DNA of 64,000 nt. Origin: Coleofasciculus sp. FACHB-T130 (lineage in GTDB: Bacteria; Cyanobacteriota; Cyanobacteriia; Cyanobacteriales; FACHB-T130). Below are positions 1 to 64,000 of the stretch, one piece after another. Numbering within the stretch: the stretch's first letter is position 1; each line of letters opens with the position of its first letter. Location: positions 1 to 64,000 of the forward strand of contig NZ_JACJOG010000040.1 of NCBI RefSeq assembly GCF_014695375.1. Direction: 5' to 3'. A program made the translations under genes and the position numbers. The notes beneath the pieces are model-generated. The model did not search any database and had not been told where the DNA came from. It worked only from the letters and a program-made list of their open reading frames with translations.

Positions 1-642
1 AATCGGTAAATCAGGCTGTCGCTGTTGAGTTTCTTGAATAATCTGCTGCCATTTCTTGACCGGATAGATTTTATCAATCCCTTTCGCCTGAGCCAAGGCG
101 CTAGAACCGCCATGAATCAGAATGTAGCCAGTTTGCTGAACACCCAGTTGTTTTTGTTCTTTTTCTGCCCACTCAATATCTGGTTTAGGTACATTGACCG
201 CCAGCGGTGGACAAGGAGAATTTATTCCTAAACCTTGCAGCAAATCGTGATACATATCAGCGGCATACTGCTCGGTTTTTAGCGGAACTGGGTTGGTGAG
301 AAACCAGTTTCCTGGCCCGTTATAGCTAATTCGAGTGGGAATGCCGGTCAGCCACAGCAGCAGCCCTACACTCCACCTGCGCCCCAGAGATAGGGCGATA
401 TCATACTCGCGATCGCGGATTATACCCAGTAAATTTCCCCAGTCTGCTGGTCCGGTACGGTCTTTGAAGTCATAGGTGAGGATTTCATTAACCGACTTGC
501 AAACCCGGTAGGCACCCTTTGCCCTGGGTTCTACAATGACATCAATCTGAGCTTCCGGGTAATACCGCTTCAGGTCATCCAGGGTAGGGAAGAACAGAAT
601 TTGGTCGCCAATCCCGCCGGGGACAAGGGCAAGTATTCGCAT
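1..642 (-). CDS. Glycosyltransferase family 9 (heptosyltransferase-like), 3' end cut off
   Basis: The reverse strand reads open from an ATG at 640-642 to the window edge, giving the first 214 residues. The start (MRILALVPGGIGDQILFFP) is the glycine-rich opening of GT9/heptosyltransferase enzymes, which move an activated sugar onto lipopolysaccharide or another surface glycan. A later block, YILIHGGSS near residues 175-183, resembles the start of the second Rossmann domain that binds the nucleotide sugar. The C-terminal third lies outside the window. It is divergent from ispD, with about 95 bp between the two starts. The sugar and acceptor cannot be told. Family assignment is firm, exact role is not. 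Confidence 0.8.
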   Translation of the reverse strand, partial: MRILALVPGGIGDQILFFPTLDDLKRYYPEAQIDVIVEPRAKGAYRVCKSVNEILTYDFKDRTGPADWGNLLGIIRDREYDIALSLGRRWSVGLLLWLTGIPTRISYNGPGNWFLTNPVPLKTEQYAADMYHDLLQGLGINSPCPPLAVNVPKPDIEWAEKEQKQLGVQQTGYILIHGGSSALAQAKGIDKIYPVKKWQQIIQETQQRQPDLPI

Positions 643-737
643 TACTGTTGATTGAGGTTACTTATCAGCTTCATTTTAGGGGAAGATATACTTAGCGCAA
701 CAAGGATTAACAAAGCGGTCAGCAAAAGAGGAAGCGT

Positions 738-1424
738 GTGCATTTATTGATTCCAGCAGCAGGGATGGGGCGTCGGATGGGGAGCGAGCGAAATAAACTC
801 CTTTTGACGTTGCTCGGTAAACCCTTGATTCACTGGACTCTCCAGGCGGTTGAAGCTTCCCGTCACATCAGTTGGATCGGTTTAATTGCTCATCCAGATG
901 ACTTTTCTGACTTCAAGGAGATTCTCGCTGACCTCTCCCTCACTAAGCCCGTGCAATTGATCGTTGGTGGGTCAACCCGTCAAGAGTCGGTCTACAACGG
1001 CTTGCAGGCGCTCCCATCCGCCCACCACGTCTTAATTCATGATGGCGCTCGGTGTCTGGCGACGCCCCAATTACTGGATCGGTGTGCTGAGGAACTGATG
1101 AATTGTCCCGGCTTAATTGCAGCGGTGCCGGTGAAAGATACGATTAAAGTCGTGGATGCGGCTGGGTTCATTGAAAGTACACCCGATCGACAGCATCTAT
1201 GGGCGGCTCAAACGCCCCAAGGTTTTAAAGTTGATTTGTTGCAACAGTGTCATACGGAAGCCCGACGCCAAAATTGGGAAGTTACCGACGATGCGGCTTT
1301 ATTTGAAAAGTGCAATTTGAAAGTCCGGATTGTCCAGGGAGAAGAGACGAATCTGAAGGTGACTACGCCGGTGGATTTGAGCGTAGCAGAGTTTATCCTG
1401 CGCGATCGCTTACCAACAGGATGA
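738..1424 (+). CDS. ispD: 2-C-methyl-D-erythritol 4-phosphate cytidylyltransferase (IspD)
   Basis: IspD couples CTP to methylerythritol phosphate in the non-mevalonate isoprenoid pathway, in the cytoplasm. The 228-residue length is normal. The CTP-binding loop PAAGMGRRMGSERNK lies at residues 6-20, the HDGAR block near residue 101 and VTDDAALFE near 185, all family hallmarks. The start is a GTG preceded by a purine-rich ribosome site (GAGGAAG at 729-735); it gives the expected N-terminus directly before the CTP loop. The stop is only 2 bp from the end of the convergent hypothetical gene. No missing residues were noticed. Confidence 0.95.
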   Translation: MHLLIPAAGMGRRMGSERNKLLLTLLGKPLIHWTLQAVEASRHISWIGLIAHPDDFSDFKEILADLSLTKPVQLIVGGSTRQESVYNGLQALPSAHHVLIHDGARCLATPQLLDRCAEELMNCPGLIAAVPVKDTIKVVDAAGFIESTPDRQHLWAAQTPQGFKVDLLQQCHTEARRQNWEVTDDAALFEKCNLKVRIVQGEETNLKVTTPVDLSVAEFILRDRLPTG

Positions 1425-1426
1425 TA

Positions 1427-1870
1427 TTAATAACGGCGTGACTCTGGTGCGCGATCGCTGTGAGCGCTCTCTTGCGGATCGGAGTTCAATTGGCTGCTGG
1501 GTTCATATTTCTTTTGAACTTCTTCCAGCTGCTTAGTAATTTGATTAATTCTTTGCTTAACCGTCTGAAAGTCAATATTGCGCCAATGAATAATCGTATT
1601 TTTTACTTTTTTCTGTTCTCTGTCAGCCACAGCTTGCATTCGCCCCCCTTCACAAATTTTTTTTAACCGGTCTTGTAAATTAATGTAACTTGTGATACAG
1701 AACAGTCCACTCCGTCTTGCGGAGGAAGCCAAAGTAAATATCTCCGTATCTTGTACCATTTTTAAGTCGGCGGTTTCAACCACGTCTAAAACTCTGAAAC
1801 CCTTGCACAATCGGAGGTCGGGTAGAACGTAAACGTAGGTGCGTTCGTGCCGTAAGGCTTTAGCTTTCAA
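1427..1870 (-). CDS. Hypothetical protein, 147 aa
   Basis: I do not recognise this protein. It is soluble, basic and charged. The first half has alternating beta-like hydrophobic segments (YVYVLPDLR, FRVLDVVET); residues about 65-118 are helix-forming and lysine/glutamine-rich (QRINQITKQLEEVQKKY) with coiled-coil character. The tail is polar and probably disordered. No signal peptide or membrane segment is present. It converges on ispD with a 2-bp gap and its 3' end contains a HIP1 site. No function should be assigned. A short plus-strand ORF across it is judged a shadow. Confidence 0.55.
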   Translation of the reverse strand: MKAKALRHERTYVYVLPDLRLCKGFRVLDVVETADLKMVQDTEIFTLASSARRSGLFCITSYINLQDRLKKICEGGRMQAVADREQKKVKNTIIHWRNIDFQTVKQRINQITKQLEEVQKKYEPSSQLNSDPQESAHSDRAPESRRY

Positions 1871-2184
1871 GGAAGAGTAACAGGGTAAACTGCCCTAGTG
1901 CTGGGTAACGCGCAACTCAAGCGCCACGCACCCCGCGCCCGGAGGTGGCTCCCCAGCCTACACATCCGCGATTTGGATTAGTTTTTCACGAGAGCTTAAG
2001 ATCGTTGTTGTTTCTTGTTTGCAATCGATGGACTTCTTAACCCCCCAATAAATTGGGGGGTTGGGGGAATCAATAATGTAGCGCCTCACAACCCAAATGG
2101 TATTCGTTTGCGTAGTCGCGACTTTAGTTGTCAGGCGTTTTTATTGAACCCAAAAAGTGAATTGGATTGACGAGAAAACATCTA
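1871..2184. other. Intergenic stretch with one perfect G/C hairpin
   Basis: No convincing gene lies here. The visible structure is a perfect inverted repeat at 2039-2062 (AACCCCCC, loop AATAAATT, GGGGGGTT), a type of palindrome common between cyanobacterial genes. It sits downstream of the minus-strand GH16 gene and may help end its transcript, but there is no following run of T. The 1900-1970 part is unusually G+C-rich with no structure I could assign. Confidence 0.4.
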
Positions 2185-2979
2185 TTAAGCCTTTTTATAG
2201 ATGCGGATATAGTCAACATCCAAGTAAGTCGGAAATGGGGTGGTGGTGAGAGGACATCCCGCAAAGCTGTTGCAGCTACCCACGAGATTGCCCACCGCCA
2301 GAACCATTGGAAAAGCATCAAACTTTTGCGTGGTGGTAAACTTTTGCACGCCATCGACGAGCCATGTCAAGCGTCCGGGTTCCCAAATTACAGTGTATTC
2401 ATGAAAGTCGTCGGTGTAGTTAGTTTCGTACAGCTTGGAAACTTCTGACTTCTTTTTACCATCCAGCAAATAGTGCTGCGTAAAAATATTTTCGTTAGGG
2501 ATGTTTCCCCTAAGTTCAGCAAAGTCGATTTCCGGAGGCCATTTAAAGTCCTGTCGCCACAGCGAAATGTAACCTTGGGTACCTTCTCCCTTTTGAAAAC
2601 GCGCCCGAACTACCCAACGCCCGTAAGTTTGAGCCGTAAGTTGGGTAAACCCGCCTGCGGTATAAGGAAACGTGACTCCATCCTTAGTTATGGTTTCCTT
2701 GGCAATCTTGAGGCGCAAGAGTCCGTTTTGTACAATCAATGCTGAGTTTCCATTCCACCAGGAAACTGCTCCTGCTGTACTCGGTTTACCCCAGTATCGA
2801 ACGTAATTCGCTTTATCGAGAGAAGTTGAGTTGAACTCATCGGCGAAGGTAAGAGTCCAACCCGGAATATTTGGAGCGCTTCCGGTCGTGGCAGTGATTG
2901 CAGAACCTGTTTGGCTCAGGCTCAATATTGGCACGAGCGGTAGCACAAACAGGAACAAAAACACAAGAATTCTTTTCAT
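2185..2979 (-). CDS. Secreted glycoside hydrolase family 16 (beta-glucanase/laminarinase-like)
   Basis: GH16 enzymes cut internal beta-1,3 or beta-1,3-1,4 bonds in glucans and related polysaccharides. The 264-residue protein starts with a signal peptide (KR, then a hydrophobic core to about residue 20, probable cleavage near 28). The catalytic block WPPEIDFAELRG places the nucleophile at E150, the helper acid at D152 and the acid/base at E155, the ExDxxE spacing of laminarinase-type members. An aromatic-rich binding surface (RYWG, WWNG) precedes it. The end, DVDYIRIYKK, is the usual final strand of the fold. No carbohydrate-binding module is attached. It is monocistronic, with about 475 bp upstream. 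Substrate preference is not decided by the sequence. Confidence 0.9.
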   Translation of the reverse strand: MKRILVFLFLFVLPLVPILSLSQTGSAITATTGSAPNIPGWTLTFADEFNSTSLDKANYVRYWGKPSTAGAVSWWNGNSALIVQNGLLRLKIAKETITKDGVTFPYTAGGFTQLTAQTYGRWVVRARFQKGEGTQGYISLWRQDFKWPPEIDFAELRGNIPNENIFTQHYLLDGKKKSEVSKLYETNYTDDFHEYTVIWEPGRLTWLVDGVQKFTTTQKFDAFPMVLAVGNLVGSCNSFAGCPLTTTPFPTYLDVDYIRIYKKA

Positions 2980-3454
2980 TTCGATCGTAACGAATTGTTC
3001 ATGGCTGTTCCTTGCAGGGGATCAGCCTATTTACTCTTCTGACTTGTTGCGATCGCACCGGACACTATCAGGAACCGCCTGCTTGTCTGGGTAATGCTAA
3101 CTGTCAAGGAATATATTGTTGTTTACGAGTAGTAACTAGATTTCACTCTCAGGAAGCTTCCGTAAATACTTGATAGAAATGTAGTAATATTTCAAAAAAT
3201 TAAGTAGAAATACTTCGATTAATCGCTCAATAATTTGTTGATTGAAGCAGCCCCAGAGAGCAGATGGAGTATCTAGCTAAGAAAATCAGCAAGATAAAGA
3301 TCCAAATTAAATTTCATAGCTGCTAAATTTCAGTGGAAATGACGTTCTTTTTAATAGCAACGCAGCCATGTTGATAATTAAACTCAACTCAGAAGCGGTT
3401 ATACAGCACCCTGCTTTGGCGTTCGCAGGCTTGCTATGGTGATTTCAGGTAAAT
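2980..3454. other. Divergent intergenic region without a recognisable gene
   Basis: This 475-bp AT-rich spacer separates the minus-strand GH16 gene from the plus-strand GT2 gene and must hold both promoters. I see no tRNA, no strong hairpin and no credible small ORF. One short ORF overlapping the GH16 start is read as a shadow. Confidence 0.4.
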
Positions 3455-4450
3455 ATGAATTCCCACCCTATGACACAGCCCTTTCTGCCCAGGGTTTCCG
3501 TAATTGTCCCTATCTACAATGGTGAGGGGGACTTGCCAGACTTAATCGACTGCTTGCGATCGCAAACTTACCCCGCTGAGTCTGTCGAATATTTGCTGGT
3601 CGATAATAATAGTAGCGATCGCACTGCCACCCTTCTCCAGTCAGCCGCCTCCTCAGCCGCCGCTGACGGCTTAACCATTCGCCCGATTGCGGAAAACCAA
3701 ATCCAAAGCTCTTACGCGGCTCGAAACGCCGGAATTCGGGCATCAACGGCTGAAATTTTTGCCTTTACCGACGCCGATTGTCGTCCTCAACCGCACTGGT
3801 TGGCAGACCTGATTGAGCCGTTTGCCAATCCAACGATTGGCATCGTCGTCGGTGAAATTATGGCATTGCCAGGGAACACCCTGTTAGAACAGTACGCTGA
3901 CCGAGAAAATGTTTTGTCTCAAAAGCATTCTTTAGCAAATCCGTTCTGTCCTTATGGTCAAACGGCTAACTTGGCAATTCGGCGGAAAGCTTTGGAACAG
4001 GTAGGTTTGTTTCGCCCTTATCTAACCACTGGCGGCGATGCTGACATCTGTTGGCGTATCCAACGCGAAAGTGACTGGCAATTGCATTTTGCGCCAACTG
4101 CTATTGTCCGCCACCGTCACCGCTCCACGTTCCAGGAACTTCAAAGTCAATTGCGTCGGTATGGTCGCTCAAATCGATACTTGCACGAACTGCATGGTGT
4201 CAAGCTGACAGCAAACTTGAGTGCAAAGGAATATCTATATCGATTCAGCCGGTGGTTGGTCAAGGAAGTGCCGGTGACAGGTGTGAAAGCGATCGCGGGG
4301 AAAGCCGCGCTTGTAGACTTGTTAAGGACCCCGATTAATTTGATCAATGTCCGCGCGAGAGCCGCAGGGCAAAATGAAGCTAGGCTTCCAGAAGCAGCCA
4401 AAGTAATTGAGTGGCTGGAAAAACCCCAGGATGTGGAAGTAAATCCATGA
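3455..4450 (+). CDS. Glycosyltransferase family 2
   Basis: GT2 enzymes transfer a sugar from a nucleotide donor, usually for surface polysaccharides. The GT-A fold is visible: VSVIVPIYNGEGDL at residues 14-27, VDNNSSDRT at 49-57, the metal-binding TDADC at 105-109, and a GGDADICWR block near 192-200 that serves as acceptor/catalytic region. The C-terminal 100 residues have no clear membrane spans. An ATG at 3470 is an alternative start 5 residues in. The stop TGA overlaps the ATG of the endonuclease V gene (ATGA at 4447-4450), so the two are probably co-translated although their functions are unrelated. Confidence 0.88.
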   Translation: MNSHPMTQPFLPRVSVIVPIYNGEGDLPDLIDCLRSQTYPAESVEYLLVDNNSSDRTATLLQSAASSAAADGLTIRPIAENQIQSSYAARNAGIRASTAEIFAFTDADCRPQPHWLADLIEPFANPTIGIVVGEIMALPGNTLLEQYADRENVLSQKHSLANPFCPYGQTANLAIRRKALEQVGLFRPYLTTGGDADICWRIQRESDWQLHFAPTAIVRHRHRSTFQELQSQLRRYGRSNRYLHELHGVKLTANLSAKEYLYRFSRWLVKEVPVTGVKAIAGKAALVDLLRTPINLINVRARAAGQNEARLPEAAKVIEWLEKPQDVEVNP

Positions 4451-5109
4451 AAATCCACCAACGTCACGCATGGCCTGATACCGCTGAGGAAGCGATCGCT
4501 ATTCAGCAACAACTGAGCAAAGAAGTGATTACTTCAGACCAGTTGGAATCGGTGCAGTATGTCGCCGGGGTCGATATGGGTTTTGAGGAGTCAGGTACCA
4601 TTAGCAGAGCAGCCGTTGCTGTTCTGAGTTTTCCAGATTTACAGTTACAAGAGCAAGCGATCGCCTTCCGTCCCACTACGTTTCCCTACATTCCCGGATT
4701 CCTCTCCTTCCGAGAAATTCCAGCCGTGCTAGACGCCTTAGAAAAAGTCAGCATCACGCCTGACTTAATCCTCTGTGATGGTCAGGGGATCGCCCATCCC
4801 CGCCGATTTGGCATCGCCTCCCATCTCGGAGTTCTAATCGACCTTCCCACAATTGGCGTTGCCAAATCTTTGCTCGTTGGTAAGCATGATGAGTTGCCAG
4901 TTGAAAAAGGCGCATGGCAACCGTTGCGGTATCGCCGCGAAATCATTGGTGCAGTATTGCGGACGCGCACGGGTGTAAAACCCGTTTATGTTTCTAGCGG
5001 ACATCGGGTAAGTCTAGAAACGGCGATTGATTATGTGATGCGTTGCACTACGAAATATCGCTTACCAGAGACAACTCGCATTGCTGATAAATTGGCGTCA
5101 AATCGATAA
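4447..5109 (+). CDS. nfi: Endonuclease V (deoxyinosine 3'-endonuclease)
   Basis: Endonuclease V nicks DNA one bond 3' of deoxyinosine and so repairs deaminated adenine. The 220-residue protein carries the family motifs: GVDMGFE with the first metal-binding Asp, PYIPGFLSFRE (the Tyr wedge loop), LCDGQGIAHPRRFGIASHLG with the second catalytic Asp and His, and GVAKS. The ATG at 4447 is chosen over one 12 codons upstream because it gives the usual N-terminus and overlaps the previous stop by ATGA. A decayed second copy of its middle part lies about 1 kb downstream (5991-6080). Confidence 0.93.
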   Translation: MKIHQRHAWPDTAEEAIAIQQQLSKEVITSDQLESVQYVAGVDMGFEESGTISRAAVAVLSFPDLQLQEQAIAFRPTTFPYIPGFLSFREIPAVLDALEKVSITPDLILCDGQGIAHPRRFGIASHLGVLIDLPTIGVAKSLLVGKHDELPVEKGAWQPLRYRREIIGAVLRTRTGVKPVYVSSGHRVSLETAIDYVMRCTTKYRLPETTRIADKLASNR

Positions 5110-5207
5110 TGCAAGCTTGAGAGGGATGCGATCGCCGTACAGATTGGTTGCCAAGGGCGATCGCTTCATAGAGCGTCTCAATATAAGCCTTGAATTCAAT
5201 TCCTAAC

Positions 5208-5828
5208 TTAAACCAATTCTTCTTTTACTTTGATGCCATTCTTCTTCACAATATAAGCGGGAACGCCGACGACCACACAGTTATCAGGAACATTTTTAAC
5301 GACAACTGCGTTAGCTCCAACCGTAACATTGTTCCCTATCGTTACTCCGCCAATTACTTTAGCACCGGCAGTAATGCGGACATTATCCCCGATTTTTGGA
5401 CGACTGGTTTTATCTCTATAACCAATTGTCACCTGTTGATTAATCCAGCAATTTTCGCCCATGTCTGCCATAATGATTGTGCTGAAGCCATGCTGGATAA
5501 ACAGTCCAGGACCAAAATTAGAAGATGTATCTATGAAAAGGTAAGGACAAGATTTATAAAAATAACTGAATAAATACATAAATATCCTGGCGGATAAGTT
5601 CCCTTTAAATAATCGATGATAATACAAGTTCCTAAATTCTTTTTGACGATCCAGCAAAGAGAGTAAATTTCCCAAACGTGATTCACCTTTCCAGCCAAAT
5701 ACGTTCACCCAACGCTTTACATCTGCATCAATAATTCCTTTTTCACTGGTTAAAAAGAAAGGAATTAACAAAGGAGAAACCAAAATTATTCCTAGGTTAT
5801 ATAAAGCTTTTCTAAAAAAATCTTTCAT
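5208..5828 (-). CDS. Hexapeptide-repeat acetyltransferase (serine acetyltransferase-like fold)
   Basis: The C-terminal half is a left-handed beta helix: residues about 105-190 show repeats such as IGDNVRITAGAKVIGG and VTIGNNVTVGANAVVV, with the closing GVPAYIV typical of CysE-like O-acetyltransferases. The N-terminal 100 residues are helical and hydrophobic near the start (GIILVSPLLIPFFL), unlike true CysE. This suggests a membrane-associated acyltransferase acting on a polysaccharide or lipid precursor, using acetyl-CoA. A His in FIQHGFST matches the catalytic position. It converges on nfi. Substrate is inferred only from the class. Confidence 0.8.
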   Translation of the reverse strand: MKDFFRKALYNLGIILVSPLLIPFFLTSEKGIIDADVKRWVNVFGWKGESRLGNLLSLLDRQKEFRNLYYHRLFKGNLSARIFMYLFSYFYKSCPYLFIDTSSNFGPGLFIQHGFSTIIMADMGENCWINQQVTIGYRDKTSRPKIGDNVRITAGAKVIGGVTIGNNVTVGANAVVVKNVPDNCVVVGVPAYIVKKNGIKVKEELV

Positions 5829-5990
5829 GGTTGTTAGAGAGGAAATCTTAGTTAGCGTAAATCATAGCAAAGGTTTTTACGACATACCATAGTTTATTAA
5901 GAGGTGTTTCCAATCCGGGGATAATGCTGACTCCAACTAGAATGCAGTCATATTATCAACAATGCAACTACTTTTTTTAGGTTTAATCTA

Positions 5991-6080
5991 GGCGGTGAGG
6001 AGTCAGAAATCATCAACAGGGCAGGAGTTGCCGTTTTCAGTTTCCCAACCTTGCAACTAAAAGAGCAAGCGATCGCTAAT
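5991..6080 (+). pseudogene. Decayed fragment of a second endonuclease V gene
   Basis: One frame of this stretch reads GGEESEIINRAGVAVFSFP followed by TLQLKEQAIAN, with no start or stop of its own. It lines up residue by residue with GFEESGTISRAAVAVLSFP and DLQLQEQAIAF of the intact nfi gene at about 4580-4670. Similarity ends at a HIP1 site on the right and fades on the left. The protein likeness outlasts the nucleotide likeness, so this is an old paralogue or a foreign copy that has decayed, not a fresh duplication. Confidence 0.75.
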
Positions 6081-6414
6081 TGGTATCAACGCCAGCTATA
6101 ATTTTATATTTTGCTTCCGTTGACAAAATTATTAAACTGTGCAAGCGAGGTGGTTGGTGCCACCATGAATGCCCAAAGTTAAACAAATTATACGAGAACG
6201 ACATCGGGAACATAGACAAAGTTTGCCCATAAGTAACGCCTTCTCCTGAAGTAAAGTTGAGCAAAGATAGCGGCTCATCGTCATTTCCCGTAGATTTTCG
6301 TTTTTTTAAACTTCCTACACAATTTCAGATTTTTCTTCCAGGTCATGTTAGAAATCAGGACATTAAGACTTGAAGCAGTTTATAGAAAGAAACAATATAT
6401 AAAGGCTAAGCAAT

Positions 6415-6966
6415 ATGAATGAATTAACTTTAGAGTGGCAAGAAGCCGGTCGGGGACAAACCCAAACAATTCACGATCGACAAATCGCTAAACATCCCGG
6501 TACTATCCGGATCGGTCGTGACCCAGCTCGATGCGATATCGTTTTGACAGATCCCACGGTATCTGGGCTGCACGTCGAAATATTTTTTAACCCACAGCAG
6601 CAAAGCTTTTACTTGCGGAACCTGCGAGAAAGTAATCCGCCGCTAGTGGATGGTCACACCCTCATCCAAGGCGAAGTGCCTCTGAGTCAGGGTAGCACGA
6701 TCTGTTTAGGACAGATAGAAATCCAGGTGACAAAGGTTTCCTTGGCAGTGGTGAGCGTTCCTCCGACGGTTTTGTTGTCACCGCTGTCACCCGCAGCAGG
6801 CAAACCCGCCCCCACCGCCCCTAACCCAGCGGCTGTAACCTATGGTTTGGAATGTTCCAGTTGCCATCGCGTCTCACCGTATAACTTAATGAATTTGGGG
6901 TGTCCGTGGTGTGGCACATCCCTAGCAGCAGCATTGAGCGTTTTAGTCACTCCTAGCAGCAACTAA
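6415..6966 (+). CDS. FHA-domain protein with C-terminal zinc ribbon
   Basis: FHA domains bind phosphothreonine peptides. Residues about 20-107 form the domain: IRIGRDP at 31-37, the phosphate-contacting S50-GLH stretch, and the later asparagine-containing strand NLRESNPP. A proline/alanine-rich linker (115-140) follows. Then comes a four-cysteine zinc ribbon: C147-SSC150 and C163-PWC166. The 183-residue protein has no catalytic domain and is likely an adaptor in Ser/Thr kinase signalling. Only 6 bp separate it from the next gene, which also starts with an FHA domain, so they are an operon and probably act together. Confidence 0.85.
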   Translation: MNELTLEWQEAGRGQTQTIHDRQIAKHPGTIRIGRDPARCDIVLTDPTVSGLHVEIFFNPQQQSFYLRNLRESNPPLVDGHTLIQGEVPLSQGSTICLGQIEIQVTKVSLAVVSVPPTVLLSPLSPAAGKPAPTAPNPAAVTYGLECSSCHRVSPYNLMNLGCPWCGTSLAAALSVLVTPSSN

Positions 6967-6972
6967 TCAACC

Positions 6973-8982
6973 ATGAATCCAGCACCCATGCGCCTTCGCC
7001 TCAGCTGGGACGATCCAGGAACGGGAGAACGGAAAGAACCGACGCTGGCAGTTCCAATCGCACTGGGACGGGAATTTAATCAGATGCCAGGGGAAATGAA
7101 GGGGCATCGCGTCTCCCGATTAACCCTCAATAGTCTTGAGGTTTCCCGCTTCCACGCCCTGATTGATATGGACGCTGGCGGGTTGGTGGTTATTGACCAA
7201 AACAGCAGCAACGGCACCTTGATTAATGGACAACGTCAGACGCGCAGTGTTCTGGGGAATGGCGACTCGCTGCAAATTGGCCCTTATTACATCAGCGTTA
7301 CCTTCGCTGCCAATCCACCTGCGTCGCCCCCCTCTGGCAATTCTCAGATTTTCTTTCACCCAGACACGGATCTCCCTGACCCCAGGATTAGTCATCCGGC
7401 ACCCCTGCCTCCGCTTGCTTCCCCCGCGCAACCAGGGGGAACGGCAGCGTTTCCTCCACCGGCTTTTCAGGCGCAGCAAGTCGTCGTACAAGACCTCCAT
7501 GCCACCGGGTTGCGAGTCGATGAAGTGGACTATGCCGCCGTTGGGGGCGGTTTGGGCAGCTTTGTCTGGGTAGATTTATTAAGAATTTACGGGGTGAAAA
7601 GCAGCCAGATTGCAGCTTTGGGAATGGAACCCCAACCGTATGCCCGTTACAAGCGGTTGTGCATGAATTCGCAAATACCTCTGCACGAACGCTTGCGGTC
7701 AAATTCAGATTCTTGTCCCGATAATATTTGGGGTTGGCCTAGTTATGCCCTGCGGGAAGCTGGGCATGATTTGCTCAAGGGAAGCATAGGAACAGCATTC
7801 GGGTATTTGTGGCAGGTATTTGCCGAACCGGCTTTTGCCCAAACTTATACCCCTCGCGCCGGTAATGTCTTTGACGCCCTTGATAGGGAAGCAAAACGGA
7901 TTGGTTGGGAACAGATATTTCGCTACGCCAGCGTCCGTTCGATTCGGAAAACTGAGGATGGACGATATGCGATCGCTTATTCTCGCACCAGTGCCAACCA
8001 GCGCGACCATGCGTTCTTAATCGCCCGCAATGTCCAACTCGCTACCGGCTACCCGGCGATTCAGTTTCTCCCGGATTTGCAAGCTTACCGGGAAAAAACC
8101 AATGATTTTAAGTCCGTCGTTAATGCCTACGAAGAACATAACCACGTCTACGAGCATTTAGAGAAATTTGGCGGTACTGTGATGATTCGGGGACGGGGGA
8201 TTGTCGCTTCGCGGATCGTACAGCGAATTTATGAAGCCAGGGCAAAAAACCCCAATATCTCGCTGCTACACTTGATGCGATCGCCCAAACCCCAAGGTAA
8301 CAAATTTGGGCGATCGCAACGGTCTGTTGAAAATCACTACGAATTTCAACCCTTTAACTGGCCTAAAGCTACTTGGGGTGGTGAATTGCGGATAATGCTT
8401 GAAAAAGCAGCACCCGAACAGCGAAAGCGCCTACTCGCAGATTGGGGCGGCACCACCACAGCTGACCGTCAGGATTGGCGACGTATGGTTGAAGAAGGCA
8501 TCCGTCAAGGCTGGTATCAAATTACCTTTGGGGAAGTGGAACGAGTCGAACGCAACCCTCACTCGTCAGGAATTGAGCGCACCGTTACCTATATTCAAGA
8601 AAAGGGATTAAAAGGACAAATTCGCCTCGAAGCTGACTTTATCATTGACGCCACCGGACTCGATGCCAAAGTCAAAGCGAATCCTCTCCTGAACGACCTT
8701 GTCACCCATTACAAACTCCCCCTCCATGAAAATGGGCGGATAGCTGTTGCCAACAATTTTGAACTTGTCGAAATGCGATCGCCGCAGGGTCGGATGTATG
8801 CTGCTGGTGCCATGACCCTCGGTGGGCCTTACGCCGCTGTTGATAGCTTCTTAGGGTTGCAATATGCAGCACTTTGTGCAGTTGATAGTCTGTCGGCAGC
8901 TCGTGCCCCCGGAATCCATCGATTGAACTTTTTGAGTTCTTTTGGGCAATGGATAAAATGGGTCGCGAACCAAGCACCGTAA
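6973..8982 (+). CDS. FHA domain fused to a FAD/NAD(P)-binding oxidoreductase
   Basis: The first 110 residues are an FHA domain (VSRFHALID near 57-65, QNSSNGTLING at 76-86). A proline-rich linker spans 115-165. The rest, about 490 residues, is a flavoprotein-like Rossmann protein: DYAAVGGGLGSF at 186-197 is a modified dinucleotide-binding glycine loop, IRGRGIVASRIVQRIYEA a second nucleotide-binding turn, IIDATGLDAK the family's ATG motif, and YAAGAMTLGGPYAAVDSFLG the FAD-binding C-terminal block. The redox substrate is unknown. The fusion suggests that phosphorylation of a partner recruits or controls the enzyme. It follows the FHA/zinc-ribbon gene by 6 bp. Confidence 0.82.
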   Translation: MNPAPMRLRLSWDDPGTGERKEPTLAVPIALGREFNQMPGEMKGHRVSRLTLNSLEVSRFHALIDMDAGGLVVIDQNSSNGTLINGQRQTRSVLGNGDSLQIGPYYISVTFAANPPASPPSGNSQIFFHPDTDLPDPRISHPAPLPPLASPAQPGGTAAFPPPAFQAQQVVVQDLHATGLRVDEVDYAAVGGGLGSFVWVDLLRIYGVKSSQIAALGMEPQPYARYKRLCMNSQIPLHERLRSNSDSCPDNIWGWPSYALREAGHDLLKGSIGTAFGYLWQVFAEPAFAQTYTPRAGNVFDALDREAKRIGWEQIFRYASVRSIRKTEDGRYAIAYSRTSANQRDHAFLIARNVQLATGYPAIQFLPDLQAYREKTNDFKSVVNAYEEHNHVYEHLEKFGGTVMIRGRGIVASRIVQRIYEARAKNPNISLLHLMRSPKPQGNKFGRSQRSVENHYEFQPFNWPKATWGGELRIMLEKAAPEQRKRLLADWGGTTTADRQDWRRMVEEGIRQGWYQITFGEVERVERNPHSSGIERTVTYIQEKGLKGQIRLEADFIIDATGLDAKVKANPLLNDLVTHYKLPLHENGRIAVANNFELVEMRSPQGRMYAAGAMTLGGPYAAVDSFLGLQYAALCAVDSLSAARAPGIHRLNFLSSFGQWIKWVANQAP

Positions 8983-9142
8983 ATTTACTAAACTTGCTCT
9001 GGGCACTCAACGGATTGTCAGAGTAGATTTCAGCAATATTGCTGATTCATCTAGAAGCGGGCAAGCAGAAAATATAGATAGATACTGAAAGAAAGTTGAC
9101 TCCATCAATAACTGCTGTCATCGCCCTGAGCGAGCCAAAAAT

Positions 9143-9490
9143 ATGCGAGTCCATTGCACTTATCGGAATGGAGGCCATAAAGTGCGAAAACTCAAAATTT
9201 TTAACGAAGTTTTACCTGAAGTCAGGCTGTTCAAGTGTAAAGAAGCCGAGATGAGCAGCAGCTACCTTCTAGAAGATTTAACGATGAAGGAAATCGCTGA
9301 CTACATGGGTTTTGGCTGTATTTCCGACCCCGAAGAAGCAAATGTCATGTCTGAAACGACAGGGTTGCCAATTGTTGGAAATTCTGTGTGGGTGAAATGC
9401 CCATCTAAGCTAGAAGTCGGAACAGTCTATGAAGGTCATTTACGCAAGAAAGAAACGTCCGGACTGCCCGAACTGAAGCTTGAAAACTGA
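9143..9490 (+). CDS. Hypothetical protein, 115 aa
   Basis: I do not recognise this protein. The likely well-folded part begins at an internal ATG at 9251 (MSSSYLLEDLTMKEIADYM), with a purine-rich stretch before it; the first 36 residues from 9143 are basic and may be untranslated. The C-terminal half is beta-like (LPIVGNSVWVKC, LEVGTVYEGHLRKKE). It has no membrane segment or metal motif. It lies between the FHA-oxidoreductase operon and a membrane protein gene, 26 bp upstream of the latter. Real but unassigned, with an uncertain start. Confidence 0.45.
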   Translation: MRVHCTYRNGGHKVRKLKIFNEVLPEVRLFKCKEAEMSSSYLLEDLTMKEIADYMGFGCISDPEEANVMSETTGLPIVGNSVWVKCPSKLEVGTVYEGHLRKKETSGLPELKLEN

Positions 9491-9516
9491 TGCGGTAAGT
9501 GGATTAAAAATTTACC

Positions 9517-9942
9517 ATGACTCCGACACTCTTTGGTCGTTGGCAAACCCGATTATTTCTACTAGCAACAGTGGGCGCGTTGGTAACGTTGCCCTTTGCT
9601 TTGGGCGTTATTAGTCCCGGTGCCAACTTGCTTTTTTTCTGGATACTAGGGTATGTTGCGGTCTTTGGACTCGGCTGGGATCTCCTATATGACTATATCC
9701 AGAAATTCCGTTGGGATCGAGATTGGCCTGGAGCTTTACAGTTGCTTGCCGGTATTTGGGAAGCAGTATTTATCGGGTTGCTGGTGAAAATATTTAGCTT
9801 ACCAGGTGTAGGACGGGATCTGCCGTTGCAATGGTTTGTGCTGCACTACAGTCTCGTGTGGCTGAGCGTCTATCTGGCGTCGCATACCATCATGCGAATT
9901 TTATTTCCGCGTTGGCGTTTCCACGGGGGTCAGTTAATCTGA
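9517..9942 (+). CDS. Conserved four-helix membrane protein
   Basis: The 141-residue protein has four hydrophobic segments at about 13-31, 36-55, 72-92 and 105-127, divided by short charged loops (YDYIQKFRWDRDWPG). It ends in a basic tail (RWRFHGGQLI). No enzyme motif is visible. The pattern fits small integral membrane proteins that are widespread in cyanobacteria and have no known role. It starts 26 bp after the preceding hypothetical gene and may be co-transcribed. A hairpin at 10037-10060 lies beyond its stop. Confidence 0.72.
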   Translation: MTPTLFGRWQTRLFLLATVGALVTLPFALGVISPGANLLFFWILGYVAVFGLGWDLLYDYIQKFRWDRDWPGALQLLAGIWEAVFIGLLVKIFSLPGVGRDLPLQWFVLHYSLVWLSVYLASHTIMRILFPRWRFHGGQLI

Positions 9943-10036
9943 CGAACGTTGCAGCGGATCGAATCCGGTTTATTAAAAAATCTAAAAATTAGCAGGGTTT
10001 ATTCGGCGTTACACGCTCAAAGAATCATAATGATTC

Positions 10037-10060
10037 GTAGGGCGGACAACACCACCCTAC
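10037..10060. terminator. Hairpin between convergent genes
   Basis: GTAGGGCGG and CCACCCTAC form a 9-bp stem with one G-A mismatch around the loop ACAACA, followed on the plus strand by AAAAA rather than T. It sits between two convergent genes and may end transcripts from either side. It also resembles small mobile palindromes of cyanobacterial spacers. Confidence 0.35.
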
Positions 10061-10074
10061 AAAAAGCCCATGAC

Positions 10075-10560
10075 TCAAGCGATATCGGGGGGCAGATTTC
10101 TGGGATTAGAGTTGAAGGAAGGCCAGTGTTGTTGCCGGTGTTCTTTAATCCGGTTCAGCAAATTTTCCCGAAAAATTTCAGCCCCGGTGGTACGATTACC
10201 GGGAGTTTCAAAGAAAATCGTGCTATTAACAATATCTCTGCCAACCATTTCAAACAAAATGTGAGTTACAGGTTCGGGCAAGGCAATAATTTCCGGATCT
10301 GGCACGGAAGAGAAAAGGTTGGCGTCTTCTAAAGTTGAAAAGGCGTGTATCACATTTTTTTCGAGATTGACTTGAGCGCGATTGCTAAGGGTCGTCAACA
10401 GCCAACCATCTTCCTGACTTTGGAGAATGTAATACTCGGAATGTTGCAGCTCAGTCGCATAGTCTACGAGAACGGGTGCAATTTCCGTAATCCACTTAGG
10501 TGGGATGCGATAGAGGGACGCTTTGTCAATCAGAGCTTGAATTTGTTGGTCTAAGTTCAT
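10075..10560 (-). CDS. Conserved hypothetical protein, 161 aa
   Basis: A soluble, acidic-to-neutral protein with no motif I can name. The start (MNLDQQIQALIDKASLYRIPPKW) is helical; the middle has beta segments (YYILQSQEDGWLLTTLS) ending in a region that mentions expression-type features such as NVIHAFSTLEDA. It lies head to head with hetZ, with only 56 bp between the two starts, so the two genes share a very short promoter region. That position is the only hint of a functional tie to hetZ. Real gene, function unknown. Confidence 0.68.
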   Translation of the reverse strand: MNLDQQIQALIDKASLYRIPPKWITEIAPVLVDYATELQHSEYYILQSQEDGWLLTTLSNRAQVNLEKNVIHAFSTLEDANLFSSVPDPEIIALPEPVTHILFEMVGRDIVNSTIFFETPGNRTTGAEIFRENLLNRIKEHRQQHWPSFNSNPRNLPPDIA

Positions 10561-10616
10561 AAGGACTATATGGGGTCTTCTGCCGTTAACGTGTCGTAGT
10601 TGGGTATGCTAGGGTC

Positions 10617-11801
10617 TTGACAACAATCAGCCATTGTGGGGAAATCTACCAGAGAGTGGTGGATGCAATCTTTCAACTACTATTTAACGAACTCCGACAG
10701 TCATCCAAGGCGTCGGAGCAGAACTGTCGTGAGGTTGCGGCGCGCATCTCTAGCGAAGTCGCCCGGATTTGCACTGAGAGTAAGCGCATCCAGGACTCAG
10801 GAGACATCGAAACCTGGGCAACAACACTGGCTCGTCTTCGCCTGAAACAATGTCTTCATTATTACCAAATGGGGGCACACCGGGGACGAGTAGAATTACA
10901 CAGCACCCTCAGTGCGATTATCTATCGCTACATTACACCGTCGCAGGTGCCTACGAGCTACCAGGCGCGGCTGACTCTGATAGAAGATTTCTTACAGGGA
11001 TTTTATGCTGAGTCCTTAAATGCATTTCGACGAGAAAGCGGAATGGGTCCGGCGTATCGTCCTCATACTTTGTTAGAACTGGCAGAGTATATGGCTTTTG
11101 CTGAGCGCTACGGCAAGCGGCGCATTCCTTTGCCCGGTCATCGCACTCAGCAATTAATCATCCTGCGGGCGCAAACTTTTTCGCAACAACAACCCCCGGA
11201 AACTTCCGTAGATATGGAGCAAGCGGCAGAGGGATCTGCCACTGATTCCGACTCGGTTTGGAATGAAGCGACGGTGCAGCAGGTGCGGGAGGCGATGGTC
11301 GCTCACGAATCCGAACCCCTGGAAAAAAGCCTGCGCCAGACGGTGATTAAGGAGTTGCTGGCTTATCTGAAAGAGCGCCAGCAAACTGAATGCGCCGATT
11401 ATTTTACTTTGCGTCTGAAAGATTTATCCGCCGGGGAAATTGAAGCAATTTTAGGTTTGACGCCGCGCCAAAGGGATTATTTGCAGCAACGCTTCAAATA
11501 TCATTTGATTCGATTTGCTCTTTCCCAGCGCTGGGAACTGGTGCATCAGTGGTTGGAAGCAGATTTAGAACGGAATTTGGGTTTGACGCCGCAACAGTGG
11601 CAAACATTTCAGGGAATGCTGAGCCAAGAGCAGGCGGAATTACTACGATTAAAGCAACAGGGATTCCCAAATGCAGCGATCGCTCAAACTTTGGGTTGCA
11701 CAGTCTCCCAGGTCGAGAAACGGTGGTTCAAGCTGCTAGAGATTGCCTGGGAAATTCGCAATCGTTCAGTATCCGGAGCAAGTGCATCTCAAGATGAATA
11801 G
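10617..11801 (+). CDS. hetZ: HetZ-like developmental regulator
   Basis: HetZ is a cytoplasmic DNA-binding regulator needed early in heterocyst differentiation in Anabaena; homologues occur in filamentous cyanobacteria that lack heterocysts too. The 394-residue length matches. Recognisable blocks are AHRGRVELHSTLSAIIYRYI at 87-106, FYAESLNAFRRE, ELAEYMAFAERYGKRRI, LGLTPRQRDYLQQRFKYH near 283-300, and a C-terminal helix-turn-helix-like part (AIAQTLGCTVSQVEKRW). The first start in frame is a TTG at 10617, which gives the expected N-terminal helix; no ATG lies near. Its last 8 bp overlap the next gene, as expected for a hetZ-patU pair. Confidence 0.85.
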   Translation: MTTISHCGEIYQRVVDAIFQLLFNELRQSSKASEQNCREVAARISSEVARICTESKRIQDSGDIETWATTLARLRLKQCLHYYQMGAHRGRVELHSTLSAIIYRYITPSQVPTSYQARLTLIEDFLQGFYAESLNAFRRESGMGPAYRPHTLLELAEYMAFAERYGKRRIPLPGHRTQQLIILRAQTFSQQQPPETSVDMEQAAEGSATDSDSVWNEATVQQVREAMVAHESEPLEKSLRQTVIKELLAYLKERQQTECADYFTLRLKDLSAGEIEAILGLTPRQRDYLQQRFKYHLIRFALSQRWELVHQWLEADLERNLGLTPQQWQTFQGMLSQEQAELLRLKQQGFPNAAIAQTLGCTVSQVEKRWFKLLEIAWEIRNRSVSGASASQDE

Positions 11802-12813
11802 TGACCTAGACAACAATTCCGAAGCGATAGACAACCGCTTTCTGGCGAGGCTGCTAGAGGATTGCGATCCTTTAGCAGCGCCACCACCCCAAGAGTCGCC
11901 TGCTCCTACAGACGACTTGGTGGCGGCAGAGCTGGAATTGGATGCGTTAGACCCACTGGATTCAGAAGACTTGAGCGTAGTGACCGACCACTTCGGTGAA
12001 GCGACCCAAGGCTGTCAACCACTCAACTTGGGAGGAGAAATACCGACTGTGCAAAATCGTTTCCATGCGCTTTTGAAGCGCAAACTCCAAACAGAAATTG
12101 AACGTAATCCACCCCTGTTTCCCTGGGAGACGGAGATTCGTAATTATGAACCTGACTATTGTGACAGCGAAGTAAATAGCTGGGTTCCCCTATGGGCACC
12201 GCAGCTCTCTAACTTTAGTCTGCCAGTCACCTTACCCGAAACGGTTTTAACACAACTGCTAAACTCTTGCCAGGAGGCCATGCAGTCGCAGCTGCAACAG
12301 GGAGCAAAAATGGTGCGTGCCGCCAGTGCTTTATTTCCAGGGCAACCCCAAGCACTGAACCAGTTAGCAGGATTGGTGCTGCTCTATCCGACCCGTTCTC
12401 CTCAAGAGCAGCAACTGTTTACAAATCGTTATGAAGAGGCGACGGACAGCCAACAAATGGCGCTGTCCTTATTGGCCGCTAGAGAGATCATCAACGCGCT
12501 GACGCTGCCTGTATCGCCGGATCGGCAGCCGGTGGAGCGGCAGTGGCAGACGACAGTTGGACTGATGACTCTCAGAGCGGAATATCAGGTAGAGGGGCGG
12601 GTTCCCAGATGCCGAATTGAGACGCGCTTGCCTCGCGGCGGCAGGTTAACCTTACGAACCCCGCAAGGCTTGGCAACGGCACAGCGCACTTATCCTGGCT
12701 ATCTGAGTGTAGAATCCTTTGATTTGGAACCCAACCAGACTTATCCTCTGGAAATTCAGTTTCAGGAACTGGATCGGCAACCGCTGATTTTTGCGATCGC
12801 GGTCGGCAATTAA
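11794..12813 (+). CDS. patU: PatU-like protein
   Basis: In Anabaena, hetZ is followed by the two-part patU5-patU3, which affects heterocyst pattern; many other filamentous species have one undivided patU. This 339-residue protein directly after hetZ fits that single form. The first 75 residues are acidic and disordered (PTDDLVAAELELDALDPLD). The middle includes PLFPWETEIRNYEPD and WVPLWAPQLSNFSLP; the C-terminal 120 residues are helical then beta-rich. The ATG at 11794, inside the hetZ 3' end, is preferred to an ATG 17 codons upstream. Identification rests on position and overall pattern, so it is less certain than hetZ. Confidence 0.68.
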   Translation: MNSDLDNNSEAIDNRFLARLLEDCDPLAAPPPQESPAPTDDLVAAELELDALDPLDSEDLSVVTDHFGEATQGCQPLNLGGEIPTVQNRFHALLKRKLQTEIERNPPLFPWETEIRNYEPDYCDSEVNSWVPLWAPQLSNFSLPVTLPETVLTQLLNSCQEAMQSQLQQGAKMVRAASALFPGQPQALNQLAGLVLLYPTRSPQEQQLFTNRYEEATDSQQMALSLLAAREIINALTLPVSPDRQPVERQWQTTVGLMTLRAEYQVEGRVPRCRIETRLPRGGRLTLRTPQGLATAQRTYPGYLSVESFDLEPNQTYPLEIQFQELDRQPLIFAIAVGN

Positions 12814-12876
12814 ATGGCTAATGGCTAATGGCTAACTGTGATAGAACAATTAGCAATGAGCAATTAGCGATTGACT
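12814..12876. repeat. Short tandem heptamer repeats (TAATGGC type)
   Basis: The spacer after patU begins with consecutive copies of TAATGGC (ATGGCTAATGGCTAATGGC) and then variants of GCAATTAG. Such short tandemly repeated repeats are characteristic of filamentous cyanobacterial spacers. Similar blocks occur at 34292-34352 and 61008-61056. No promoter can be picked out here. Confidence 0.7.
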
Positions 12877-12886
12877 AATCACCAGT

Positions 12887-15187
12887 ATGCGGCGTCTACC
12901 AGTTTTTAATCAGTTTAGGCAGCGGCTAGCAGCAATGCCGATGCCCGAAACGGAAGAATCAATTCTGTTACGGGTGCTGGTGCAGGCGCTCGTAGTGGTA
13001 GGAATCATTGCGACGGATGTAGCAGCCGAGACGCAGATTAGCTTGTGGGCTGTGCCGCTCAGCATTGCCGGTGCGACGTGGAGTTGGTATCGACGACGCG
13101 ATCGCAATGTGCCAGTGAAGTTCTTACTGGCGATTGGAATGTTGGTGGCACTGGCAGTTTTCTTGAGAAATCTGTTCGGTCAATTGAACGATACCCGGCT
13201 GGTGCTGGCAGAGTTGTTAATTCATCTGCAAGTGCTGCACAGCTTCGATCTACCTCGTCGCAAGGACTTGGGGTATTCGATGGTGATCGGGCTGATTTTG
13301 TTGGGTGTTGCTGGGACGGTGAGCCAGACGTTTGCTTTTGCACCCATATTGCTGTTGTTCTTAGGCATCGGGCTGCCGGTATTGGTGCTAGATTACCGTT
13401 CGCGGCTCGGTTTGGAACACTTAAAAATGAAAAATGAAAAATTAAAAAAGGGGAATTCCCCAATTTTTAATTGGAAATTTTTCAGTATAAATTTTTTAGC
13501 GATTGTAGGACTGGGGCTGACCATTTTTGCCCTGATGCCTCGGTTTCCTAGCTATCAGCTACAGACATTTCCCGTCAGTGCCCCCAGCAATCTCGCCCAA
13601 AAGGATTTTCCCGACAATAACCGTGGCATTGTTAACCCTGGTAAACAGGGCAAGGAAGGTTCTGGTGGTGGGTCAAACCAAGACACTGGCCCTGGCAAAG
13701 TAGATGATACCTTTTACTACGGCTTTAACAGCAAGATTAACCAGAACCTACGGGGAGGGATGAAGCCCAAGGTGTTAATGCGGGTACGCTCCCAGTCAGA
13801 GGGATTTTGGCGGGTGCTGGGGTTCGACCGCTACACGGGTCAAGGGTGGGAGATTTCCCGCGACAATCAAACGCAGACGGTAGAGCGTCCACCTTGGTCA
13901 TACCGATTTTTTATCCCCAGACAGTTCATTACTGGGAAAACCAGGGAGGTGATTCAGACCTATACAGTGGTGTCTGAGATGGCGAATCTGCTGCCAGCCC
14001 TGGCGTTTCCCAAGGAACTCTACTACCCCACGCCGAGAGTGGCACTGGATACAGAAGGCAGCGTGCGATCGCCTGCACTGTTGCAGGAGGGACTCACCTA
14101 CACGGTAGTTTCAGAAGTCCCTTACCGCGATCGCACTCGCTTGGGGCAGGCGTCAACAGACTATTCCAAACCCATCCGAAATTACTATCTGCAAGTTCCT
14201 CCGCAAATTGCTGACAAAGTGCGGCAGCTAACGGAAGAAATCTTAGCGAAGTCGAGAAAACCCATCACCTCGCCTTACGAAAAAGCCCTCTACTTGGCTC
14301 AATATCTCAAACAAAACTACACAATTCCACCAGATCCCCATAGCTTGCCATTTTTGGATGAAAACGAAGACTTAGTAGAAACGTTTCTTTTCAAGTACAA
14401 AGGCGGCTATCCAGACCACTTTTCCAGCGTCCTCACGATCATGCTGCGTTCGATTGGTATCCCAGCGCGACTGGTGGGGGGCTTTTCCCCTGGCGAGTTC
14501 AACCCTTTCACTGGCTTATACATCGTCCGCAACACCGATGCCTATATGATGACGGAGGTGTATTTTCCGAGTAACGGTTGGTTTGCTTTCGATCCGATTC
14601 CCACGCATCCACTCATTCCCCCTTCAATTGAAGAAGATCAAACTTTTAGCGTGTTGCGCCAATTCTGGAAGTGGGTTGCTGGTTGGTTGCCTTCGCCACT
14701 CACCAGTTGGCTGAATAACGTGTTCGGTGCGATCGCTACCTGGCTAATTGGGGGAATCATCTGGCTGTGGGCGCTATTATCCAGGGGGTGGGTGGGCTTG
14801 TTCGCCGGTCTCATCTTAGCGATTTGCCTGGGTTTCTTGGGCTGGCTAGCTTGGAATGGGGTGCGTGTATGGCTGTACCGTCGCTGGTTAGCGAAGCTGC
14901 CTCCGATGGAAAGTCTTTACCAGGAAATGTTGGCAAATTTACGCACTCAGGGATATGCCAAACATCCAGCCCAGACGCCCTCGGAGTACGCTTATCTGGC
15001 GTATAAACACCAGCCACCGGAATCTGCTAAGGCAATTGACGAGATTACCCAAGCTTATGTCAGTTGGCGCTATGGTAAACAGAATCCCAATGTGAATCAG
15101 TTGCGGCTGAGGCTGCGAGAGTTGAAAAAATCTCAGTTGAAGAAGCGTTGGCAGCAGCGCCAAGATTTAAAGCTGAAGGCTCAATAA
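12887..15187 (+). CDS. TgpA-type membrane protein with an inactive transglutaminase-like domain
   Basis: The 766-residue protein has about six N-terminal membrane helices (residues 25-225), an extracytoplasmic domain, a transglutaminase-like core at about 490-580, one or two further membrane helices (about 625-670) and a cytoplasmic C-terminal DUF4129-like tail. The core keeps the fold signature (GGYPDHFSSVLTIMLRSIG, IPARLVGGF). However, the catalytic Cys is P509 and the His is Y553 (NTDAYMMTEV where active members have DAHAW); only D569 in FDPIP remains. It should not catalyse transglutamination or Cys proteolysis. An A-rich repeat interrupts the membrane region at 13421-13482 without breaking the frame. 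It lies 73 bp after patU. Confidence 0.85.
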   Translation: MRRLPVFNQFRQRLAAMPMPETEESILLRVLVQALVVVGIIATDVAAETQISLWAVPLSIAGATWSWYRRRDRNVPVKFLLAIGMLVALAVFLRNLFGQLNDTRLVLAELLIHLQVLHSFDLPRRKDLGYSMVIGLILLGVAGTVSQTFAFAPILLLFLGIGLPVLVLDYRSRLGLEHLKMKNEKLKKGNSPIFNWKFFSINFLAIVGLGLTIFALMPRFPSYQLQTFPVSAPSNLAQKDFPDNNRGIVNPGKQGKEGSGGGSNQDTGPGKVDDTFYYGFNSKINQNLRGGMKPKVLMRVRSQSEGFWRVLGFDRYTGQGWEISRDNQTQTVERPPWSYRFFIPRQFITGKTREVIQTYTVVSEMANLLPALAFPKELYYPTPRVALDTEGSVRSPALLQEGLTYTVVSEVPYRDRTRLGQASTDYSKPIRNYYLQVPPQIADKVRQLTEEILAKSRKPITSPYEKALYLAQYLKQNYTIPPDPHSLPFLDENEDLVETFLFKYKGGYPDHFSSVLTIMLRSIGIPARLVGGFSPGEFNPFTGLYIVRNTDAYMMTEVYFPSNGWFAFDPIPTHPLIPPSIEEDQTFSVLRQFWKWVAGWLPSPLTSWLNNVFGAIATWLIGGIIWLWALLSRGWVGLFAGLILAICLGFLGWLAWNGVRVWLYRRWLAKLPPMESLYQEMLANLRTQGYAKHPAQTPSEYAYLAYKHQPPESAKAIDEITQAYVSWRYGKQNPNVNQLRLRLRELKKSQLKKRWQQRQDLKLKAQ
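13421..13482 (+). repeat. In-frame insertion of an A-rich palindromic spacer repeat
   Basis: Within the TgpA-like gene, TTAAAAATGAAAAATGAAAA is followed by a GGGGAATTCCCC palindrome and an AT-rich arm. This composition is foreign to the surrounding codons and typical of non-coding cyanobacterial repeats. It encodes HLKMKNEKLKKGNSPIFNWK in the loop between two predicted membrane segments and keeps the frame. Confidence 0.6.
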
Positions 15188-15273
15188 TATTTTTCGGGTT
15201 GAGATCGCGCTTTGGGTGTTGGGTGGAGAAATCGCGATGGCTTCGCCTCGGACTCTGTCCTACGCAACCCACT

Positions 15274-15303
15274 CAAAACAAAACCGAGGCTAAAAGCCTC
15301 GGT
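15274..15303 (-). terminator. Original tRNA-Leu terminator, now separated from its gene
   Basis: ACCGAGGC, loop TAAAA, GCCTCGGT forms a perfect 8-bp stem. On the minus strand it is followed by TTTGTTTTG, a standard intrinsic terminator. It sits 28 bp beyond the displaced 3' end of tRNA-Leu at 15331, in the correct orientation. Before the 9.4-kb element inserted it would have ended the tRNA transcript. It could also stop readthrough on the plus strand from the TgpA-like gene. Confidence 0.7.
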
Positions 15304-15330
15304 TAGTTACGGAGTTATCGATCGTCACTC

Positions 15331-15387
15331 ATGCGGATGAAAGGACTTGAACCTTCACTTCTTGCGAAACTAGAACCTAAATCTAGC
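15331..15387 (-). repeat. attL: displaced 3' end of tRNA-Leu
   Basis: This is the left copy of the 57-bp direct repeat. It holds the anticodon-loop-to-3'-end part of the tRNA-Leu(UAG) gene, including the T-arm and acceptor strand. It has no 5' half and cannot make a tRNA. It is the host's original 3' end, pushed away by integration; the element supplied the replacement at the other side. Confidence 0.9.
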
Positions 15388-15419
15388 TGCAAAAAGCCTG
15401 AAACCCTTGATTTGCAAGG

Positions 15420-15464
15420 ATAGTCAATAATAGTCAATCTAATATATAGTCATTTCATAGTCAA
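15420..15464. promoter_or_regulatory. Left integrase arm-type sites (four ATAGTCA repeats)
   Basis: ATAGTCA(A/T) occurs at 15420-15427, 15430-15437, 15446-15453 and 15457-15464, all in the same direction, at spacings of 10, 16 and 11 bp. The same motif is found just inside the right end of the element. Repeats of this kind next to an att core are the expected binding sites for the arm-binding domain of a tyrosine integrase. Confidence 0.65.
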
Positions 15465-15668
15465 ACGGGTCATTAAGCTAAAATCCGGAGGTGTTGGTGG
15501 ACAAGCTCCGTCGTAAATCACAGCAGCTTTTCCTTGGCTACGTGCTGAATTGACAGCTTTTCGTGCTTCATTCCAATTGGGGTATGTACTATAAATCCAT
15601 TCACCAGGTTTATCAGTAGCGATCGCTATTACAGTTTCCTGTAGCTTCCAGTCTTGCGCTTGATTCAT
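15450..15668 (-). CDS. Small hypothetical protein, 72 aa, in the element
   Basis: I do not recognise it. The 72 residues have a compact alternating pattern (ETVIAIATDKPGEWIYSTYPN, then WNEARKAVNSARSQGKAAVIYDG) that looks like a small alpha/beta domain, with aromatic residues in the middle. There is one HIP1 site in it, unusual for this element. Its last codons overlap two of the arm-type repeats, so integrase binding could affect its expression, or the reverse. It could be a directionality factor by position, but no helix-turn-helix is visible. Confidence 0.42.
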   Translation of the reverse strand: MNQAQDWKLQETVIAIATDKPGEWIYSTYPNWNEARKAVNSARSQGKAAVIYDGACPPTPPDFSLMTRLTMK

Positions 15669-16431
15669 TTTAATAAGTAAAACTACCTACCTCTTATTTG
15701 CGCCTCTAAAGCACTAAAACAACTTTTTCTTTCCCAGTGTACCTAATAAGCTTATATCGTGCCTTACAGACGATTCTAGAGGAAGTACAGATAGCTCTAA
15801 CAGAACTATGGCTTATCTGTATCTATACTCCTGATCATCAGTTCTTGAGTGCTAATCATATATAAATCCAATAGCTCTATAACTACAAACACATAATTGC
15901 TGTATACACATAGCAGATGTAATTTTACAATTTCTGCTATAGAAAGACACATACAACTGATGTAAACAACAGAAATTCAAGCTTCTAACACAATATTATT
16001 GGGATTAAATACACACACAGTATCTACAATTAGCTTACAAAAGTAGAACATACTGTTATACATGAATATGTAATATATTAATGAATAATCACAATATGCC
16101 TATAAATTGTGTAATTATAGGGATACATTAACAATAAAAGAATCAGTAATATTATTTTCAAAGTTTTTATTAAACTATAATGATTTTTACTATTTCAATA
16201 ATTGCTAGGAAATAAATAAGTTTGACTATAGTATTCTCATTGTTAAAACACTATTCACTAAGAGCCTTTAAAGCATACTCAATCTTTAGATTGTCTTTCT
16301 ATATTTTAAATATTGACATACTGACATCGATTTAACTCCGTTAATTTTCAGTATGTACATTGAAAAATAGAGAGTTAATTAAAAGTAAAGTATCCCTCTA
16401 GATTGGTAGAATTTAGCTTTATTTGCGTGTT
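15669..16431. other. AT-rich spacer inside the element
   Basis: About 760 bp of strongly AT-rich sequence downstream of the CoiA-type gene (minus strand). I found no ORF with a ribosome site and no clear terminator. Short repeated words such as TACAACTGATGTAA and AGCTAT occur but do not form an ordered array. It could contain a decayed gene or a small RNA; nothing can be supported. Confidence 0.35.
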
Positions 16432-17895
16432 CTAGATGTCAGATGTGAAGTCTATAAAGATTGCTTTCTTCAACTCTGTATCAGCTAGACTACCCTCCAG
16501 ATACTTAGATTGAGATCCAGAGTCTGTAATAAAGCCTCTAAGCACCTCTATTGCCTGTTCATCTTGCCCGAAGCAACTCTCTATAAGTTCTAAGCTTACG
16601 CCAGCTCGGTAGGCAATGATCAAAGCACCGTAGAAGTCCGATAAATTGAGCGGTTCGGCTTTTGGTAGTTGAAACTTTGGTCGTTGAAACTGAGTAAACA
16701 GGATAAAAGTTAACAGCGAATAAATCGGCGTATCCTCGTCGTTTACTGCCTGCGCTAGCCGTTTAAACGAATAGATTTTCTCCCTAGTTTCAGAATAAAA
16801 CGATTGAGTAAACGTCAGCCAATCATTGACTATGTCCTCAATATGATTGACATCTTTAGGCTGTGGTTCTGAATAGAAAAAATGGGAATCTTCAAAGAAC
16901 TGAATAGAGAAAGCTGTTTTTGGTCGCTGCTTTCCACCATATAACGCTTCTACTATAAAGCATAATTGTGGGCGGTCTTTGACTCTATTTTTAAATACAG
17001 TTTCAACCTTTGTGTTAAGTTGGTAAACTGTCGGACGTTTTTCGTGGGTGACGTGGGATAGAAAAAATACTGAGTTACCTGTAACCGTGAATGACTTGCG
17101 GAAAGGTTTAATCTTTTTTTTGTTATCATCAGTAACTTCTGCTATTCCTGTAGATTCTGGTACAACTTCAGTAACTTCTGCTATTCCTGTAGATTCTGGT
17201 ACAACTCTTGATACTTTTCTTAGTATAGTGTGTGTAGTATCTTCTCTGATACCAAACGTTAATACAATAATTTCCAATAACTTGCTAATAACTTGAGATT
17301 TCAAAATATCTAAATTGTCACTGTTTATCCATTCTCTCAAGCTACTACTATTAGCTTCTTCTTTACACTTATAAATGCTGTAGTGAATCAATGCTGTGAG
17401 AAAATCAGAAGCGAATGTTTTATACAAAAAATTAATAACATTTTTTATTTTAGTAGATATTTTTTTAAAATTTTCTTCATTTTTACAATTATTCCTGCAA
17501 TATTTTTCAATAGCTGCGATATTTGTAATGTTTTTGTTATTTAATAGTTTGACTTTTTTAACTTTATCAACTTGTTTTTCAAAATTGAGATTGCGCTTTT
17601 TTATAATATTCCAAAAAGCATCTTTAAATTTTTCTATACTTTGTCCTCTAAATATATTGTCGTTTCTTAAATAAGTTTGACATAGAGAGCTTTCTTCTCT
17701 TGGACAAGACTCTGGAAGATTAGGAAAATGTGCAAAATGTGCTGTAGCAGCATCTCTAAAATAAACAGGCAGATAACATTCTGGACAAATTAAGCCTAAC
17801 TTTATATATTGTTCATATTCATCTTTCGTAATATCTTTTGCTTTAATAATATCTTCTTCAAAAGTTTCTCCCAAGATTGATATTGCCTTATCCAT
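16432..17895 (-). CDS. CoiA-type zinc-finger protein of unknown function
   Basis: The N-terminus (LICPECYLPVYFRDAATAHF, then AHF and a later Cys) has C37, C40, H53, H56 and C64, the zinc-finger arrangement of CoiA-like proteins, which in naturally competent bacteria work with incoming single-stranded DNA. The nuclease part of CoiA (Asp and Glu-x-Lys/Gln signature) is not visible. The remaining 400 residues are unrecognised: a Lys/Asn-rich helical part (75-225), a 13-residue repeat present twice at about 230-256 (VVPESTGIAEVTE), then a mixed alpha/beta domain (RPQLCFIVEALYGGKQRPKT). It may recognise DNA and act as element cargo or defence; that is inference. It is solitary, with long spacers either side. 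Confidence 0.6.
   Translation of the reverse strand: MDKAISILGETFEEDIIKAKDITKDEYEQYIKLGLICPECYLPVYFRDAATAHFAHFPNLPESCPREESSLCQTYLRNDNIFRGQSIEKFKDAFWNIIKKRNLNFEKQVDKVKKVKLLNNKNITNIAAIEKYCRNNCKNEENFKKISTKIKNVINFLYKTFASDFLTALIHYSIYKCKEEANSSSLREWINSDNLDILKSQVISKLLEIIVLTFGIREDTTHTILRKVSRVVPESTGIAEVTEVVPESTGIAEVTDDNKKKIKPFRKSFTVTGNSVFFLSHVTHEKRPTVYQLNTKVETVFKNRVKDRPQLCFIVEALYGGKQRPKTAFSIQFFEDSHFFYSEPQPKDVNHIEDIVNDWLTFTQSFYSETREKIYSFKRLAQAVNDEDTPIYSLLTFILFTQFQRPKFQLPKAEPLNLSDFYGALIIAYRAGVSLELIESCFGQDEQAIEVLRGFITDSGSQSKYLEGSLADTELKKAIFIDFTSDI
17129..17206 (-). repeat. 39-bp perfect tandem duplication in a coding region
   Basis: Two back-to-back copies (17129-17167 and 17168-17206) are identical and encode the 13-residue unit VVPESTGIAEVT plus E or D. 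Perfect identity implies a recent slippage event and possible copy-number variation among related strains. The unit lies between the helical and C-terminal parts of the zinc-finger protein and is likely a flexible linker. Confidence 0.85.
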
Positions 17896-18433
17896 CGTTT
17901 ATAATTCCCAAGTCTAGTACGTCTTTTAGCAGTATTCCCAAATTTAAAGTTACAGTTACTATTCGCTCTTGTGATTAATATCACAAATATTGATGATTGA
18001 TATCATTTACTTTGTGTATATCGCCTTTTTATTTCTGGTTTATATAGAAATTGATGAAGCTTAAGTTTGTCAAACATATACATATACATAAACTTTAAAA
18101 CTGAATTTAATCAGACAGGCATAGATAAAAATTAGTGTTTAAATACTCCTCAAAGTCTTACTTTGGCTACTCATAAAATCTATTAATCTATGTTTTTGCA
18201 AGATTTATTTTAACAAGCTGGATATAAAAAAGTGTATAGGATTGGTGAAAACATTAACTATATTTTTATATAAATGCTTATTCTAGAATAGAGCAAAGTG
18301 TATATTTGACAATTGAAAAACATTGTTGATGACGAACAGCAGAAATCAAAAATGTTTTCTATAAGGACTTACAGAATCTATAAATTCACAGTCTCCTAAA
18401 ATATTAGCTGTGATTAAAATGGTTATTTACAAG
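17896..18433. other. AT-rich spacer inside the element
   Basis: About 540 bp between two minus-strand genes. It must hold the promoter of the CoiA-type gene. I saw no ORF with coding character, no clear terminator and no ordered repeat. Confidence 0.35.
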
Positions 18434-19798
18434 CTATTTTTTATAGCTTTTTAATTTACTACTAATTACAGCATAATTAGCTTGATAAGTAATACGCTTC
18501 TCTTTAGCTATAGATTCTACAAATGTTCCTTGAGGAATAAGACTTAATAAATTAATTGACTGTTTCAACTTTGATTGAGCTTTTAACCATATTTCTATAG
18601 AATAAGGTTTTTGAACAATCACAGCAGCTTCATATGCTAACTCTTGAGCAGTTTTTAAGTTATCTGCTGCTTTCTGTTCGATTAAAATTCTTTGACTAAT
18701 AATAGAATGATTTTGTTGATAAGCAGTAAGTTTATCTTTTACTTTAATATAGATAGGTGAATTTGGAGGAATTACTTCTAATAAATCGATCGCTTCCTGC
18801 CATTTAGATTCTACCTGTTGCCAAACCTCCAGTGAATGAGGTGGATTTTGAGCAATAATAGAAGCTTCCATAGCTTTCTTTTGTGCAGCTTCTAGTTTTA
18901 GGTTGTCAGAAAGTAATTCATCATTTACATTAGGATTTTCTGAAATTTTATTAGTAGTCTCTATATTAGATACTACCTGTTTTTGATTATCAAAACTTTG
19001 GGATAATATATTTGTATTTTCAATTGCTTCACTTTCATTGTTATTAGTGTCTATATTTTTAGTAGCAACTATTGGTTGATATTGAATTCGCCTTAATTCT
19101 GAAACAATAGCATTTAAACTTATAAAACTTGCAAATGTTAAAAGTATTATTAACGTTAAGTTTTTCTTCAAAAACTCTTTTCTTAGTTGTTTTTTCTCTA
19201 ACTGCTTCCTTAACTTAGGGTTCTTGAGGCACTCTTCTGCTAAACTTTTTACCTTGCTATTTTCAGATATTAGTAGGTTGATTGTCTTAATAAGAAACAG
19301 TAGCACCGAAAGTTCTAAGCTTTTTTTACTTTCTTTTTTACTTTTATCGAATAAAGCATTTACCATGTTATCAACACCATCTCCAAGTAAGTTTTGACCT
19401 ATTTCTGAGGCAACATTTGATATAACAGGGATTGGCATAGTAACTACTTTTAGTTTAAATCCTAATGCAAATTTACCAAGTCCAGTAGCAAATTTTCCAG
19501 TACGATCAACAGTATTACTAACATTGTCAACTACATTTACAACTACATTCTCAACTATATTTCTAGATTCAAGTTTTTTAATTTCAGCAATTACCTTATA
19601 GTTTATGTGCATCAACTGATTTTCAATATCAATTAGTTTATTAGCCTGTTCTTTCATCAACTCAACACTACCAAAAATTAACTTAGGACTCTCCTGTAGG
19701 TAAGTTCTATCAATTTGTAATCTTTCTATTATCTGATTTAAAATTAATTGTTTATCTTGAGAAAGTTCCAATAAGTTCTGTGGTTTAACGTCAGACAT
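18434..19798 (-). CDS. Membrane-anchored protein with two C-terminal repeats
   Basis: The 454 residues divide into: an N-terminal helical part (1-80); a glycine-rich amphipathic stretch (FATGLGKFALGFKLKVV, then VVTMPIPVISNVASEIGQNL); a charged coiled part with ELSVLLFLIKTINLLI; one clear membrane helix at about 208-230 (LTLIILLTFASFISLNAIV); a linker rich in Asn; and two related repeats of about 70 residues, each with an Ala-rich helix, a Trp (SLEVWQQVESKWQEAIDLL and SIEIWLKAQSKLKQSINLL), IPP or IPQ, and a closing YQxNxxIIS/YAVIS. Such repeats occur in other cyanobacterial proteins of unknown role. No catalytic motif is seen. An effector or anchoring role is speculative. Confidence 0.55.
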   Translation of the reverse strand: MSDVKPQNLLELSQDKQLILNQIIERLQIDRTYLQESPKLIFGSVELMKEQANKLIDIENQLMHINYKVIAEIKKLESRNIVENVVVNVVDNVSNTVDRTGKFATGLGKFALGFKLKVVTMPIPVISNVASEIGQNLLGDGVDNMVNALFDKSKKESKKSLELSVLLFLIKTINLLISENSKVKSLAEECLKNPKLRKQLEKKQLRKEFLKKNLTLIILLTFASFISLNAIVSELRRIQYQPIVATKNIDTNNNESEAIENTNILSQSFDNQKQVVSNIETTNKISENPNVNDELLSDNLKLEAAQKKAMEASIIAQNPPHSLEVWQQVESKWQEAIDLLEVIPPNSPIYIKVKDKLTAYQQNHSIISQRILIEQKAADNLKTAQELAYEAAVIVQKPYSIEIWLKAQSKLKQSINLLSLIPQGTFVESIAKEKRITYQANYAVISSKLKSYKK

Positions 19799-20770
19799 TT
19801 TAAAACTCTAAGTTAATAGTGGTAATAAAATACAACAGATAAAGAAATTAAAAAATTGTAAATTCTACTGAAAATTATTCTTTAGTATTTATGAAACACG
19901 TATTTTTACGGTTCACACTGTCTTTAAAAGCATAACCATTGATCCTAAGTAAAAGTACCTAGCCTCTATAAGCACTTTTAAGTGGCATGAAATTTGCTTT
20001 AGGTCATCTAGTACCTAAAATGTTTTTAATGTGGTTTTATGGCTTTCTGTTAGAATAGCCTGAAAGCTTTATTTTGTGAGGGTTTCAGCCGTTCAGTGGT
20101 TTAATCAATTAAATATTCAGCCTTCTACCTGAATAGGCGATCGCCCCAAAACCCTTGATTTTTCGTAAATCAGCTTTGCTTTTACCACTGCTATACCCAA
20201 ATAAGGCTAAACCCGCTACATAATGAGTATTTATGCTTAGTGGGGATAAGTATTTATCCTTAAAAATTATTTTGAAAATTTTTGATCAAATTTTTTAGTA
20301 ATTTTATTTGTTTGTGATGCATAGAATCTATTAGTCAAAATAAATTACTATAACCAAAGTATACAAGTAGAAAAATTCCTAAGTCATATTTATGTAGATA
20401 AAAATACAACTTGAGTTTTTTAATGATTAATACATACCCAGTCAAACTCAATTTATCTTATTGAGTTTATAACATTTCTCACATCTATGAAATATACTAT
20501 GATTCGAGCCTATCAATTATAAAAATCAGCATAAAACCCTATTCAGTTGAATATCGACAGAAATCATTGAAGTTCAGGAAAAGGAAAGGTCAGTATAGAG
20601 ATACGTATAGGTGATGTAAATTTAGGTTTAGACAAAGTTCACTTATAATTCTGTACTGATAAGCTTGATGACCCAAAATCACCTCTAGATGAAACTCAGG
20701 AGATGATTCAAAAGAATGAGTCATGGTGTTTGTGAATTTAGCTTTTATAAAATCGCTAGGAGAGAGCAGG
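19799..20770. other. AT-rich divergent spacer inside the element
   Basis: About 970 bp between the minus-strand membrane-protein gene and the plus-strand HNH gene. One HIP1 site is present near 20140, followed by AAACCCTTGATTT, which also occurs just inside attL (15400-15412). A short minus-strand ORF (20590-20781) overlapping the HNH start has no ribosome site and is rejected. The plus-strand promoter of the HNH gene should lie near 20650-20760. Confidence 0.35.
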
Positions 20771-21520
20771 ATGAAACGCAATCCACCTTGGCAACGTGAT
20801 GAATTAATTCTGGCTTTAGACTTTTATTTTCGTTATCCTCCATACAGCATTAGTCAAACACATCCTGAGCTAATTACATTAAGCGACATTCTTAATAGAT
20901 TACCAATACATACTGAACGTCCCGATCAAGAAAGGTTTAGGAACCCTAATGGTGTCTACATGAAATTATGTAACTTTCTAAGACTTGATCCTAATTATCA
21001 AGGTAAAGGACTAAGTGCAGGAGGGAAGCTTGAAGAGATTATATGGGAAGAGTTCTCATCTGATAAAACCCAATTAAGGCAAATAGCTAAGTTAATTACT
21101 GAATCAGTTTTAGAGAATAAAGCTGAAATACATGATACATATAGGGTATTTACCGATGAAGATGAAGAAGAATTTCCTGAAGGTAAAGTATTATACCGTA
21201 TACACAGAACAAGAGAAAGAAGTCAGAGCTTAGTAAAGAAAGCAAAAGAGAAACGCAAGAAAGAAGTAGGTACACTTAGATGTGATGTCTGTAACTTTGA
21301 TTTCTCTTGTACCTATGGAGAATTAGGACAAGATTATATTGAGTGTCATCATATAAAGCCAGTATCAGAGCTTGAAGATAAGCATAAAGCTAGGATTGAA
21401 GATTTAGCTCTTGTTTGTTCTAACTGTCATAGGATGTTGCATAGGAAACGACCTTGGCTCTCTATTGAAGAGTTAAAAATACTTTGCCAAAACAGTAGCA
21501 GTCTTTATAAGACTTCCTAG
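20771..21520 (+). CDS. HNH endonuclease (McrA-like)
   Basis: The C-terminal part is a beta-beta-alpha-metal nuclease: C171-x2-C174, the catalytic ECHHIKP with H193-H194, LVCSNCHRMLH with C216, C219, H220 and H224. The N-terminus (MKRNPPWQRDELILALDFYF) and the region to about residue 120 match a family of standalone HNH proteins often annotated as methylcytosine-dependent restriction enzymes. Such enzymes cut modified invading DNA. The ATG at 20771 has a strong ribosome site (AGGAGAGAGCAGG); the ATG 48 bp upstream does not. It is the only plus-strand gene in the element. A defence role fits but target specificity is unknown. Confidence 0.82.
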   Translation: MKRNPPWQRDELILALDFYFRYPPYSISQTHPELITLSDILNRLPIHTERPDQERFRNPNGVYMKLCNFLRLDPNYQGKGLSAGGKLEEIIWEEFSSDKTQLRQIAKLITESVLENKAEIHDTYRVFTDEDEEEFPEGKVLYRIHRTRERSQSLVKKAKEKRKKEVGTLRCDVCNFDFSCTYGELGQDYIECHHIKPVSELEDKHKARIEDLALVCSNCHRMLHRKRPWLSIEELKILCQNSSSLYKTS

Positions 21521-21556
21521 AAGAGCTGAAGTATATACATATTTCTGTTTCATGGT

Positions 21557-21792
21557 GTAACTGATGTAACTGCGATGTAACTAGATAGTATTTTCTATAA
21601 TCTAGTCCTAATAATAGTTTCAATCATTTATGTAACTGTAACTGGTGTAACTAATATTTTACTAACTTTATTTATTGAAAAAAGGTTCCATTTTTCAGTT
21701 ACATGGTTACATAGTTACAAAAAAGCTGAAACCCTTTAATCATAGGAGTTCCAGCTTGTAACTGACTTGTAACTAAACAATTAGCTAGTTAC
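21557..21792. promoter_or_regulatory. GTAACT iteron cluster, probable replication origin
   Basis: Eight GTAACT (21557, 21566, 21577, 21632, 21638, 21647, 21758, 21769) and three inverted AGTTAC (21697, 21713, 21787) fall within 236 bp, several spaced 9-11 bp apart, about one helical turn. AT-rich stretches lie between. The cluster is beside the VapE-type helicase gene. Iterons next to an initiator/helicase are how satellites and plasmids mark their origin. Confidence 0.6.
21719..21757 (-). terminator. Terminator of the VapE-type gene
   Basis: On the minus strand AAGCTGGAAC pairs with GTTTCAGCTT (one mismatch) around a short loop and is followed by a run of six T. It lies about 30 bp past the helicase stop, inside the iteron cluster. 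The same stem sequence is used in the element-supplied tRNA terminator at 24711-24748. Confidence 0.7.
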
Positions 21793-22925
21793 ACAAGAGC
21801 TAAGTTGCTAGGATGCCAATATTTCCCAGATTTACCATTGACTCTCGTAGCTTTATCAGGTTTGTCTAATCCTATAGATTCCAATATAGATGTAACACGA
21901 GTCTCATCGGAACGTTTCCAGCTTCTAGGTTCTTTACCGATAGCTTGAACTAAAATATCAGATAATGTAAATGGCTCTTTTTGTTGCGATATCCAATTAA
22001 TTACTAAGTCCTTCCACATATCGGATTCTTGATGATTCATGTTCATAGCATTACTAATCTGCTGTTCAGTCTCATTTAGATAGACAGGATAATTATGGTT
22101 ATATGCTTTAACTGCTGCTGCCCAAATTAAATCTCTATTTAGTTTAATCCAATCAATATCAATCTTTTGATTAATGTCAATAACCCAAAATCTTCTATTT
22201 CCTGTTGGATCTACTAAAAACTGATCTTTATTAGTAGTACCTACAAGAATAAATGAACGTTTTGCTGTAATAACATTTCTATCGTAAGGTTTTCTAAATG
22301 TATCTTCTTGTGTAGTAATGAAGTATTTTAATTTACTCATTAAATGAGGTTTAAGAGTTTCATCACATTCTCCTAATTCGATCATCCATTTGCTGTGACA
22401 AGTCATTAATTCATCTTTATTATAATTCTGAAGATTGGTAGAAGTAAACCATTCTTGACTAGCAAGTTCTCTGAAAAAAGATGTTTTGTAAAAACCTTGA
22501 CCACCTTTAAGTATAAGCACAGTATCAAATTGACATCCTGGCTTAAATACTCTTTTAACTGCACCTACTACAGTTTTAAATAAATATTTTGCTTCGATTG
22601 AAGATGGATCTATATGTAATCCTTTTTCACTTAATTCATCAAAAACTTGCTGATGATTTACATCTAGATACTTTTGAATACAACTATCCAAATAATCTTT
22701 TAAAGGATTAAAAAGATTATTCTTTGCAGCTAAATAAGCATTTTCATAAATATACGTATCTTTGTCTAGAACGATGTTGTGATTTTTATATACTTCCGCT
22801 CTAAATTCAGCAATGTCAAAAATTTTATTGTCCAAATAAATATCTTTAGTTACGCTATGATATTTTAATCTAGAAGAGAAATGAGTGTCTATAACTTGTT
22901 TAGTTAGAATATATTCCTTGCTCAT
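21789..22925 (-). CDS. VapE/VirE-type P-loop helicase
   Basis: Virulence-associated protein E homologues are superfamily 3-like helicases that drive replication of phage satellites and pathogenicity islands. The Walker A is GGQGFYKT at 141-148, with Tyr where Gly or Ile-Gly-Lys is usual but with the Lys-Thr kept. The Walker B is MIELGECDE at 181-189. The block SFILVGTTNKDQFLVDPTGN, followed by RRFWVI, contains the sensor Asn and the arginines typical of the family. At 378 residues it has no primase domain, which must be separate or borrowed from the host. A winged-helix-like C-terminus follows (WKRSDETRVTSILESIGL). Iterons lie immediately downstream. Confidence 0.85.
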   Translation of the reverse strand: MSKEYILTKQVIDTHFSSRLKYHSVTKDIYLDNKIFDIAEFRAEVYKNHNIVLDKDTYIYENAYLAAKNNLFNPLKDYLDSCIQKYLDVNHQQVFDELSEKGLHIDPSSIEAKYLFKTVVGAVKRVFKPGCQFDTVLILKGGQGFYKTSFFRELASQEWFTSTNLQNYNKDELMTCHSKWMIELGECDETLKPHLMSKLKYFITTQEDTFRKPYDRNVITAKRSFILVGTTNKDQFLVDPTGNRRFWVIDINQKIDIDWIKLNRDLIWAAAVKAYNHNYPVYLNETEQQISNAMNMNHQESDMWKDLVINWISQQKEPFTLSDILVQAIGKEPRSWKRSDETRVTSILESIGLDKPDKATRVNGKSGKYWHPSNLALV

Positions 22926-23025
22926 GATATAATTTGAATGTAATAATTAGTAATAAAAATATAAATTTTTATAAACGCCAGCAATATTAGTTGTCTGGCT
23001 TTTTTGAACTATGAAATTAGGATTT

Positions 23026-23184
23026 TTATAAAACTTGTTTTTCTAAGTATTGATCTAAAGCAGCACGAATAACAATTGATCTAGTTACTTTAAGTTTATC
23101 CGCTGTTTCATCTAATTTTTCGATAGTTTCAAATGGAATAGCTGCTGTAATTGGTTTCCAGTCAGTTAATAACCTTCTTTTCAT
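23026..23184 (-). CDS. Ribbon-helix-helix (CopG/Arc-type) DNA-binding protein, 52 aa
   Basis: A short reading frame on the reverse strand gives MKRRLLTDWKPITAAIPFET, then IEKLDETADKLKVTRSIVIR and AALDQYLEKQVL. ITAAIPFETIEKLDETADKLKVTRSIVIRAAL is a complete ribbon-helix-helix motif: a beta strand, a helix with the KLDETA register, the turn KVTRS, and a second helix. Such proteins act as dimers and repress their own operons or control copy number. It lies 100 bp upstream of the VapE-type gene in the same direction, so it probably regulates helicase, integrase or both. The gene is too short for common ORF cut-offs. Confidence 0.75.
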   Translation of the reverse strand: MKRRLLTDWKPITAAIPFETIEKLDETADKLKVTRSIVIRAALDQYLEKQVL

Positions 23185-23390
23185 ATTTTTTGTTTTTAAT
23201 AGGTTTTCTTATATTTTCATTATAATTATTTTTTCTAATATTTTCTACTTTATTAGTTAAGGATTTATATCTAAAAGTAAAGCCATTTATTTAGATGCAA
23301 ATAGTTTTTATAGGAGAATCTATATAAAGATAATTAGATGTAGATTTCTTTTAAAAGGAAGCAATTAAATTGACTAAATAGAAGACATAG

Positions 23391-23419
23391 AAAAAGGAGA
23401 GTAGTTTTTTCTACGCTCC
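23391..23419 (-). terminator. Integrase terminator
   Basis: On the minus strand GGAGCGTAG, loop AAAAAA, CTACTCTCC forms a stem with one mismatch, followed by TTTTTCT. It is 25 bp past the integrase stop and in the correct direction. Confidence 0.75.
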
Positions 23420-23443
23420 TCTATAGGTTATAGTTAGTGAATT

Positions 23444-24619
23444 TTAGAACTCTGGTACTTGCATCTGTAGAGTTGTACCTGCGTAATGCTTCATGATGAT
23501 CTCAGGGGTATTTCCTACCCATTTAGCTACTTGTACTGGTGTAACCCCAGCTTCTAAGCAAAGTGTAATGAATGTATGACGAGTAGTATATTGAGTTCGG
23601 TAGCGGCTGATCTTCCCGTCTTGAGCAAGTTGCATTACGATTCCAACTCCTCTATCTCCGCGACCCTTCCAAGCACTATCAATAAAATGACCTGAACGTA
23701 TTTCACCCCCGCGTTTGCTAGGAAATACTAATGATTCTGGATCGCAGTTCTCAGACTTAATACTCAGCAACAATGCTTGTAAAGACGGATTGCAAGGAAA
23801 TTTACGTGTTTTGTGAGTTTTGCAATCTTTTCGGATTTTTAGCTGACTGCTAACGGATTCGCAGAATGTAATCAGTTTGCAGTCTTGACTAATATGCTTC
23901 CACTTTATACCAACGGCTTCACCAGTACGACATCCAGTCATAAACAGGAATTTGACAAATGCTGCGTAAAAGCAATAGTAAGGATGTTGTTCAAAAGCAG
24001 CAATAATTGTGTCGCGCTCTTCAGCAGTAAATGGGTCAATAGTATCTACTTCGTCCTTTACTACCTTTATTTTCTTAGCCATTCCGTGAAACGGATTATT
24101 GGTGATAAGAAAAGAGTCGCAAGCCCATTCACAACAGGCTGAAATCTGTGTTAGGGTACGTCGTGCAGCATCATTCGAGAGATTGGCAACTAAGAAATCT
24201 CGAATCTTAATCGAATCATTTAAATCTTTAGTAGGCAGTTTGGCAATGTGATTACGTACAGCAGCATACTGAATTCGTAGTGTTGTCTCAGCAATCAAAG
24301 GCTTTCTGTACTCTGTGTACTTATTCCACAAATCAGATAACGTTATTGCTTGCTTGGGTTTAATCGTTTCTATAAGAGTTAGATATGTCTGTGGTTTGTA
24401 TTTAGCTAAGGTTGGGTCAAAGTTTCCGGAAATGATGTCTAGTTCAATCTGGCGTGCTTTGATTTCTGCTGACTTACGATTTTCTGAGGTATCTGATAGA
24501 CCAAGTGTTAAGTATTTTTGCTTACCTCCAAAAAGCTGACGTGGGAGACGCAAGCGTAAGCGCTCTTGAAATGATTCGATACCTACAGACCCTTTAGAAG
24601 CTTTCTGTGTTGTGTTCAT
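23444..24619 (-). CDS. Tyrosine recombinase (element integrase)
   Basis: This is the enzyme expected to insert and excise the element at tRNA-Leu. Catalytic landmarks of the phage integrase family are visible: the first Arg in FMTGCRTGEAVGIKW, the box-II Arg in YTTRHTFITL (Tyr replaces the common His three residues before it), Trp in KWVGNTPEII and the nucleophile in MKHYAGTT near the C-terminus. The N-terminal 100 residues hold an arm-binding domain (RLRLPRQLFGGKQKYLTLGL). The frame opens 63 bp further upstream at 24682, but those codons are made of the arm repeats, so the ATG at 24619 (MNTTQKASKGSVGIE) is preferred. The gene sits 80 bp from the att core. Confidence 0.88.
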   Translation of the reverse strand: MNTTQKASKGSVGIESFQERLRLRLPRQLFGGKQKYLTLGLSDTSENRKSAEIKARQIELDIISGNFDPTLAKYKPQTYLTLIETIKPKQAITLSDLWNKYTEYRKPLIAETTLRIQYAAVRNHIAKLPTKDLNDSIKIRDFLVANLSNDAARRTLTQISACCEWACDSFLITNNPFHGMAKKIKVVKDEVDTIDPFTAEERDTIIAAFEQHPYYCFYAAFVKFLFMTGCRTGEAVGIKWKHISQDCKLITFCESVSSQLKIRKDCKTHKTRKFPCNPSLQALLLSIKSENCDPESLVFPSKRGGEIRSGHFIDSAWKGRGDRGVGIVMQLAQDGKISRYRTQYTTRHTFITLCLEAGVTPVQVAKWVGNTPEIIMKHYAGTTLQMQVPEF

Positions 24620-24622
24620 TTT

Positions 24623-24684
24623 TTGACTATGAATTCTAGTACCATTGACGCCAATCATAGTCACGCCATAGTCAAAAGTCAAGT
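24623..24684. promoter_or_regulatory. Right integrase arm-type sites overlapping the integrase promoter
   Basis: ATAGTCAC at 24657-24664, ATAGTCAA at 24668-24675 (11 bp apart), the looser AAGTCAAG at 24677-24684, and the inverted copy TTGACTAT at 24623-24630. They match the four repeats inside the left end. They cover the region upstream of the integrase start, so integrase binding would repress its own gene. Confidence 0.62.
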
Positions 24685-24710
24685 AAAAATCGTCAATTCA
24701 GTACCAAAGT

Positions 24711-24748
24711 AAAAAGGGTTCCAGCCCTATTAACAAGCTGAAACCCTT
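24711..24748 (-). terminator. Element-supplied terminator of tRNA-Leu
   Basis: On the minus strand AAGGGTTTCAGC and GCTGGAACCCTT form a 12-bp stem with one mismatch around an 11-nt loop, followed by TTTTTAC. It begins 13 bp beyond the 3' end of the reconstituted tRNA-Leu. It lies inside the element, so integration replaced the host terminator (15274-15303) with this one. Confidence 0.75.
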
Positions 24749-24760
24749 ATACTGTATGTA

Positions 24761-24817
24761 ATGCGGATGAAAGGACTTGAACCTTCACTTCTTGCGAAAC
24801 TAGAACCTAAATCTAGC
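24761..24817 (-). repeat. attR: element-borne 3' part of tRNA-Leu
   Basis: Right copy of the 57-bp direct repeat. It restores the 3' portion of the tRNA gene, from the anticodon stem to the acceptor end, so the tRNA stays functional after integration. Confidence 0.9.
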
Positions 24818-24843
24818 GCGTCTGCCAATTCCGCCACATCCGC
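24762..24843 (-). tRNA. tRNA-Leu(UAG)
   Basis: Read on the minus strand, the 82-nt gene folds as a class II tRNA. GCGGATG pairs with CATCCGC in the acceptor stem and A is the discriminator base. The anticodon stem CTAGA/TCTAG encloses TTTAGGT, giving anticodon UAG (reads CUA and other CUN codons). A long variable arm (TTTCGCAAGAAG) and the T-loop TTCAAGT follow. The CCA end is not encoded. The 3' 56 nt are part of the attR repeat, and the 5' 26 nt are host sequence. Confidence 0.93.
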
Positions 24844-24936
24844 TCATGGCGTTTACTATCATAGCAGAAACTCCCGCCATTATCAGCATTTTAAGAAATT
24901 TGTTCTTGCCCACCTTCTCAAAAGGGGTTGGGTGTT

Positions 24937-25719
24937 TTAGCCAGCAAGTAAGGATTCGGCACCATCAATCCACATTTCCGTCCCACTAATGAGGCTAGAG
25001 GCGTCTGAGGCTAAAAATAGCACCAGCTCGGCAACTTGCTCAGAGGAGCCAGGTTTACCATCCGTTAGCGGGATTTTTCCTGCCGGATACTCCACGGGTT
25101 CACGAGCTTGTTCCAAGCTCCGTCGTTCGGTGCTTTGGTCAATATTGGTTTCTATGGCACCCGGACAAATCACATTGACGCGGATGCGGTGTTTGGCTAG
25201 TTCTAGCGCCACCATTTTGGTGAATGCAACTTGAGCCGCTTTGGTGCAAGAATAGGCTGTCGCACCGCTGTTGCTGAACATCCGCGTACCATTGACGGAG
25301 GAGGTGATGATCACAGAACCGCCTTGTTTCTTGAGATGAGGCACGGCGTATTTAACAGTGAGGAAGGTGCCTCTCAGATTGACTTTAATCGTTTTGTCCC
25401 ACTCTTCAGGCTCTAGCTCTTCTATTGGTGCCCAAACGCCGTTAATTCCAGCATTCGCAAATACAATGTCGAGGCGTCCCCATTGATTTATGACTTGTTG
25501 CACCGCTTGTTGCATCTCCTCTGTTTCGGAGATGTCAGCGAGTACCGGGATGGCTTCTCCACCGGCTTGTTGGATTTGGGCAACGACTTCGTTGAGTTCG
25601 TCTTCAGTCCGTCCTAGGGCTGCGATTTTTGCACCTTCCTTCGCCAATAGCACTGCTGCTGCTTTGCCGATGCCCGAACCCGCACCTGTAATCAGTGCTA
25701 CTTTGTCACCAAGTTGCAT
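24937..25719 (-). CDS. Short-chain dehydrogenase/reductase
   Basis: A classical SDR of 260 residues. TGAGSGIGKA at 11-20 binds the dinucleotide, DI at 62-63 and NAGI at 89-92 are the usual cofactor contacts, and the active site is Ser at 140-141 with Y156-SCTK160. The C-terminal block SSEQVAELVLFLASDASSLI, followed by SGTEMWIDGA, is standard for FabG-like members. The absence of a basic residue in the first loop and the ALGRTEDEL stretch suggest NADP use, but this is weak. The substrate is unknown; it could be a sugar, lipid or secondary-metabolite ketone. It lies just outside the right end of the integrated element. Confidence 0.88.
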   Translation of the reverse strand: MQLGDKVALITGAGSGIGKAAAVLLAKEGAKIAALGRTEDELNEVVAQIQQAGGEAIPVLADISETEEMQQAVQQVINQWGRLDIVFANAGINGVWAPIEELEPEEWDKTIKVNLRGTFLTVKYAVPHLKKQGGSVIITSSVNGTRMFSNSGATAYSCTKAAQVAFTKMVALELAKHRIRVNVICPGAIETNIDQSTERRSLEQAREPVEYPAGKIPLTDGKPGSSEQVAELVLFLASDASSLISGTEMWIDGAESLLAG

Positions 25720-25873
25720 TGCCCCTCCTCTACTTTGACCTGTTTCCTATTGATGGTTGAACAAAGGAAGGGACACTACATCCGTCTTCTGGAAGACGTA
25801 GTTTGGAATCGTGCAAGGTGATAGGTAATTCCTTCCAGGCTTGGGGGCACGGCATTGCCGTGCCTCCACTGGC

Positions 25874-26158
25874 TTATGCTTCGACTTTGACGCCTTTCCA
25901 GAAGGCAATGTACCCTTCAATGTTCTTGGCGGCGTCCTTGGCTTGGGGATAGTACCAAGCTGCATCTTTGTTGACTTGCCCATCGACTTCGATGGAGTAA
26001 TAGCTGGCTTTGCCCTTCCAAGGACAGCTGGTGTGAGTGTCGCTATCTTTGAAATATTGCTGGTTGATAGCATCAGCGGGGAAGTAGTGGTTGCCTTCCA
26101 CGACTTCGGTGCGATCGCTTTGGGCTAAAACCGTACCATTCCAGATTGCTTTCGGCAT
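25874..26158 (-). CDS. DUF427 domain protein
   Basis: The 94-residue protein is a complete DUF427 domain: AIWNGTVLAQSDRTEVVEGN at the start, YFPADAIN, then the conserved SCPWKGKASYYSI block and AAWYYPQAKDAAKNIEGYIA with the final beta strand. The fold is a small beta barrel whose biochemical role is unsettled. It is single-gene, with a normal start and no membrane segment. Short ORFs on the opposite strand are shadows. Confidence 0.85.
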   Translation of the reverse strand: MPKAIWNGTVLAQSDRTEVVEGNHYFPADAINQQYFKDSDTHTSCPWKGKASYYSIEVDGQVNKDAAWYYPQAKDAAKNIEGYIAFWKGVKVEA

Positions 26159-26358
26159 GGGTTAATTTACTAATAGACTTTCCAAGTATCATTATGATTC
26201 GTAAAGCAGGCTCTCGTTAGCGCAACCAATTTCGGGCAGCAGTTTTGGATGCCCACAGCACTCTGAAACTCCCTTGCGGAGAATTCGGAATTTCTTCATT
26301 CATCCTTTTGATCCTGCGCGGATGCGCCGCTTTGCTAACATCCTTCATCCTTCGGAAG

Positions 26359-28512
26359 ATGCCCCAGTTTCATTCTCTCGAACAGGCACTCAAACATTTC
26401 TTTGGTTACGACAGCTTTCGCCTAGGGCAACGTCAGATTATTGAAGAAGCGCTACAAAACCAGGATTTGCTGGTTGTGATGCCTACAGGCGGAGGAAAAT
26501 CTTTGTGCTTTCAGCTACCTGCACTACTGAAATCTGGTTTAACCGTAGTAGTGTCGCCGTTGATTGCCTTGATGCAAGATCAAGTGGAAGCGTTGCGGGA
26601 TAACGGCATTGGCGCGACGTTTCTCAATAGTAGTCTCAGTTGGGGACAAGTGCGATCGCGCGAACAAGATATCCTCAATCGCCGCATCAAACTACTCTAC
26701 GTTGCCCCAGAAAGACTTTTGGGAGAAAAATTTTTGCCCTTTTTAGATTTGGTGCAACACCAAATTGGAATTCACTCGATTGCCATTGATGAAGCGCACT
26801 GCGTTTCTGAGTGGGGACATGATTTTCGCCCGGAATATCGGCAATTGCGACAATTACGCCAACGCTATCCGAATGTGCCCTTTTTAGCACTCACCGCCAC
26901 TGCTACCGATCGCGTCCGTCAAGATATTATCCAACAGCTGGCGCTCAGGCAACCCAGTATTCACATTGCTAGTTTTAATCGCCCCAATCTTTACTACGAA
27001 GTTCAGCCAAAAGAAAAACAAGCTTACTCCCAACTCTTAAAGCAAATTCGCACAACTGAAGGTTCCGGGATTATTTATTGCCTCAGTCGTCGCCGTGTAG
27101 ATGAAATTGCTTTTCGATTACAAAAAGATGGCATTTCAGCGCTACCTTATCATGCGGGGCTAGATGACGAAGAACGGACTTCCAATCAAACCCGCTTTAT
27201 TCGAGATGACGTGCGAGTAATGGTAGCAACGATTGCGTTTGGTATGGGAATTAATAAGCCAGATGTGCGTTTTGTCATTCATTACGACTTGCCGCGCAAT
27301 TTAGAAAGTTATTATCAAGAAGCCGGAAGGGCAGGAAGAGATGGAGAACCTGCGCGTTGTACTGTGTTTTTTGGCTATGGCGATTTGAAGACGATTGAGT
27401 ATATTATCGACCAAAAAACTGACCCGCAAGAGCAAAGAATTGCCCGTCAACAATTACGACAGGTAATTGATTATGCGGAAGGAACAGACTGTCGCCGCAC
27501 AATTCAATTGGGTTATTTTGGCGAACGTTTTGCGGGAAATTGTGGCAACTGCGATAACTGCCGTTTTCCTAAACCTGTGCAAGATTGGACAATTGAAGCG
27601 CAGAAATTTCTTTCTTGTGTCGCCAGATGCAAAGAAAGATACGGGATGAATTACATTATCGATGTGCTACGCGGCTCAAAAAATCAAAAGATTTCTCAGA
27701 ATGGGCATCAGGAACTTTCTACCTATGGCATCGGCACTGATAAAAGTGTAGAGGATTGGAAGATGTTAGGGCGATCGCTCTTGCATCAAGGACTTGTCGA
27801 TCAAACCACTGACGGTTATTCTGTCTTAAAGCTCAACGCTTTAAGCTGGGAAATCTTACGGCGTCAGCGTGAGGTGCAGATTGCCGTTCCGATTGTTACT
27901 GCAATTGATGAATCACCGCAAATGGCAGTAGAAGTAGAAATGCTCTATGAACAATTGCGCCAGCTTCGCAAACAACTCGCTGATGAGCAATCCGTGCCTC
28001 CCTACGTCGTCTTTGCGGATTCTACCCTAAAGCTGATGGCTCAGATGCAACCTCAAAGCTTACCGGAATTTGGCAAAATTTCCGGTGTTGGAGATTATAA
28101 ATTAGCTCAATACGGTGAGCGATTTGTTGCTGAAATCCAAACTTATTGTAAAGAACAAGGAATTTTGAAGTCCACTTCTGTTGCGGCAATTCCTCAAAAA
28201 AATCACCCTAGCTACACCCAGTTAGCGACGCTGGATTTGTATATGCAAGGTTTGAGCATTGAGGAAATTGCTCTAAAACGTAACTTGCGGATAGGCACTA
28301 TTTTAGATCATCTAGCGGAACTGATTTCGATGAATCAGCCTGTGGATTTAAACTCATTAGTGCCCCTAGAACGTCAAGAACCCATTTTAAAAGCAATTCA
28401 AGAGGTGGGTGCTACTTCACTCTCAAAGATTCGAGATTCTCTAGGGGAAATCTATACTTTTGATGAGATTCGACTGGTACGAGGGCTGTGGAAACGAGAG
28501 AACAAAGGTTAA
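26359..28512 (+). CDS. recQ: ATP-dependent DNA helicase RecQ
   Basis: RecQ unwinds DNA 3' to 5' during recombination and fork repair. From the ATG at 26359 the protein has 717 residues. Walker A is PTGGGKS at 42-48, the DEAH box is in IDEAHCVSEWGHDFRPEY, motif VI is YYQEAGRAGRDGEP, the zinc-binding domain is CRRTIQLGYFG with NCGNCDNC, and an RQC winged-helix part and an HRDC domain (LPEFGKISGVGDYKLAQYGE) follow. The last 120 residues resemble the helix-turn-helix extension of many bacterial RecQ. The frame is open for 38 codons upstream, but MPQFHSLEQAL is the usual N-terminus. Confidence 0.94.
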   Translation: MPQFHSLEQALKHFFGYDSFRLGQRQIIEEALQNQDLLVVMPTGGGKSLCFQLPALLKSGLTVVVSPLIALMQDQVEALRDNGIGATFLNSSLSWGQVRSREQDILNRRIKLLYVAPERLLGEKFLPFLDLVQHQIGIHSIAIDEAHCVSEWGHDFRPEYRQLRQLRQRYPNVPFLALTATATDRVRQDIIQQLALRQPSIHIASFNRPNLYYEVQPKEKQAYSQLLKQIRTTEGSGIIYCLSRRRVDEIAFRLQKDGISALPYHAGLDDEERTSNQTRFIRDDVRVMVATIAFGMGINKPDVRFVIHYDLPRNLESYYQEAGRAGRDGEPARCTVFFGYGDLKTIEYIIDQKTDPQEQRIARQQLRQVIDYAEGTDCRRTIQLGYFGERFAGNCGNCDNCRFPKPVQDWTIEAQKFLSCVARCKERYGMNYIIDVLRGSKNQKISQNGHQELSTYGIGTDKSVEDWKMLGRSLLHQGLVDQTTDGYSVLKLNALSWEILRRQREVQIAVPIVTAIDESPQMAVEVEMLYEQLRQLRKQLADEQSVPPYVVFADSTLKLMAQMQPQSLPEFGKISGVGDYKLAQYGERFVAEIQTYCKEQGILKSTSVAAIPQKNHPSYTQLATLDLYMQGLSIEEIALKRNLRIGTILDHLAELISMNQPVDLNSLVPLERQEPILKAIQEVGATSLSKIRDSLGEIYTFDEIRLVRGLWKRENKG

Positions 28513-28695
28513 TTTTTTAACGCAAAGGTACGCAAGGTAAGGGCTTACCTCTCGTTTCCTGAAGTGGTTAGCAAGCAAAAAATACTACTTTTGGCGTATG
28601 GTGCAATAGTAAATAATCTGTATAAAGGGATGTTGGTGTCGCCATAACACAAGGTAGTCTGTTACTCCCTGAAGCTCGTTGGGTTCTTCGACAAG

Positions 28696-28893
28696 ATGAA
28701 ACAAGAAAAGCGCTTCACTAGGAATGTTTGGGGCGTGCAGTTGCACTTCAAGCAAGCCATCAAATCACGTAAATACTTTGAAGCCGAATGCTGGCTCAAT
28801 CGGATGCAGCATTCGTCTGATAGTCAAGCATCGGTTAAGGAAGGCGACGCAACCGTTGAGCGTCTAAAATTTGTGGTTAAACGCTTTAGCTGA
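28696..28893 (+). CDS. Small hypothetical protein, 65 aa (has a degenerate copy at 29948)
   Basis: I do not recognise it. It is basic and helical: [20 protein letters not shown], then [20 protein letters not shown] and a polar end. What supports it is a second, broken copy 1.25 kb downstream with the same start ([13 protein letters not shown] versus [13 protein letters not shown]) and related codons throughout, on the other side of the LCIB-like gene. Similarity begins about 35 bp before the ATG, so the unit could also be a repeat that is only partly coding. No ribosome site is obvious. Confidence 0.35.
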
Positions 28894-29059
28894 GGGAGTT
28901 CGGAGGCTTTGCCAACCTTTGAAATGGCAAGGGCAAGAGCTTTCTCACTCATCTAGTGTTAAAACCAATAATATTGCCCGAATCCTCAAGGACGGGTGTG
29001 AAGTTAAGTTTAAGCTACGCAATGACGGATTTTGCAAGCTCTTTAGGAGAAGTTAAGAG

Positions 29060-29872
29060 ATGACCCATCACGTCAATCAGCTTGGCGAAACTATCCCCCA
29101 AACGCTCAATGGATATGACCCTAACGTGTTTCCAGCATTTCATGAAACGCTGCAAACTCACTTTCCAGGGGCACTTCCCATGAGCAAGTACATGAGAAAG
29201 ACTTTCCAAAGCTTGAGCTCCTACGGTTTTTGTGACGAAAACACGATGGGAATGATAGCAATTTGTCGGGATGAAGTCGCCGAACCCCTATTCATTGAAG
29301 TAATTCGATACTGGGGGAAAACTTTTAATTGTTGCAGCTTAGCCGGGTTCGTCATGATGGGGAAAACGGGGTTAGCCGCTGCGACTGACCATACCCCTAT
29401 CGTTGATGGTATCCGTCGTTTTACCTTCTATGCGATGCCCCATATCGCTATTTCTAGACATGGTGATATTGGTAAGGTTTATCGAGATGGTGTTCAAAAA
29501 GTTTCCCATGCTTGTGGAGCATTAGAAACAGTCGTCAAAGAATTGGCATCTGGTCATCTGAAACTAGAAATGGATATGCAGGATATTGAACAAACAATTA
29601 TCCGGCAGAAAATTCTTTCAGCCCTTACCTATGGGGACAAACCCGATTTGATAGAGATTACAAAGTTGGCATCTAAAATTATTTCCGACGATGTCGAAGC
29701 CCTCTTAAATATTCTCGATCGCTCTGTGTTTAACTACGCCGTCATGACCGGAATTCAAATTCATGGGCCTCTAGGCACCCACTGGATTTATCCACAAGAT
29801 TTTTATGTCGTCGGCTCTGATCTTCCTGCGGGCAAGGAAAAGATAGAAGCGTTTCAGCAGGCGCAAAATTAA
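29060..29872 (+). CDS. LCIB/C-type carbonic anhydrase domain protein
   Basis: The 270-residue protein matches the low-CO2-inducible LCIB/C family, a beta-carbonic-anhydrase-like group first known from green algae and diatoms and present in some bacteria. Features: FHETLQTHFPGALPMSKYM (28-45), IAICRDEV with C69 and D71, LAGFVMMGKTGLAAATDHTP, AMPHIAI with H128, HACGALE with C152, and the closing VMTGIQIHGP. C69, H128 and C152 fit the zinc ligands and D71 the gatekeeper pair with Arg. It would interconvert CO2 and bicarbonate in the cytoplasm. It stands alone between two copies of a small unknown ORF, away from carboxysome genes. Confidence 0.82.
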   Translation: MTHHVNQLGETIPQTLNGYDPNVFPAFHETLQTHFPGALPMSKYMRKTFQSLSSYGFCDENTMGMIAICRDEVAEPLFIEVIRYWGKTFNCCSLAGFVMMGKTGLAAATDHTPIVDGIRRFTFYAMPHIAISRHGDIGKVYRDGVQKVSHACGALETVVKELASGHLKLEMDMQDIEQTIIRQKILSALTYGDKPDLIEITKLASKIISDDVEALLNILDRSVFNYAVMTGIQIHGPLGTHWIYPQDFYVVGSDLPAGKEKIEAFQQAQN

Positions 29873-29947
29873 AAAGGTAATGACAACGCGATCGCCCTAA
29901 CAGAAAGTAATCTGTCACACCGCAAAGCCGTCAGTTTCTTCGACAAG

Positions 29948-30151
29948 ATGAAGCAAGAAAAGCGCTTCACGAGCGATGTTTGGAGTGGAAATTTACACAC
30001 AAGCGAGCCATGAAACACGTGCAAAAGAACAACTTCTCCAAAGCTGAACGATTACAGGAGCGCGTGCATCAATCAACAGAGACTCAAGCATAGGTTGAGG
30101 CGGTGTAGCCGTCGAGCGTCTGAGATTTAAATTGCAAGCTTTAGCTGAAGG
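29948..30151 (+). pseudogene. Degenerate copy of the 28696 small ORF
   Basis: The ATG at 29948 opens [14 protein letters not shown], clearly related to the start of the 28696 gene. A frameshift near 29985 moves the likeness to another phase (KRAMKHVQKNNFSKAERLQE versus [20 protein letters not shown]), and stops follow at about 30090 and 30110. The last shared block (CGTCGAGCGTCTGAGATTTAAATT versus GTTGAGCGTCTAAAATTTGTGG) is only at DNA level. No protein of useful length can be made. Confidence 0.6.
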
Positions 30152-30232
30152 AGTCAGGAGCCGAAAATCAAAATCCTTTTAGCTTTTGATTTTTATGCAT
30201 AGACGACACACGAACCACCAGTAAATTACATT

Positions 30233-31330
30233 ATGTCAAAAAATAATAAAAGTCAACGAGCAAAAGCAGTTCCACCAGCAAGAAGCCCCAAAAATGCAGA
30301 TGATAAGATGCCAGAACTGCCTGATACAACAAAATGGCAACCGAGAGAAGATAGGGTTGAAACACTTCAAAAATCTTTCCTCAAGCGTTGTATTGGTCTA
30401 GAAAAAGCCATTCGTCTTAGAGTTCAGTTAGAGAAGGAGATGAACATCGACAATTACGACTCTGGACCAGGTGTAGAGGATATTTTGCGTGAAGAGTTGC
30501 GCTACCTTCTTCCTAATCGATACTCTGTGCATTCAGGAGTAATTAATGACGGGCAGGGTAGAACCGCGGGAGACTGTGACATCATCATATTCAATGACCT
30601 ATGGTTTCCTGCAATTAAAGCAGGGGCAACACCAGAGTCAAGAAGAGTTCATTGTCCTATCGAGGGCGTTTACGCTATTTGCGAAGTCAAACAGTCTATT
30701 GACTATAAAGTGCTTGATGAAGCGATGGAGAAGCTTGTAGTCTGTAATAGACTTGATCGACCAAAGACAAATGCTAATCGTTTAGTAGAAAATTATGACC
30801 TTGACGGCTGCTTTCACGGATTAAAAAATCCTCTCTACTCAGCGATTATTGCAACATCTCTTAAAGAAGAAATTGAAATGAACAAAATTGTCGAGAGGTT
30901 CTTCGATATCAATAAAAAATTAAAAAGACTCGAAGTTGTTAGATGTTTGTGTATTTTAGGGCATGGTGCAGTGACTTGGCAGTTTGTAAATTCTGATGGT
31001 CATATAAAACCAGCTCTATTTATGAGGGAAGATATATTTGCTCCTATATTTCCTGCATACCATAAGGTTCCTAAAACGCCGTCCGCTCTCTATGCTTTAT
31101 TATCAAATCTTCTTTTACACTTGTACCAGTCTGTGCTAGCCGCAGAAGAGATAGCAGTAACTTATGGTTCCAAAGAATTGACCGGGATGTTCCCAACTTC
31201 ATCTGAGATAGCATTAGAACCCGACATTGAATGGATGGAAAAACTACAATGGGTGAAAAATGAAAATGGAAGTATCGCCTCTATTGAGAGAAAGCCTAAA
31301 AACCACAAGCGCAAACGAGGTTTCGGCTAG
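30233..31330 (+). CDS. DUF6602-type PD-(D/E)XK nuclease-like protein
   Basis: The core at residues 75-165 resembles the restriction-endonuclease fold: a helix with EDILREELRYLLP, then RYSVHSGVINDGQGRTAGDC, D116 in DCDIIIFND, and ICEVKQS with E151 and K153. Together these make the D-x(n)-E-x-K active site. This layout matches the DUF6602 family, which I recall as single-gene proteins in accessory regions. A Lys-rich N-terminal 25 residues and a basic C-terminal tail (KNHKRKRGFG) may bind DNA. Cleavage activity and target are unproven. It is monocistronic, just after the broken small ORF. Confidence 0.65.
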   Translation: MSKNNKSQRAKAVPPARSPKNADDKMPELPDTTKWQPREDRVETLQKSFLKRCIGLEKAIRLRVQLEKEMNIDNYDSGPGVEDILREELRYLLPNRYSVHSGVINDGQGRTAGDCDIIIFNDLWFPAIKAGATPESRRVHCPIEGVYAICEVKQSIDYKVLDEAMEKLVVCNRLDRPKTNANRLVENYDLDGCFHGLKNPLYSAIIATSLKEEIEMNKIVERFFDINKKLKRLEVVRCLCILGHGAVTWQFVNSDGHIKPALFMREDIFAPIFPAYHKVPKTPSALYALLSNLLLHLYQSVLAAEEIAVTYGSKELTGMFPTSSEIALEPDIEWMEKLQWVKNENGSIASIERKPKNHKRKRGFG

Positions 31331-31724
31331 TAATTCAATGTCCTTTAAACCAAATAGGAATGTAGCGAAACACGTCAAAGATTGAGCGAGCGCACTCTTT
31401 AACTGTGCTTGGGAAAGAAGCGCACTCTTTAACTATGGTTGGGAAAGAATACGATCGTTTCTCGTATCTAAAGTGAAGTATTGCCTTTTAAAAAATTTAT
31501 GGGTGTGCCTCTTTCAGTTTTTTTGGGCGCACGGATTCCCATTGTCTAAGAATATGCTATTAAATAGCAATAGTCAAGTATCAATTATTACAAATAATTA
31601 AATGCGATCGCTCTGCATAGATGGCATAGACACAATCAATTCTGTCCCTAAAACCTGTTATTGAAGCAACAGAGGAGTATTTTGGAAAAAGAGCTGATTA
31701 ACGATTGCATCGATTAATAAAGAT
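31331..31724. other. Intergenic region with a 30-bp tandem repeat
   Basis: Two copies of a 30-bp unit (CGCACTCTTTAACTGTGCTT plus GGGAAAGAAG) lie at 31391-31420 and 31421-31450, differing at 3 positions. Nothing else coding is visible. The second half, AT-rich with one HIP1 site near 31605, should contain the aas promoter. Confidence 0.6.
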
Positions 31725-33704
31725 ATGTCGAAAGCCCCTACTTCCTTCCAACTCAGCGAGCGAGACCGTGCTAACCTTAGCCGTATGGTAGATTACAGTT
31801 CGGTGGAATCTCTACCGGCTATCTGGCAGATAGCGCGATCGCACTTTGGTAATACCATTGCCCTCCACGACCCCCACGCTCAACCAGAAGTAGTCATAAA
31901 TTACACCGAACTAGCTCAGCAAATTCAACAGTTTGCCGCTGGGTTGCAGGCATTAGGAGTACAGCCAGAATCTCGCCTCGCCCTGATTGCGGATAATAGC
32001 CCGCGCTGGTTTATTGCCGACCAAGGGGCGATGACCGCTGGGGCAGTTGATATCGTGCGTAGCTCTCAGGCAGAGCGGGAAGAGTTACTATTTATACTTG
32101 CAGATAGCGGCAGCACTACTTTAGTGGTAGAAGACCTGAAGACGCTAAAAAAACTCAGGGAACGCCTCAACGACCTCCCGATTCAGCTAGTCGTCTTGCT
32201 CTCCGATGAAGAACCACCCGAAGAATCCACCCTGAAAATGCTGAACTTCTCTGGAGTCATGGCAGCAGGGGAAAATCAATCCTTGCAGCCGGTGAAGCAA
32301 ACCCGAGAAATGCTAGCGACGCTTATTTATACTTCTGGTACGACAGGCAAGCCCAAAGGCGTGATGCTGACGCATGGCAACCTGCTCCATCAGATTACCA
32401 ACTTGGGAACCATCGTTCAGCCGCAACCAGGCGAACCTGTCCTGACGATTCTCCCCACTTGGCACAGCTTCGGGCGCACTGGCGAATACTTTTTCCTCTC
32501 CCACGGTTGCACCCAGATTTACACGAGCATTCGCCACATCAAAAAAGACTTTAAAGAATTCCAACCCCATTATTTAATTGCTGTCCCTCGACTGTGGGAA
32601 TCTATCTACGAAGGCGTCCAGAAGCAGTTCCGCGAACAACCTGCAAACAAGCAGAAACTGGTTAAAAATCTGCTAAGCATTAGTCAGCGCTACATTGAAG
32701 CTCGCCGTACTTGGCAAAACTTGCGCTTACAACCTCAACCTCCCTCCCTGCAAGAACGGCTATTAGCTGGAAGCCAAATGGTTGCCTTGGCTCCTGCCCA
32801 TGCGCTTGCCGAGAAATTAGTGTATGGAAAAGTCCGAGAAGCCACCGGAGGCAAATTAAAGTACGTCATCAGTGGCGGCGGCTCCCTTGCCATGCACCTG
32901 GAAAACTTTTTTGAAATTATTGGACTTGAGGTGCTGGTGGGCTATGGTCTTACAGAAACATCCCCCGTCTTAACAGCTCGTCAGTCTTGGTGTAATTTGC
33001 GGGGTTCATCTGGGCGATTTCTGCCAGGAACGGAAATTAAAATAGTTGACCCCGAAACCCGAAAACCCCTTCCGGCTGGGAGTCGCGGTCTGGTTTTAGC
33101 ACGAGGGCCACAAGTGATGCAGGGATATTATCAAAATCCCCAAGCAACTGCCAAGGCAATTGACGCTGAAGGTTGGTTTGATAGCGGCGACTTGGGTTGG
33201 CTAACAGAGGCGAATGACTTAGTGCTGACAGGTCGGGCGAAGGATACGATAGTTTTAACTAACGGCGAAAACATCGAACCCCAGCCGATTGAAGATGCCT
33301 GTCTGCGGAGTCCTTATATTGACCAAATTGTGCTGGTAGGTCAAGATGAGCGATCGCTTGGTGCGTTAATTGTCCCCAATCTGGAAGCTTTGCAAAAGTG
33401 GGCAGCAGATAACAATCTGCACTTGCGTCTTCCAGAGGAAACTTCTTTACCCAGCAATATCCCTACTGCATCCACTCAAGAAATTGACCTGAATAGTAAG
33501 ATTGTTCAGGAATTATTCAAGAAAGAATTAAACCGGGAGGTGCAAAATCGCCCTGGTTATCGCCCAGATGACCGGATAAGTCTCTTTAAGCTAATTCTGG
33601 AGCCGTTCTCCATTGAAAATGGCATGATGACCCAGACGTTGAAAATCCGCCGACCTGTCGTAATGGAACGCTACCGCGATATGATCGACGGGATGTTTGC
33701 CTGA
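31725..33704 (+). CDS. aas: Acyl-ACP synthetase / long-chain fatty acid-CoA ligase
   Basis: Cyanobacteria have one enzyme of this type that activates free fatty acids with ATP and loads them on acyl carrier protein, recycling lipids. The 659-residue length is typical. The AMP-binding signature YTSGTTGKPKGVMLTHGN is at 202-219, GYGLTETSPV is the adenylate-binding motif, WFDSGDLGWL the hinge region and LTGRAKDTIVLTNGENIEP the C-terminal catalytic part. A 60-residue insertion near 325-385 (LRLQPQPPSLQERLLAGSQ) is also usual for cyanobacterial Aas. It is probably membrane-associated without a clear transmembrane helix. It is single-gene by spacing. Confidence 0.9.
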   Translation: MSKAPTSFQLSERDRANLSRMVDYSSVESLPAIWQIARSHFGNTIALHDPHAQPEVVINYTELAQQIQQFAAGLQALGVQPESRLALIADNSPRWFIADQGAMTAGAVDIVRSSQAEREELLFILADSGSTTLVVEDLKTLKKLRERLNDLPIQLVVLLSDEEPPEESTLKMLNFSGVMAAGENQSLQPVKQTREMLATLIYTSGTTGKPKGVMLTHGNLLHQITNLGTIVQPQPGEPVLTILPTWHSFGRTGEYFFLSHGCTQIYTSIRHIKKDFKEFQPHYLIAVPRLWESIYEGVQKQFREQPANKQKLVKNLLSISQRYIEARRTWQNLRLQPQPPSLQERLLAGSQMVALAPAHALAEKLVYGKVREATGGKLKYVISGGGSLAMHLENFFEIIGLEVLVGYGLTETSPVLTARQSWCNLRGSSGRFLPGTEIKIVDPETRKPLPAGSRGLVLARGPQVMQGYYQNPQATAKAIDAEGWFDSGDLGWLTEANDLVLTGRAKDTIVLTNGENIEPQPIEDACLRSPYIDQIVLVGQDERSLGALIVPNLEALQKWAADNNLHLRLPEETSLPSNIPTASTQEIDLNSKIVQELFKKELNREVQNRPGYRPDDRISLFKLILEPFSIENGMMTQTLKIRRPVVMERYRDMIDGMFA

Positions 33705-33841
33705 TTTGGTCGGAAAGTTGGAAAAAAGTCTGAAGGATGAAGTGTAGTGCGAACTACACACACCGCCTTCATCCTTTAGCTCTCACCCTGAGCGCCTTTC
33801 CTACAAACCTTTACTCTTTAATTTTTCCAAGCAAAACGGAT

Positions 33842-34291
33842 ATGGATGTTTCTCAATCACACCTGCTGCTGAAGCGACCCGTTACAATCAAGGCCGTTGT
33901 TACTCCTCGTTGGAAAGAGGAAGCACAGCAACAACTCCAGGCGCAAATTAACCAGCTTGACTCTCAGTTGCAACAGCTTGAAATGCAAGGACAGCGGGCA
34001 ATCTCAGAAATTCAAAAGCAGAATCTGCAACCCCCTGGCCCTCAAGTGATGCAACAAATTGACAATATCCAAATCCAGGTTAATCAAAAGAAAAGCGAAC
34101 TGCTTGAGCAGAAAAATCAACTTCTGCAACAGTTGCAACAAGTGCAGCTGATAGAACTCAACGACGAAGTGAATCACGGTCAGATTGAAGGCTTCTTTAA
34201 AGTAGAGCCGGGAGATAATCTGATTCAAAAAATGCAGGTAGAAATTCTCCTGCGCGATGGAATTGTAGAAGAAATTCGCGGGGAAATTTAA
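33842..34291 (+). CDS. YlqD family protein
   Basis: The 149-residue protein starts with a short beta strand unit (LLLKRPVTIKAVVTPRWKEE), has a long glutamine-rich coiled coil (about 25-100), and ends in a beta domain (IEGFFKVEPGDNLIQKMQVE, then ILLRDGIVEEIRGEI). This is the layout of the YlqD family, found in Firmicutes and cyanobacteria, role unknown. The ATG at 33842 is preferred to the ATG 105 bp upstream, whose codons have no family likeness. It lies 137 bp after aas and converges on the lipoprotein gene. Confidence 0.82.
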   Translation: MDVSQSHLLLKRPVTIKAVVTPRWKEEAQQQLQAQINQLDSQLQQLEMQGQRAISEIQKQNLQPPGPQVMQQIDNIQIQVNQKKSELLEQKNQLLQQLQQVQLIELNDEVNHGQIEGFFKVEPGDNLIQKMQVEILLRDGIVEEIRGEI

Positions 34292-34352
34292 TGCGAATGG
34301 TTAATGGCGAATGGCGAATGGGTAATTCGGAGATTGCCATTCGCCATTTGCC
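34292..34352. repeat. Short tandem repeats forming a hairpin
   Basis: Copies of (T)GGCGAATGG are followed by CCATTCGCCATTTGCC, so the block can fold back on itself. It lies between convergent ylqD and lipoprotein genes and may act as a bidirectional stop. It belongs to the same class as the repeats at 12814 and 61008. Confidence 0.6.
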
Positions 34353-34365
34353 AATATTGGGGCAT

Positions 34366-34881
34366 CTACTGACAATTTTGAGTTGACCAATCTTGATGAC
34401 CTCGCCCCACATGACACTTGACTTGGGAACCAGCCCATGCCAATTTCCATTCCTTGGGTGTTTGAGCTGATGGGGAGGTCGGCACCAATTCAACGCGATG
34501 CCTGATAGCACCGACAGAATCATCTGCAACGCCGGTTTGGGTAATCGTTACAACCGCTAGATTTTGTTGCGGATACTCAAGCGTAACTTCCCGCGTCCCC
34601 CCCTCGGATTCAGTTTGACCGAAGTGAGCAATTGCGATCGCTTTGGGGTCAGTTCCCTTCAAAGAGTTAGCGGACTTAATCTCTTGTAGCGGTATCGGTT
34701 TATACTTAGTTCGCTCAGCTTCTGCTACAGGTGCATTTTGGCTTACCTGTTGGGAGGATGGCTCAACACTTGGACTGCTGGCAGGCGTGGGAGTTGATTG
34801 AGTGCTGTTGCTGATGCTGCAAGCACTCAAGCCCAGTGCCATACCGACTAACACCACGAGAGATTTAAACTTGCCAGACAT
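34366..34881 (-). CDS. Small lipoprotein of unknown function
   Basis: The signal sequence MSGKFKSLVVLVGMALGLSA ends in a lipobox (GLSAC) with C21 as the acylated cysteine. A Ser/Thr/Pro/Gln-rich linker (23-50) follows, then a globular domain of about 115 residues (PIPLQEIKSANSLKGTDPKA, VTLEYPQQNLAVVTITQTG) with two cysteines near the end. It is expected on the periplasmic face of a membrane. No known domain is recognised. Lgt, which would lipidate it, is encoded at 50327 in this window. Confidence 0.75.
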   Translation of the reverse strand: MSGKFKSLVVLVGMALGLSACSISNSTQSTPTPASSPSVEPSSQQVSQNAPVAEAERTKYKPIPLQEIKSANSLKGTDPKAIAIAHFGQTESEGGTREVTLEYPQQNLAVVTITQTGVADDSVGAIRHRVELVPTSPSAQTPKEWKLAWAGSQVKCHVGRGHQDWSTQNCQ

Positions 34882-35079
34882 CGTTATAATAGAGAGTTTG
34901 AATTAGTTTTCTCTATCCAATTCTATTCAGCAGCACCAACGTCCGGAGAATTCGGCGTTGAAGGATACAAACTCAATAGACTGTTGTAGAGTCGGATAGT
35001 TGTAATGACCATCGGTCAAGATACAATTCAATCTGGCTTTAATCTTGTTTATATAGACTGTCGATTCGGAAGACACCCC

Positions 35080-36417
35080 ATGATTCACGAAGTTTTCATG
35101 CCCGCCCTTAGTTCCACCATGACCGAAGGCAAGATTGTCTCCTGGGTCAAATCTCCCGGCGACAAAGTGGAAAAAGGCGAAACCGTGGTGGTTGTCGAGT
35201 CGGACAAAGCTGATATGGACGTGGAGTCCTTCTACGAAGGATATCTTGCCACCATTATCGTACCTGCCGGTGAAGCAGCTCCGGTCGGGGCTGCGATCGC
35301 GCTCGTCGCCGAAACCGAAGCCGAAATCGAAACAGCCAAGCAACAGGCTCCTGGTTCTGCCCCCGCAACGCCATCGGTAAACGAATCCGCTCCCGCTCCT
35401 GCCCAACCTACCGCAGCCCCAGCCACCGCAGCCCCAGTCCCTGTAGAAACGACACCAGCCGCCGCCCGTCGCAATGGACGCAGCATTGTCTCCCCCCGTG
35501 CCCGGAAGTTAGCCAAAGAGCTGGGCGTCGATTTGAGTACCTTGCAAGGCAGTGGTCCCCACGGTCGGATTGTCGCAGAAGATGTGGAAGCATTGGCGAA
35601 TAAAGGTAAACAACCCGTCGGTACAACTGCCACACCGACAATGACGCCCGTGGCTCCCCCTCCAGTAGCACCCGTCGCACCCGCGTCACCTGCACCCGCC
35701 GTCAAACCCGCCGCCGCAGCTACCGCACCCGCCGTTGCCGTTCCCGGTAGCGTCGTCCCCCTCAACACGCTGCAAAACGCCGTGGTGCGGAATATGGTAG
35801 CCAGTCTGCAAGTGCCTACCTTCCGCGTCGGTTACACTATCACCACGGATAATCTAGATAAGCTCTACAAGCAGATTAAATCCAAGGGCGTCACCATGAC
35901 CGGGCTACTTGCGAAAGCAGTAGCCGTAACCTTGCAAAAACATCCCTTGGTGAATGCCAGCTTCTCAGACCAAGGAATTCATTATCACAGTGCGATTAAC
36001 GTTGCTGTAGCTGTGGCAATGGATGGCGGCGGCTTAATTACCCCGGTTCTGCAAAATGCCGACCAACAGGATATTTACTCTTTATCTCGCACTTGGAAAG
36101 ATTTAGTCGAACGCTCCAGAAGCAAGCAACTGCAACCCGCAGAATACAGTTCTGGCACATTTACCCTCTCGAATTTGGGAATGTATGGGGTAGACAAGTT
36201 TGATGCCATCTTGCCGCCGGGAACCGGGGCTATCTTAGCAATTGGAGCGTCCCGTCCTCAAGTCGTCGCCACGGAAGACGGGATGATGGGCGTGCGCCGA
36301 CAGATGCAGGTAAATCTTACCGCCGACCACCGGATTATCTACGGTGCTGATGCCGCTGCTTTCCTGCAAGATTTGGCAAAATTGATTGAAACCAATGCCC
36401 AATCTTTAACCCTCTAA
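35080..36417 (+). CDS. pdhC: Pyruvate dehydrogenase E2 (dihydrolipoamide acetyltransferase)
   Basis: E2 forms the core of the pyruvate dehydrogenase complex and passes acetyl groups to CoA. The lipoyl domain is residues 1-77, with the lipoylated lysine K43 in VVESDKADMDVES. An Ala/Pro-rich linker, the E3-binding domain (SPRARKLAKELGVDLSTLQG, GPHGRIVAEDV) and a second linker follow; the last 230 residues are the catalytic domain. The catalytic His is in LTADHRIIYGADAA; a Tyr takes the place of the Asp in the usual HxxxDG, a substitution I recall from cyanobacterial and plastid E2s. The ATG at 35080 starts exactly at the lipoyl domain and is chosen over 35005. Confidence 0.9.
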   Translation: MIHEVFMPALSSTMTEGKIVSWVKSPGDKVEKGETVVVVESDKADMDVESFYEGYLATIIVPAGEAAPVGAAIALVAETEAEIETAKQQAPGSAPATPSVNESAPAPAQPTAAPATAAPVPVETTPAAARRNGRSIVSPRARKLAKELGVDLSTLQGSGPHGRIVAEDVEALANKGKQPVGTTATPTMTPVAPPPVAPVAPASPAPAVKPAAAATAPAVAVPGSVVPLNTLQNAVVRNMVASLQVPTFRVGYTITTDNLDKLYKQIKSKGVTMTGLLAKAVAVTLQKHPLVNASFSDQGIHYHSAINVAVAVAMDGGGLITPVLQNADQQDIYSLSRTWKDLVERSRSKQLQPAEYSSGTFTLSNLGMYGVDKFDAILPPGTGAILAIGASRPQVVATEDGMMGVRRQMQVNLTADHRIIYGADAAAFLQDLAKLIETNAQSLTL

Positions 36418-36428
36418 TTTAACCTTCT

Positions 36429-36464
36429 AAAAAGGGTGGGCAGTGCCCACCCTTTTTGTTTTTT
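36429..36464 (+). terminator. Intrinsic terminator of pdhC
   Basis: AAAAAGGGTGGGCA and TGCCCACCCTTTTT make a near-perfect 14-bp stem with a very small loop, followed by GTTTTTT. It begins 12 bp after the pdhC stop. The symmetric A/T tracts mean it may also stop the convergent uma2-like gene. Confidence 0.88.
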
Positions 36465-36492
36465 GACTTTTAAAAATTAAATAATCCACACC

Positions 36493-37029
36493 TCACCCCA
36501 ATAATTCATCGACTGCCACGCTAAAGCCTTGTAGCACAACTTGAGTGCTAGCAATTTCGCCAGAAATAAATACAAGTCGTTGATTTTGAGTCACTACAAT
36601 AATCCAAAGATTATCAGGAAACACTAGCCAAACTTCCTCAGCACCAGATTGTAAATATTCTTGAGATTTAGCAATTACATCTTCAGCAATATCCGTAGGC
36701 GAAACAATCTCAGCAATTAGCGGGAAACTCCTGGGAAATACAGCAGGTTCTCCAAACTGGTTAATTAGTTCTGCTGTCAGATAAGCAACATCCGGAGAAC
36801 GTCCCTGCTGATTAGTGCGGCAAGGAACCTCTGTATAAACTTCTCCCCCTTGTCCGCTGGAGTCTTTGTAAATTCTCCAGTAAGAGCCTAGTTTTAACTG
36901 AATCCGACTATGCTTGAGTGTCACTCCGTTTTTCTCCACCAATTCTCCATCCACCCACTCTGTATTATCTGGGGGATTGAGCATCCAATCTTTTAGTGAG
37001 TATTCCTTTGAGATAATAGAAGTTACCAT
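36493..37029 (-). CDS. Uma2 family protein (DUF820, PD-(D/E)XK-like)
   Basis: Uma2/DUF820 genes are highly multiplied in cyanobacteria and have a restriction-endonuclease-like fold. The 178 residues show the family order: YSLKDWMLNPPDNTEWVDGE, HSRIQLKLGSYWRIYK, RSPDVAYLTAE (the catalytic Asp), PLIAEIVSPTD (the Glu) and KSQEYLQSGAEEVWLVFP. No partner gene is present. Biological role is unsettled; a link with mobile DNA is often suggested. Convergent with pdhC. Confidence 0.88.
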   Translation of the reverse strand: MVTSIISKEYSLKDWMLNPPDNTEWVDGELVEKNGVTLKHSRIQLKLGSYWRIYKDSSGQGGEVYTEVPCRTNQQGRSPDVAYLTAELINQFGEPAVFPRSFPLIAEIVSPTDIAEDVIAKSQEYLQSGAEEVWLVFPDNLWIIVVTQNQRLVFISGEIASTQVVLQGFSVAVDELLG

Positions 37030-37285
37030 TGCTATCTACTCGCTGTTACAATACTTGCCTTTATTATTACTTAGCGGTTTCTTTTCTCACTCTGGGCAGC
37101 AAAAAAATGGTGTAGGGCAAAGTTTGGAGCTTTGGAGCTTTCGCGATCGCATCCCCCACATTACAAACGCGATCGCTTCGCCTTAGACACCGTTTTACGT
37201 ACACTTCTGATGTCACAGAGCGATCGCCTAAGTTAGGCTGGTGTAGTCTCAACCCCCAGCTGTTGATTTTTCGCTGGAAACAAGA

Positions 37286-38968
37286 ATGCAAACCTCCCCT
37301 CCTGCTTCATCCGCTTGGCAACGGCTGAAAAATCGTGAAATTAACTGTGAAGAAGCGCTAAAGCTCCTGGTAGACGAGCAAGGAACGCTCCACTTAGCTC
37401 TGTTGGATCGGGAAGTCAGTTACCGATTTTTTCGAGAATTTCCGGATAGAAAGTTTTTACCTCCAGTGGTTCCGCTGCTGCTGTGGCGAAACTGTTACTA
37501 CCTGGGAAGTCCGATGGCTCTCTCTCTAGAGGCGATTAGAGAATTGAGCGATCGCACCTTTACCGACATCAAAATTATCCCGATTGCCGACAAGAGCTAT
37601 CGCACCTGGTATCACACCCAAAACCTCGACCCCAAACGTATTTCCTCGACTCCCTTAGTGAATCCCCTCACGGGCGAGCAAGAGCAAGAAAACATCAGCG
37701 AAACGACTGAGCTATACCTCTCCAAAGCAGTTGACCAGATTGGACGGCTCAAAACCCTGATTTCCGGGGCATTGCGGAACCGCGCCAGCGATATCCACAT
37801 GGAACCCGCGCCAGAAGGCTTGAGAGTCCGCTATCGCATTGATGGCGTCTTGCGGGACATTACCACTCTGCCCGTCGATGTCAGCCGCAAGGTCATCGTC
37901 GCCCTCAAAGTCATGTCTGAAATCGACATCGCCGAAAGCCGCCGCCCCCAGGATGGACGGATTGGAGAGAAATATGCTTCTGGCGAAGAATTAGAACTGG
38001 GAATGGATATGCGCGTCAGTACCCTTCCCTGTGTGGGTGGGGAAAAAGCGGTGATTCGCTTACTACCGCGCAAAAACCCCTTTTCTAAAATCCAAAACTT
38101 AGGATTCACTCCCACAACCCTCGAAACCTACAAAACCTGGTTGGAACAGCCCCAAGGGATGATTATCCTCACCGGACCGACAGGGAGCGGGAAAACCAGT
38201 ACGCTGTACACCAGTCTGCAATCCGTCGCCAGGGAACACGTCAATGTGGTGACGGTAGAAGATCCGGTAGAGTACATTTTGCCCCGCATCACCCAAACCC
38301 AGGTAAATGAAGCGGCGGGAATGACCTTTGCGGCAGGCTTGAGATCAATTTTGCGCCAAGACCCGGATATCATCATGGTGGGAGAAATCCGCGACCACGA
38401 AACCGCAGAAACCGCAGTTCGAGCGGCGCTAACGGGTCACTTAGTTTTTACCACGCTGCACACGAACGATGCTCCTGGTGCGATTCCCAGAATCAAAGAT
38501 ATTGGCCCAGATCCTGGCTTAATTAGTGATGCTCTCTTGGGAATTGTGGCTCAGCGCTTGGTGCGCCGAGTCTGTCCTCACTGTGCAGCACCCTACAAGC
38601 CAACGGAGAAGGATTTGCAGGTACTGAGTTTGGAGCCAACTCAGGCAAATTTAACCACTTGGCGCAAGGGTAAGGGCTGCGCCAAGTGTTTCAATTCTGG
38701 TTATCTGGGGCGAGAGGCAATTGTCGAGTTGCTGGATATCGATGATACGGTGCGCGAAATTATCTATGACGGCACGATGACGCAGCTGAATCGCTACCTA
38801 CGGGAAATCAAATTTTTCTCTTTCGGGATGGCAGCCGCAGAAAAGGTAACAAATGGGATCACAACGGTTGAGGAAGTGTTGCGCGTCCTACCCCGCAGTG
38901 CCTTCTCGCGCCGCAAGTCTATGGGCGGAAGCCGCACGGAACAGTTTACGCCGTTGGGGGTGAGATAG
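37286..38968 (+). CDS. GspE/PilB-type secretion ATPase
   Basis: The 560-residue hexameric ATPase belongs to the type II secretion / type IV pilus assembly family. The N-terminal 130 residues are a degenerate N1 domain (QRLKNREINCEEALKLLVDE). Then come Walker A GPTGSGKT at about 297-304, the Asp box VTVEDPVEY, Walker B IIMVGEIRDHETAETA, the His box LVFTTLHTNDA and the zinc tetracysteine CPHC...CAKC. It is shorter than PilB, lacking part of the N-terminal domain, and probably is a paralogue that works with a GspF-like protein such as the one at 62908. It is not next to other pilus genes here. Confidence 0.85.
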   Translation: MQTSPPASSAWQRLKNREINCEEALKLLVDEQGTLHLALLDREVSYRFFREFPDRKFLPPVVPLLLWRNCYYLGSPMALSLEAIRELSDRTFTDIKIIPIADKSYRTWYHTQNLDPKRISSTPLVNPLTGEQEQENISETTELYLSKAVDQIGRLKTLISGALRNRASDIHMEPAPEGLRVRYRIDGVLRDITTLPVDVSRKVIVALKVMSEIDIAESRRPQDGRIGEKYASGEELELGMDMRVSTLPCVGGEKAVIRLLPRKNPFSKIQNLGFTPTTLETYKTWLEQPQGMIILTGPTGSGKTSTLYTSLQSVAREHVNVVTVEDPVEYILPRITQTQVNEAAGMTFAAGLRSILRQDPDIIMVGEIRDHETAETAVRAALTGHLVFTTLHTNDAPGAIPRIKDIGPDPGLISDALLGIVAQRLVRRVCPHCAAPYKPTEKDLQVLSLEPTQANLTTWRKGKGCAKCFNSGYLGREAIVELLDIDDTVREIIYDGTMTQLNRYLREIKFFSFGMAAAEKVTNGITTVEEVLRVLPRSAFSRRKSMGGSRTEQFTPLGVR

Positions 38969-39040
38969 CGATCGCGCTCTTGCGGTAAGGCTACATAAGC
39001 TTGGCTCTCGCACTTCTCCAAAGGTACTATTTTACTGACT

Positions 39041-39424
39041 TTATGCGGCGCTTTCCTTTCCTGGTAAGCTGCCCAGATAGTCTCGGCGTTTTACCCAAAG
39101 TTGGCGGAGGTCTTGCATCATCTCTTGGTAGTAGTCGGAGAATTTCTGGCTGTCTTCTTTAATCTGAAGTCCGAGTTGTTGCAGTGCGGTAGGGGTGTGG
39201 CACGTTTGAAATAAAAGCGCGATCCCATCCCACCAGAGTTGCAATTGACGATAACTTACAAATTGTCCGCCGCGATCTGTGCGATGAACAAAAAGGACAT
39301 TTTGCCAACACTCGAATCGCACAATTAAGGATTCTGGTATTTTCAGGTATTTCGCCAAGAGTGCAACAGTGAGGCGAAATGTCTTTGGCGGTTGAATCCG
39401 GCGAAACAACGTTGTCATAATCAA
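39041..39424 (-). CDS. Conserved hypothetical protein, 127 aa
   Basis: An unrecognised soluble, helical protein: RLTVALLAKYLKIPESLIVR, VLFVHRTDRGGQFVSYRQLQ and a charged C-terminal half with many Gln and aromatic residues. The ATG at 39424 overlaps the stop of the upstream small gene by 4 bp, so the two form an operon. A 127-residue length and the absence of any metal or nucleotide motif leave the role open. Confidence 0.65.
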   Translation of the reverse strand: MIMTTLFRRIQPPKTFRLTVALLAKYLKIPESLIVRFECWQNVLFVHRTDRGGQFVSYRQLQLWWDGIALLFQTCHTPTALQQLGLQIKEDSQKFSDYYQEMMQDLRQLWVKRRDYLGSLPGKESAA

Positions 39425-39630
39425 TTCACTCCAGGTTTAACTCTTGAGTCGCTGGTTTCTGGGGTTGTGTTGAAAATGATGGAGTAGAGAACGTTTGGAG
39501 TATTCGCTTTGAGGATTTGCAACTGCGCTTCGGCATCGCTGCGACGACGAAAACGGGCGATAATCAGAGATCGCATATTCGGAAGCGATCGCACGATGCA
39601 CCACGGATGTAGCTTGGAGTAATACGTCAT
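39421..39630 (-). CDS. Conserved small protein, 69 aa
   Basis: The pattern MTYYSKLHPWCIVRSLPNMR, then SLIIARFRRRSDAEAQLQIL and VLYSIIFN, is that of a small ferredoxin-like fold with a beta strand, a helix after RRRSDAEA and a closing strand. I recall similar small proteins as common in cyanobacteria, unassigned. It is first in a two-gene operon with the 127-residue protein, and divergent from an XRE regulator 278 bp away. Confidence 0.66.
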   Translation of the reverse strand: MTYYSKLHPWCIVRSLPNMRSLIIARFRRRSDAEAQLQILKANTPNVLYSIIFNTTPETSDSRVKPGVN

Positions 39631-39908
39631 AAGACTCTCCCAGTCATAGCTGCGAGTTACTTAGTTATGGGTTTTGAATGGATATTTACAAGGCTGTCGC
39701 TAACAAACCCAGCCAAAGATAGCGATCATGCGATCGCGTGACAGTTATGTAAGAAACTAAAGTTAGGGCAGGCATCTATGTGAAGCTCTGAAGACGACTG
39801 AGCCAGATGGTGGCTTTTCAGTCTCTTCGTTCGCTTCTGTATTTATCTTATATAAGCACTCTTAGAATTTATTTGTCAAGCATCATTATATAAGAATTTT
39901 TATAGTAC

Positions 39909-40157
39909 ATGACCAAAGACCAACAACAGCAAGAATACGATCGGGAGTCTCCCCTGAAGCGGCGGAGAGAAGAATTAGGCTTAACGCAGAGAGACGTTGC
40001 ATTAGCTCTGGGGAAGACTGTCCAGACAGTTAGTAATTGGGAGACAGGGCTTTATGAACCAAAGCTTACTCCCCGCGATTTGAAAGCACTTTGTCGGCTG
40101 CTGAAATGGACTTTGGAAGAACTGCCCGATTACTTCGGTTCACCGCAACTACAGTAG
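39909..40157 (+). CDS. XRE-family DNA-binding protein, 82 aa
   Basis: Residues 14-72 form a complete Cro/C1-type helix-turn-helix: PLKRRREELGLTQRDVALAL followed by GKTVQTVSNWETGLYEPK. The protein is little more than the DNA-binding domain. It is divergent from the two-gene small-protein operon, which it may regulate. It could also relate to the restriction-modification genes that follow from 40258, but those have their own XRE controller. Confidence 0.82.
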   Translation: MTKDQQQQEYDRESPLKRRREELGLTQRDVALALGKTVQTVSNWETGLYEPKLTPRDLKALCRLLKWTLEELPDYFGSPQLQ

Positions 40158-40257
40158 CGATCGCGTTTTTGGTGCGAAGGATGCGATCTCGCTTTTGGTG
40201 CGTGGAATGCGATCTCGCTCAGAACATTATTAGGCAAAAAGCCTTAATCGTAACTAA

Positions 40258-41028
40258 TTAACTTTGGTCTTCAAAGTACCTATCAATAATTTCGATTAAT
40301 AAAGTATCTGGACTGACTTCATTTCGGATAGCCAGTTTCTTCACTCTTTGAATATCTGTTGACAACATTTTAATCGGAGAAAAACTTTCAGGAAATGCCC
40401 AAGGACACTGTAAACAGTTAAGCTGGCAGCCACGACAAGCAGTACTTTTAAAGTTATTGCACTCTGCACAAAGAGGTTGCCAGTTATCCTCTTCATTACC
40501 TCCGCCCCTAAGACGCGGAACTTTATGATCTTGATCGAGCCTTACAATTGGGGGTTTTCTAGCACAAACTGCACAACAATTTTGGTATTTGCTCAGAACT
40601 CTTTGCCAAACATCGTTACTAAGTTTTACTCTCTGTTCCCGTTTAGCACTGATTTCTAAGCTGACTAACTGATACCTGGTTGTCTTTCCACTACCAAATC
40701 TAACTATCCCCAAGAAGCCTTCTTCCCCTTGCAACTCTCGTATCCGTCTGGGTACATCTTGATAGGGTTCGCCTACTCCTCTGAAATCATCTATCACTCG
40801 ACGTAAACGCGATAAAGGAACAACTGGCCCTGGTATGCCATGCCCAGGAGGCCATAATGTTTCTAGTACCAGTCTGTAGTAATTTCTATTGGCTGGCTTG
40901 GTGGTAACAAACCCAGTACAGGCATCTCTAAGCCATTCTTCACGCTCAACCTGTTGAAACGTTTGCTCTGGGTTTTGAGAGGGTAACTGAGGTAGTTGCG
41001 CTTCATTAGGAACTTCCCCTTCATTCAT
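40258..41028 (-). CDS. HNH restriction endonuclease of a type II-like R-M system
   Basis: The C-terminal half carries an HNH nuclease: C152-x2-C155, DQDHKVPRLRGGGNEEDNW with the catalytic D167-H168 and N182, and LCAECNNFKS with C187 and C190. A second metal-binding cluster follows (ACRGCQLNCLQCPW). The N-terminal 125 residues are a probable DNA-recognition domain (NYYRLVLETLWPPGHGIPGP). The ATG at 41028 has a strong ribosome site and overlaps the controller stop by 8 bp; the frame extends to a GTG at 41046. Context (XRE controller, divergent m5C methyltransferase) shows it is the cutting half of an R-M system. Recognition sequence unknown. Confidence 0.82.
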   Translation of the reverse strand: MNEGEVPNEAQLPQLPSQNPEQTFQQVEREEWLRDACTGFVTTKPANRNYYRLVLETLWPPGHGIPGPVVPLSRLRRVIDDFRGVGEPYQDVPRRIRELQGEEGFLGIVRFGSGKTTRYQLVSLEISAKREQRVKLSNDVWQRVLSKYQNCCAVCARKPPIVRLDQDHKVPRLRGGGNEEDNWQPLCAECNNFKSTACRGCQLNCLQCPWAFPESFSPIKMLSTDIQRVKKLAIRNEVSPDTLLIEIIDRYFEDQS

Positions 41029-41263
41029 GAGATTTTTCCTCTCCACGCAGCAGCCATTCGGGAGTTACGCCCAATAAACGAGCGATCGCATCTAGCTCAA
41101 AGTCTTTGACTCCACGCTTTTGTCGCTCTATCTCAGAAATATCAGACTGATCGAGCTTTATCTGAAAATCCACAGACAGTGCAGCAGCCAACTCGCTTTG
41201 ATCCCAATCCAGTCTTTCACGAGCCTGTTTAATTCTTAGGCCGCTAATATTTGCATTGCCCAT
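41021..41263 (-). CDS. XRE controller protein of the R-M system
   Basis: An 80-residue Cro/C1-type protein: GLRIKQARERLDWDQSELAA, an interrupted turn (LSVDFQIKLDQSDISEIERQ), then VKDFELDAIARLLGVTPEWL. It is upstream of and overlaps the endonuclease gene, and divergent from the methyltransferase, the standard place for a C protein. Such proteins delay endonuclease expression until methylation is done. A 17-bp palindrome at 41322-41338 in the shared promoter is its probable operator. Confidence 0.8.
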   Translation of the reverse strand: MGNANISGLRIKQARERLDWDQSELAAALSVDFQIKLDQSDISEIERQKRGVKDFELDAIARLLGVTPEWLLRGEEKSHE

Positions 41264-41321
41264 TCCAGCCTAGGGAAAGCAACTCCGAATCAAGATGCTA
41301 TCCTGAATCAGTCTGCTGTTG

Positions 41322-41338
41322 TAGACGAATATCGTCTA
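41322..41338. promoter_or_regulatory. Palindromic operator candidate (C-box)
   Basis: TAGACGA-ATA-TCGTCTA is a perfect 7-bp inverted repeat with a 3-bp spacer. It lies between the divergent controller/endonuclease and methyltransferase promoters, 59 bp from the controller start and 68 bp from the methyltransferase start. It is the obvious binding site for the XRE dimer. Confidence 0.65.
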
Positions 41339-41405
41339 AAAAAGAGGTTGCCCTGAGCAGCATCAATGAAGCAATGTAGGTAAAGAAACCTTTGGGGATG
41401 AGTTA

Positions 41406-42287
41406 ATGCTGAGGGTTGCCTCGTTCTTTGCGGGCATTGGAGGGTTCGATCTAGGCTTTGAAAGAGCCGGAATGAAAGCTGTTTTCCAATGCGAAATTGA
41501 CCCGTTTTGCCAAAAAATCTTAAAACGCCACTGGCCTCAAGTACCGATTCATGAAGACATCACAACCCTCGTTCCTTCAACTATCCCTACCGCTGACTTA
41601 TGGTGTGCCGGATGGCCCTGTCAAGACCTCAGCAATGCCAACACAGAGAGAAAAGGACTTACAGGCCAACGCAGCGGACTCTTCTACAAATTTATGGAAC
41701 TTGTCGGAGAAGTTCACCCAGCGTGGTTGGTCTTGGAAAATGTGCCGGGTTTGCTCTCGGCAGAGCAAGGAACCGCTCTTGAGGCAGTTATCGACACGCT
41801 CGAAACGCATGGGTATTTGGGGGGATGGCTATCGTGTAACGCTCTCCATACGGGCATACCCCACGACAGAGACCGAGTCTTCTTTATCGCAAGTTTTAGA
41901 TCGAAACGTGCCTATCGAATCTTTACTGACAGCCGCGAATTGTCTGGGGATTCTTCGTCGCGAAAATCGAGGGGGACGCAAACTGGATCGAGTGTTTGTG
42001 AAGGCACTATCCCAGACTCTCCGCTTGTGGTACAACGTCGCGGCGGCTTCGGGTACACCTTGGCAAAAAGCATCTGCCCCACGTTACGTGCCCAAACTGG
42101 AGGACATCAAGGAGGTCATTCAGACAGACCAATTCTCTGTGGCGAGAAACTTGACGTGGACAGAGTGGGAAAAGTTAATGGGGTTTCCTCCCGGATGGAC
42201 GGTCGTAGAGGGAGACTCCTTGGCAACGCTATCGTCCCTGCGATCGCAGAATGGATTGGAAGAAAAATTATAGAGGTCGAAACCTAG
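41406..42287 (+). CDS. DNA cytosine-5 methyltransferase
   Basis: The protective half of the R-M system. Motif I is VASFFAGIGGFDLGFERAG at 4-22; the catalytic Cys is in GWPCQDLSNA; motif VI is LENVPGLLS; motif VIII is GIPHDRDRVFFIAS; motif X is RLLGNAIVPAIAEWIGRKI near the end. Between VIII and X lies a short, polar target-recognition region of about 90 residues (SICPTLRAQTGGHQGGHSDR). At 293 residues it is compact but has the expected order. A 240-codon ORF in the +1 frame covers most of it. The ATG at 41406 starts just before motif I and follows GGGGATGAGTTA. Confidence 0.88.
   Translation: MLRVASFFAGIGGFDLGFERAGMKAVFQCEIDPFCQKILKRHWPQVPIHEDITTLVPSTIPTADLWCAGWPCQDLSNANTERKGLTGQRSGLFYKFMELVGEVHPAWLVLENVPGLLSAEQGTALEAVIDTLETHGYLGGWLSCNALHTGIPHDRDRVFFIASFRSKRAYRIFTDSRELSGDSSSRKSRGTQTGSSVCEGTIPDSPLVVQRRGGFGYTLAKSICPTLRAQTGGHQGGHSDRPILCGEKLDVDRVGKVNGVSSRMDGRRGRLLGNAIVPAIAEWIGRKIIEVET
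41551..42273 (+). CDS. Out-of-frame ORF inside the methyltransferase gene, 240 aa
   Basis: Open for 240 codons in the +1 phase relative to the methyltransferase, ending 14 bp before its stop. It does not look like random shadow sequence: residues near 110-135 (ESSLSQVLDRNVPIESLLTA, ANCLGILRREN) and 168-215 (ASAPRYVPKLEDIKEVIQTD, ARNLTWTEWEKLMGFPPGWT) have normal protein composition. The last block is like the xxGFPxGWT segment seen near motif IX of some cytosine methylases. The methyltransferase frame itself has no such block. It may be an overprinted gene, a product of ribosomal frameshifting, or a shadow with chance likeness. Confidence 0.35.
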   Translation: MKTSQPSFLQLSLPLTYGVPDGPVKTSAMPTQREKDLQANAADSSTNLWNLSEKFTQRGWSWKMCRVCSRQSKEPLLRQLSTRSKRMGIWGDGYRVTLSIRAYPTTETESSLSQVLDRNVPIESLLTAANCLGILRRENRGGRKLDRVFVKALSQTLRLWYNVAAASGTPWQKASAPRYVPKLEDIKEVIQTDQFSVARNLTWTEWEKLMGFPPGWTVVEGDSLATLSSLRSQNGLEEKL

Positions 42288-42442
42288 GCTTATAAAAATC
42301 AAGCGCTGGGCAAAGAAGTTTCGCTATCGCCTCCCATACAAAATAAAACGCTGTGGCTATCGAGTTATAAGGGGTTTTCCAGCTCTAAGAAGCGATCGCT
42401 CTGTTGCCATCTAGTTTTCACAAGAGATCGCTTCTATAAAAT

Positions 42443-42474
42443 AAAACCCCGTAGGTTGATACTTACGGGGTTTT
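42443..42474 (-). terminator. Terminator of the RND efflux operon
   Basis: AAAACCCCGTA, loop of about 9 nt, TACGGGGTTTT forms a strong stem with A and T tracts on both sides, so it can work in both directions. It lies 20 bp beyond the minus-strand pump gene stop and 155 bp after the methyltransferase. Confidence 0.85.
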
Positions 42475-42494
42475 AGTTGTGAAATGCACTCTAA

Positions 42495-45400
42495 CTACTT
42501 TTTACCGACGGGGAATTTATCTTGTTCTGGGTTGGGAGTAGTGGGAAGCGATCGCTTCTCCTGTGACTTCGTCCGACGCACCTCCCCATTTTTGTGCCCC
42601 CGTTTTCTGCCAAATCCGCGCTTCGGCAGTTGCACAAGCCAGCGCTGCAAGTTGTCCACATAGGTGAATAGCACCGGCACTACCACCAGCGTTAGCAGCG
42701 TGGAAGTTGTGAAGCCGCCCATCAGCGCGATTCCCATTGGAGCGCGGACTTCAGCCCCCGCACCGATTCCCAAGGCAAGGGGAATCGTTCCCGCAATCGT
42801 AGCCAGAGAAGTCATCAAAATCGGTCGCAGACGATCCATCCCAGCGGCGATTAGCGCCTGATATTGCGACTTGCCTTCTTCCTGGTTAATCAAGGTATAG
42901 TCCACCAGTAGGATGGAGTTTTTCGTCACAATCCCCATCAGCAGCACAATCCCAATTAGCGCATATAACCCCAACGCTTCTTGGGCAATCATTAAACCCA
43001 ACAGTGCTCCGCCTAAAGAAAGAGGCAACGCCACCATGATTGTCAGGGGATGGAGGAAATTGTTGTATAGCAGCACCAGGATGGCATAGATACACATAAT
43101 TGCCAGTCCGATTGCCGAACCAAAGCGACCGAAAATCTCCTGCATAATCTCGGCATCCCCAGCCGATTCCTGCACGACTCCGGGAGGCAGATTTTTGAGG
43201 GCAGGTAGCTGTTGCACCGCTTGCACCGCATCTCCTAAAGCAAGACCCTGCAAGTTGGCTTGTACCGACACCTGACGAGCGCGATTAAACCGATCGATTT
43301 GCGCCGGACCGCTGCCAAAGCGGATATCTGCCACCGACAGTAAGGGAACCAGATTCCCGTTTTGGCTTGGCACCTGAAGATTTTTGAGCGTGTCAATATC
43401 CTGCCGCGCATCGGGATTTATCTGCACTCGAATCGGAATTTGCCGATCGGGGAGGTTAAACTTAGCCAGATTCGCTTCATTGTCGCCAATGGTGGCAAGG
43501 GATGCAGTACGCGCGATCGCCTGCACTGTCACGCCCAAATCTGCTGCTCGTGCCGCATCGGGAATAATCAGAATTTCTGGTTTCACCAAACTGGCAGTAG
43601 AGGTTGCTTCCACTAAACCGGGAACGCTTCTCATCTCCTTTTCCAGAGCATCTGCTGCCAGGTTCAAAGCTTCGGGGTTTTCACTTTTGAGGACAATTGA
43701 TAAATCCTTGCTCGTTCCTCCGGCTCCCTGGCTTTGGAAACTAATCCGCGCTCCCGGCACTTGGGAGAACGCTTGGCGCATTTGTTTCTCAAACTCTTTC
43801 TGAGGAAGATCCTCGCGTTGTTCCTTCGGTTTCAGGTTGACAAAAAGATTGGCAGTATTAACTTCCGTCGTTGCCAAGACACTGTCAACGGCTGGGCTTT
43901 GCTGAATTAACTGAGTTGTCTGCTGTACAACTTTTTTAGTATCTTCCAGCGTCGAACCGGGAGGGAGTTGCACGGCAACTTCCGAGAAACCAATGTCACC
44001 GTTATCAAATAAACCTTTAGGAATAAACGGGACTAGCGCCAAACTGCCCAGGAAAAATGCCAGAGCGATCGCCATCGTTGTCAGGCGATGCCGCAAAGCC
44101 CACTTCAGCACAAAGCGATACGGTTGAAATCGATTTTTTTTCCGGCTGTTAGCGCCGTTCCCGTTCCCATTTCCGGGTGCGTGATTGGCGGGTGAGGTTT
44201 TCTTAGGTTTGAGCAAATAAGCGCCCATCATTGGGGTAATCGTCCGCGCCACCAGAGTAGAGAAGATTGTCGAGACAGCAACCGTCACCCCAAACGGCTG
44301 GAAAAACTGTCCCGGAATCCCACCCATAAACGCCACTGGCAAAAACACCGCGATAATCGTCGCCGCGCTCGCCAGCACTGCCAAACCCACTTCCGCTGAA
44401 GAATCCAAAGCCGCTTGGAAGGGCGTTTTGCCCATATCCATGTGGCGATCCATATTCTCAATTTCAACAACGGCATCATCCACCAAGTTCCCCACCGCCA
44501 GCGCCAATGCCAGCAAAGTCATGTTGTTGAGGGTGTAACCCAGCAAATATTGCACGGCAAAGGTAGGCAGCATGGACAACGGCAGCGCCACGGCAGTAAT
44601 CAACGTGGCACGCCAGTTCCGCAAAAAGATCATAATCGTCAGCACTGCCAGCCCGGAGGCTTGGATCAAGTCATCAATCGTGCCTTCGTAGGATTCGCGG
44701 ATAAAGTCAGCGCGAGTAAAGATGAGTTTTAGCTGGACATCCGTCCCCAGAGTTTTTTGCAGTTCTTCTACTTTCTGGCGTACCCCTTCTTCCACCGTCA
44801 CCAGAGTGCTGCCAGTGCTACGCAAGACGGAAAAAGACACGACGGGTTGATTATTCAGTAGTGCCGCCTGCCGGGGGTCGGCAGAACCATCGCGGATCTC
44901 TCCCAGACTGGACAAGGGTACCGAACCCCCATTCGGAAGGATAATTTCATAGTTTTGCAACGCCTGGACGTTCGGCGCACTGCCTAAGGTACGAATGCTT
45001 TGTTCGCTCCCGCCTAACTCTGCTCGTCCGCCGGGTAAATTGACGTTGAGGGCGCGGATTTGGTCGTTGACTTGAGTGGCGGTAAGTCCCAGAGCTTTCA
45101 GACGATCGGGATCGAGATTGACGCGAATTTCGCGGTCAACACCGCCAACCCGCTTGATTTGAGCGACTCCCTCCACCGATAGCAGGGCGCGGCTAATCGT
45201 TTCGTCAACCAGATTACTTAATTCTTCTACCGATTTTTGCTTAGAAATGACGGCGTAGTTCATAATCGGCCCACCGGAGAACTCCAGCCGTTGCACGATC
45301 GGTTCGTTGATGTCTGCGGGTAAACTTTGGCGAATTTGGGCGACCGCATTGCGGACATCATTCGTCGCGCGATCGCTATCTGTCCCCAATACAAAATTAA

Positions 45401-45677
45401 CGACGGTGGTAGAGACGCCGTCGTTAACTGTTGAATTTAATTGGTCTATATTTCCCAGACCCGCTACAGCATCTTCAATCGGTTTCGTCACCTGAGATTC
45501 CAGTTCCGCTGGTCCCGCCCCTGCCTGGGTGACGGTAATCGAAACCGTTGGTAGATCGATATTTGGGTTGATATCAATGCCCAAACCTGTAAAAGAAAAC
45601 CAACCTACCACGGTCAAAATCAAAAATAAGACCAGGGTAGGGACGGGTTTGCGAATTGACCAGCCGGAAATGTTCAT
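42495..45677 (-). CDS. RND efflux transporter (AcrB/HAE1 family)
   Basis: The 1,060-residue inner-membrane proton antiporter exports hydrophobic compounds. The N-terminus (IRKPVPTLVLFLILTVVGWF) is the first of twelve membrane helices, with two large periplasmic loops (residues about 35-330 and 560-860). The proton relay Asp pair is in GNLVDDAVVEIENMDRHM. Repeated halves are evident, the second with GIVTKNSILLVDYTL. A basic, disordered C-terminal tail (GFGRKRGHKNGEVRRTKSQE) is longer than usual. It is transcribed after its adaptor protein gene, 78 bp apart. Drug specificity cannot be read. Confidence 0.93.
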   Translation of the reverse strand: MNISGWSIRKPVPTLVLFLILTVVGWFSFTGLGIDINPNIDLPTVSITVTQAGAGPAELESQVTKPIEDAVAGLGNIDQLNSTVNDGVSTTVVNFVLGTDSDRATNDVRNAVAQIRQSLPADINEPIVQRLEFSGGPIMNYAVISKQKSVEELSNLVDETISRALLSVEGVAQIKRVGGVDREIRVNLDPDRLKALGLTATQVNDQIRALNVNLPGGRAELGGSEQSIRTLGSAPNVQALQNYEIILPNGGSVPLSSLGEIRDGSADPRQAALLNNQPVVSFSVLRSTGSTLVTVEEGVRQKVEELQKTLGTDVQLKLIFTRADFIRESYEGTIDDLIQASGLAVLTIMIFLRNWRATLITAVALPLSMLPTFAVQYLLGYTLNNMTLLALALAVGNLVDDAVVEIENMDRHMDMGKTPFQAALDSSAEVGLAVLASAATIIAVFLPVAFMGGIPGQFFQPFGVTVAVSTIFSTLVARTITPMMGAYLLKPKKTSPANHAPGNGNGNGANSRKKNRFQPYRFVLKWALRHRLTTMAIALAFFLGSLALVPFIPKGLFDNGDIGFSEVAVQLPPGSTLEDTKKVVQQTTQLIQQSPAVDSVLATTEVNTANLFVNLKPKEQREDLPQKEFEKQMRQAFSQVPGARISFQSQGAGGTSKDLSIVLKSENPEALNLAADALEKEMRSVPGLVEATSTASLVKPEILIIPDAARAADLGVTVQAIARTASLATIGDNEANLAKFNLPDRQIPIRVQINPDARQDIDTLKNLQVPSQNGNLVPLLSVADIRFGSGPAQIDRFNRARQVSVQANLQGLALGDAVQAVQQLPALKNLPPGVVQESAGDAEIMQEIFGRFGSAIGLAIMCIYAILVLLYNNFLHPLTIMVALPLSLGGALLGLMIAQEALGLYALIGIVLLMGIVTKNSILLVDYTLINQEEGKSQYQALIAAGMDRLRPILMTSLATIAGTIPLALGIGAGAEVRAPMGIALMGGFTTSTLLTLVVVPVLFTYVDNLQRWLVQLPKRGFGRKRGHKNGEVRRTKSQEKRSLPTTPNPEQDKFPVGKK

Positions 45678-45718
45678 AAAAGGCGAATTGAAAGATTAAA
45701 AGATTGCTGATTGCTCGT

Positions 45719-45750
45719 GGCTAATCGCTGATTATCCTTCGCGATTAGCC
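45719..45750. repeat. Perfect 10-bp inverted repeat between adaptor and pump genes
   Basis: GGCTAATCGC and GCGATTAGCC flank a 12-nt loop. There is no T-run on the minus strand after it, so it is not a standard terminator. It may be a spacer repeat, or may process or stabilise the two-gene message and tune the pump-to-adaptor ratio. Confidence 0.6.
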
Positions 45751-45755
45751 ATTGG

Positions 45756-47117
45756 CTATTGACTATCGACGACTCGAACTTTGTCGCCTTCTTTGAGATA
45801 TCCGGCACCCGCGACGACGACGCGATCGCCTGGTTTTAACCCGCTCTTAATCTCCCTGGTGTCACCGCTCGCCACTTCTCCTAGTTCTACCTTCCGAGCT
45901 TGAACCGTGTCTTCACCCGATAGCAGGAATACAATTGCACTACCATCCGGCTGAGGGAGTATCGCCTTGGCAGGTACCGTTACCCCAGTTGTCGTAGTAG
46001 TCGTAATTGCGGCACGGGCAAACATCCCCGGTCGTAAAGACAAGCTTTCCCCACTTGAAGGTTGGGGCAGATCAATCGTGACGGTTGCTTCACGCCTTTG
46101 CGCGTTCACGAGGGGCGCAATTTCTCTGACTCGCCCCTGCAAGCGAACCCGGCTATCGTTATCCGAGGTAATCGTGGCGGGTGCCCCAATTTTTACTTGC
46201 GGCAGTTGGATCGCAGGAAGTTGTGCCTCTAGTTCCAGTTGTCCGTTACGGATGATGGAAAAAAGCGGTTTACTGCCAGAAGTGACATCTCCAATCCGGG
46301 CTATTTGCTGAATTTCATCATCTACTTTTGGTCTGGTAACAATGCCGCTAGCCGGAGCGCGAACCTGGGTTTGCCCTAGCTGAGTTTGCAGTTGTTGCAG
46401 ATTTGCCGCACTGCTCCTGACCTCGGCTTCGGCACTATTGATATTCGCTTGGGCAAGCCGAACCTCTTCTCTAGCGGTTGCGGCAGTGGTGGCACGAGCA
46501 TCTAGCTCTTGACGACTAATCGCGCCTGCCTGAGCCAGTTGCTGATAACGCTGGAGGTTCCGTTGGGCTTCTGCAAGGGTGGCGCGGCTTTGCGCTAAAG
46601 CGGCTTGTCTTTGCCGGACAGCGGCTTGGCTTGATTCTAGCTGTGCCTTCCCTCGATCGAGTTGCGCTTGTAGGACGGAATTATCCAGAACTGCCATTAC
46701 CTGTCCGGCTTCCACGGTTTGCCCCTCGTCCACCAAAACTCTCTGGATTTGTAAGCCAGTTGTCTGGGACAAAACGGGGATGAGTTCGCGGGCTTCTACT
46801 GTGCCGCTGGTTGTCAGCGTGCGGGCAACCACGGCGGATTGGGCGACAGTTGCGGTGACACTTTGGCTGGGTGGTGCTGCCTGTTGCGTGGCATCTGGCT
46901 TCTTCGCAGTCTTAGGCTGTGAAAGCAGTTTCATTCCGCCTGCGGTGAGGGCGATGCCTAGCCCTAAGCCAAGCGCCACACCCTTCCAACCAGACAGACC
47001 TCTTTTTTTGCGGCTCCGCTTCCAGCCATCGTCGGAGGATTCTTCGTCACCGTCCCAGGTTTCATCTAATTCATCTAATTCATTAACTTCTATCTTTTTT
47101 GGGGCTTCGTCCATCAC
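45756..47117 (-). CDS. RND periplasmic adaptor (HlyD/MFP family)
   Basis: The 453 residues start with an acidic cytoplasmic segment (NELDELDETWDGDEESSDDG), a basic patch, and a membrane anchor at about 47-65 (GVALGLGLGIALTAGGMKLL). The periplasmic part has a lipoyl-like half (VLVDEGQTVEAGQVMAVLDN), a long coiled-coil hairpin (about 155-255, Gln/Ala-rich), the second lipoyl half (TQVRAPASGIVTRPKVDDE), a beta barrel and a membrane-proximal domain. The acidic N-terminal extension before the anchor is longer than in classic AcrA. It is first in the operon with the pump gene and divergent from the MDR oxidoreductase. Confidence 0.92.
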   Translation of the reverse strand: MMDEAPKKIEVNELDELDETWDGDEESSDDGWKRSRKKRGLSGWKGVALGLGLGIALTAGGMKLLSQPKTAKKPDATQQAAPPSQSVTATVAQSAVVARTLTTSGTVEARELIPVLSQTTGLQIQRVLVDEGQTVEAGQVMAVLDNSVLQAQLDRGKAQLESSQAAVRQRQAALAQSRATLAEAQRNLQRYQQLAQAGAISRQELDARATTAATAREEVRLAQANINSAEAEVRSSAANLQQLQTQLGQTQVRAPASGIVTRPKVDDEIQQIARIGDVTSGSKPLFSIIRNGQLELEAQLPAIQLPQVKIGAPATITSDNDSRVRLQGRVREIAPLVNAQRREATVTIDLPQPSSGESLSLRPGMFARAAITTTTTTGVTVPAKAILPQPDGSAIVFLLSGEDTVQARKVELGEVASGDTREIKSGLKPGDRVVVAGAGYLKEGDKVRVVDSQ

Positions 47118-47300
47118 CGCGCTCCCTCCACGCTTTCACCTTACTGGCGGCAACCTTTTGCAAAGAAATGTTGCAAGGGCTACTTTTACTATGATGCAAA
47201 ATTTCCGGAAAAAGATGCGATCGCAATGTGACGCTAGGAACCCAGACTTGCGGTAGAGTTCTCAATAAAAGACCCTTGGCTTAGCAACAAGAACGACCTG

Positions 47301-48308
47301 ATGAAAGCAGTTTTGATGACAGCAGCTGGCACACCGGAAGTCTTGCAACTTCAGGAAGTCCCAAACCCGACGATTGAACAAGACACAGAAATCCTCGTCC
47401 GTCTTCGGGCGGCGGGAATCAACCCGATTGACACTAAATTGCGGCAGCGGGGTACCTTCTACCCAGACCAAATGCCCGCTATTTTAGGCTGTGATGGGGC
47501 GGGAGTCGTGGAAGCAGTCGGTTCTGGCGTCCAGCGGTTTAAGGTTGGCGACGAAGTGTATTTCTGTGCGGGTGGATTGGGGGCAAAGCTGGGAAATTAT
47601 GCTCAAATGGCGGTTGTCGATGAGCGATTTGTTGCCAAGAAACCCGCCTCTATAAGCTTTGCAGAAGCCGCCGCTGCCCCTCTGGTTCTGATTACCGCTT
47701 GGGAAGCTTTATTTGAAAGGGGGCGGCTAGAACCCAAGGAACGGGTGCTGATTCACGCGGGTGCTGGCGGTGTCGGTCACGTCGCCATTCAACTAGCTAA
47801 GCTAAAAGGTGCGGAAGTTTGTACCACCGTTAGTTCTCAGGACAAGGCTGATTTTGTCCGCGAATTAGGTGCCGATGAGGTAATTTTTTATCAGCAAACT
47901 GACTTTGTACAGGCGGTTCTAGATTGGACTGGAGGAGAGGGCGTAGACTTAGCCTTTGATACGGTGGGCGGGGAAACCTTCTATAAAACGTTCCCCGCCG
48001 TGCGGGTTTATAGCGATCTGGTGACGATTCTGGAGCCAGACCCCACTTACTCTAATTGGAAGATTGCGCGATCGCGCAATCTCCGGATTAGCTTTGAATT
48101 GATGCTAACCCCTGCATTGCAAGGACTTCTGGAAGCTCAACAGCATCACGCAGAAATTTTAGAACAGTGTGCAACCTGGATTGATGAAGGTTCGCTGAAA
48201 ATTCACCTCGCCAAAACCTTCCCCCTCGAAGCCGCCGCCGCCGCCCACCAACTGTTAGAAGCCGGATCGATTACAGGTAAAATCGCCTTGGTGATGGAGG
48301 GTGAATAA
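47301..48308 (+). CDS. Zinc-independent MDR oxidoreductase (quinone reductase-like)
   Basis: A 335-residue medium-chain dehydrogenase/reductase. GroES-like N-terminal half with AGINPIDTKLRQRG and LGCDGAGVVEAVGSGV; nucleotide-binding half with HAGAGGVGHVAIQLAKL. It lacks the zinc-ligand Cys/His of alcohol dehydrogenases, so it fits the NADPH quinone oxidoreductase subgroup. The C-terminus LAKTFPLEAAAAAHQLLEAG is characteristic, and a decayed copy of this very segment is found at 59028-59126. Substrate unknown; detoxification of quinones or enals is plausible. Start ATG is 183 bp from the divergent adaptor gene. Confidence 0.9.
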   Translation: MKAVLMTAAGTPEVLQLQEVPNPTIEQDTEILVRLRAAGINPIDTKLRQRGTFYPDQMPAILGCDGAGVVEAVGSGVQRFKVGDEVYFCAGGLGAKLGNYAQMAVVDERFVAKKPASISFAEAAAAPLVLITAWEALFERGRLEPKERVLIHAGAGGVGHVAIQLAKLKGAEVCTTVSSQDKADFVRELGADEVIFYQQTDFVQAVLDWTGGEGVDLAFDTVGGETFYKTFPAVRVYSDLVTILEPDPTYSNWKIARSRNLRISFELMLTPALQGLLEAQQHHAEILEQCATWIDEGSLKIHLAKTFPLEAAAAAHQLLEAGSITGKIALVMEGE

Positions 48309-48310
48309 AA

Positions 48311-48919
48311 CTAACCCTCGTTGCGTGGCTTCATTAGCTGCAAAAGTGCTGTCAAAGCCTTGTCTTCCGAGGCATTGACCCGGCGATCTAGCAAGGCAAT
48401 GCTGACCGCTTTGGGAAGTGCGATCGCTGCAATATCTGGATCGAGTCCTTCCAGCAATTGCTCAAGCGACTGGGGCACTTTCAATGCCGATCTGACACCC
48501 AGCAGCATGGGTTCTTCTAAACCGAGTGCCTGAAGCTGACGAGACCAAACCTCCCAGCTGATCCTGACTTCCGGTTCCGCCGCCTGAATCAAATAAGCCA
48601 GCAACCGCTGTAGTTTACTTTGTTGCTGGGGCGTTAGCTGAGGCTGGGAATCCTCCGCTGGCTTTGCATCGGTTTCTTGATTAAGGTTGTGGACAATTTG
48701 CTGCCAGTCTTGTTTGTCGCACCCTTCGGGTTGGTCTACCGTCAGCGAAATGCTAATTTTTTGGTCTGAACCGGCGTTGAGGTGCGTGACTTGGGCACGT
48801 ACACCGAGAAAGCCCAGCCACTGGGCAATCGTCCCAATCAGTGTGGAACGAGTTGCCTGACAGCTAGCGAGTAACCGGATTTGAGTGCGAACCATTGGGC
48901 GCACGATTTGCGAAAGCAT
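48311..48919 (-). CDS. Conserved hypothetical protein, 202 aa
   Basis: Unrecognised, soluble, alpha-helical protein. Residues 1-40 are basic and amphipathic (RPMVRTQIRLLASCQATRST), 40-65 beta-like (KISISLTVDQPEG), 65-100 a Gln/Glu-rich linker and 100-195 helical (KLQRLLAYLIQAAEPEVRIS, LDPDIAAIALPKAVSIALLD). It converges on the MDR gene with a 2-bp gap. No functional hint from its neighbours. Confidence 0.65.
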   Translation of the reverse strand: MLSQIVRPMVRTQIRLLASCQATRSTLIGTIAQWLGFLGVRAQVTHLNAGSDQKISISLTVDQPEGCDKQDWQQIVHNLNQETDAKPAEDSQPQLTPQQQSKLQRLLAYLIQAAEPEVRISWEVWSRQLQALGLEEPMLLGVRSALKVPQSLEQLLEGLDPDIAAIALPKAVSIALLDRRVNASEDKALTALLQLMKPRNEG

Positions 48920-49085
48920 AGTTTACAAAATTGCCTGGATGGTTATCTGCTTATTAACGCTTCATCTGCATTGGGTGCTGTTACCAATCAGACTTTTCTC
49001 ACCTTACATTTTGCACCGGGAAACTTCTTCCCTACAGGTGTAGGTTTTTGACGATTTGGGAGCGTTAAATATTCAAAACTTACCC

Positions 49086-49949
49086 TTATAAGGAGGAGTT
49101 GGGGGAGAGGTTCGTGGATTTCTGGCGAAACAGATGAGTATGTTCAGGATCGTACAGACGCGAACGACGTTTCGCTGTCGCCAAAGACTCTGGCGTATTT
49201 TCCACCGTCCCCAAGGCGGGACTAATCACATAAAGCGTCGTCCGAATCAAATTTTCCTGCTGCGTCACAGTTGCCATTTGATCCAAAGGAACCAGGAAGA
49301 TTTTCTCATCAGGCCAACCGACTCGAAAGCAAATCGCCACAGGTGTATCGGCGGGGTAGTGCTGCATCAGTTTCGCTTGCGCGTCTTCGACGTGACGCGC
49401 CGCTAGATAAAGGCATAAACTTGCCTGATGCGCTGCTAGGGAGGCTAATTCTTCTCGTTCCGGCACCGCTGAAGCGCGTCCGCTAATCCGGGTGAGGATA
49501 ATCGTCTGTACCAGTCCTGGCACCGTTAGCTCAACTTTGAGCTTGGCGGCGGCTGCCTGGAAAGCACTGATGCCGGGGACAATTTCAAAAGGAATGTCAG
49601 CCTCTGCCAAGGCTTGCATTTGCTCGAAGACAGCACCGTAGAGGCTGGGGTCGCCAGAGTGGAGGCGGATCACAGATTTATGCGATCGCACTCGTTCAAT
49701 CATCACTGGCAGAATTTCTTCGAGGGTTTTATTCCCGGTGCGAATAATTTCCGCATCCGCACGCACCCCCTGCAAAATTTGCACCGGCACCAGAGAATCG
49801 GCAAATAAGATTACATCCGCAACCGCGAGTAGTTTCTGCGCCTTAACCGTCAATAAATCTGGATCTCCCGGCCCTGCACCGACAATGTAAACGGCTGGTG
49901 CCAGGGGAGACAATGATTCGCCAATAAATTTAGTCGCCAATTCAGACAA
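49086..49949 (-). CDS. cobM: Precorrin-4 C11-methyltransferase
   Basis: CobM/CbiF uses S-adenosylmethionine to methylate C-11 of (cobalt-)precorrin-4 in vitamin B12 synthesis. The 287-residue protein shows the family blocks: VYIVGAGPGDPDLLTVKAQK at 20-39, the substrate loop SLVPVQIL, RLHSGDPSLYGAVFEQM, VPGISAFQAAAAKL, TRISGRASAVPEREELASLA and the closing DTPVAICFRVGWPDEKI. The SGRASAVPE motif separates it from the C-17 and C-20 enzymes. It is alone here; other cobalamin genes are not in the window. I looked for a cobalamin riboswitch upstream and did not find a convincing one. Confidence 0.93.
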   Translation of the reverse strand: MSELATKFIGESLSPLAPAVYIVGAGPGDPDLLTVKAQKLLAVADVILFADSLVPVQILQGVRADAEIIRTGNKTLEEILPVMIERVRSHKSVIRLHSGDPSLYGAVFEQMQALAEADIPFEIVPGISAFQAAAAKLKVELTVPGLVQTIILTRISGRASAVPEREELASLAAHQASLCLYLAARHVEDAQAKLMQHYPADTPVAICFRVGWPDEKIFLVPLDQMATVTQQENLIRTTLYVISPALGTVENTPESLATAKRRSRLYDPEHTHLFRQKSTNLSPNSSL

Positions 49950-50326
49950 ACCTCTTCTAGAGTGTGTAACTTATCAGTCATCTGTTGATCGTTCTGCAAT
50001 TTTGTCAAAATTGCAGATTGCTTCTGATTCCCGTACAGCGGTAGCTATCTGCGCCTACCGAGTCAAAAAAATTAAATTGATTACGGACACTTTCCGGATT
50101 CGTTCCACTTCCCCGGTAATTAAGGAATGGTAGATGCACCCTGGTTTTGCTCTAGAGTTTGACTCTAGAGCATTTTTTTTGGGATTTTTTTGGGAATAAT
50201 TTCTCCTGAAACCTGGCTTTTTCTACCAATTCACTTGATTAACGCGACACTTCAATTCTTAAAGCCCGATCGGAAAGACGGTTGAGGCATCTGAGGTGTA
50301 ATCTCGCCCCCGTGAAATGGGAGGAT
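49950..50326. other. Spacer with a possible small-RNA gene
   Basis: Between two minus-strand genes lies about 375 bp without an ORF. It holds a hairpin CTGCAATTTTG/CAAAATTGCAG near 49996-50018 and, on the plus strand, a textbook terminator at 50149-50180. No plus-strand gene precedes that terminator, which points to an independent plus-strand transcript of up to about 180 nt. I could not match it to a known family. Confidence 0.4.
50149..50180 (+). terminator. Orphan plus-strand intrinsic terminator
   Basis: GCTCTAGAGT, loop TTG, ACTCTAGAGC is a perfect 10-bp stem followed by A and eight T. There is no plus-strand coding gene between 48308 and this site. On the minus strand the stem is followed by AAAACC, so it is not a terminator for lgt. 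Confidence 0.85.
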
Positions 50327-51211
50327 TCATCGTTGGGTGTTCTCGCTGGTAGCATTGTCATTACTAAAAGCTGACACGACATCTGGCAGAGAACGACGCA
50401 ACAAATAAACCCAAGCCAGACCCGCCAATCCCAACGCCATTCCCAGCAAACTGATCGCTTGTGCCATTCGCAACGGCCCCAGCATCAAGCTATCGGTGCG
50501 TAACCCCTCAATCCAAACGCGACCGGCGCTATAAGCCACCATGTAAACCAAAAACAGCGTACCTGCCTTGAGACGTGGTCTCTTCAAATCCCGAAAAAAC
50601 AAGGTCATCAGCAACCCAAAAACCATTAAATTCCAAAGAGATTCATAGAGAAAGGTGGGATGGAAGTAGGCAAAATTTTGGTAATCGGGCGGACGGTTCT
50701 CGACCGGAATCAACAGTTTCCAAGGCAAATTTGTGGGTGCCCCGAAGGCTTCAGAATTGAAGAAATTGCCCCAACGCCCGATGGCTTGACCCAAAATGAC
50801 AGAGGGCGCGACTAAATCGGCAAGTTGCCAAAAAGAGATTTTTTGGATTCGGGCAAAAATCAAAGCTGCCAAAGTGCCACCGATGATCGCCCCATGAATG
50901 GCAATGCCTCCTTTCCAGATGGCAATGATGTCACCCGGTCTTTGGGCGTATTGTTCCCACTCAAACAAAACATAGTAGAGTCGGGCACTGGGAATCGCCG
51001 CTACAACTAGCCAGAGTGCGAAATCGCCCGGTATATCTGGGTTGATGTGACGGCGGGACGCCAGATATCGAGAAAGGGTGACGCCAATTAATACGGCTGA
51101 GGCAATTAATAGACCGTACCAGCGAATGGTAAACGGTCCCAGCTCAATGAGGATTGGGCCTGGAGAGGTAAATTCAAATGCCAAAGGCAGAGAGGAAATA
51201 TCAAGAAGCAT
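50327..51211 (-). CDS. lgt: Prolipoprotein diacylglyceryl transferase
   Basis: Lgt moves diacylglycerol from phosphatidylglycerol to the lipobox cysteine of prolipoproteins, in the inner membrane. The 294 residues include seven hydrophobic segments. The signature H106-[19 protein letters not shown] at 145-157 and the C-terminal [20 protein letters not shown] match the family; the Arg and Glu in these blocks are essential. The Ser/Asn-rich tail is poorly conserved. One substrate in this window is the lipoprotein at 34366. Confidence 0.95.
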
Positions 51212-51627
51212 CGGCTTTGATTGAGTTCCAGCGTAGCCCGGACAAGACTCGCTGCTAGCACTTCATAGTTTATCGAATGCTTGATTCAAGTCTTGCATAG
51301 CAGCAGCTAGATCGCGATCGCTCACACGCCTCTAGCCAATTCTCAGTCCCCTAGTCTCAGTCCCCTGGTCTCAGTTCCGTTGAAATCTGGACACGCTGAC
51401 ACCCCTTTCCAAGGGCAATCAACATTCAATCAATCAAATTACTGCTGACCCTTGCGAAAAATGTCAAATTGTGCAAGTAAACAAGTTTCACGATCGCAAG
51501 CAGCAAGATTAAGACAAATAGCGGTAGCGAGTACCGATCCGATAGATAGATATTGATATCGCAACTGTACTTATATACGACCGTGATGGCAGCACTCGCG
51601 GAACCATCACGCTGAGATCGAACAGAG
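51212..51627. other. Intergenic region with a 14-bp tandem repeat
   Basis: A 416-bp spacer between divergent lgt and the permease-kinase gene. It has a 14-bp unit (TCTCAGTCCCCTAG) repeated nearly three times at 51341-51378, and a HIP1 site near 51312. Promoters of both genes must be here; I see no hairpin suggesting a leader. Confidence 0.5.
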
Positions 51628-54537
51628 ATGACTGAAGACCGAATTACTCAAAATCTTATCGTTGAAAATCGTAATCTGCGCCTAAATCAGCGTTCATCTA
51701 TGCACCTGCCGCGCAGCCTGAGTGCCTTAGAAACTTGGGGTTTTGGGTTCACAGGTCATCTAGCCTGGATTGGCACAGCCCCGCTAATTCATGCAGCATT
51801 AGGAGCATCTGCCATCTTTGTGTGGTTGCCCGCAGCGATTGTGGGCATGCTGCTGAATCTGCAAGTGAAACGCTTAGGAGAACACTGGCCTGAAATATCG
51901 GGAGGAACTCCAAATTACACGACTAAGTTACTCAAAAACTATCCCGGTCTAGCTCGTTATGCGGCGATCGCGTACTTCATCGGCTGGGCAGGATATCTGC
52001 CAATCAACCCAATTATCCTGACGAATCTCATCAAGACTAATCTAGAACCTTTAGGGATTGATTGTCCAGAAACGGCTCTGAAAATAGGATTCACGCTGAT
52101 TGCTTATATTGTCGCGTTCAGCGGCACGCGAGCTTTAGCAATCTTGCACACGTTTTTCATTCTTCCAGCAGTCGGATTCTTATTGGTGTTTTGTCTTCAA
52201 GGTCTAGGATGGTTAGCCTTCTCGCCCGCGAGTCCCGGATTTTTTCCTAGCACCTGGTCAACCTTAAACTTTGTGGATTGGGCAAAGTGGTCTTTTTTCG
52301 CAATCTACATTGCCTACGCCTGCGAGACAGCCTCCGCATTTGTCGCCGACAGCCGACGCCCTGGAGAAACGCTGCGATTTCTCAGCTTGGCAGCTTGGCT
52401 AATGCCGCCGGTCATTCTGGGCGGTTCTTGGGTACTCATGCGCTTGGCAACTGTACCAGACTTGGGCGAAGACACGTTCTTGAACTTTTTCACAGCAGCA
52501 AAGCCCTTCTGGGGCGAGTCAGCTTCCTTAATCGTGACCCTCCTGATCGTCTCTAGCTGCCTTCTCGCTTGCGCGACTGCGGTTTCTAATTCTCCCCGCA
52601 TTTTGTACCAACTTGCCCTAGACGGACACCTTTCACCCGTCTTCGCGGTCGTCTCCCGGCAAGGCGTTCTGCAACCTGCCCTAATATTTTCCCTTGGCAT
52701 CAGCTTGATCTATTTGCTTTGGGGAGATATTTCTCGAATTGTGGTAGTAACGGGTACTGGCTATCTTGTCGCCATTATGTCAATCCAGCTGGGCTTGTGG
52801 TTGCAGCGAGGCAAACCCGAAGTGCGCTGGCCTTGGTGGTCGCTGGGCTTCTTCGCCCTCGAGGCGGTTGTTCTGGTAGTGGGGGGTTTAAGTTGGAGCT
52901 GGCAAGATGTGCTAGTTGGGCTGCTGTCTCCCATCGCTGTTTTGGCTTGTGATGCAGCGATTCGTCGGATCGCATTTGAGCCTTTCCACCCAGCCTGGTG
53001 GATTGAGCGTTACCGGGTGAAAAGCTTTCAGGTCAAAGATTTTGTTGCCTTTCAGGTGATCGTCCTGATTCTATTGGTTTGTAGTGCGACGGCGATCGCC
53101 TGGGTGCTTCGGAACGGGATTGGGCAGATTTCTGGGAATGCCAGTAACAATCTTTTAGTCATTTTGCTGATGACGCTCGCTTTTGTAGCGATCGCAGTTG
53201 CCTGCTGGACTAGCTTGCCTCAAGTGGCTGCGATCGCTGAAGCACGGGAACACGCGGAAAATCTTTTTATCACTGCCCTAGACACGGTTCCGGATACCAT
53301 TCTCGTTTTGGATGAGGGCGGCGCGATTCGTCAAGCCAACCCAGCCGCTGTTGCCCTTTTCGAGATGGACGCTCATCAGCTGATTGGGCGTCGCCTCAAC
53401 GATTTCCTCCCTGGGTTAGCTGGGTCGCCTGAGATTTGGCAAAGTCGCAGCGAACAGACATTCCGGCAGGATGAAACAAGCTTACGCACGATCGAGGTGA
53501 CGCTTTCCCACCGCTCAAATCGCCAACTTCAAGAATATATTGTCATCCTACGCGACATCACGGAGCGCAAGCTCTCAGAAGAAACATTGCAGCAATCGGA
53601 AGAGACTGCTAGAAAGCAAGCGATCGCTCTAGAACAAACCCTGCGAGACCTGCGGCAAACCCAAGCTCAATTAATTCAAACTGAGAAAATGTCTAGCCTC
53701 GGTCAACTCGTTGCGGGTGTTGCCCATGAGATTAATAACCCTGTCAACTTCATCTACGGAAACCTGACCCATGTGGGTAACTACACTCAGGATCTTCTCG
53801 GTTTAGTTAACTTTTACCAGCAGGGTTATTCCTACACTGATCCAAACATTCAAGGCTTGGTTGAAGAGATCGATCTTGATTTTCTAATTGAGGATTTGCC
53901 GAAAACTTTGTCTTCGATGAAAGTAGGGGCAAACCGCATTCGGGAGATTGTTCTGACTTTGCGTAACTTTTCTCGGTTAGATGAAGCCGAGATGAAACCT
54001 GTCAACATTCATGAGGGAATCGATAGTACCCTCGTGATTTTGCACAATCGCCTCAAGCATAAACCAGAGTTTCCGGCTATTCAGGTTATCAAGCAATATG
54101 GCAACTTGCCGCTGGTGGAATGTTATGCCGGACAAATGAATCAGGTATTTATGAATATCTTGAATAATTCGATTGATGCTTTGCAGGAGCAAGATAAAGC
54201 GCGAAGCTCAGAAGAAATTAAAAAGAAACCCAGCACTTTAACAATTTCTACCCAACTTTTAGACAAGAATTGGGTGAGAATCGGGATTAAAGATAATGGG
54301 CCGGGGATGAGTGCAAGTGTCCTAGGGCAACTGTTTGACCCGTTCTTTACAACAAAACCAGTCGGTCAAGGCACTGGACTGGGTTTATCGATTAGCTATC
54401 AAATTGTTGTAGAAAAGCATGGCGGAAAGATGAAGTGTCTATCTCGACCTGGGGAAGGTGCAGAGTTTCAAATTGAGATTCCGATCGGGCAAACTTATAA
54501 AGTGAACCCCAGCGTCGATCGAGAGGTTCTAGGATAG
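51628..54537 (+). CDS. Amino-acid permease fused to a PAS-histidine kinase
   Basis: The first 540 residues are an APC-superfamily transporter with about twelve membrane helices (ALETWGFGFTGHLAWIGTAP, ISGGTPNYTTKLLKNYPGLA, AYACETASAFVADSRRPGET). Next is a PAS domain (545-650: ALDTVPDTILVLDEGGAIRQ), a coiled coil (655-690) and a class-typical histidine kinase: H700 in VAGVAHEINNPVNF, N box NQVFMNILNNSIDAL, G boxes IKDNGPGM and GQGTGLGLSIS. It is probably a sensor that detects or moves a nutrient and signals by phosphotransfer, like CbrA-type kinases but with a different transporter. No response regulator is adjacent. Confidence 0.87.
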   Translation: MTEDRITQNLIVENRNLRLNQRSSMHLPRSLSALETWGFGFTGHLAWIGTAPLIHAALGASAIFVWLPAAIVGMLLNLQVKRLGEHWPEISGGTPNYTTKLLKNYPGLARYAAIAYFIGWAGYLPINPIILTNLIKTNLEPLGIDCPETALKIGFTLIAYIVAFSGTRALAILHTFFILPAVGFLLVFCLQGLGWLAFSPASPGFFPSTWSTLNFVDWAKWSFFAIYIAYACETASAFVADSRRPGETLRFLSLAAWLMPPVILGGSWVLMRLATVPDLGEDTFLNFFTAAKPFWGESASLIVTLLIVSSCLLACATAVSNSPRILYQLALDGHLSPVFAVVSRQGVLQPALIFSLGISLIYLLWGDISRIVVVTGTGYLVAIMSIQLGLWLQRGKPEVRWPWWSLGFFALEAVVLVVGGLSWSWQDVLVGLLSPIAVLACDAAIRRIAFEPFHPAWWIERYRVKSFQVKDFVAFQVIVLILLVCSATAIAWVLRNGIGQISGNASNNLLVILLMTLAFVAIAVACWTSLPQVAAIAEAREHAENLFITALDTVPDTILVLDEGGAIRQANPAAVALFEMDAHQLIGRRLNDFLPGLAGSPEIWQSRSEQTFRQDETSLRTIEVTLSHRSNRQLQEYIVILRDITERKLSEETLQQSEETARKQAIALEQTLRDLRQTQAQLIQTEKMSSLGQLVAGVAHEINNPVNFIYGNLTHVGNYTQDLLGLVNFYQQGYSYTDPNIQGLVEEIDLDFLIEDLPKTLSSMKVGANRIREIVLTLRNFSRLDEAEMKPVNIHEGIDSTLVILHNRLKHKPEFPAIQVIKQYGNLPLVECYAGQMNQVFMNILNNSIDALQEQDKARSSEEIKKKPSTLTISTQLLDKNWVRIGIKDNGPGMSASVLGQLFDPFFTTKPVGQGTGLGLSISYQIVVEKHGGKMKCLSRPGEGAEFQIEIPIGQTYKVNPSVDREVLG

Positions 54538-54565
54538 AGATCCTAGCGAAAACTTTTGATTATTT

Positions 54566-55693
54566 ATGTCTGCTACGTCCCGCTCTCAGGTTCAGTCTTC
54601 TACAGACAGTCAGCATCAAAATCAGTTTGATGAAACTGCGCCCGTTGCTAAACAGGGGGTAACGAATAAAAACCCAGCCAGAACGATTCCTCCTCTTTTA
54701 GGGGCAAATTTAGCTGAATTAACCCAATGGGTGCTTGCTCAAGGACAACCGGCTTATCGGGGACAGCAACTGCATCAGTGGATTTATGAAAAAGGAGCGC
54801 GATCGCTTTCTGAAATTACTGTATTTTCTAAGCAGTGGCGCGACCAAGTAGCAGATGTCCCGATTGGACGCTCTACGATACATCATCGTTCTGTCGCCCC
54901 GGATGACACGGTGAAATATCTGCTGCGGTTGGCAGATGGTCAAATTATTGAAACAGTCGGCATTCCCACAGAAAAGCGCCTCACGGTGTGCGTGTCTTCC
55001 CAGGTGGGTTGTCCGATGGCTTGCGACTTCTGCGCTACGGGGAAGGGAGGTTTTACCCGCAATCTTGCACGCCACGAAATCGTCGATCAGGTGTTAACGG
55101 TTCAGGAAGACTTCAAGCGACGAGTCAGCCATATTGTGTTTATGGGGATGGGGGAACCGTTACTGAATACGGTAAATGTTCTGGGAGCGCTAGAGATCCT
55201 GAATAAAGATGTGGGAATTGGACAGCGTTCGATTACGCTCTCCACTGTGGGAGTACGCGATCGCATCCTCGATTTAGCGCAACATCACTTGCAAATCACC
55301 CTTGCAGTTAGCCTCCACGCACCCAATCAGGCACTTCGGGAAAAACTTATCCCCACGGCTCAGCGATATCCCCTGGAAGATTTGTTAGCAGAATGTCGGG
55401 AATATGTTCAATTAACAGGTCGCAGATTGACATTTGAATACGTCCTGCTTGCGGGTGTGAACGATCTTCCCCAACACGCGAATGAACTTGCATCCCGCCT
55501 GCGGGGATTCCAAACTCACGTCAATTTAATTCCCTACAATCCTATCCACGATGCTGACTATCAGCGTCCGGATTCTACTCGGATTCAAGCTTTTGTAGCA
55601 GCTCTGAAAAAACAGCATATTGCTGTTAGCGTTCGCTACTCTCGTGGTTTAGAAGCCAATGCTGCTTGCGGACAACTTCGAGCTTCTAAATAA
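54566..55693 (+). CDS. rlmN: 23S rRNA (adenine-2503) / tRNA methyltransferase RlmN
   Basis: A radical-SAM enzyme that methylates C2 of A2503 in 23S rRNA and A37 in some tRNAs. The iron-sulphur cysteines are C149, C153 and C156 in [12 protein letters not shown]. Also present are GEPLLN, the SAM-binding FMGMGE, and the mobile catalytic Cys in the C-terminal ANAACGQL. Compared with E. coli RlmN there is an extra disordered stretch at residues 1-40 ([20 protein letters not shown]). The gene follows the kinase gene by 29 bp and may be co-transcribed with it, though functionally unrelated. Confidence 0.95.
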
Positions 55694-55724
55694 TTCAGTA
55701 AAAGCAATTCTTTGAGGATTGCTT

Positions 55725-55922
55725 CTACAGACGACTTGCATCAAGACCGGGTGCGTATGCTTCGATTACTCTCCCGGTTCGAGAACAAGTTACCATCAAG
55801 TAGTCACAAGTACGGCATTGTGTCCGCGTTAGCTGGCTGCTAGAAATGTAATGCCGTTCACCCGGACTGCCACAGTTAGGACAGCGAATTGCTTGGACGA
55901 GCTGCATTGTTAAAGTTTTCAT
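55725..55922 (-). CDS. Small zinc-ribbon protein, 65 aa
   Basis: Two CxxC pairs (AIRCPNCGSPGERH at 14-17 and QCRTCDYLM at 36-39) plus a further Cys form a rubredoxin-like zinc ribbon. The C-terminal VIEAYAPGL is conserved in my memory of cyanobacterial relatives, some of which are mislabelled as PriA. The protein is too short for anything but a nucleic-acid- or protein-binding role. Convergent with rlmN, 32 bp apart. Confidence 0.78.
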   Translation of the reverse strand: MKTLTMQLVQAIRCPNCGSPGERHYISSSQLTRTQCRTCDYLMVTCSRTGRVIEAYAPGLDASRL

Positions 55923-56600
55923 GTCAGTAAGTTTTTTAAAACAAGAGAATTGCTAGATTTGACCCCGATACCATCCGGTAAAAGTGTAGCTAAAGTAACA
56001 ATTTAGCTACATACAATGAGTGAAAAATCAATTTACCTTTCTAGACTATTATGGCAACCTTTTTGATAATTATCCATAATCAATTGAATGATTTATATGA
56101 ATCATTCTTTAGGAATATGCGTCTATCTAGCTTTGATCCCCATTGTGAACTTATGCAAATGCGGGAGGTTTGCACAGGCATTTAACATCGTTTAGACATT
56201 TCTGACGTATTGATTTTGTAAAGTTGGGCAGTTCTTTAGCAATAATTTATAGAAGTTCTCAACATCTATCAGAATTAAATTTACAGCTAAAATAAAATTC
56301 TCTGGTTAAACTTTATGTGGATTTAAGGTTTAATAAAATTCTGGCATCTGTCTATAGAGATATTTCGTTTTTTACAAAATAGGGTTGAGCGAGAAGATTG
56401 CAGATAGGGGCATCAGCGATCGCTCTGATGGAACGTAAAGGATGCCAAAAAAAGCGATTCACCCTCAAGAGCAAATCGCTGACCGTTAAGGATTGAGATT
56501 AAATCCGGTTAATCGCGCCTCCCATTAGAAGCACCTCCTCACTCCGGCTCCCCTCTCCGTGAAGGTCGAGGGTCTGGGGGTGAGGTTCTATCAAGCCAAT
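55923..56600. other. Intergenic region without a gene
   Basis: About 680 bp, AT-rich in the first part. The end next to the GH31 gene has a repeat of the CCCCTCTCC...GGGGGTGAGGTT kind (56548-56588), also present near 61608-61689, and a HIP1 site near 56418. I found no credible ORF or tRNA. Confidence 0.45.
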
Positions 56601-58940
56601 TTAAAAAGTCAGTTGACGCGCCGTACTATCGTCAACAAAACGCTGTTCGCCAACACCCACTAGCTGCACGATGGTTTCACGGGTCGAGAGCGTCCAATTG
56701 CCCTCTCGCGCTGGAATTTCAACCACCGTTTGTTGTCCTTGGGAATAAACGCGGTAGGTTGTGGTTGCAAAGGCACCCGTTTGATATTCAAACGTATGCC
56801 CATCATCTTCATAGAGCCTAAACTCGCCATTTCCAGGCCAGATGCGGAGGGTGAGTTCGTCAAGGGGACGCTCATCCGTGTATTGCATCACCGGCTGCAT
56901 GGGGATTATCGCTCCCGCACGCACATATAGCGGCATTCGCTCTAACGGTGCATGAGCTAAGATATGCGTCGCGCCTTGGTAACGTTCTCCTGTCCACCAG
57001 TCGTACCAAGTGCCTTCGGGAAGATACACGGCCCGGTATTCCACTCCTGGTCGATAGATGGGTGCTGCCATGAGGGAAGAACCGAGCAATACTTGGTCGT
57101 AGAGTTTATAGGTTTTCGGGTCGTTGGGGAAATGATAGAGTAAGGGACGTAAAATCGGTGCGCCAGTAGTTGCAGCTTCCCAGAAAAGCGTGTAAACGTA
57201 GGGCAATAGCTGGTAGCGGAGATTAATATATTCGCGGCAGATAGCTTCAACGCGATCGCCAAAAACCCAAGGTTCGTGTCTTGCCGTACTCATCGCCGAG
57301 TGACCCCGCATCAACGGGTAAAGCATTCCCACTTGCATCCACCGGGCAAATAATTCCGCCGTGGCGTTGCCAGCAAAACCGCCAATATCGGAACCGACAA
57401 ACGCCACACCCGATAGTCCCATATTGCAGAGCATCGGCAGGGACATTTCCAGATACTCCCACAGTGATTGATTATCGCCCATCCACACCGACGACCAACG
57501 CTGAATTCCGGCAAAACCGGAACGTGTCAGCACAAACGATCGCTCTGTAGAACGCAGCCGCTTCAGCCCTTCGCAAGCCGATTGAGCCATTGATTGCCCA
57601 TACAGGTTGTGAGTTTCGGTATGGGTAGTGCGTTCTTCCGGCGAACCTTGGGGGGCATCTAAGGGAAAGGATATTTTATTCCCCGGATCTCCAAACGGGC
57701 GATCGTCTATCGCCGGTTCGTTCATATCGTTCCAGATACCCGCAACGCCGACTTCTGTCAGACTTTTGTGCAAGTCGCCCCACCACTGGCGCACTTCCGG
57801 ACGCAGAAAATCGGGAAATACTGCTTTGTCGGGCCAAACGTAGCCGTGGAATAGCTCACCCTCTGCCTTACGGATAAAATAGTCATTTTCTATCCCTTGG
57901 TCGAAGACGTGGTAATCGGCTTCCGGCTCGTACTTGACGCCTGGATCGATAATTGTCACCGTCTTGAAGCCATCCTGCGCCAAGTCATTGACCAATTGGG
58001 CAGGATCGGGGAACCGTTTGGGACTCCAGGTAAACACCCGGTAGCCCTTCATGTAGTCGATATCGAGATGAATCACATCGCAAGGGATGCGACGGTTGCG
58101 GAATTCCTGGGCAAGTTCTCGCACCACCTCCTCAGATTCGTAACTCCAACGGCATTGGTGATAACCAAGCGACCATTTCGGCGGAAGTTGCATCCGACCA
58201 GTTAGTTGGGTGTAGGTGCTAAGAATTTGCGCCGGTTCGGGGCCGTAAATGATGTAATAATCCAGTTCATCGCCCCGCGTTTCCATCCGATAGACGCCCG
58301 GTTGTTCCGCACCGATGTCGAACTGGCTCCAAAAAGTAGTGTTAAAGAAGATACCGTAGGCGAGTTCTGGACGCAGCGCTATGAAAAATGGAATCGCCTG
58401 GTACATTTCATCGGTAAAAGAGCTGTAATCGAGGGCGTCAACTGTCCAGTTTGTTTGGACTTCGCTGAGTTTGTCGAGTAGCTTAGTGCGTTCGCCAAAA
58501 CCGTAGAAATGTTCATCGGCTTCGATGCGCTTCCAGGCAGCGATCGCGCCCATGCGTCCAGCCATCCCCATTCCGGTGTCTTGCGCGAAAGGTCGCCCAG
58601 TTTTATCAAAACACTCGATCCGACACCCTTGGCGGTGGATGTACACGCGCATCTGCTCGGTTTCGATTTCTACCGCTGCGTCAGTCTCCCGAACTTGGAA
58701 GGGGACGATTGACCATTCTGGATCGTCTAAGGTGACTGCCCACGAACGACGCGGCATCAATTCGCCACTCGGTGCCCAGCGGACTCGGACTAAGTTTGGT
58801 GCCAGGATGCTAATGGCAAGGCGCGAATTCTCACAATCGCCGTAGATTCCTCGATCGTGGCGTTCTATGGTTTTTAGGGTTCCAATTGTTGACCAAGATG
58901 TCCCTGTCGTAGGCAGTTTTCCAAAATATTGCGGCATCAC
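56601..58940 (-). CDS. Alpha-glucosidase, glycoside hydrolase family 31
   Basis: GH31 enzymes release alpha-linked glucose from oligosaccharides (or xylose). The 779-residue length is standard. The beta-sandwich N domain (35-245) precedes the barrel; the nucleophile is D405 in GIWNDMNEP, the acid/base Asp lies in FVGSDIGGF, and substrate-binding DVIHLDIDYM and WMGDNQSLWEYL are present. The C-terminal sheets have the usual WYDWWTGERY block. No signal peptide is seen, so it acts in the cytoplasm, perhaps on glycogen-derived or imported malto-oligosaccharides. A solitary gene. Confidence 0.93.
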   Translation of the reverse strand: MMPQYFGKLPTTGTSWSTIGTLKTIERHDRGIYGDCENSRLAISILAPNLVRVRWAPSGELMPRRSWAVTLDDPEWSIVPFQVRETDAAVEIETEQMRVYIHRQGCRIECFDKTGRPFAQDTGMGMAGRMGAIAAWKRIEADEHFYGFGERTKLLDKLSEVQTNWTVDALDYSSFTDEMYQAIPFFIALRPELAYGIFFNTTFWSQFDIGAEQPGVYRMETRGDELDYYIIYGPEPAQILSTYTQLTGRMQLPPKWSLGYHQCRWSYESEEVVRELAQEFRNRRIPCDVIHLDIDYMKGYRVFTWSPKRFPDPAQLVNDLAQDGFKTVTIIDPGVKYEPEADYHVFDQGIENDYFIRKAEGELFHGYVWPDKAVFPDFLRPEVRQWWGDLHKSLTEVGVAGIWNDMNEPAIDDRPFGDPGNKISFPLDAPQGSPEERTTHTETHNLYGQSMAQSACEGLKRLRSTERSFVLTRSGFAGIQRWSSVWMGDNQSLWEYLEMSLPMLCNMGLSGVAFVGSDIGGFAGNATAELFARWMQVGMLYPLMRGHSAMSTARHEPWVFGDRVEAICREYINLRYQLLPYVYTLFWEAATTGAPILRPLLYHFPNDPKTYKLYDQVLLGSSLMAAPIYRPGVEYRAVYLPEGTWYDWWTGERYQGATHILAHAPLERMPLYVRAGAIIPMQPVMQYTDERPLDELTLRIWPGNGEFRLYEDDGHTFEYQTGAFATTTYRVYSQGQQTVVEIPAREGNWTLSTRETIVQLVGVGEQRFVDDSTARQLTF

Positions 58941-59027
58941 CCCTCCCGGTAAACTGTGAATTTGAGTAGAAGCGATTGATAAATTGCCCCTACAGCTAGC
59001 GATCGCTAATGAGCAAAATGCTTTTAC

Positions 59028-59126
59028 TCACCTCGATCCAGCTTGTAACAGTTGATCGGCTGCGGCTTCTTCCAGGGGGAAGGTTTTGCTGCGGAGAAGC
59101 AGGGCTTTGAGAAGTCCGTTTAACAT
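59028..59126 (-). pseudogene. Remnant of an MDR oxidoreductase C-terminus
   Basis: The 32-codon reverse-strand frame ends SKTFPLEEAAADQLLQAGSR, very close to AKTFPLEAAAAAHQLLEAGS of the intact MDR gene at 47301. It is all that is left of a second gene copy and lacks the last 10 residues and all of the rest. It is bordered by a MITE at 59132. Confidence 0.75.
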
Positions 59127-59131
59127 AGATC

Positions 59132-59223
59132 AGGACTTACGCTCTCGTTATGGAAAAACGAACCGCCAAGGACGCCAAGGACGCGAAGGAATAAGAGTTT
59201 TAGAGAGTTATTGCGTAAGTCCT
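59132..59223. mobile_element. MITE-like element with 11-bp perfect terminal inverted repeats
   Basis: AGGACTTACGC at 59132-59142 and GCGTAAGTCCT at 59213-59223 bound a 92-bp sequence. The inside has 9-bp tandem repeats (CGCCAAGGA type). It carries no gene. Non-autonomous elements with these ends are frequent in cyanobacterial spacers. It lies directly beside the MDR remnant, suggesting that insertion or recombination here broke that gene. Confidence 0.72.
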
Positions 59224-59392
59224 CATAGGTGTCAGCATCAATTCAAAGCGTATGGGATATGATTGCGCGATCGCGTTAGCGAAGCGAGGCGTTAGCCTAG
59301 CGCTGAAGGCTGCTGCCGAGAACATCGGCGGTTATCCCCGCCCAACTGATGCACAATCTAGACTTGAAGAAGTTTTTTGGAGAAAACTGCTG

Positions 59393-60226
59393 ATGAAATT
59401 CACGCGCCGCGAATTTATCATGGTCTCTACGCTGGCGGCAGGGTTTGCCGTAGCAGTTCGCCCCATTTCTGCCCAAGTCATCACGACCGATAAGAAAGGC
59501 TTGGTGGCGGGTGAAGTGAAGATACCCGTAGAAGATGGGCAAATCCCCGCTTATCGGGCGATGCCTGCCAGAGGTAAGAATTTCCCCGTCGTGCTAGTTG
59601 TGCAGGAAATCTTTGGCGTCCACGAACATTTGCAAGATATCTGTCGCCGCTTTGCAAAACTAGGTTATTTAGCGATCGCGCCGGAACTCTATGCGCGTCA
59701 AGGCGATGTTTCCCGGATGAGCGATATTCAAGAAATTATCACCAAAGTTGTCTCTAAAGTCCCCGATGCTCAAGTGATGTCAGATTTGGATGCAACGGTT
59801 GCTTGGGCAGCCAAATCCAGTCGGGGAAACACCGATAAACTGGGAATTACAGGCTTTTGCTGGGGTGGGCGAATCGTTTGGCTGTATGCGGCTCACAATC
59901 CCACGCTAAATGCTGGCGTTGCCTGGTACGGACGCTTAGTAGGCGAGTCTTTGCCCCTCATTCCCAAATATCCTCTCGACCTAGTTGATGAGCTGAAAGC
60001 GCCCGTACTGGGACTCTATGGCGGCAGCGATACCGGCATTCCGAACGAAACTGTCGAGAAGATGCAGGAGGCACTGAAAGCAGCAGACAATGCTTCGGAA
60101 ATTATCCTTTATCCGGACACGCCCCACGGCTTTTTTGCCGACTACCGCCCCAGCTACCGCAAAGAGGAAGCAGAAGACGGCTGGAAACGCCTACAAGCTT
60201 GGTTTAAGAAGTACGGGGTTGCTTAA
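59393..60226 (+). CDS. Tat-exported dienelactone hydrolase family protein
   Basis: An alpha/beta hydrolase of 277 residues. The N-terminus [20 protein letters not shown] has a twin-arginine signal (RREF) and a cleavage site near residue 27. The nucleophile is the Cys in TGFCWGGR, the acid is the Asp in [10 protein letters not shown], and the base is the His in YPDTPHGFF. These match dienelactone hydrolase. The frame is open 141 bp further upstream, but the added codons come from a repeat; the ATG at 59393 yields the signal peptide directly. Substrate in the periplasm is not known. Confidence 0.88.
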
Positions 60227-60278
60227 GAAGCGATCGCTCATTCTGCGCTTCGGTTGCTTTTAAGTCTACTTAAGCCCT

Positions 60279-60412
60279 GGCGATTGGAAATCGCGGCTAT
60301 ACAAACGAAGTCCGCCTTCGCGGACTAAGGAAAAATCATTCTTGAACCTGCGTTAGCGAAGCATGCCGAAGGCTAGGCAGGTTTTGTCTGTATAGCTGCG
60401 GTTTCAACCGCC
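60279..60412. mobile_element. MITE-like palindromic element, 134 bp
   Basis: GGCGATTGGAAATCGCGGCT and a facing AGCTGCGGTTTCAACCGCC-type end form imperfect terminal inverted repeats of about 27 bp (GGCTATACAAAC against GTCTGTATAGC). Nested inside are GTCCGCC...GGCGGAC-type arms and a GCGTTAGCGAAGC segment. No gene. A left-half copy lies at 61529-61571. Confidence 0.68.
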
Positions 60413-60531
60413 AAATCTTAATTTGACACTGATGTGCAATGCCATGCCCCTATGGAACTATCTCCAGATTGATGTTTCTTCCCAAGACATTGATAAACTA
60501 AGCGATGTATCAGTAGCTGTCAGGTAAAACT

Positions 60532-61014
60532 TTGCTAGACGAACAAGCCAAAAAAACTATTCTGCGTAAGATTCCTCACGGACTCTATATCTGCGGTGTC
60601 AAAGATGGCGAAGAAGTTAACGGCTTCACATCCAGCTGGGTGATGCAAGGCTCGTTTAAGCCACCGCTGGTTGTGAATTGCGTTAAGCAGGATTCTAAAT
60701 CCCACGCCATGATCAAAGCCAGTGGCGTCTTTGCACTTAGTTTCCTGGATGAGGGACAGCAAGACTTAGCGGAAAAATTCTTCAAGCCGCAGCGCCGCAT
60801 CGGTAATAAATTTGAAGATGTGGAATTTTATCTAGGACAAGAAACCGGCTGTCCCATCATCTCCAACACCCTCGGTTATGTGGAGTGTAAGGTTGTCGGT
60901 GCTGTAGAACACGGCGATCATACCGTCTATGTCGGGGAAGCGATCGCTGCTGGCGTCCACCGCGAGGGTAAACCGCTTTTACTCGAAAATACCCCTTGGC
61001 AATATGGTGGGTAA
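60532..61014 (+). CDS. Flavin reductase-like domain protein
   Basis: The 160-residue protein is a complete FMN-binding split barrel of the flavin reductase class: IPHGLYICGVKDGEEVNGFT at 14-33, the FMN-binding SWVMQGSFKPPLVVNCVKQD, and the conserved GHxxxxGE-like EHGDHTVYVGEAI. In cyanobacteria the same domain is also fused to flavodiiron proteins. It would bind FMN and use NAD(P)H. The start is a TTG (60532) because no ATG or GTG fits; translation might begin at another weak codon. Probably single-gene. Confidence 0.8.
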   Translation: MLDEQAKKTILRKIPHGLYICGVKDGEEVNGFTSSWVMQGSFKPPLVVNCVKQDSKSHAMIKASGVFALSFLDEGQQDLAEKFFKPQRRIGNKFEDVEFYLGQETGCPIISNTLGYVECKVVGAVEHGDHTVYVGEAIAAGVHREGKPLLLENTPWQYGG

Positions 61015-61056
61015 TTGGTAATTGGTAATCGGTAATTTGTAATTGGTAATTGGTTA
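61008..61056. repeat. Short tandem heptamer repeats (TAATTGG type)
   Basis: Six near copies of GGTAATT follow the flavin reductase-like gene and extend into a TAATAACGA-type second series to about 61120. Same class as the repeats at 12814 and 34292. Confidence 0.75.
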
Positions 61057-61137
61057 GTAGCAAAGGACTAATAACGAATGACTAATAACGATTACCCATT
61101 ACCTAATGCCTTTTGAAAGGATTTAGAGTAAAAGATT

Positions 61138-61491
61138 ATGCCGCTAATCAAAGTTCAAACTTCTGTTGATTCTCCCGATCGGGGTGCTGTTGAGGGTCTG
61201 CTGAAAAGTCTTTCTGCTAAATTAGCGAAGCATACAGGCAAACCGGAATCCTATGTAATGACGGCTTTTGAGCCGAGTGTGGCGATGACATTTGGGGGGA
61301 CTCTCGATCCCGTCTGCTATGTTGAAATTAAAAGTGTCGGTAGCATGAGTCCGTCGCAAACAAAGGCAATGAGCCAAGATTTTTGCCAGCAAATTAATGA
61401 GAAACTTGGTGTATCTACAAACCGGATTTACATTGAGTTTGCTGATGCCAAAGGTTCCATGTGGGGCTGGGATGGCTCAACATTTGGTTGA
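61138..61491 (+). CDS. MIF-like tautomerase (phenylpyruvate tautomerase family)
   Basis: The 117-residue protein begins MPLIKVQTS, with the catalytic Pro exposed once Met is removed. Blocks typical of the macrophage migration inhibitory factor fold are LAKHTGKPESYVMTAFEPS, MTFGGTLDPVCYVEIKSVG and NRIYIEFADAKGSMWGWDGS TFG. It should form a trimer. Such proteins tautomerise phenylpyruvate or dopachrome in vitro; the cyanobacterial role is not settled. It follows the repeat region at 61008. Confidence 0.9.
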   Translation: MPLIKVQTSVDSPDRGAVEGLLKSLSAKLAKHTGKPESYVMTAFEPSVAMTFGGTLDPVCYVEIKSVGSMSPSQTKAMSQDFCQQINEKLGVSTNRIYIEFADAKGSMWGWDGSTFG

Positions 61492-61528
61492 TTAAATCCT
61501 ACTTGATAATGCCCGCACCTAGAAGGCT

Positions 61529-61689
61529 GGGGCTACACAAATAAAGTCCGCCTGGGTGGGCTAAGAAATTGGAAATATTGGGGTTTGTAATTGGGTGCAG
61601 TACATTGTGACCTCTCCCCAACCCCTCTCCTCGTAGGAGAGGGGCTTTTCCCCTTACCTGCAAGGGAAGGGGGTAGGGGGTTAGGTTCT
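61529..61689. repeat. Half copy of the 60279 element, then G/C palindromes
   Basis: GGGGCTACACAAATAAAGTC (61529 on) corresponds to the left half of the element at 60279-60412. From 61608 two palindromes follow: CCCCTCTCCTCGTAGGAGAG with GGG and CCCCTTACCTGCAAGGGAAG with GGG. These are transposable spacer repeats. An ORF across them is a shadow. Confidence 0.6.
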
Positions 61690-61712
61690 ATATTTGATTC
61701 AAATAACAAGCA

Positions 61713-62903
61713 TTATATTGGGGCGATCGCATCCGTCTTTCCCCCAGCTTGCGTCCAATGTGCAGGTCTTTCCACATTGTCCGGCAATACAGTTTTGCGA
61801 TCTCCAAATGCTCTTTCGATTTGCTCGTATTCTAGGTTTTCGGCTGACCTGAGGTATACTCCTCGCAGGTTGGCTTCATCTAAGTCTGCCCCTTGCAGGT
61901 TGGTCTCACTCAAGTTTGCCTCTTGCAGATTAGCGTTATTGAGGTATGTCTCTTGTAGGTTAGCTCCCCTGAGAGCTGCCTCTTGCAGGTTAGCTCCCGT
62001 GAGAGCTGCCCGTTGTAGGTTAGCGTTAGACAGGTATGCCTCTTGCAGGTTAGCTCCAATGAGGTCTGCCCCTTGCAAGTTACCTCCAAAAAGGTCTGCC
62101 CCTTGCAAGTTAGCTCGCCTGAGGTTTGCCCCTTGCAAGTTAGCTCCAAAAAGGTTTGCCCCTTGTAGGTTAGCTCCAAAAAGGTTTGCCCCTTGTAGGT
62201 TAGCTGCACTGAGGTCTGCTCCATCAAGGTTGGTATGTTGTAAATTTAGCCGTTGATTTTCTGGGTCTTCATCTACGTCGCGCCGTCCGATAACTGTAAG
62301 TGCAGCTTGAATATCCGTAGGGATTTTTGGTAATTGCTCCTGCTGTATCTGTTCCTCCTTCAAAGGAGCCTTCTCTCGCACAAAAGCTGTTAGCACCTCC
62401 ATAATTGTCCAATGGTCTTTTTCGGAATCGTTAGCAATTCGTTCTAGAGCATAAATTCCCCCTAAACGGATAGAGATATTATCAGAACCAAGCTGTTCAA
62501 CTGCTTTAGTAAAGCGTTCTGTGATTTGCTTATCTTGTGCCGCTTCTGCATTTTTTAGAGCAGCTTTAGCATTATCTAGAGCTGCATCAGCGCTTTTATT
62601 GGCAGCGATCGCGCTATCATCCATCGCTTTAGCTCGCTTCGCTGCATAGAAAACGTTAAAGAGGATTGCGGCTCCTCCAAAGGTTGTTGCAACAATTTTT
62701 AAAGCTTCAATAACAGAGCTGATGCCTTGCCTTTTAAGCTCAATAAACTCCTTTGGAGTCAGGATTTTAGAAGAATTATTGAAGTGTTCAATGGGAACTA
62801 CATAAAGTTGCCATAAACACCGGAAAGCTATCACTCCTATGGCAAAAAATGTAAGTGATAGAATGATAAGCCAGTTTTTTAATCCTTCTGTTTCATCACG
62901 CAT
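61713..62903 (-). CDS. Membrane-anchored pentapeptide-repeat protein
   Basis: Two membrane helices (about 11-35 and 64-88) precede a coiled linker (ANKSADAALDNAKAALKNAE) and a helical domain. Residues about 222-380 are pentapeptide repeats A(N/D)LQG(A): right-handed beta helix with more than thirty units (ANLQGANLFGANLQGANLFG). Such helices mimic DNA surface or act as scaffolds; membrane-bound cyanobacterial members have unknown roles. The repeat has spawned an apparent gene on the other strand, which is a shadow. It follows the GspF-like gene by 4 bp, so they are co-transcribed. Confidence 0.88.
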   Translation of the reverse strand: MRDETEGLKNWLIILSLTFFAIGVIAFRCLWQLYVVPIEHFNNSSKILTPKEFIELKRQGISSVIEALKIVATTFGGAAILFNVFYAAKRAKAMDDSAIAANKSADAALDNAKAALKNAEAAQDKQITERFTKAVEQLGSDNISIRLGGIYALERIANDSEKDHWTIMEVLTAFVREKAPLKEEQIQQEQLPKIPTDIQAALTVIGRRDVDEDPENQRLNLQHTNLDGADLSAANLQGANLFGANLQGANLFGANLQGANLRRANLQGADLFGGNLQGADLIGANLQEAYLSNANLQRAALTGANLQEAALRGANLQETYLNNANLQEANLSETNLQGADLDEANLRGVYLRSAENLEYEQIERAFGDRKTVLPDNVERPAHWTQAGGKTDAIAPI

Positions 62904-62907
62904 AAAG

Positions 62908-63864
62908 TTATCCTGGCAGAGAGTTTATCAGCGAATTAATTGCTCGAATTGCGACTAAAAGCACTAAACCTCCAATCGCTAATAGACTCAAAGGACGCAA
63001 GATTCCCTCCAACTGCCTCAAACGTTTCTCTAAGTCGCTTTCGTAATATTGCTCCAATTTTCGCAGCGCCGCATCTAAATTTCCGGTTTCTTCACCAGTG
63101 CGAATATATTGGATTGCAAGTGGCGGTAACTTGGTTTGCAGACTCTCGGTGAGGCTTCTACCGAGACGAATTTGCCGAGCAGCTTTTGCTACGTGGGTTG
63201 CCATCTGAGGATCGGGGATGCGATCGCGCAACAATTCCAGCGCAGCGAGAATTGGTACCCCGCAACTTAAAGGCAAGGACAACTCGGTAAAGTAAAGGAG
63301 CGATCGCGCTTGCATGACTTTATCCAAACCGGGAAGTTGCGCCGCCAACCGCTGTAAACCGCGTCCGGGAAAGCGAGAATTCAGGATAGCTACCCCAACC
63401 AAAAGCACTGCCAATCCAAAACTGCACAGCCAGAAACCAGGATGGGTAAGCTTTTGAGGATTTCGCTTGAAAAGTGCGGCGACGAGTACCAACAGACTCC
63501 AAATCAGAGCGATCGCGGCGATTCCCACGGAACGATAGAGGCGTTCCCGTTTGACTTTCGCTTCCGCCGCCGTTGCCAATCTGCCAAAAGTCTCTGCTAG
63601 CGATCCGCTGTATTCTGCTAACCGAATTAGGCTAATCGTCCAACCATCAAAATATCGAGCGTCTAGTGTCAAAGCAGAAGCCAAATCTTGCCCAGAATCC
63701 ACCGCTGCACCGACTGTTTGCAGATAGCGCCCGAAGGGAGAATTGCGATCGCGCTCAACCAAATTTAAGCTTTGCTGTACTGAAATGCCAGAATTTAGCA
63801 AAGTGGCGAACTGCTGAAAAAATTGAGCCTTTTCCTGGTTTTTCAACTTAATGTGTAGATTCAC
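62908..63864 (-). CDS. GspF/PilC-like membrane platform protein
   Basis: A type II secretion system F-domain protein of 318 residues, in two similar halves. Each half begins with a helical cytoplasmic domain (FFQQFATLLNSGISVQQSLN and LLYFTELSLPLSCGVPILAA) and is followed by one or more membrane helices (AIAALIWSLLVLVAALF, FWLCSFGLAVLLVGVAIL, PLSLLAIGGLVLLVAIRAI). It is about 80 residues shorter than PilC. It could be the partner of the GspE/PilB-like ATPase at 37286, though the genes are 24 kb apart. The pentapeptide-repeat gene follows with a 4-bp gap. Confidence 0.85.
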   Translation of the reverse strand: MNLHIKLKNQEKAQFFQQFATLLNSGISVQQSLNLVERDRNSPFGRYLQTVGAAVDSGQDLASALTLDARYFDGWTISLIRLAEYSGSLAETFGRLATAAEAKVKRERLYRSVGIAAIALIWSLLVLVAALFKRNPQKLTHPGFWLCSFGLAVLLVGVAILNSRFPGRGLQRLAAQLPGLDKVMQARSLLYFTELSLPLSCGVPILAALELLRDRIPDPQMATHVAKAARQIRLGRSLTESLQTKLPPLAIQYIRTGEETGNLDAALRKLEQYYESDLEKRLRQLEGILRPLSLLAIGGLVLLVAIRAINSLINSLPG

Positions 63865-64000
63865 TAATCGGATTTTAGCTTTTGCTGATTTTCTAGCGAC
63901 CCTCTTGAAAGTTAAGGAGTGGCGCTGGTTGCACTAATCTAGAGACTCTCTGCGATCGCAGCAGAGGGCGATTGCTGGCTCGTGTATGCCGCGAGAAGAG

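Follow-up and report, generated by a model that had tools for sequence, protein, structure and literature searches.

What occupies the tRNA-Leu(UAG) gene of the cyanobacterium Coleofasciculus sp. FACHB-T130: a working mobile element and, if so, of what kind, or a relic kept for its cargo? A preliminary description of the window (the whole stretch of 64,000 nucleotides that we analyzed) had proposed a foreign 9.4-kb unit bounded by a 57-bp direct repeat, with an integrase at one end, a VapE-type helicase and no virion genes. Each of these features was confirmed. The two repeat copies show no mismatch and are spaced 9430 bp apart, and the position of the tRNA gene identifies one of them as its 3' part (Table 1). 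Both the integrase and the helicase match their Pfam families above the curated cut-offs, while no virion structural, terminase or packaging genes, and no relaxase, conjugation or partition genes, were found among the proteins of the element. Its G+C content is 31.9%, versus 48.4% in the rest of the window, and it contains two copies of HIP1 in 9.4 kb, versus 1.36 per kb outside, consistent with the foreign origin proposed. Genes for an integrase, a ribbon-helix-helix (RHH) protein, VapE, an HNH nuclease, a membrane protein and a CoiA_N-like protein, together with a small ORF, make up an integrase-bearing unit bounded by a repeat of the tRNA 3' end, as in tRNA-targeting elements. The RHH protein, too, matches its Pfam family above the curated cut-off. 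A promoter scan gave no signal above that of shuffled sequences.

Table 1. Features of the element and its integration site (positions in the window)
Feature	Position	Strand	Evidence or remark
Distal attachment repeat, 57 bp, exact	15331..15387		Repeat search
Putative left arm-type repeats for the integrase, four ATAGTCA	15420..15464
Small ORF, 72 aa	15450..15668	-	No significant match
Protein of 487 aa with CoiA_N-like zinc motif	16432..17895	-
Membrane protein of 454 aa, C-terminal cyanobacterial repeats	18434..19798	-	Sole gene of the G391 mini-element
HNH nuclease	20771..21520	+	PF01844; PADLOC HNH, 2e-13; possible ORF start at 20723
Putative replication origin immediately downstream of vapE, with 12 GTTACA iterons	21556..21793		Same place in six relatives
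Conserved stem-loop within putative origin, iterons on both flanks	21714..21761	-
Short VapE, D5/SF3-like helicase, probable replication initiator	21789..22925	-	PF05272, 2.3e-66
RHH (CopG-type) protein, 52 aa, probable regulator	23026..23184	-	PF01402, 1.1e-07
Tyrosine integrase with Arm-DNA-bind_2 domain	23444..24682	-	PF00589 and PF12167
Putative right arm-type repeats, three TGACTAT/ATAGTCA	24623..24675
Attachment repeat within tRNA gene, 57 bp, exact	24761..24817		Repeat search; one copy at the G001 empty site
tRNA-Leu(UAG), integration target, intact despite insertion	24762..24843	-	ARAGORN; Rfam RF00005, 56.8 bits

Empty site, derivatives and relatives

As the preliminary description had anticipated for a mobile element, an empty site exists in a close relative. 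In a congener (G001), the same tRNA-Leu carries a single 57-bp copy, and flanks that align to those of the window (96% on the left, 91% on the right) meet exactly at this copy. In a genome from another genus of the same family (G391), the same tRNA carries two repeat copies 1923 bp apart, enclosing a 1.9-kb mini-element composed of both end sequences of the window element and the membrane-protein gene only. The mini-element is 92% identical in DNA to the window, versus 75% for the adjacent host gene, a contrast that speaks for horizontal acquisition and a subsequent loss of the core. Since no integrase of the window type was found in G391 at E 1e-8, its mini-element would need an integrase acting in trans. 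The dN/dS between the two copies of the membrane-protein gene is 0.54, indicating moderate constraint. Elsewhere, a remnant that has kept cargo without integrase and VapE (G278) lies at the same tRNA-Thr site as one relative of the element (L042), and the tRNA-Val site used by two others (L046 and L047) is unoccupied in G254, with its right flank conserved.

These relatives belong to a family that we found in only about seven of the 390 genomes of the class searched with the window VapE. Six relatives possess an equally short VapE (381-416 aa), 34% to 61% identical to that of the window, and each unit has an adjoining integrase and tRNA. The gene order is the same in all members: tRNA, integrase, often a small RHH-like ORF, VapE and, on the far side, the cargo. 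Five of the six have tRNA-derived direct repeats at both ends, spanning 6.2-11.5 kb. The targets are tRNA-Thr in L042 (52-bp repeats, 6.2 kb apart), tRNA-Asp in L044 (62-bp repeats, 6.8 kb) and L048 (9.2 kb), and tRNA-Val in L046 (64-bp repeats at 95%, 11.5 kb), L047 (8.7 kb) and L043, which is cut off by a contig end. L046 and L047, from two congeners, sit in the same tRNA-Val with the same host genes on either side and carry different cargo. The integrase-RHH-VapE block, for which the preliminary description had suggested a search at other cyanobacterial tRNA-Leu loci, does recur in relatives, but at tRNA-Thr, -Asp and -Val rather than -Leu and not always with its RHH part. A small RHH-like ORF lies between the integrase gene and vapE in four of the six, and we rejected the RHH protein as an obligatory part of the core because L042 and L043 have none. 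Another candidate member (L049, in G341) was dropped, since no repeat could be found there and its VapE falls among the long ones in the tree.

Integration and replication modules

The integrases of the relatives begin near MNTTQKASKG, so the true start of the window integrase is probably near 24619. Its nearest homologues are tRNA-Phe integrases (55-59% identity), and integrases of its type, present in 107 of 345 genomes of the class at 1e-60, adjoin tRNA genes in 21 of the 24 class-search loci examined. A likeness to other tRNA-Leu integrases had been expected: close relatives do lie beside tRNA genes (Phe, Met, Arg, Cys, Pro, Ala and Thr), but no other tRNA-Leu integrase was found. The short repeats at the termini of the elements vary with the integrase, being ATAGTCAA in the window element, TGTCCTAA in both tRNA-Asp elements, ATTGGTAC in L046 and L047, and GGTATGAA in L042. 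The window motif recurs near close relatives of its integrase at tRNA-Phe and tRNA-Met (L002, L005; L208-L222). Such repeats are where arm-type sites of the integrase would be expected, and we regard them as putative sites of this kind. The integrase tree follows the tRNA target, since the two tRNA-Asp elements pair (63%) and the three tRNA-Val elements group together (82-92%).

VapE has a single match in the PDB, 7pds ("Similar to D. nodosus vapE", 2.3e-32), and the Walker A, Walker B, sensor and TGNRRFW motifs are conserved throughout the family. A single clade (100/99) unites the seven short VapEs; those of picocyanobacterial genomes fall outside it, near the viral group. In the replication origins of SaPIs, iterons lie directly downstream of rep (PMC7581432), and we therefore tested the same prediction downstream of vapE, by comparing the best hexamer count within 450 bp with that in 100 shuffles. 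The iterons reported in the preliminary description are real, with 12 copies of GTTACA/TGTAAC in approximately 240 bp, a count reached in none of the shuffles. GTTACA is likewise enriched in L042, L043 and L044 (0/100 shuffles each), and L048 has eight copies of TAGTCA (0/100). The five and four iterons of L046 and L047 are not clearly above chance (6/100 and 46/100, respectively), and the regions upstream of vapE show no comparable hexamer excess. Moreover, a stem-loop occurs near the start of the putative origin in all seven elements. Its consensus in the four GTTACA elements has 20 pairs, 4 of them with double-sided changes, a covariation that is suggestive only, as it comes from four sequences.

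Integrase type therefore goes with tRNA target and arm repeats, and VapE type with iteron sequence (GTTACA or TAGTCA), by which the VapE clade splits exactly. The two trees are in conflict, since the integrases of L043 and L046 are 82% alike while their VapE types and iterons differ. This conflict, together with the module-specific DNA sites, reveals an element composed of two modules that have been exchanged between elements. Overall, there is good support for regarding the window element as integrative, replicating, foreign and modular.

Cargo genes and defense

Three cargo proteins had been named in the preliminary description, and they fared differently. The HNH nuclease was upheld, with a PF01844 match above the curated cut-off. 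The nearest homologue (67% identity) is extended at the N terminus, where it gives a weak match to EVE that stays below the cut-off (0.027). The combination of an EVE-like N terminus with HNH is known from modification-dependent enzymes such as VcaM4I (PMC7897488). Together with the PADLOC match, this layout in the homologue makes a restriction role likely, and the HNH protein would then be a modification-dependent or other restriction enzyme. Since SBD-HNH enzymes are known to restrict DNA with phosphorothioate modification, we also considered a sulfur-binding domain in the HNH protein. It was rejected: inspection by eye did not reveal the published sulfur-pocket motifs (HR/HK ... YP, KP..LL..PF), and the protein matched no SBD structure. 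The membrane protein does bear the C-terminal repeats claimed for it, which are widespread in cyanobacteria, while its first ~290 residues have no match in the searched genomes except for the G391 copy. As for the CoiA-type zinc-finger protein, the zinc motif is present, with its invariant C, C, H, H, C, but the match to the CoiA N-terminal domain is below the Pfam cut-off (0.0026). The gene contains an internal exact 39-bp tandem duplication (17129-17206). The same module recurs in L042, L070 and L071. With its invariant residues it occurs at the same place in L042, in the G278 tRNA-Thr remnant and elsewhere in the genome of the window's host; no CoiA-like protein was found in plasmids and phages. 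AlphaFold models of the CoiA-like and HNH proteins, with pLDDT of 35 and 50, respectively, were not used for fold search, and the functions of both proteins are putative.

The window element contains no complete known defense system, its HNH protein being the match listed by PADLOC. Its relatives do carry homologues of defense systems: a complete type I restriction-modification (R-M) set (HsdM, HsdS and HsdR) in L046, an HsdR fragment in L043 and, in L048, a homologue of BnzB (Bunzi; 1.9e-67) beside a protein matching PDC-M09A.

Mode of life and affinities

In our reading, this is probably a non-self-transmissible integrative element that excises, replicates by means of VapE from its iterons, protects the host through its cargo and is transferred by a helper. 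The integrase would act on the 57-bp core, located in the 3' half of the tRNA-Leu gene, recombining it with the help of the arm repeats at both ends, and could excise the element as a circle. The short VapE would probably bind the GTTACA iterons directly downstream of its own gene, open the putative origin at the stem-loop and load as a ring helicase that relies on the host for priming, while the RHH protein would probably control steps of replication. Protection of the host by the cargo would favor keeping the element. Since the element has no transfer gene, it would need a helper, which may be a phage capsid, a conjugative element or DNA uptake.

If a cyanophage were the helper, triggering excision and replication and packaging the DNA as concatemers, as happens for PICMIs, the element would be a true phage satellite, a serious possibility to which we give somewhat less than an even chance. 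PICMIs, which occur in Vibrionaceae and have a 6.1-kb prototype, encode an integrase, a small regulator and a replication protein; beyond the replication gene they carry defense cargo, type I R-M among it, and they lack packaging genes as well as homologues of terS, sid and ppi (PMC10803314). That PICMIs live in this way makes satellitism plausible for the window element, which resembles them in these genes, in the defense cargo of its relatives and in size (6-11 kb). It differs from them in having an RHH protein, a primase-less VapE and a tRNA site, instead of AlpA, a DUF3987/DUF5906 primase and a fis site. A VapE-type Rep (7pds) with an iteron origin directly downstream is shared with SaPIs and other PICIs, and in this layout the proposed likeness to phage-inducible islands is a working one. 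It does not extend to the stl/str or AlpA regulators, primase, terS, ppi and capsid-size genes, all absent here; in place of an AlpA or Stl-type divergent regulator, we found in the window element only the RHH protein. The window integrase is related to those of cyanophages (35-37% identity in Leptolyngbya phages, 31% in PaV-LD). Against a phage helper, no AlpA-like or packaging gene was detected, even in the cargo of the relatives, single-sequence scans of IMG/VR gave no close relative of the integrase or VapE, an alignment scan of IMG/VR gave only VapEs at ≤38% identity, mostly of ~680 aa, and no helper is known.

It is rather unlikely that the element is an integrated small plasmid, or a rider on conjugative plasmids, with VapE as plasmid replication protein and an integrase that merely anchors it. 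Cyanobacterial plasmids down to 3.1 kb do encode VapE as their apparent replication protein, RHH proteins occur in plasmid copy control, and the short-VapE clade lies among chromosomal and plasmid cyanobacterial VapEs rather than with the IMG/VR group. The plasmid proteins share the helicase core (30-34% identity to the window VapE), but they are longer (532-827 aa in our sample; ~500-980 aa in full ORFs of plasmids and phages) owing to an extra N-terminal region absent from the short VapEs. Some of these plasmids also carry partition or mobilization genes; the window element has neither a relaxase nor a partition gene, and no plasmid in PLSDB matched it directly in DNA. Decay into an immobile island retained for its cargo is more improbable still. 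In its favor, cargo has been kept in the absence of integrase and VapE both in the G391 mini-element and in the G278 remnant, and the dN/dS of the membrane-protein gene indicates moderate constraint only. In the window, however, integrase, RHH protein and VapE are intact, with Walker A, Walker B and TGNRRFW kept, and the repeats are exact, with both ends in place.

Among cyanobacterial elements, another comparison is with tycheposons, which, in the second-hand descriptions available, are bordered by a tRNA and have a tyrosine recombinase, cargo and a size of 4-200 kb (PMC10872708). According to such second-hand sources, they occur in marine picocyanobacteria and others, and their cargo is mainly nutrient genes (PMC10872708, PMC11389934). 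The window element, tRNA-bounded in a cyanobacterium and equipped with a tyrosine recombinase and variable cargo, fits this loose definition as described second-hand. The short VapEs of small-genome picocyanobacteria (L196-L201, loci that may or may not be tycheposons) are nevertheless a separate lineage. With tycheposons compared through such descriptions, there seems to be no named family for islands of this kind in non-marine cyanobacteria in the literature we searched. We tentatively put forward, as a somewhat doubtful proposal, that they may be minimal phage satellites forming a yet unnamed family across the cyanobacteria. Built of two freely swapped modules, they would move defense systems between cyanobacterial families and spawn mini-derivatives mobilized in trans.

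Because the sequence alone discloses both the integration and the replication parts, along with the DNA sites that match each of them, a test in culture becomes simple. A small replicon for use in filamentous cyanobacteria could be made from the putative origin and VapE, and the family bears on the movement of defense systems among non-marine cyanobacteria, which is poorly known.

Reduced elements at tRNA genes

In a genome of another genus within the host's family (G391), the same tRNA-Leu site as that of the window element carries a mini-element (L064), which consists of two element ends and a single membrane-protein gene and nothing else; a search of this genome found no integrase of the window-element family. 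The tRNA-Thr site of a family relative (L042) is occupied in another genome by a remnant (L070) that has a transposase alongside a CoiA_N-like gene and lacks both integrase and VapE. Lone integrases adjoin tRNA-Phe or tRNA-Met in several genomes (L002, L003, L005 and L214-L222), some flanked by TGACTAT repeats with ~1.7 kb between the two sides. They appear to be either elements made up of an integrase alone or integrases that have been domesticated.

CoiA-like genes and a shared stem

The host genome encodes a second CoiA_N-like ORF (L071), close to a phage Gp37/Gp68-like gene (assigned by eye). Within the window CoiA-like gene lies an exact 39-bp tandem duplication (13 codons), reflecting either recent slippage or repeat-length polymorphism. 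The stem sequence GCTGAAACCCTT is common to the right end and origin of the element, and its right-end copy is predicted to be a terminator hairpin by sequence scan.

Coordinates of the features described
Feature	Record	Position
39-bp duplication	window	17129-17206
Origin stem	window	21714-21761 (-)
Right-end stem	window	24714-24748
L064 mini-element	G391, contig C50	6067-8046
L070 remnant	G278	11188-16041
L071 ORF	host, contig C14	7596-8387
L009 plasmid	NZ_AP024567.1	whole record

VapE in picocyanobacteria and on a plasmid

Small-genome picocyanobacteria (L196-L201) encode short VapEs (398-482 aa); since these form a lineage of their own, adjoining the viral VapE group, the N-terminal region has, judging by sequence, been lost more than once. 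A 3.1-kb Microcystis plasmid (L009) is annotated with only VapE and one further gene, which suggests that VapE serves cyanobacterial plasmids as a replication protein.

Follow-up and report, generated by a model that had tools for sequence, protein, structure and literature searches.

A 64,000-nucleotide stretch of DNA from Coleofasciculus sp. FACHB-T130 (the window) holds a methyltransferase gene in which a second reading frame stays open over most of the gene's length. Is this +1 frame a by-product of the main frame, or does it encode a protein, and what would such a protein do? The gene and its neighbours are as follows.

41406 to 42287, forward strand: alpha, the main-frame C5 methyltransferase (C5-MTase), 293 aa, with motifs I-VIII and X and no recognisable motif IX
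41859 to 41891, forward strand: main-frame motif VIII (PHDRDRVFFIA), where synonymous constraint is partly relaxed (codon identity 0.69 in codons 147-162)
42210 to 42275, forward strand: main-frame motif X, RGRLLGNAIVPAIAEWIGRKI; the constraint of the main frame alone resumes at codon 269
41021 to 41263, reverse strand: HTH controller-like protein, divergent (HTH_3 2.7e-9; PADLOC Control_protein 1.1e-7)
40258 to 41046, reverse strand: HNH protein, probable cognate restriction endonuclease (HNH 3.4e-9; PADLOC REase_II 1.2e-15)

Judged by its sequence, alpha is a C5 cytosine DNA methyltransferase. It carries motifs I, IV (PCQ), VI (ENV), VIII and X of these enzymes, matches PF00145 (4.8e-46) and M.HhaI (2.4e-36), and has M.HhaI as its closest fold (Foldseek, E 3e-14). 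The PF00145 match is limited to residues 3-169 and to profile positions 2-166, so that it stops at 166 of 324. The AF2 model is confident at residues 1-175 and 275-293, which is where the resemblance in fold lies, and has pLDDT<50 at residues 176-274. Motif IX, which monomeric C5-MTases have in the same polypeptide, was not recognised in the main frame of alpha. The HNH and HTH genes also adjoin most of the homologues, and with an endonuclease and a controller adjacent, the methyltransferase gene would be expected to form the modification part of a Type II restriction-modification (R-M) system. Beside a restriction enzyme, a methylase is unlikely to be dead, and an enzyme of two polypeptides therefore best explains an alpha without motif IX.

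A second polypeptide could come from the +1 frame. A reading made from the sequence alone (the sequence-only reading) had described 240 open codons in this frame inside the methyltransferase gene, and these were confirmed as an ORF, beta, lying entirely within alpha.

41551 to 42273, forward strand: beta, nested +1-frame ORF, 240 aa, ATG start
41551 to 41553, forward strand: ATG of beta, at main-frame codon 49; ATG in 23 of 25 homologues, with no clear Shine-Dalgarno sequence in the window
41814 to 41846, forward strand: constraint island, main-frame codons 137-147, TATTTGGGGGGATGG..., the strongest before motif VIII (codon identity 0.93-0.94)
41881 to 41985, forward strand: conserved element of the nested frame, SLSQVLDRNVPIESLLTAANCLGILRRENRGGRKL, common to the nested ORFs of phage MTases
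42139 to 42201, forward strand: motif IX in the +1 frame, VARNLTWTEWEKLMGFPPGWT, matched profile to profile with the canonical phage MTase motif IX
42214 to 42273, forward strand: unconstrained C-terminal tail of beta, where the +1-synonymous fraction is at expectation

Homologues were gathered with the main-frame protein only, giving 24 near-full-length copies that are 60-88% identical and nearly all cyanobacterial. A further 11 came from whole genomes of the same order, and removal of near-duplicates left 25 non-redundant sequences; many of the homologues are metagenome assemblies. Among the 25, no +1 stop was observed in codons 49-276, against 170 expected (minimum 142 in 200 simulations) under a null that keeps the main-frame protein fixed, resamples codons and treats the sequences as independent, though they are not. 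The deficit is already complete early in the overlap (none in codons 49-90, where 24 are expected, and none in codons 91-136, where 62 are). In codons 1-44 of the same frame, 66 stops were found and 73 expected, thus the resampling null is not grossly off, and the +2 frame of the same genes has 279 stops in codons 49-276 vs 308 expected. Frame-2 stops in close homologues, which the sequence-only reading had named as counter-evidence, were looked for and are absent over the overlap; a single +1 stop in L021 lies at codon 278, in the unconstrained tail.

The substitution patterns indicate that purifying selection acts in both frames over 220 codons. Pairwise differences at the three codon positions show the normal pattern in codons 2-135 (p1/p2/p3 =.163/.074/.369). 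In codons 165-188 they are.326/.072/.071, where the first base of the main-frame codon is the free one, as required if the +1 frame is read. Identical residues share the same codon at a rate of 0.61 in codons 2-120 and again 0.61 in codons 269-292, while the rate is 80-94% in blocks across codons 121-268, save 69% at motif VIII. The test of main-frame synonymous sites proposed earlier was thus carried out, and it revealed strong constraint (about 0.85-0.91 in codons 163-268 vs 0.61 outside). First-position differences that are nonsynonymous in the main frame are silent in the +1 frame in 90, 88, 92, 97 and 95% of cases in successive blocks of codons 49-268, where 78, 66, 71, 76 and 72% are expected. 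Before codon 45 the share is 37% (56% expected), and the +1-synonymous fraction in codons 269-290 is 0.734 vs 0.739 expected. By this block pattern, selection on the +1 protein spans codon 49 to codon 268. Within this interval, codons 181-208 have a +1 identity of 0.868 vs a main-frame identity of 0.505.

The two ends of the selected interval fall at recognisable positions. The last +1 stops just upstream of the beta ATG lie at codons 23-39 in nearly all homologues. The codon 49 position is ACG in the two homologues that depart from ATG, L017 and L021; L017 has an ATG four codons upstream and L021 has a later ATG. Cyanobacteria often lack a Shine-Dalgarno sequence, and we therefore regard the missing one before the ATG in the window as uninformative. 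At the other end, ...LMGFPPGWTV in the +1 frame closes at codon 268, and the +1 selection stops just after GFPPGWT.

The likeness of the +1 frame to an xxGFPxGWT segment near motif IX, seen by the sequence-only reading, was upheld by profile comparison: +1 residues 196-224 match motif IX of canonical phage methylases with E 1.9e-7, probability 93.7 and 48% identity. PF00145 was also matched by every one of the 18 beta-type +1 proteins scanned (best 5e-4); for the window copy the match covers profile positions 184-300. One segment is indeed read in two ways, as ...VARNLTWTEWEKLMGFPPGWT... in the +1 frame and as ...GVSSRMDGRRGRLLGNAIVP in the main frame. Both frames do hold a methylase-like C-terminal block, as had been proposed, but the blocks are complementary rather than duplicates, with +1 supplying motif IX and the main frame motif X; the idea of two alternative full recognition domains was rejected on the same ground. 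Reading from the main frame to +1 and back spells a canonical methylase, ...SDRPIL-VARNLTWTEWEKLMGFPPGWT-RGRLLGNAIVP. AlphaFold gave no confident fold for beta alone (pLDDT 40), a Foldseek search with this model returned no match, and no relative of beta was found among solved structures.

Taken together, the locus is very probably a Type II R-M system whose C5-MTase would consist of two polypeptides from one DNA segment, with beta begun at an internal ATG. Overprinting, the first of three origins that had been suggested for the second frame, is supported by the avoidance of stops and by purifying selection in +1 from the conserved ATG at codon 49. Alpha would supply motifs I-VIII, for SAM binding and catalysis, and then motif X. 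Beta, translated in the +1 frame from the internal ATG at 41551, would bring motif IX, and its helical segment should help to form or hold the target-recognition domain. By analogy with alpha and beta of M.EcoHK31I, the two would assemble into the active enzyme. For this organism we infer internal initiation, assembly of the subunits and a need for both.

The beta of M.EcoHK31I is reportedly encoded wholly within alpha in another frame, as Lee, Kam and Shaw are said to have shown experimentally in 1995. The window would share with it this nesting of the gene for the small subunit in an alternative frame of the gene for the large one. M.EcoHK31I is a two-subunit C5-methyltransferase (YGGCCR) with the same split of motifs, I-VIII and X in one subunit and IX in the other, a likeness that was judged by published description. 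In M.EcoHK31I the predicted target-recognition domain lies in the larger subunit together with motifs I-VIII and X, and only motif IX is assigned to the smaller subunit; that of M.AquI contains motifs IX and X as well as the distal variable region (PMC3404938). Unlike M.EcoHK31I, the present system has cyanobacteria and one Pseudomonadota-labelled MAG as hosts, and its beta has 240 codons. M.AquI, a cyanobacterial split C5-methyltransferase, is likewise one C5-MTase made from two polypeptides; in contrast to it, motif X stays in alpha here, beta is nested and the +1 tail is unconstrained. The monomeric phage C5-MTases (phrog_363, phrog_116) have the same alpha architecture and a nested +1 ORF in 18 of 21 examined, but motif IX stays in their main frame, and their nested ORF usually stops short of it.

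The viral relatives were sampled by the main-frame N-terminal domain (160 loci fetched, 124 long enough to judge); an earlier viral scan chosen by frame 2 was biased, and the counts here are taken from scans chosen by frame 1. A +1 ORF reaching at least 100 codons past PCQ was found in 109 of the 124 viral MTases, and such a +2 ORF in 1 of 124. Four architectures were distinguished: (A) motifs IX and X in the main frame (n=21, nested ORF in 18); (B) EcoHK31I-like, with IX read from an uninterrupted +1 ORF and X from the main frame (n=18); (C) AquI-like, with a main-frame ORF that stops before X and the C-terminal part elsewhere (n=63, nested ORF in 62); and (D) X in the main frame and IX not recognised (n=22, nested ORF in 11). 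The viral overlap has 1 +1 stop vs 428 expected. Among 61 non-redundant viral sequences the +1 element has an identity of 0.669 vs 0.285 for the main frame, where the main frame alone would give 0.214. Presence of the element was the criterion for choosing these 61, and the openness counts over all 124 are less biased. A Shine-Dalgarno match of 5-7 bases at the proper distance precedes 33 of 60 nested ORFs that start 5-24 codons before PCQ, vs 3 of 101 and 0 of 7 control starts, which speaks for an internal start more directly than the window itself does. A further, separate set was selected by the motif X of the main frame (...RVDRLKxLGNAVVPQ in most cases); in it, 6 +1 stops were found vs 79 expected, and most members have a LNPxWVEWLMGFPxGWT-like sequence in the +1 frame. 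The arrangement in the window is, by these counts, an example of a common one. Where an enzyme has its motif IX in the main frame, the nested product must serve some other purpose.

Such a purpose bears on whether beta is translated and acts alone, for example as a regulator or DNA-binding protein, while alpha methylates without it. Most phage relatives speak for this, as their nested ORF ends before motif IX, which lies elsewhere, suggesting another role there. For the window family we regard it as unlikely, since alpha is without motif IX, the +1 selection stops exactly after motif IX, and EcoHK31I needs both subunits according to the published record.

A programmed +1 frameshift, near codon 137 or after motif VIII, would instead fuse motifs I-VIII with the +1 C-terminus. 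The conserved G6 run, TTTGGGGGGATGG, sits in a strong island of synonymous constraint, and a 1-nt deletion at this run in L024 fuses the frames in nature. The run is broken in L013 and L021, however, the L024 contig has only 2.7x coverage, and phage relatives bear Shine-Dalgarno sites at nested starts. The hallmark of programmed frameshifting is a second frame constrained only past a conserved slippery site, and here the constraint begins at codon 49: +1 stops are avoided from that codon, far upstream of the G6 run, and +1 purifying selection is already clear in codons 49-136. Openness and constraint from codon 49, long before a useful shift point, are something that frameshifting would not require and internal initiation would. 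This favours an internal start and disfavours the frameshift that the sequence-only reading had raised as its second option, and we give the frameshift a somewhat smaller chance still than a beta acting alone.

A reading in which an RNA structure or binding site, and not translation, underlies the synonymous constraint is very improbable. In its favour, the island at codons 137-147 is sharp and its degree of constraint is close to the highest in the overlap, although no known motif lies there in either frame. Constraint on RNA would not, however, lead one to expect 228 codons free of +1 stops, a wobble pattern specific to +1 or a motif IX in that frame. A local RNA role for the island alone is possible. 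The nucleotide conservation of TATTTGGGGGGATGG...TCGTGTAACGCT (41814-41846) exceeds the obvious need of either frame, and it may be a regulatory RNA element. The third origin proposed, a shadow in which +1 seems conserved only through the main frame, is the least credible of all: the main frame is itself very conserved in codons 209-253, yet it is variable where +1 is conserved in codons 181-208 (0.505 vs 0.868), the codon-resampling nulls were exceeded in every simulation, the phage +1 identity with the main-frame protein fixed is 0.67 vs 0.21 expected, and the positional differences, synonymous constraint, stop deficit and +1-silent changes together exclude it.

An internally initiated, nested beta also invites an evolutionary account. 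A nested ORF that was already translated could have captured motif IX by two compensating indels, which would have made beta obligatory. On balance, we lean toward the nested +1 protein being a general and ancient companion of phage-type C5-MTases, with a conserved helical element (SLSxVLxx...LSxKACxGILRRAxxRGKxLP) of its own function, and toward this protein having captured motif IX from the host frame in several lineages, that of the window among them, and become an obligatory second subunit. A general description of the nesting was sought in the open-licence literature, where the EcoHK31I precedent was the only one found; within that literature, the breadth of the nesting and a second function of the nested product look unreported. 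Proof of long same-strand overlaps between bacterial genes is rare, and annotation pipelines remove such overlaps as a matter of routine. In the present gene the ends of selection are sharp and match a start codon and a catalytic motif, and the locus offers a concrete case of an enzyme motif moving from one frame to another within its gene. Should beta be essential, many of the methylases annotated without a motif IX would be half an enzyme, not broken or odd ones. And if the nesting is as widespread as the viral counts imply, a conserved family of phage proteins would have gone unnoticed inside a well-known gene.

Several further observations were made on related loci. Many phage C5-MTases are split in the AquI manner (L123-L282, e.g., L146, L160, L204), with motifs I-VIII followed by a stop in the main frame, and the part with IX and X in the +1 frame often starts near M..LWFTKSRRAQ. 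One methylase region in L187 uses three frames: frame 0 encodes motifs I-VIII, +1 carries the nested element, and the recognition part, which includes IX and X, is read in +2. The short frame-0 ORF of L187 is also present in L190 and L195. The family phrog_16143, which spans 139 positions and bears the label DNA methyltransferase, gives a match to the nested element with E down to 1.2e-10, which indicates that some annotators already call the nested ORF, its nesting unremarked. The dmt gene of phage P1 (H95, AF234173) also contains the nested element, and its record labels the gene 'incomplete'.

Among the homologues of the window, L025, L026 and L027 are broken copies of the locus (internal deletion or truncation), suggesting that the system was lost in some lineages. 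In L024 (positions 3001-3872), a low-coverage MAG, the 1-nt deletion lies in TATTTGGGGGG and joins the N-terminus to the +1 frame, with both C-terminal frames still open; it is possibly an error. Phase variation between two C-termini, an idea taken from L024, was rejected, because motif VIII would be missing from the fusion and coverage of the contig is low. The genome of the window has a second C5-MTase on contig C14 (L029), with 41% identity in the N-terminal part and a +1 frame that is open over the full length and contains repeated SPTP motifs and a NWMGFEQDYT segment.
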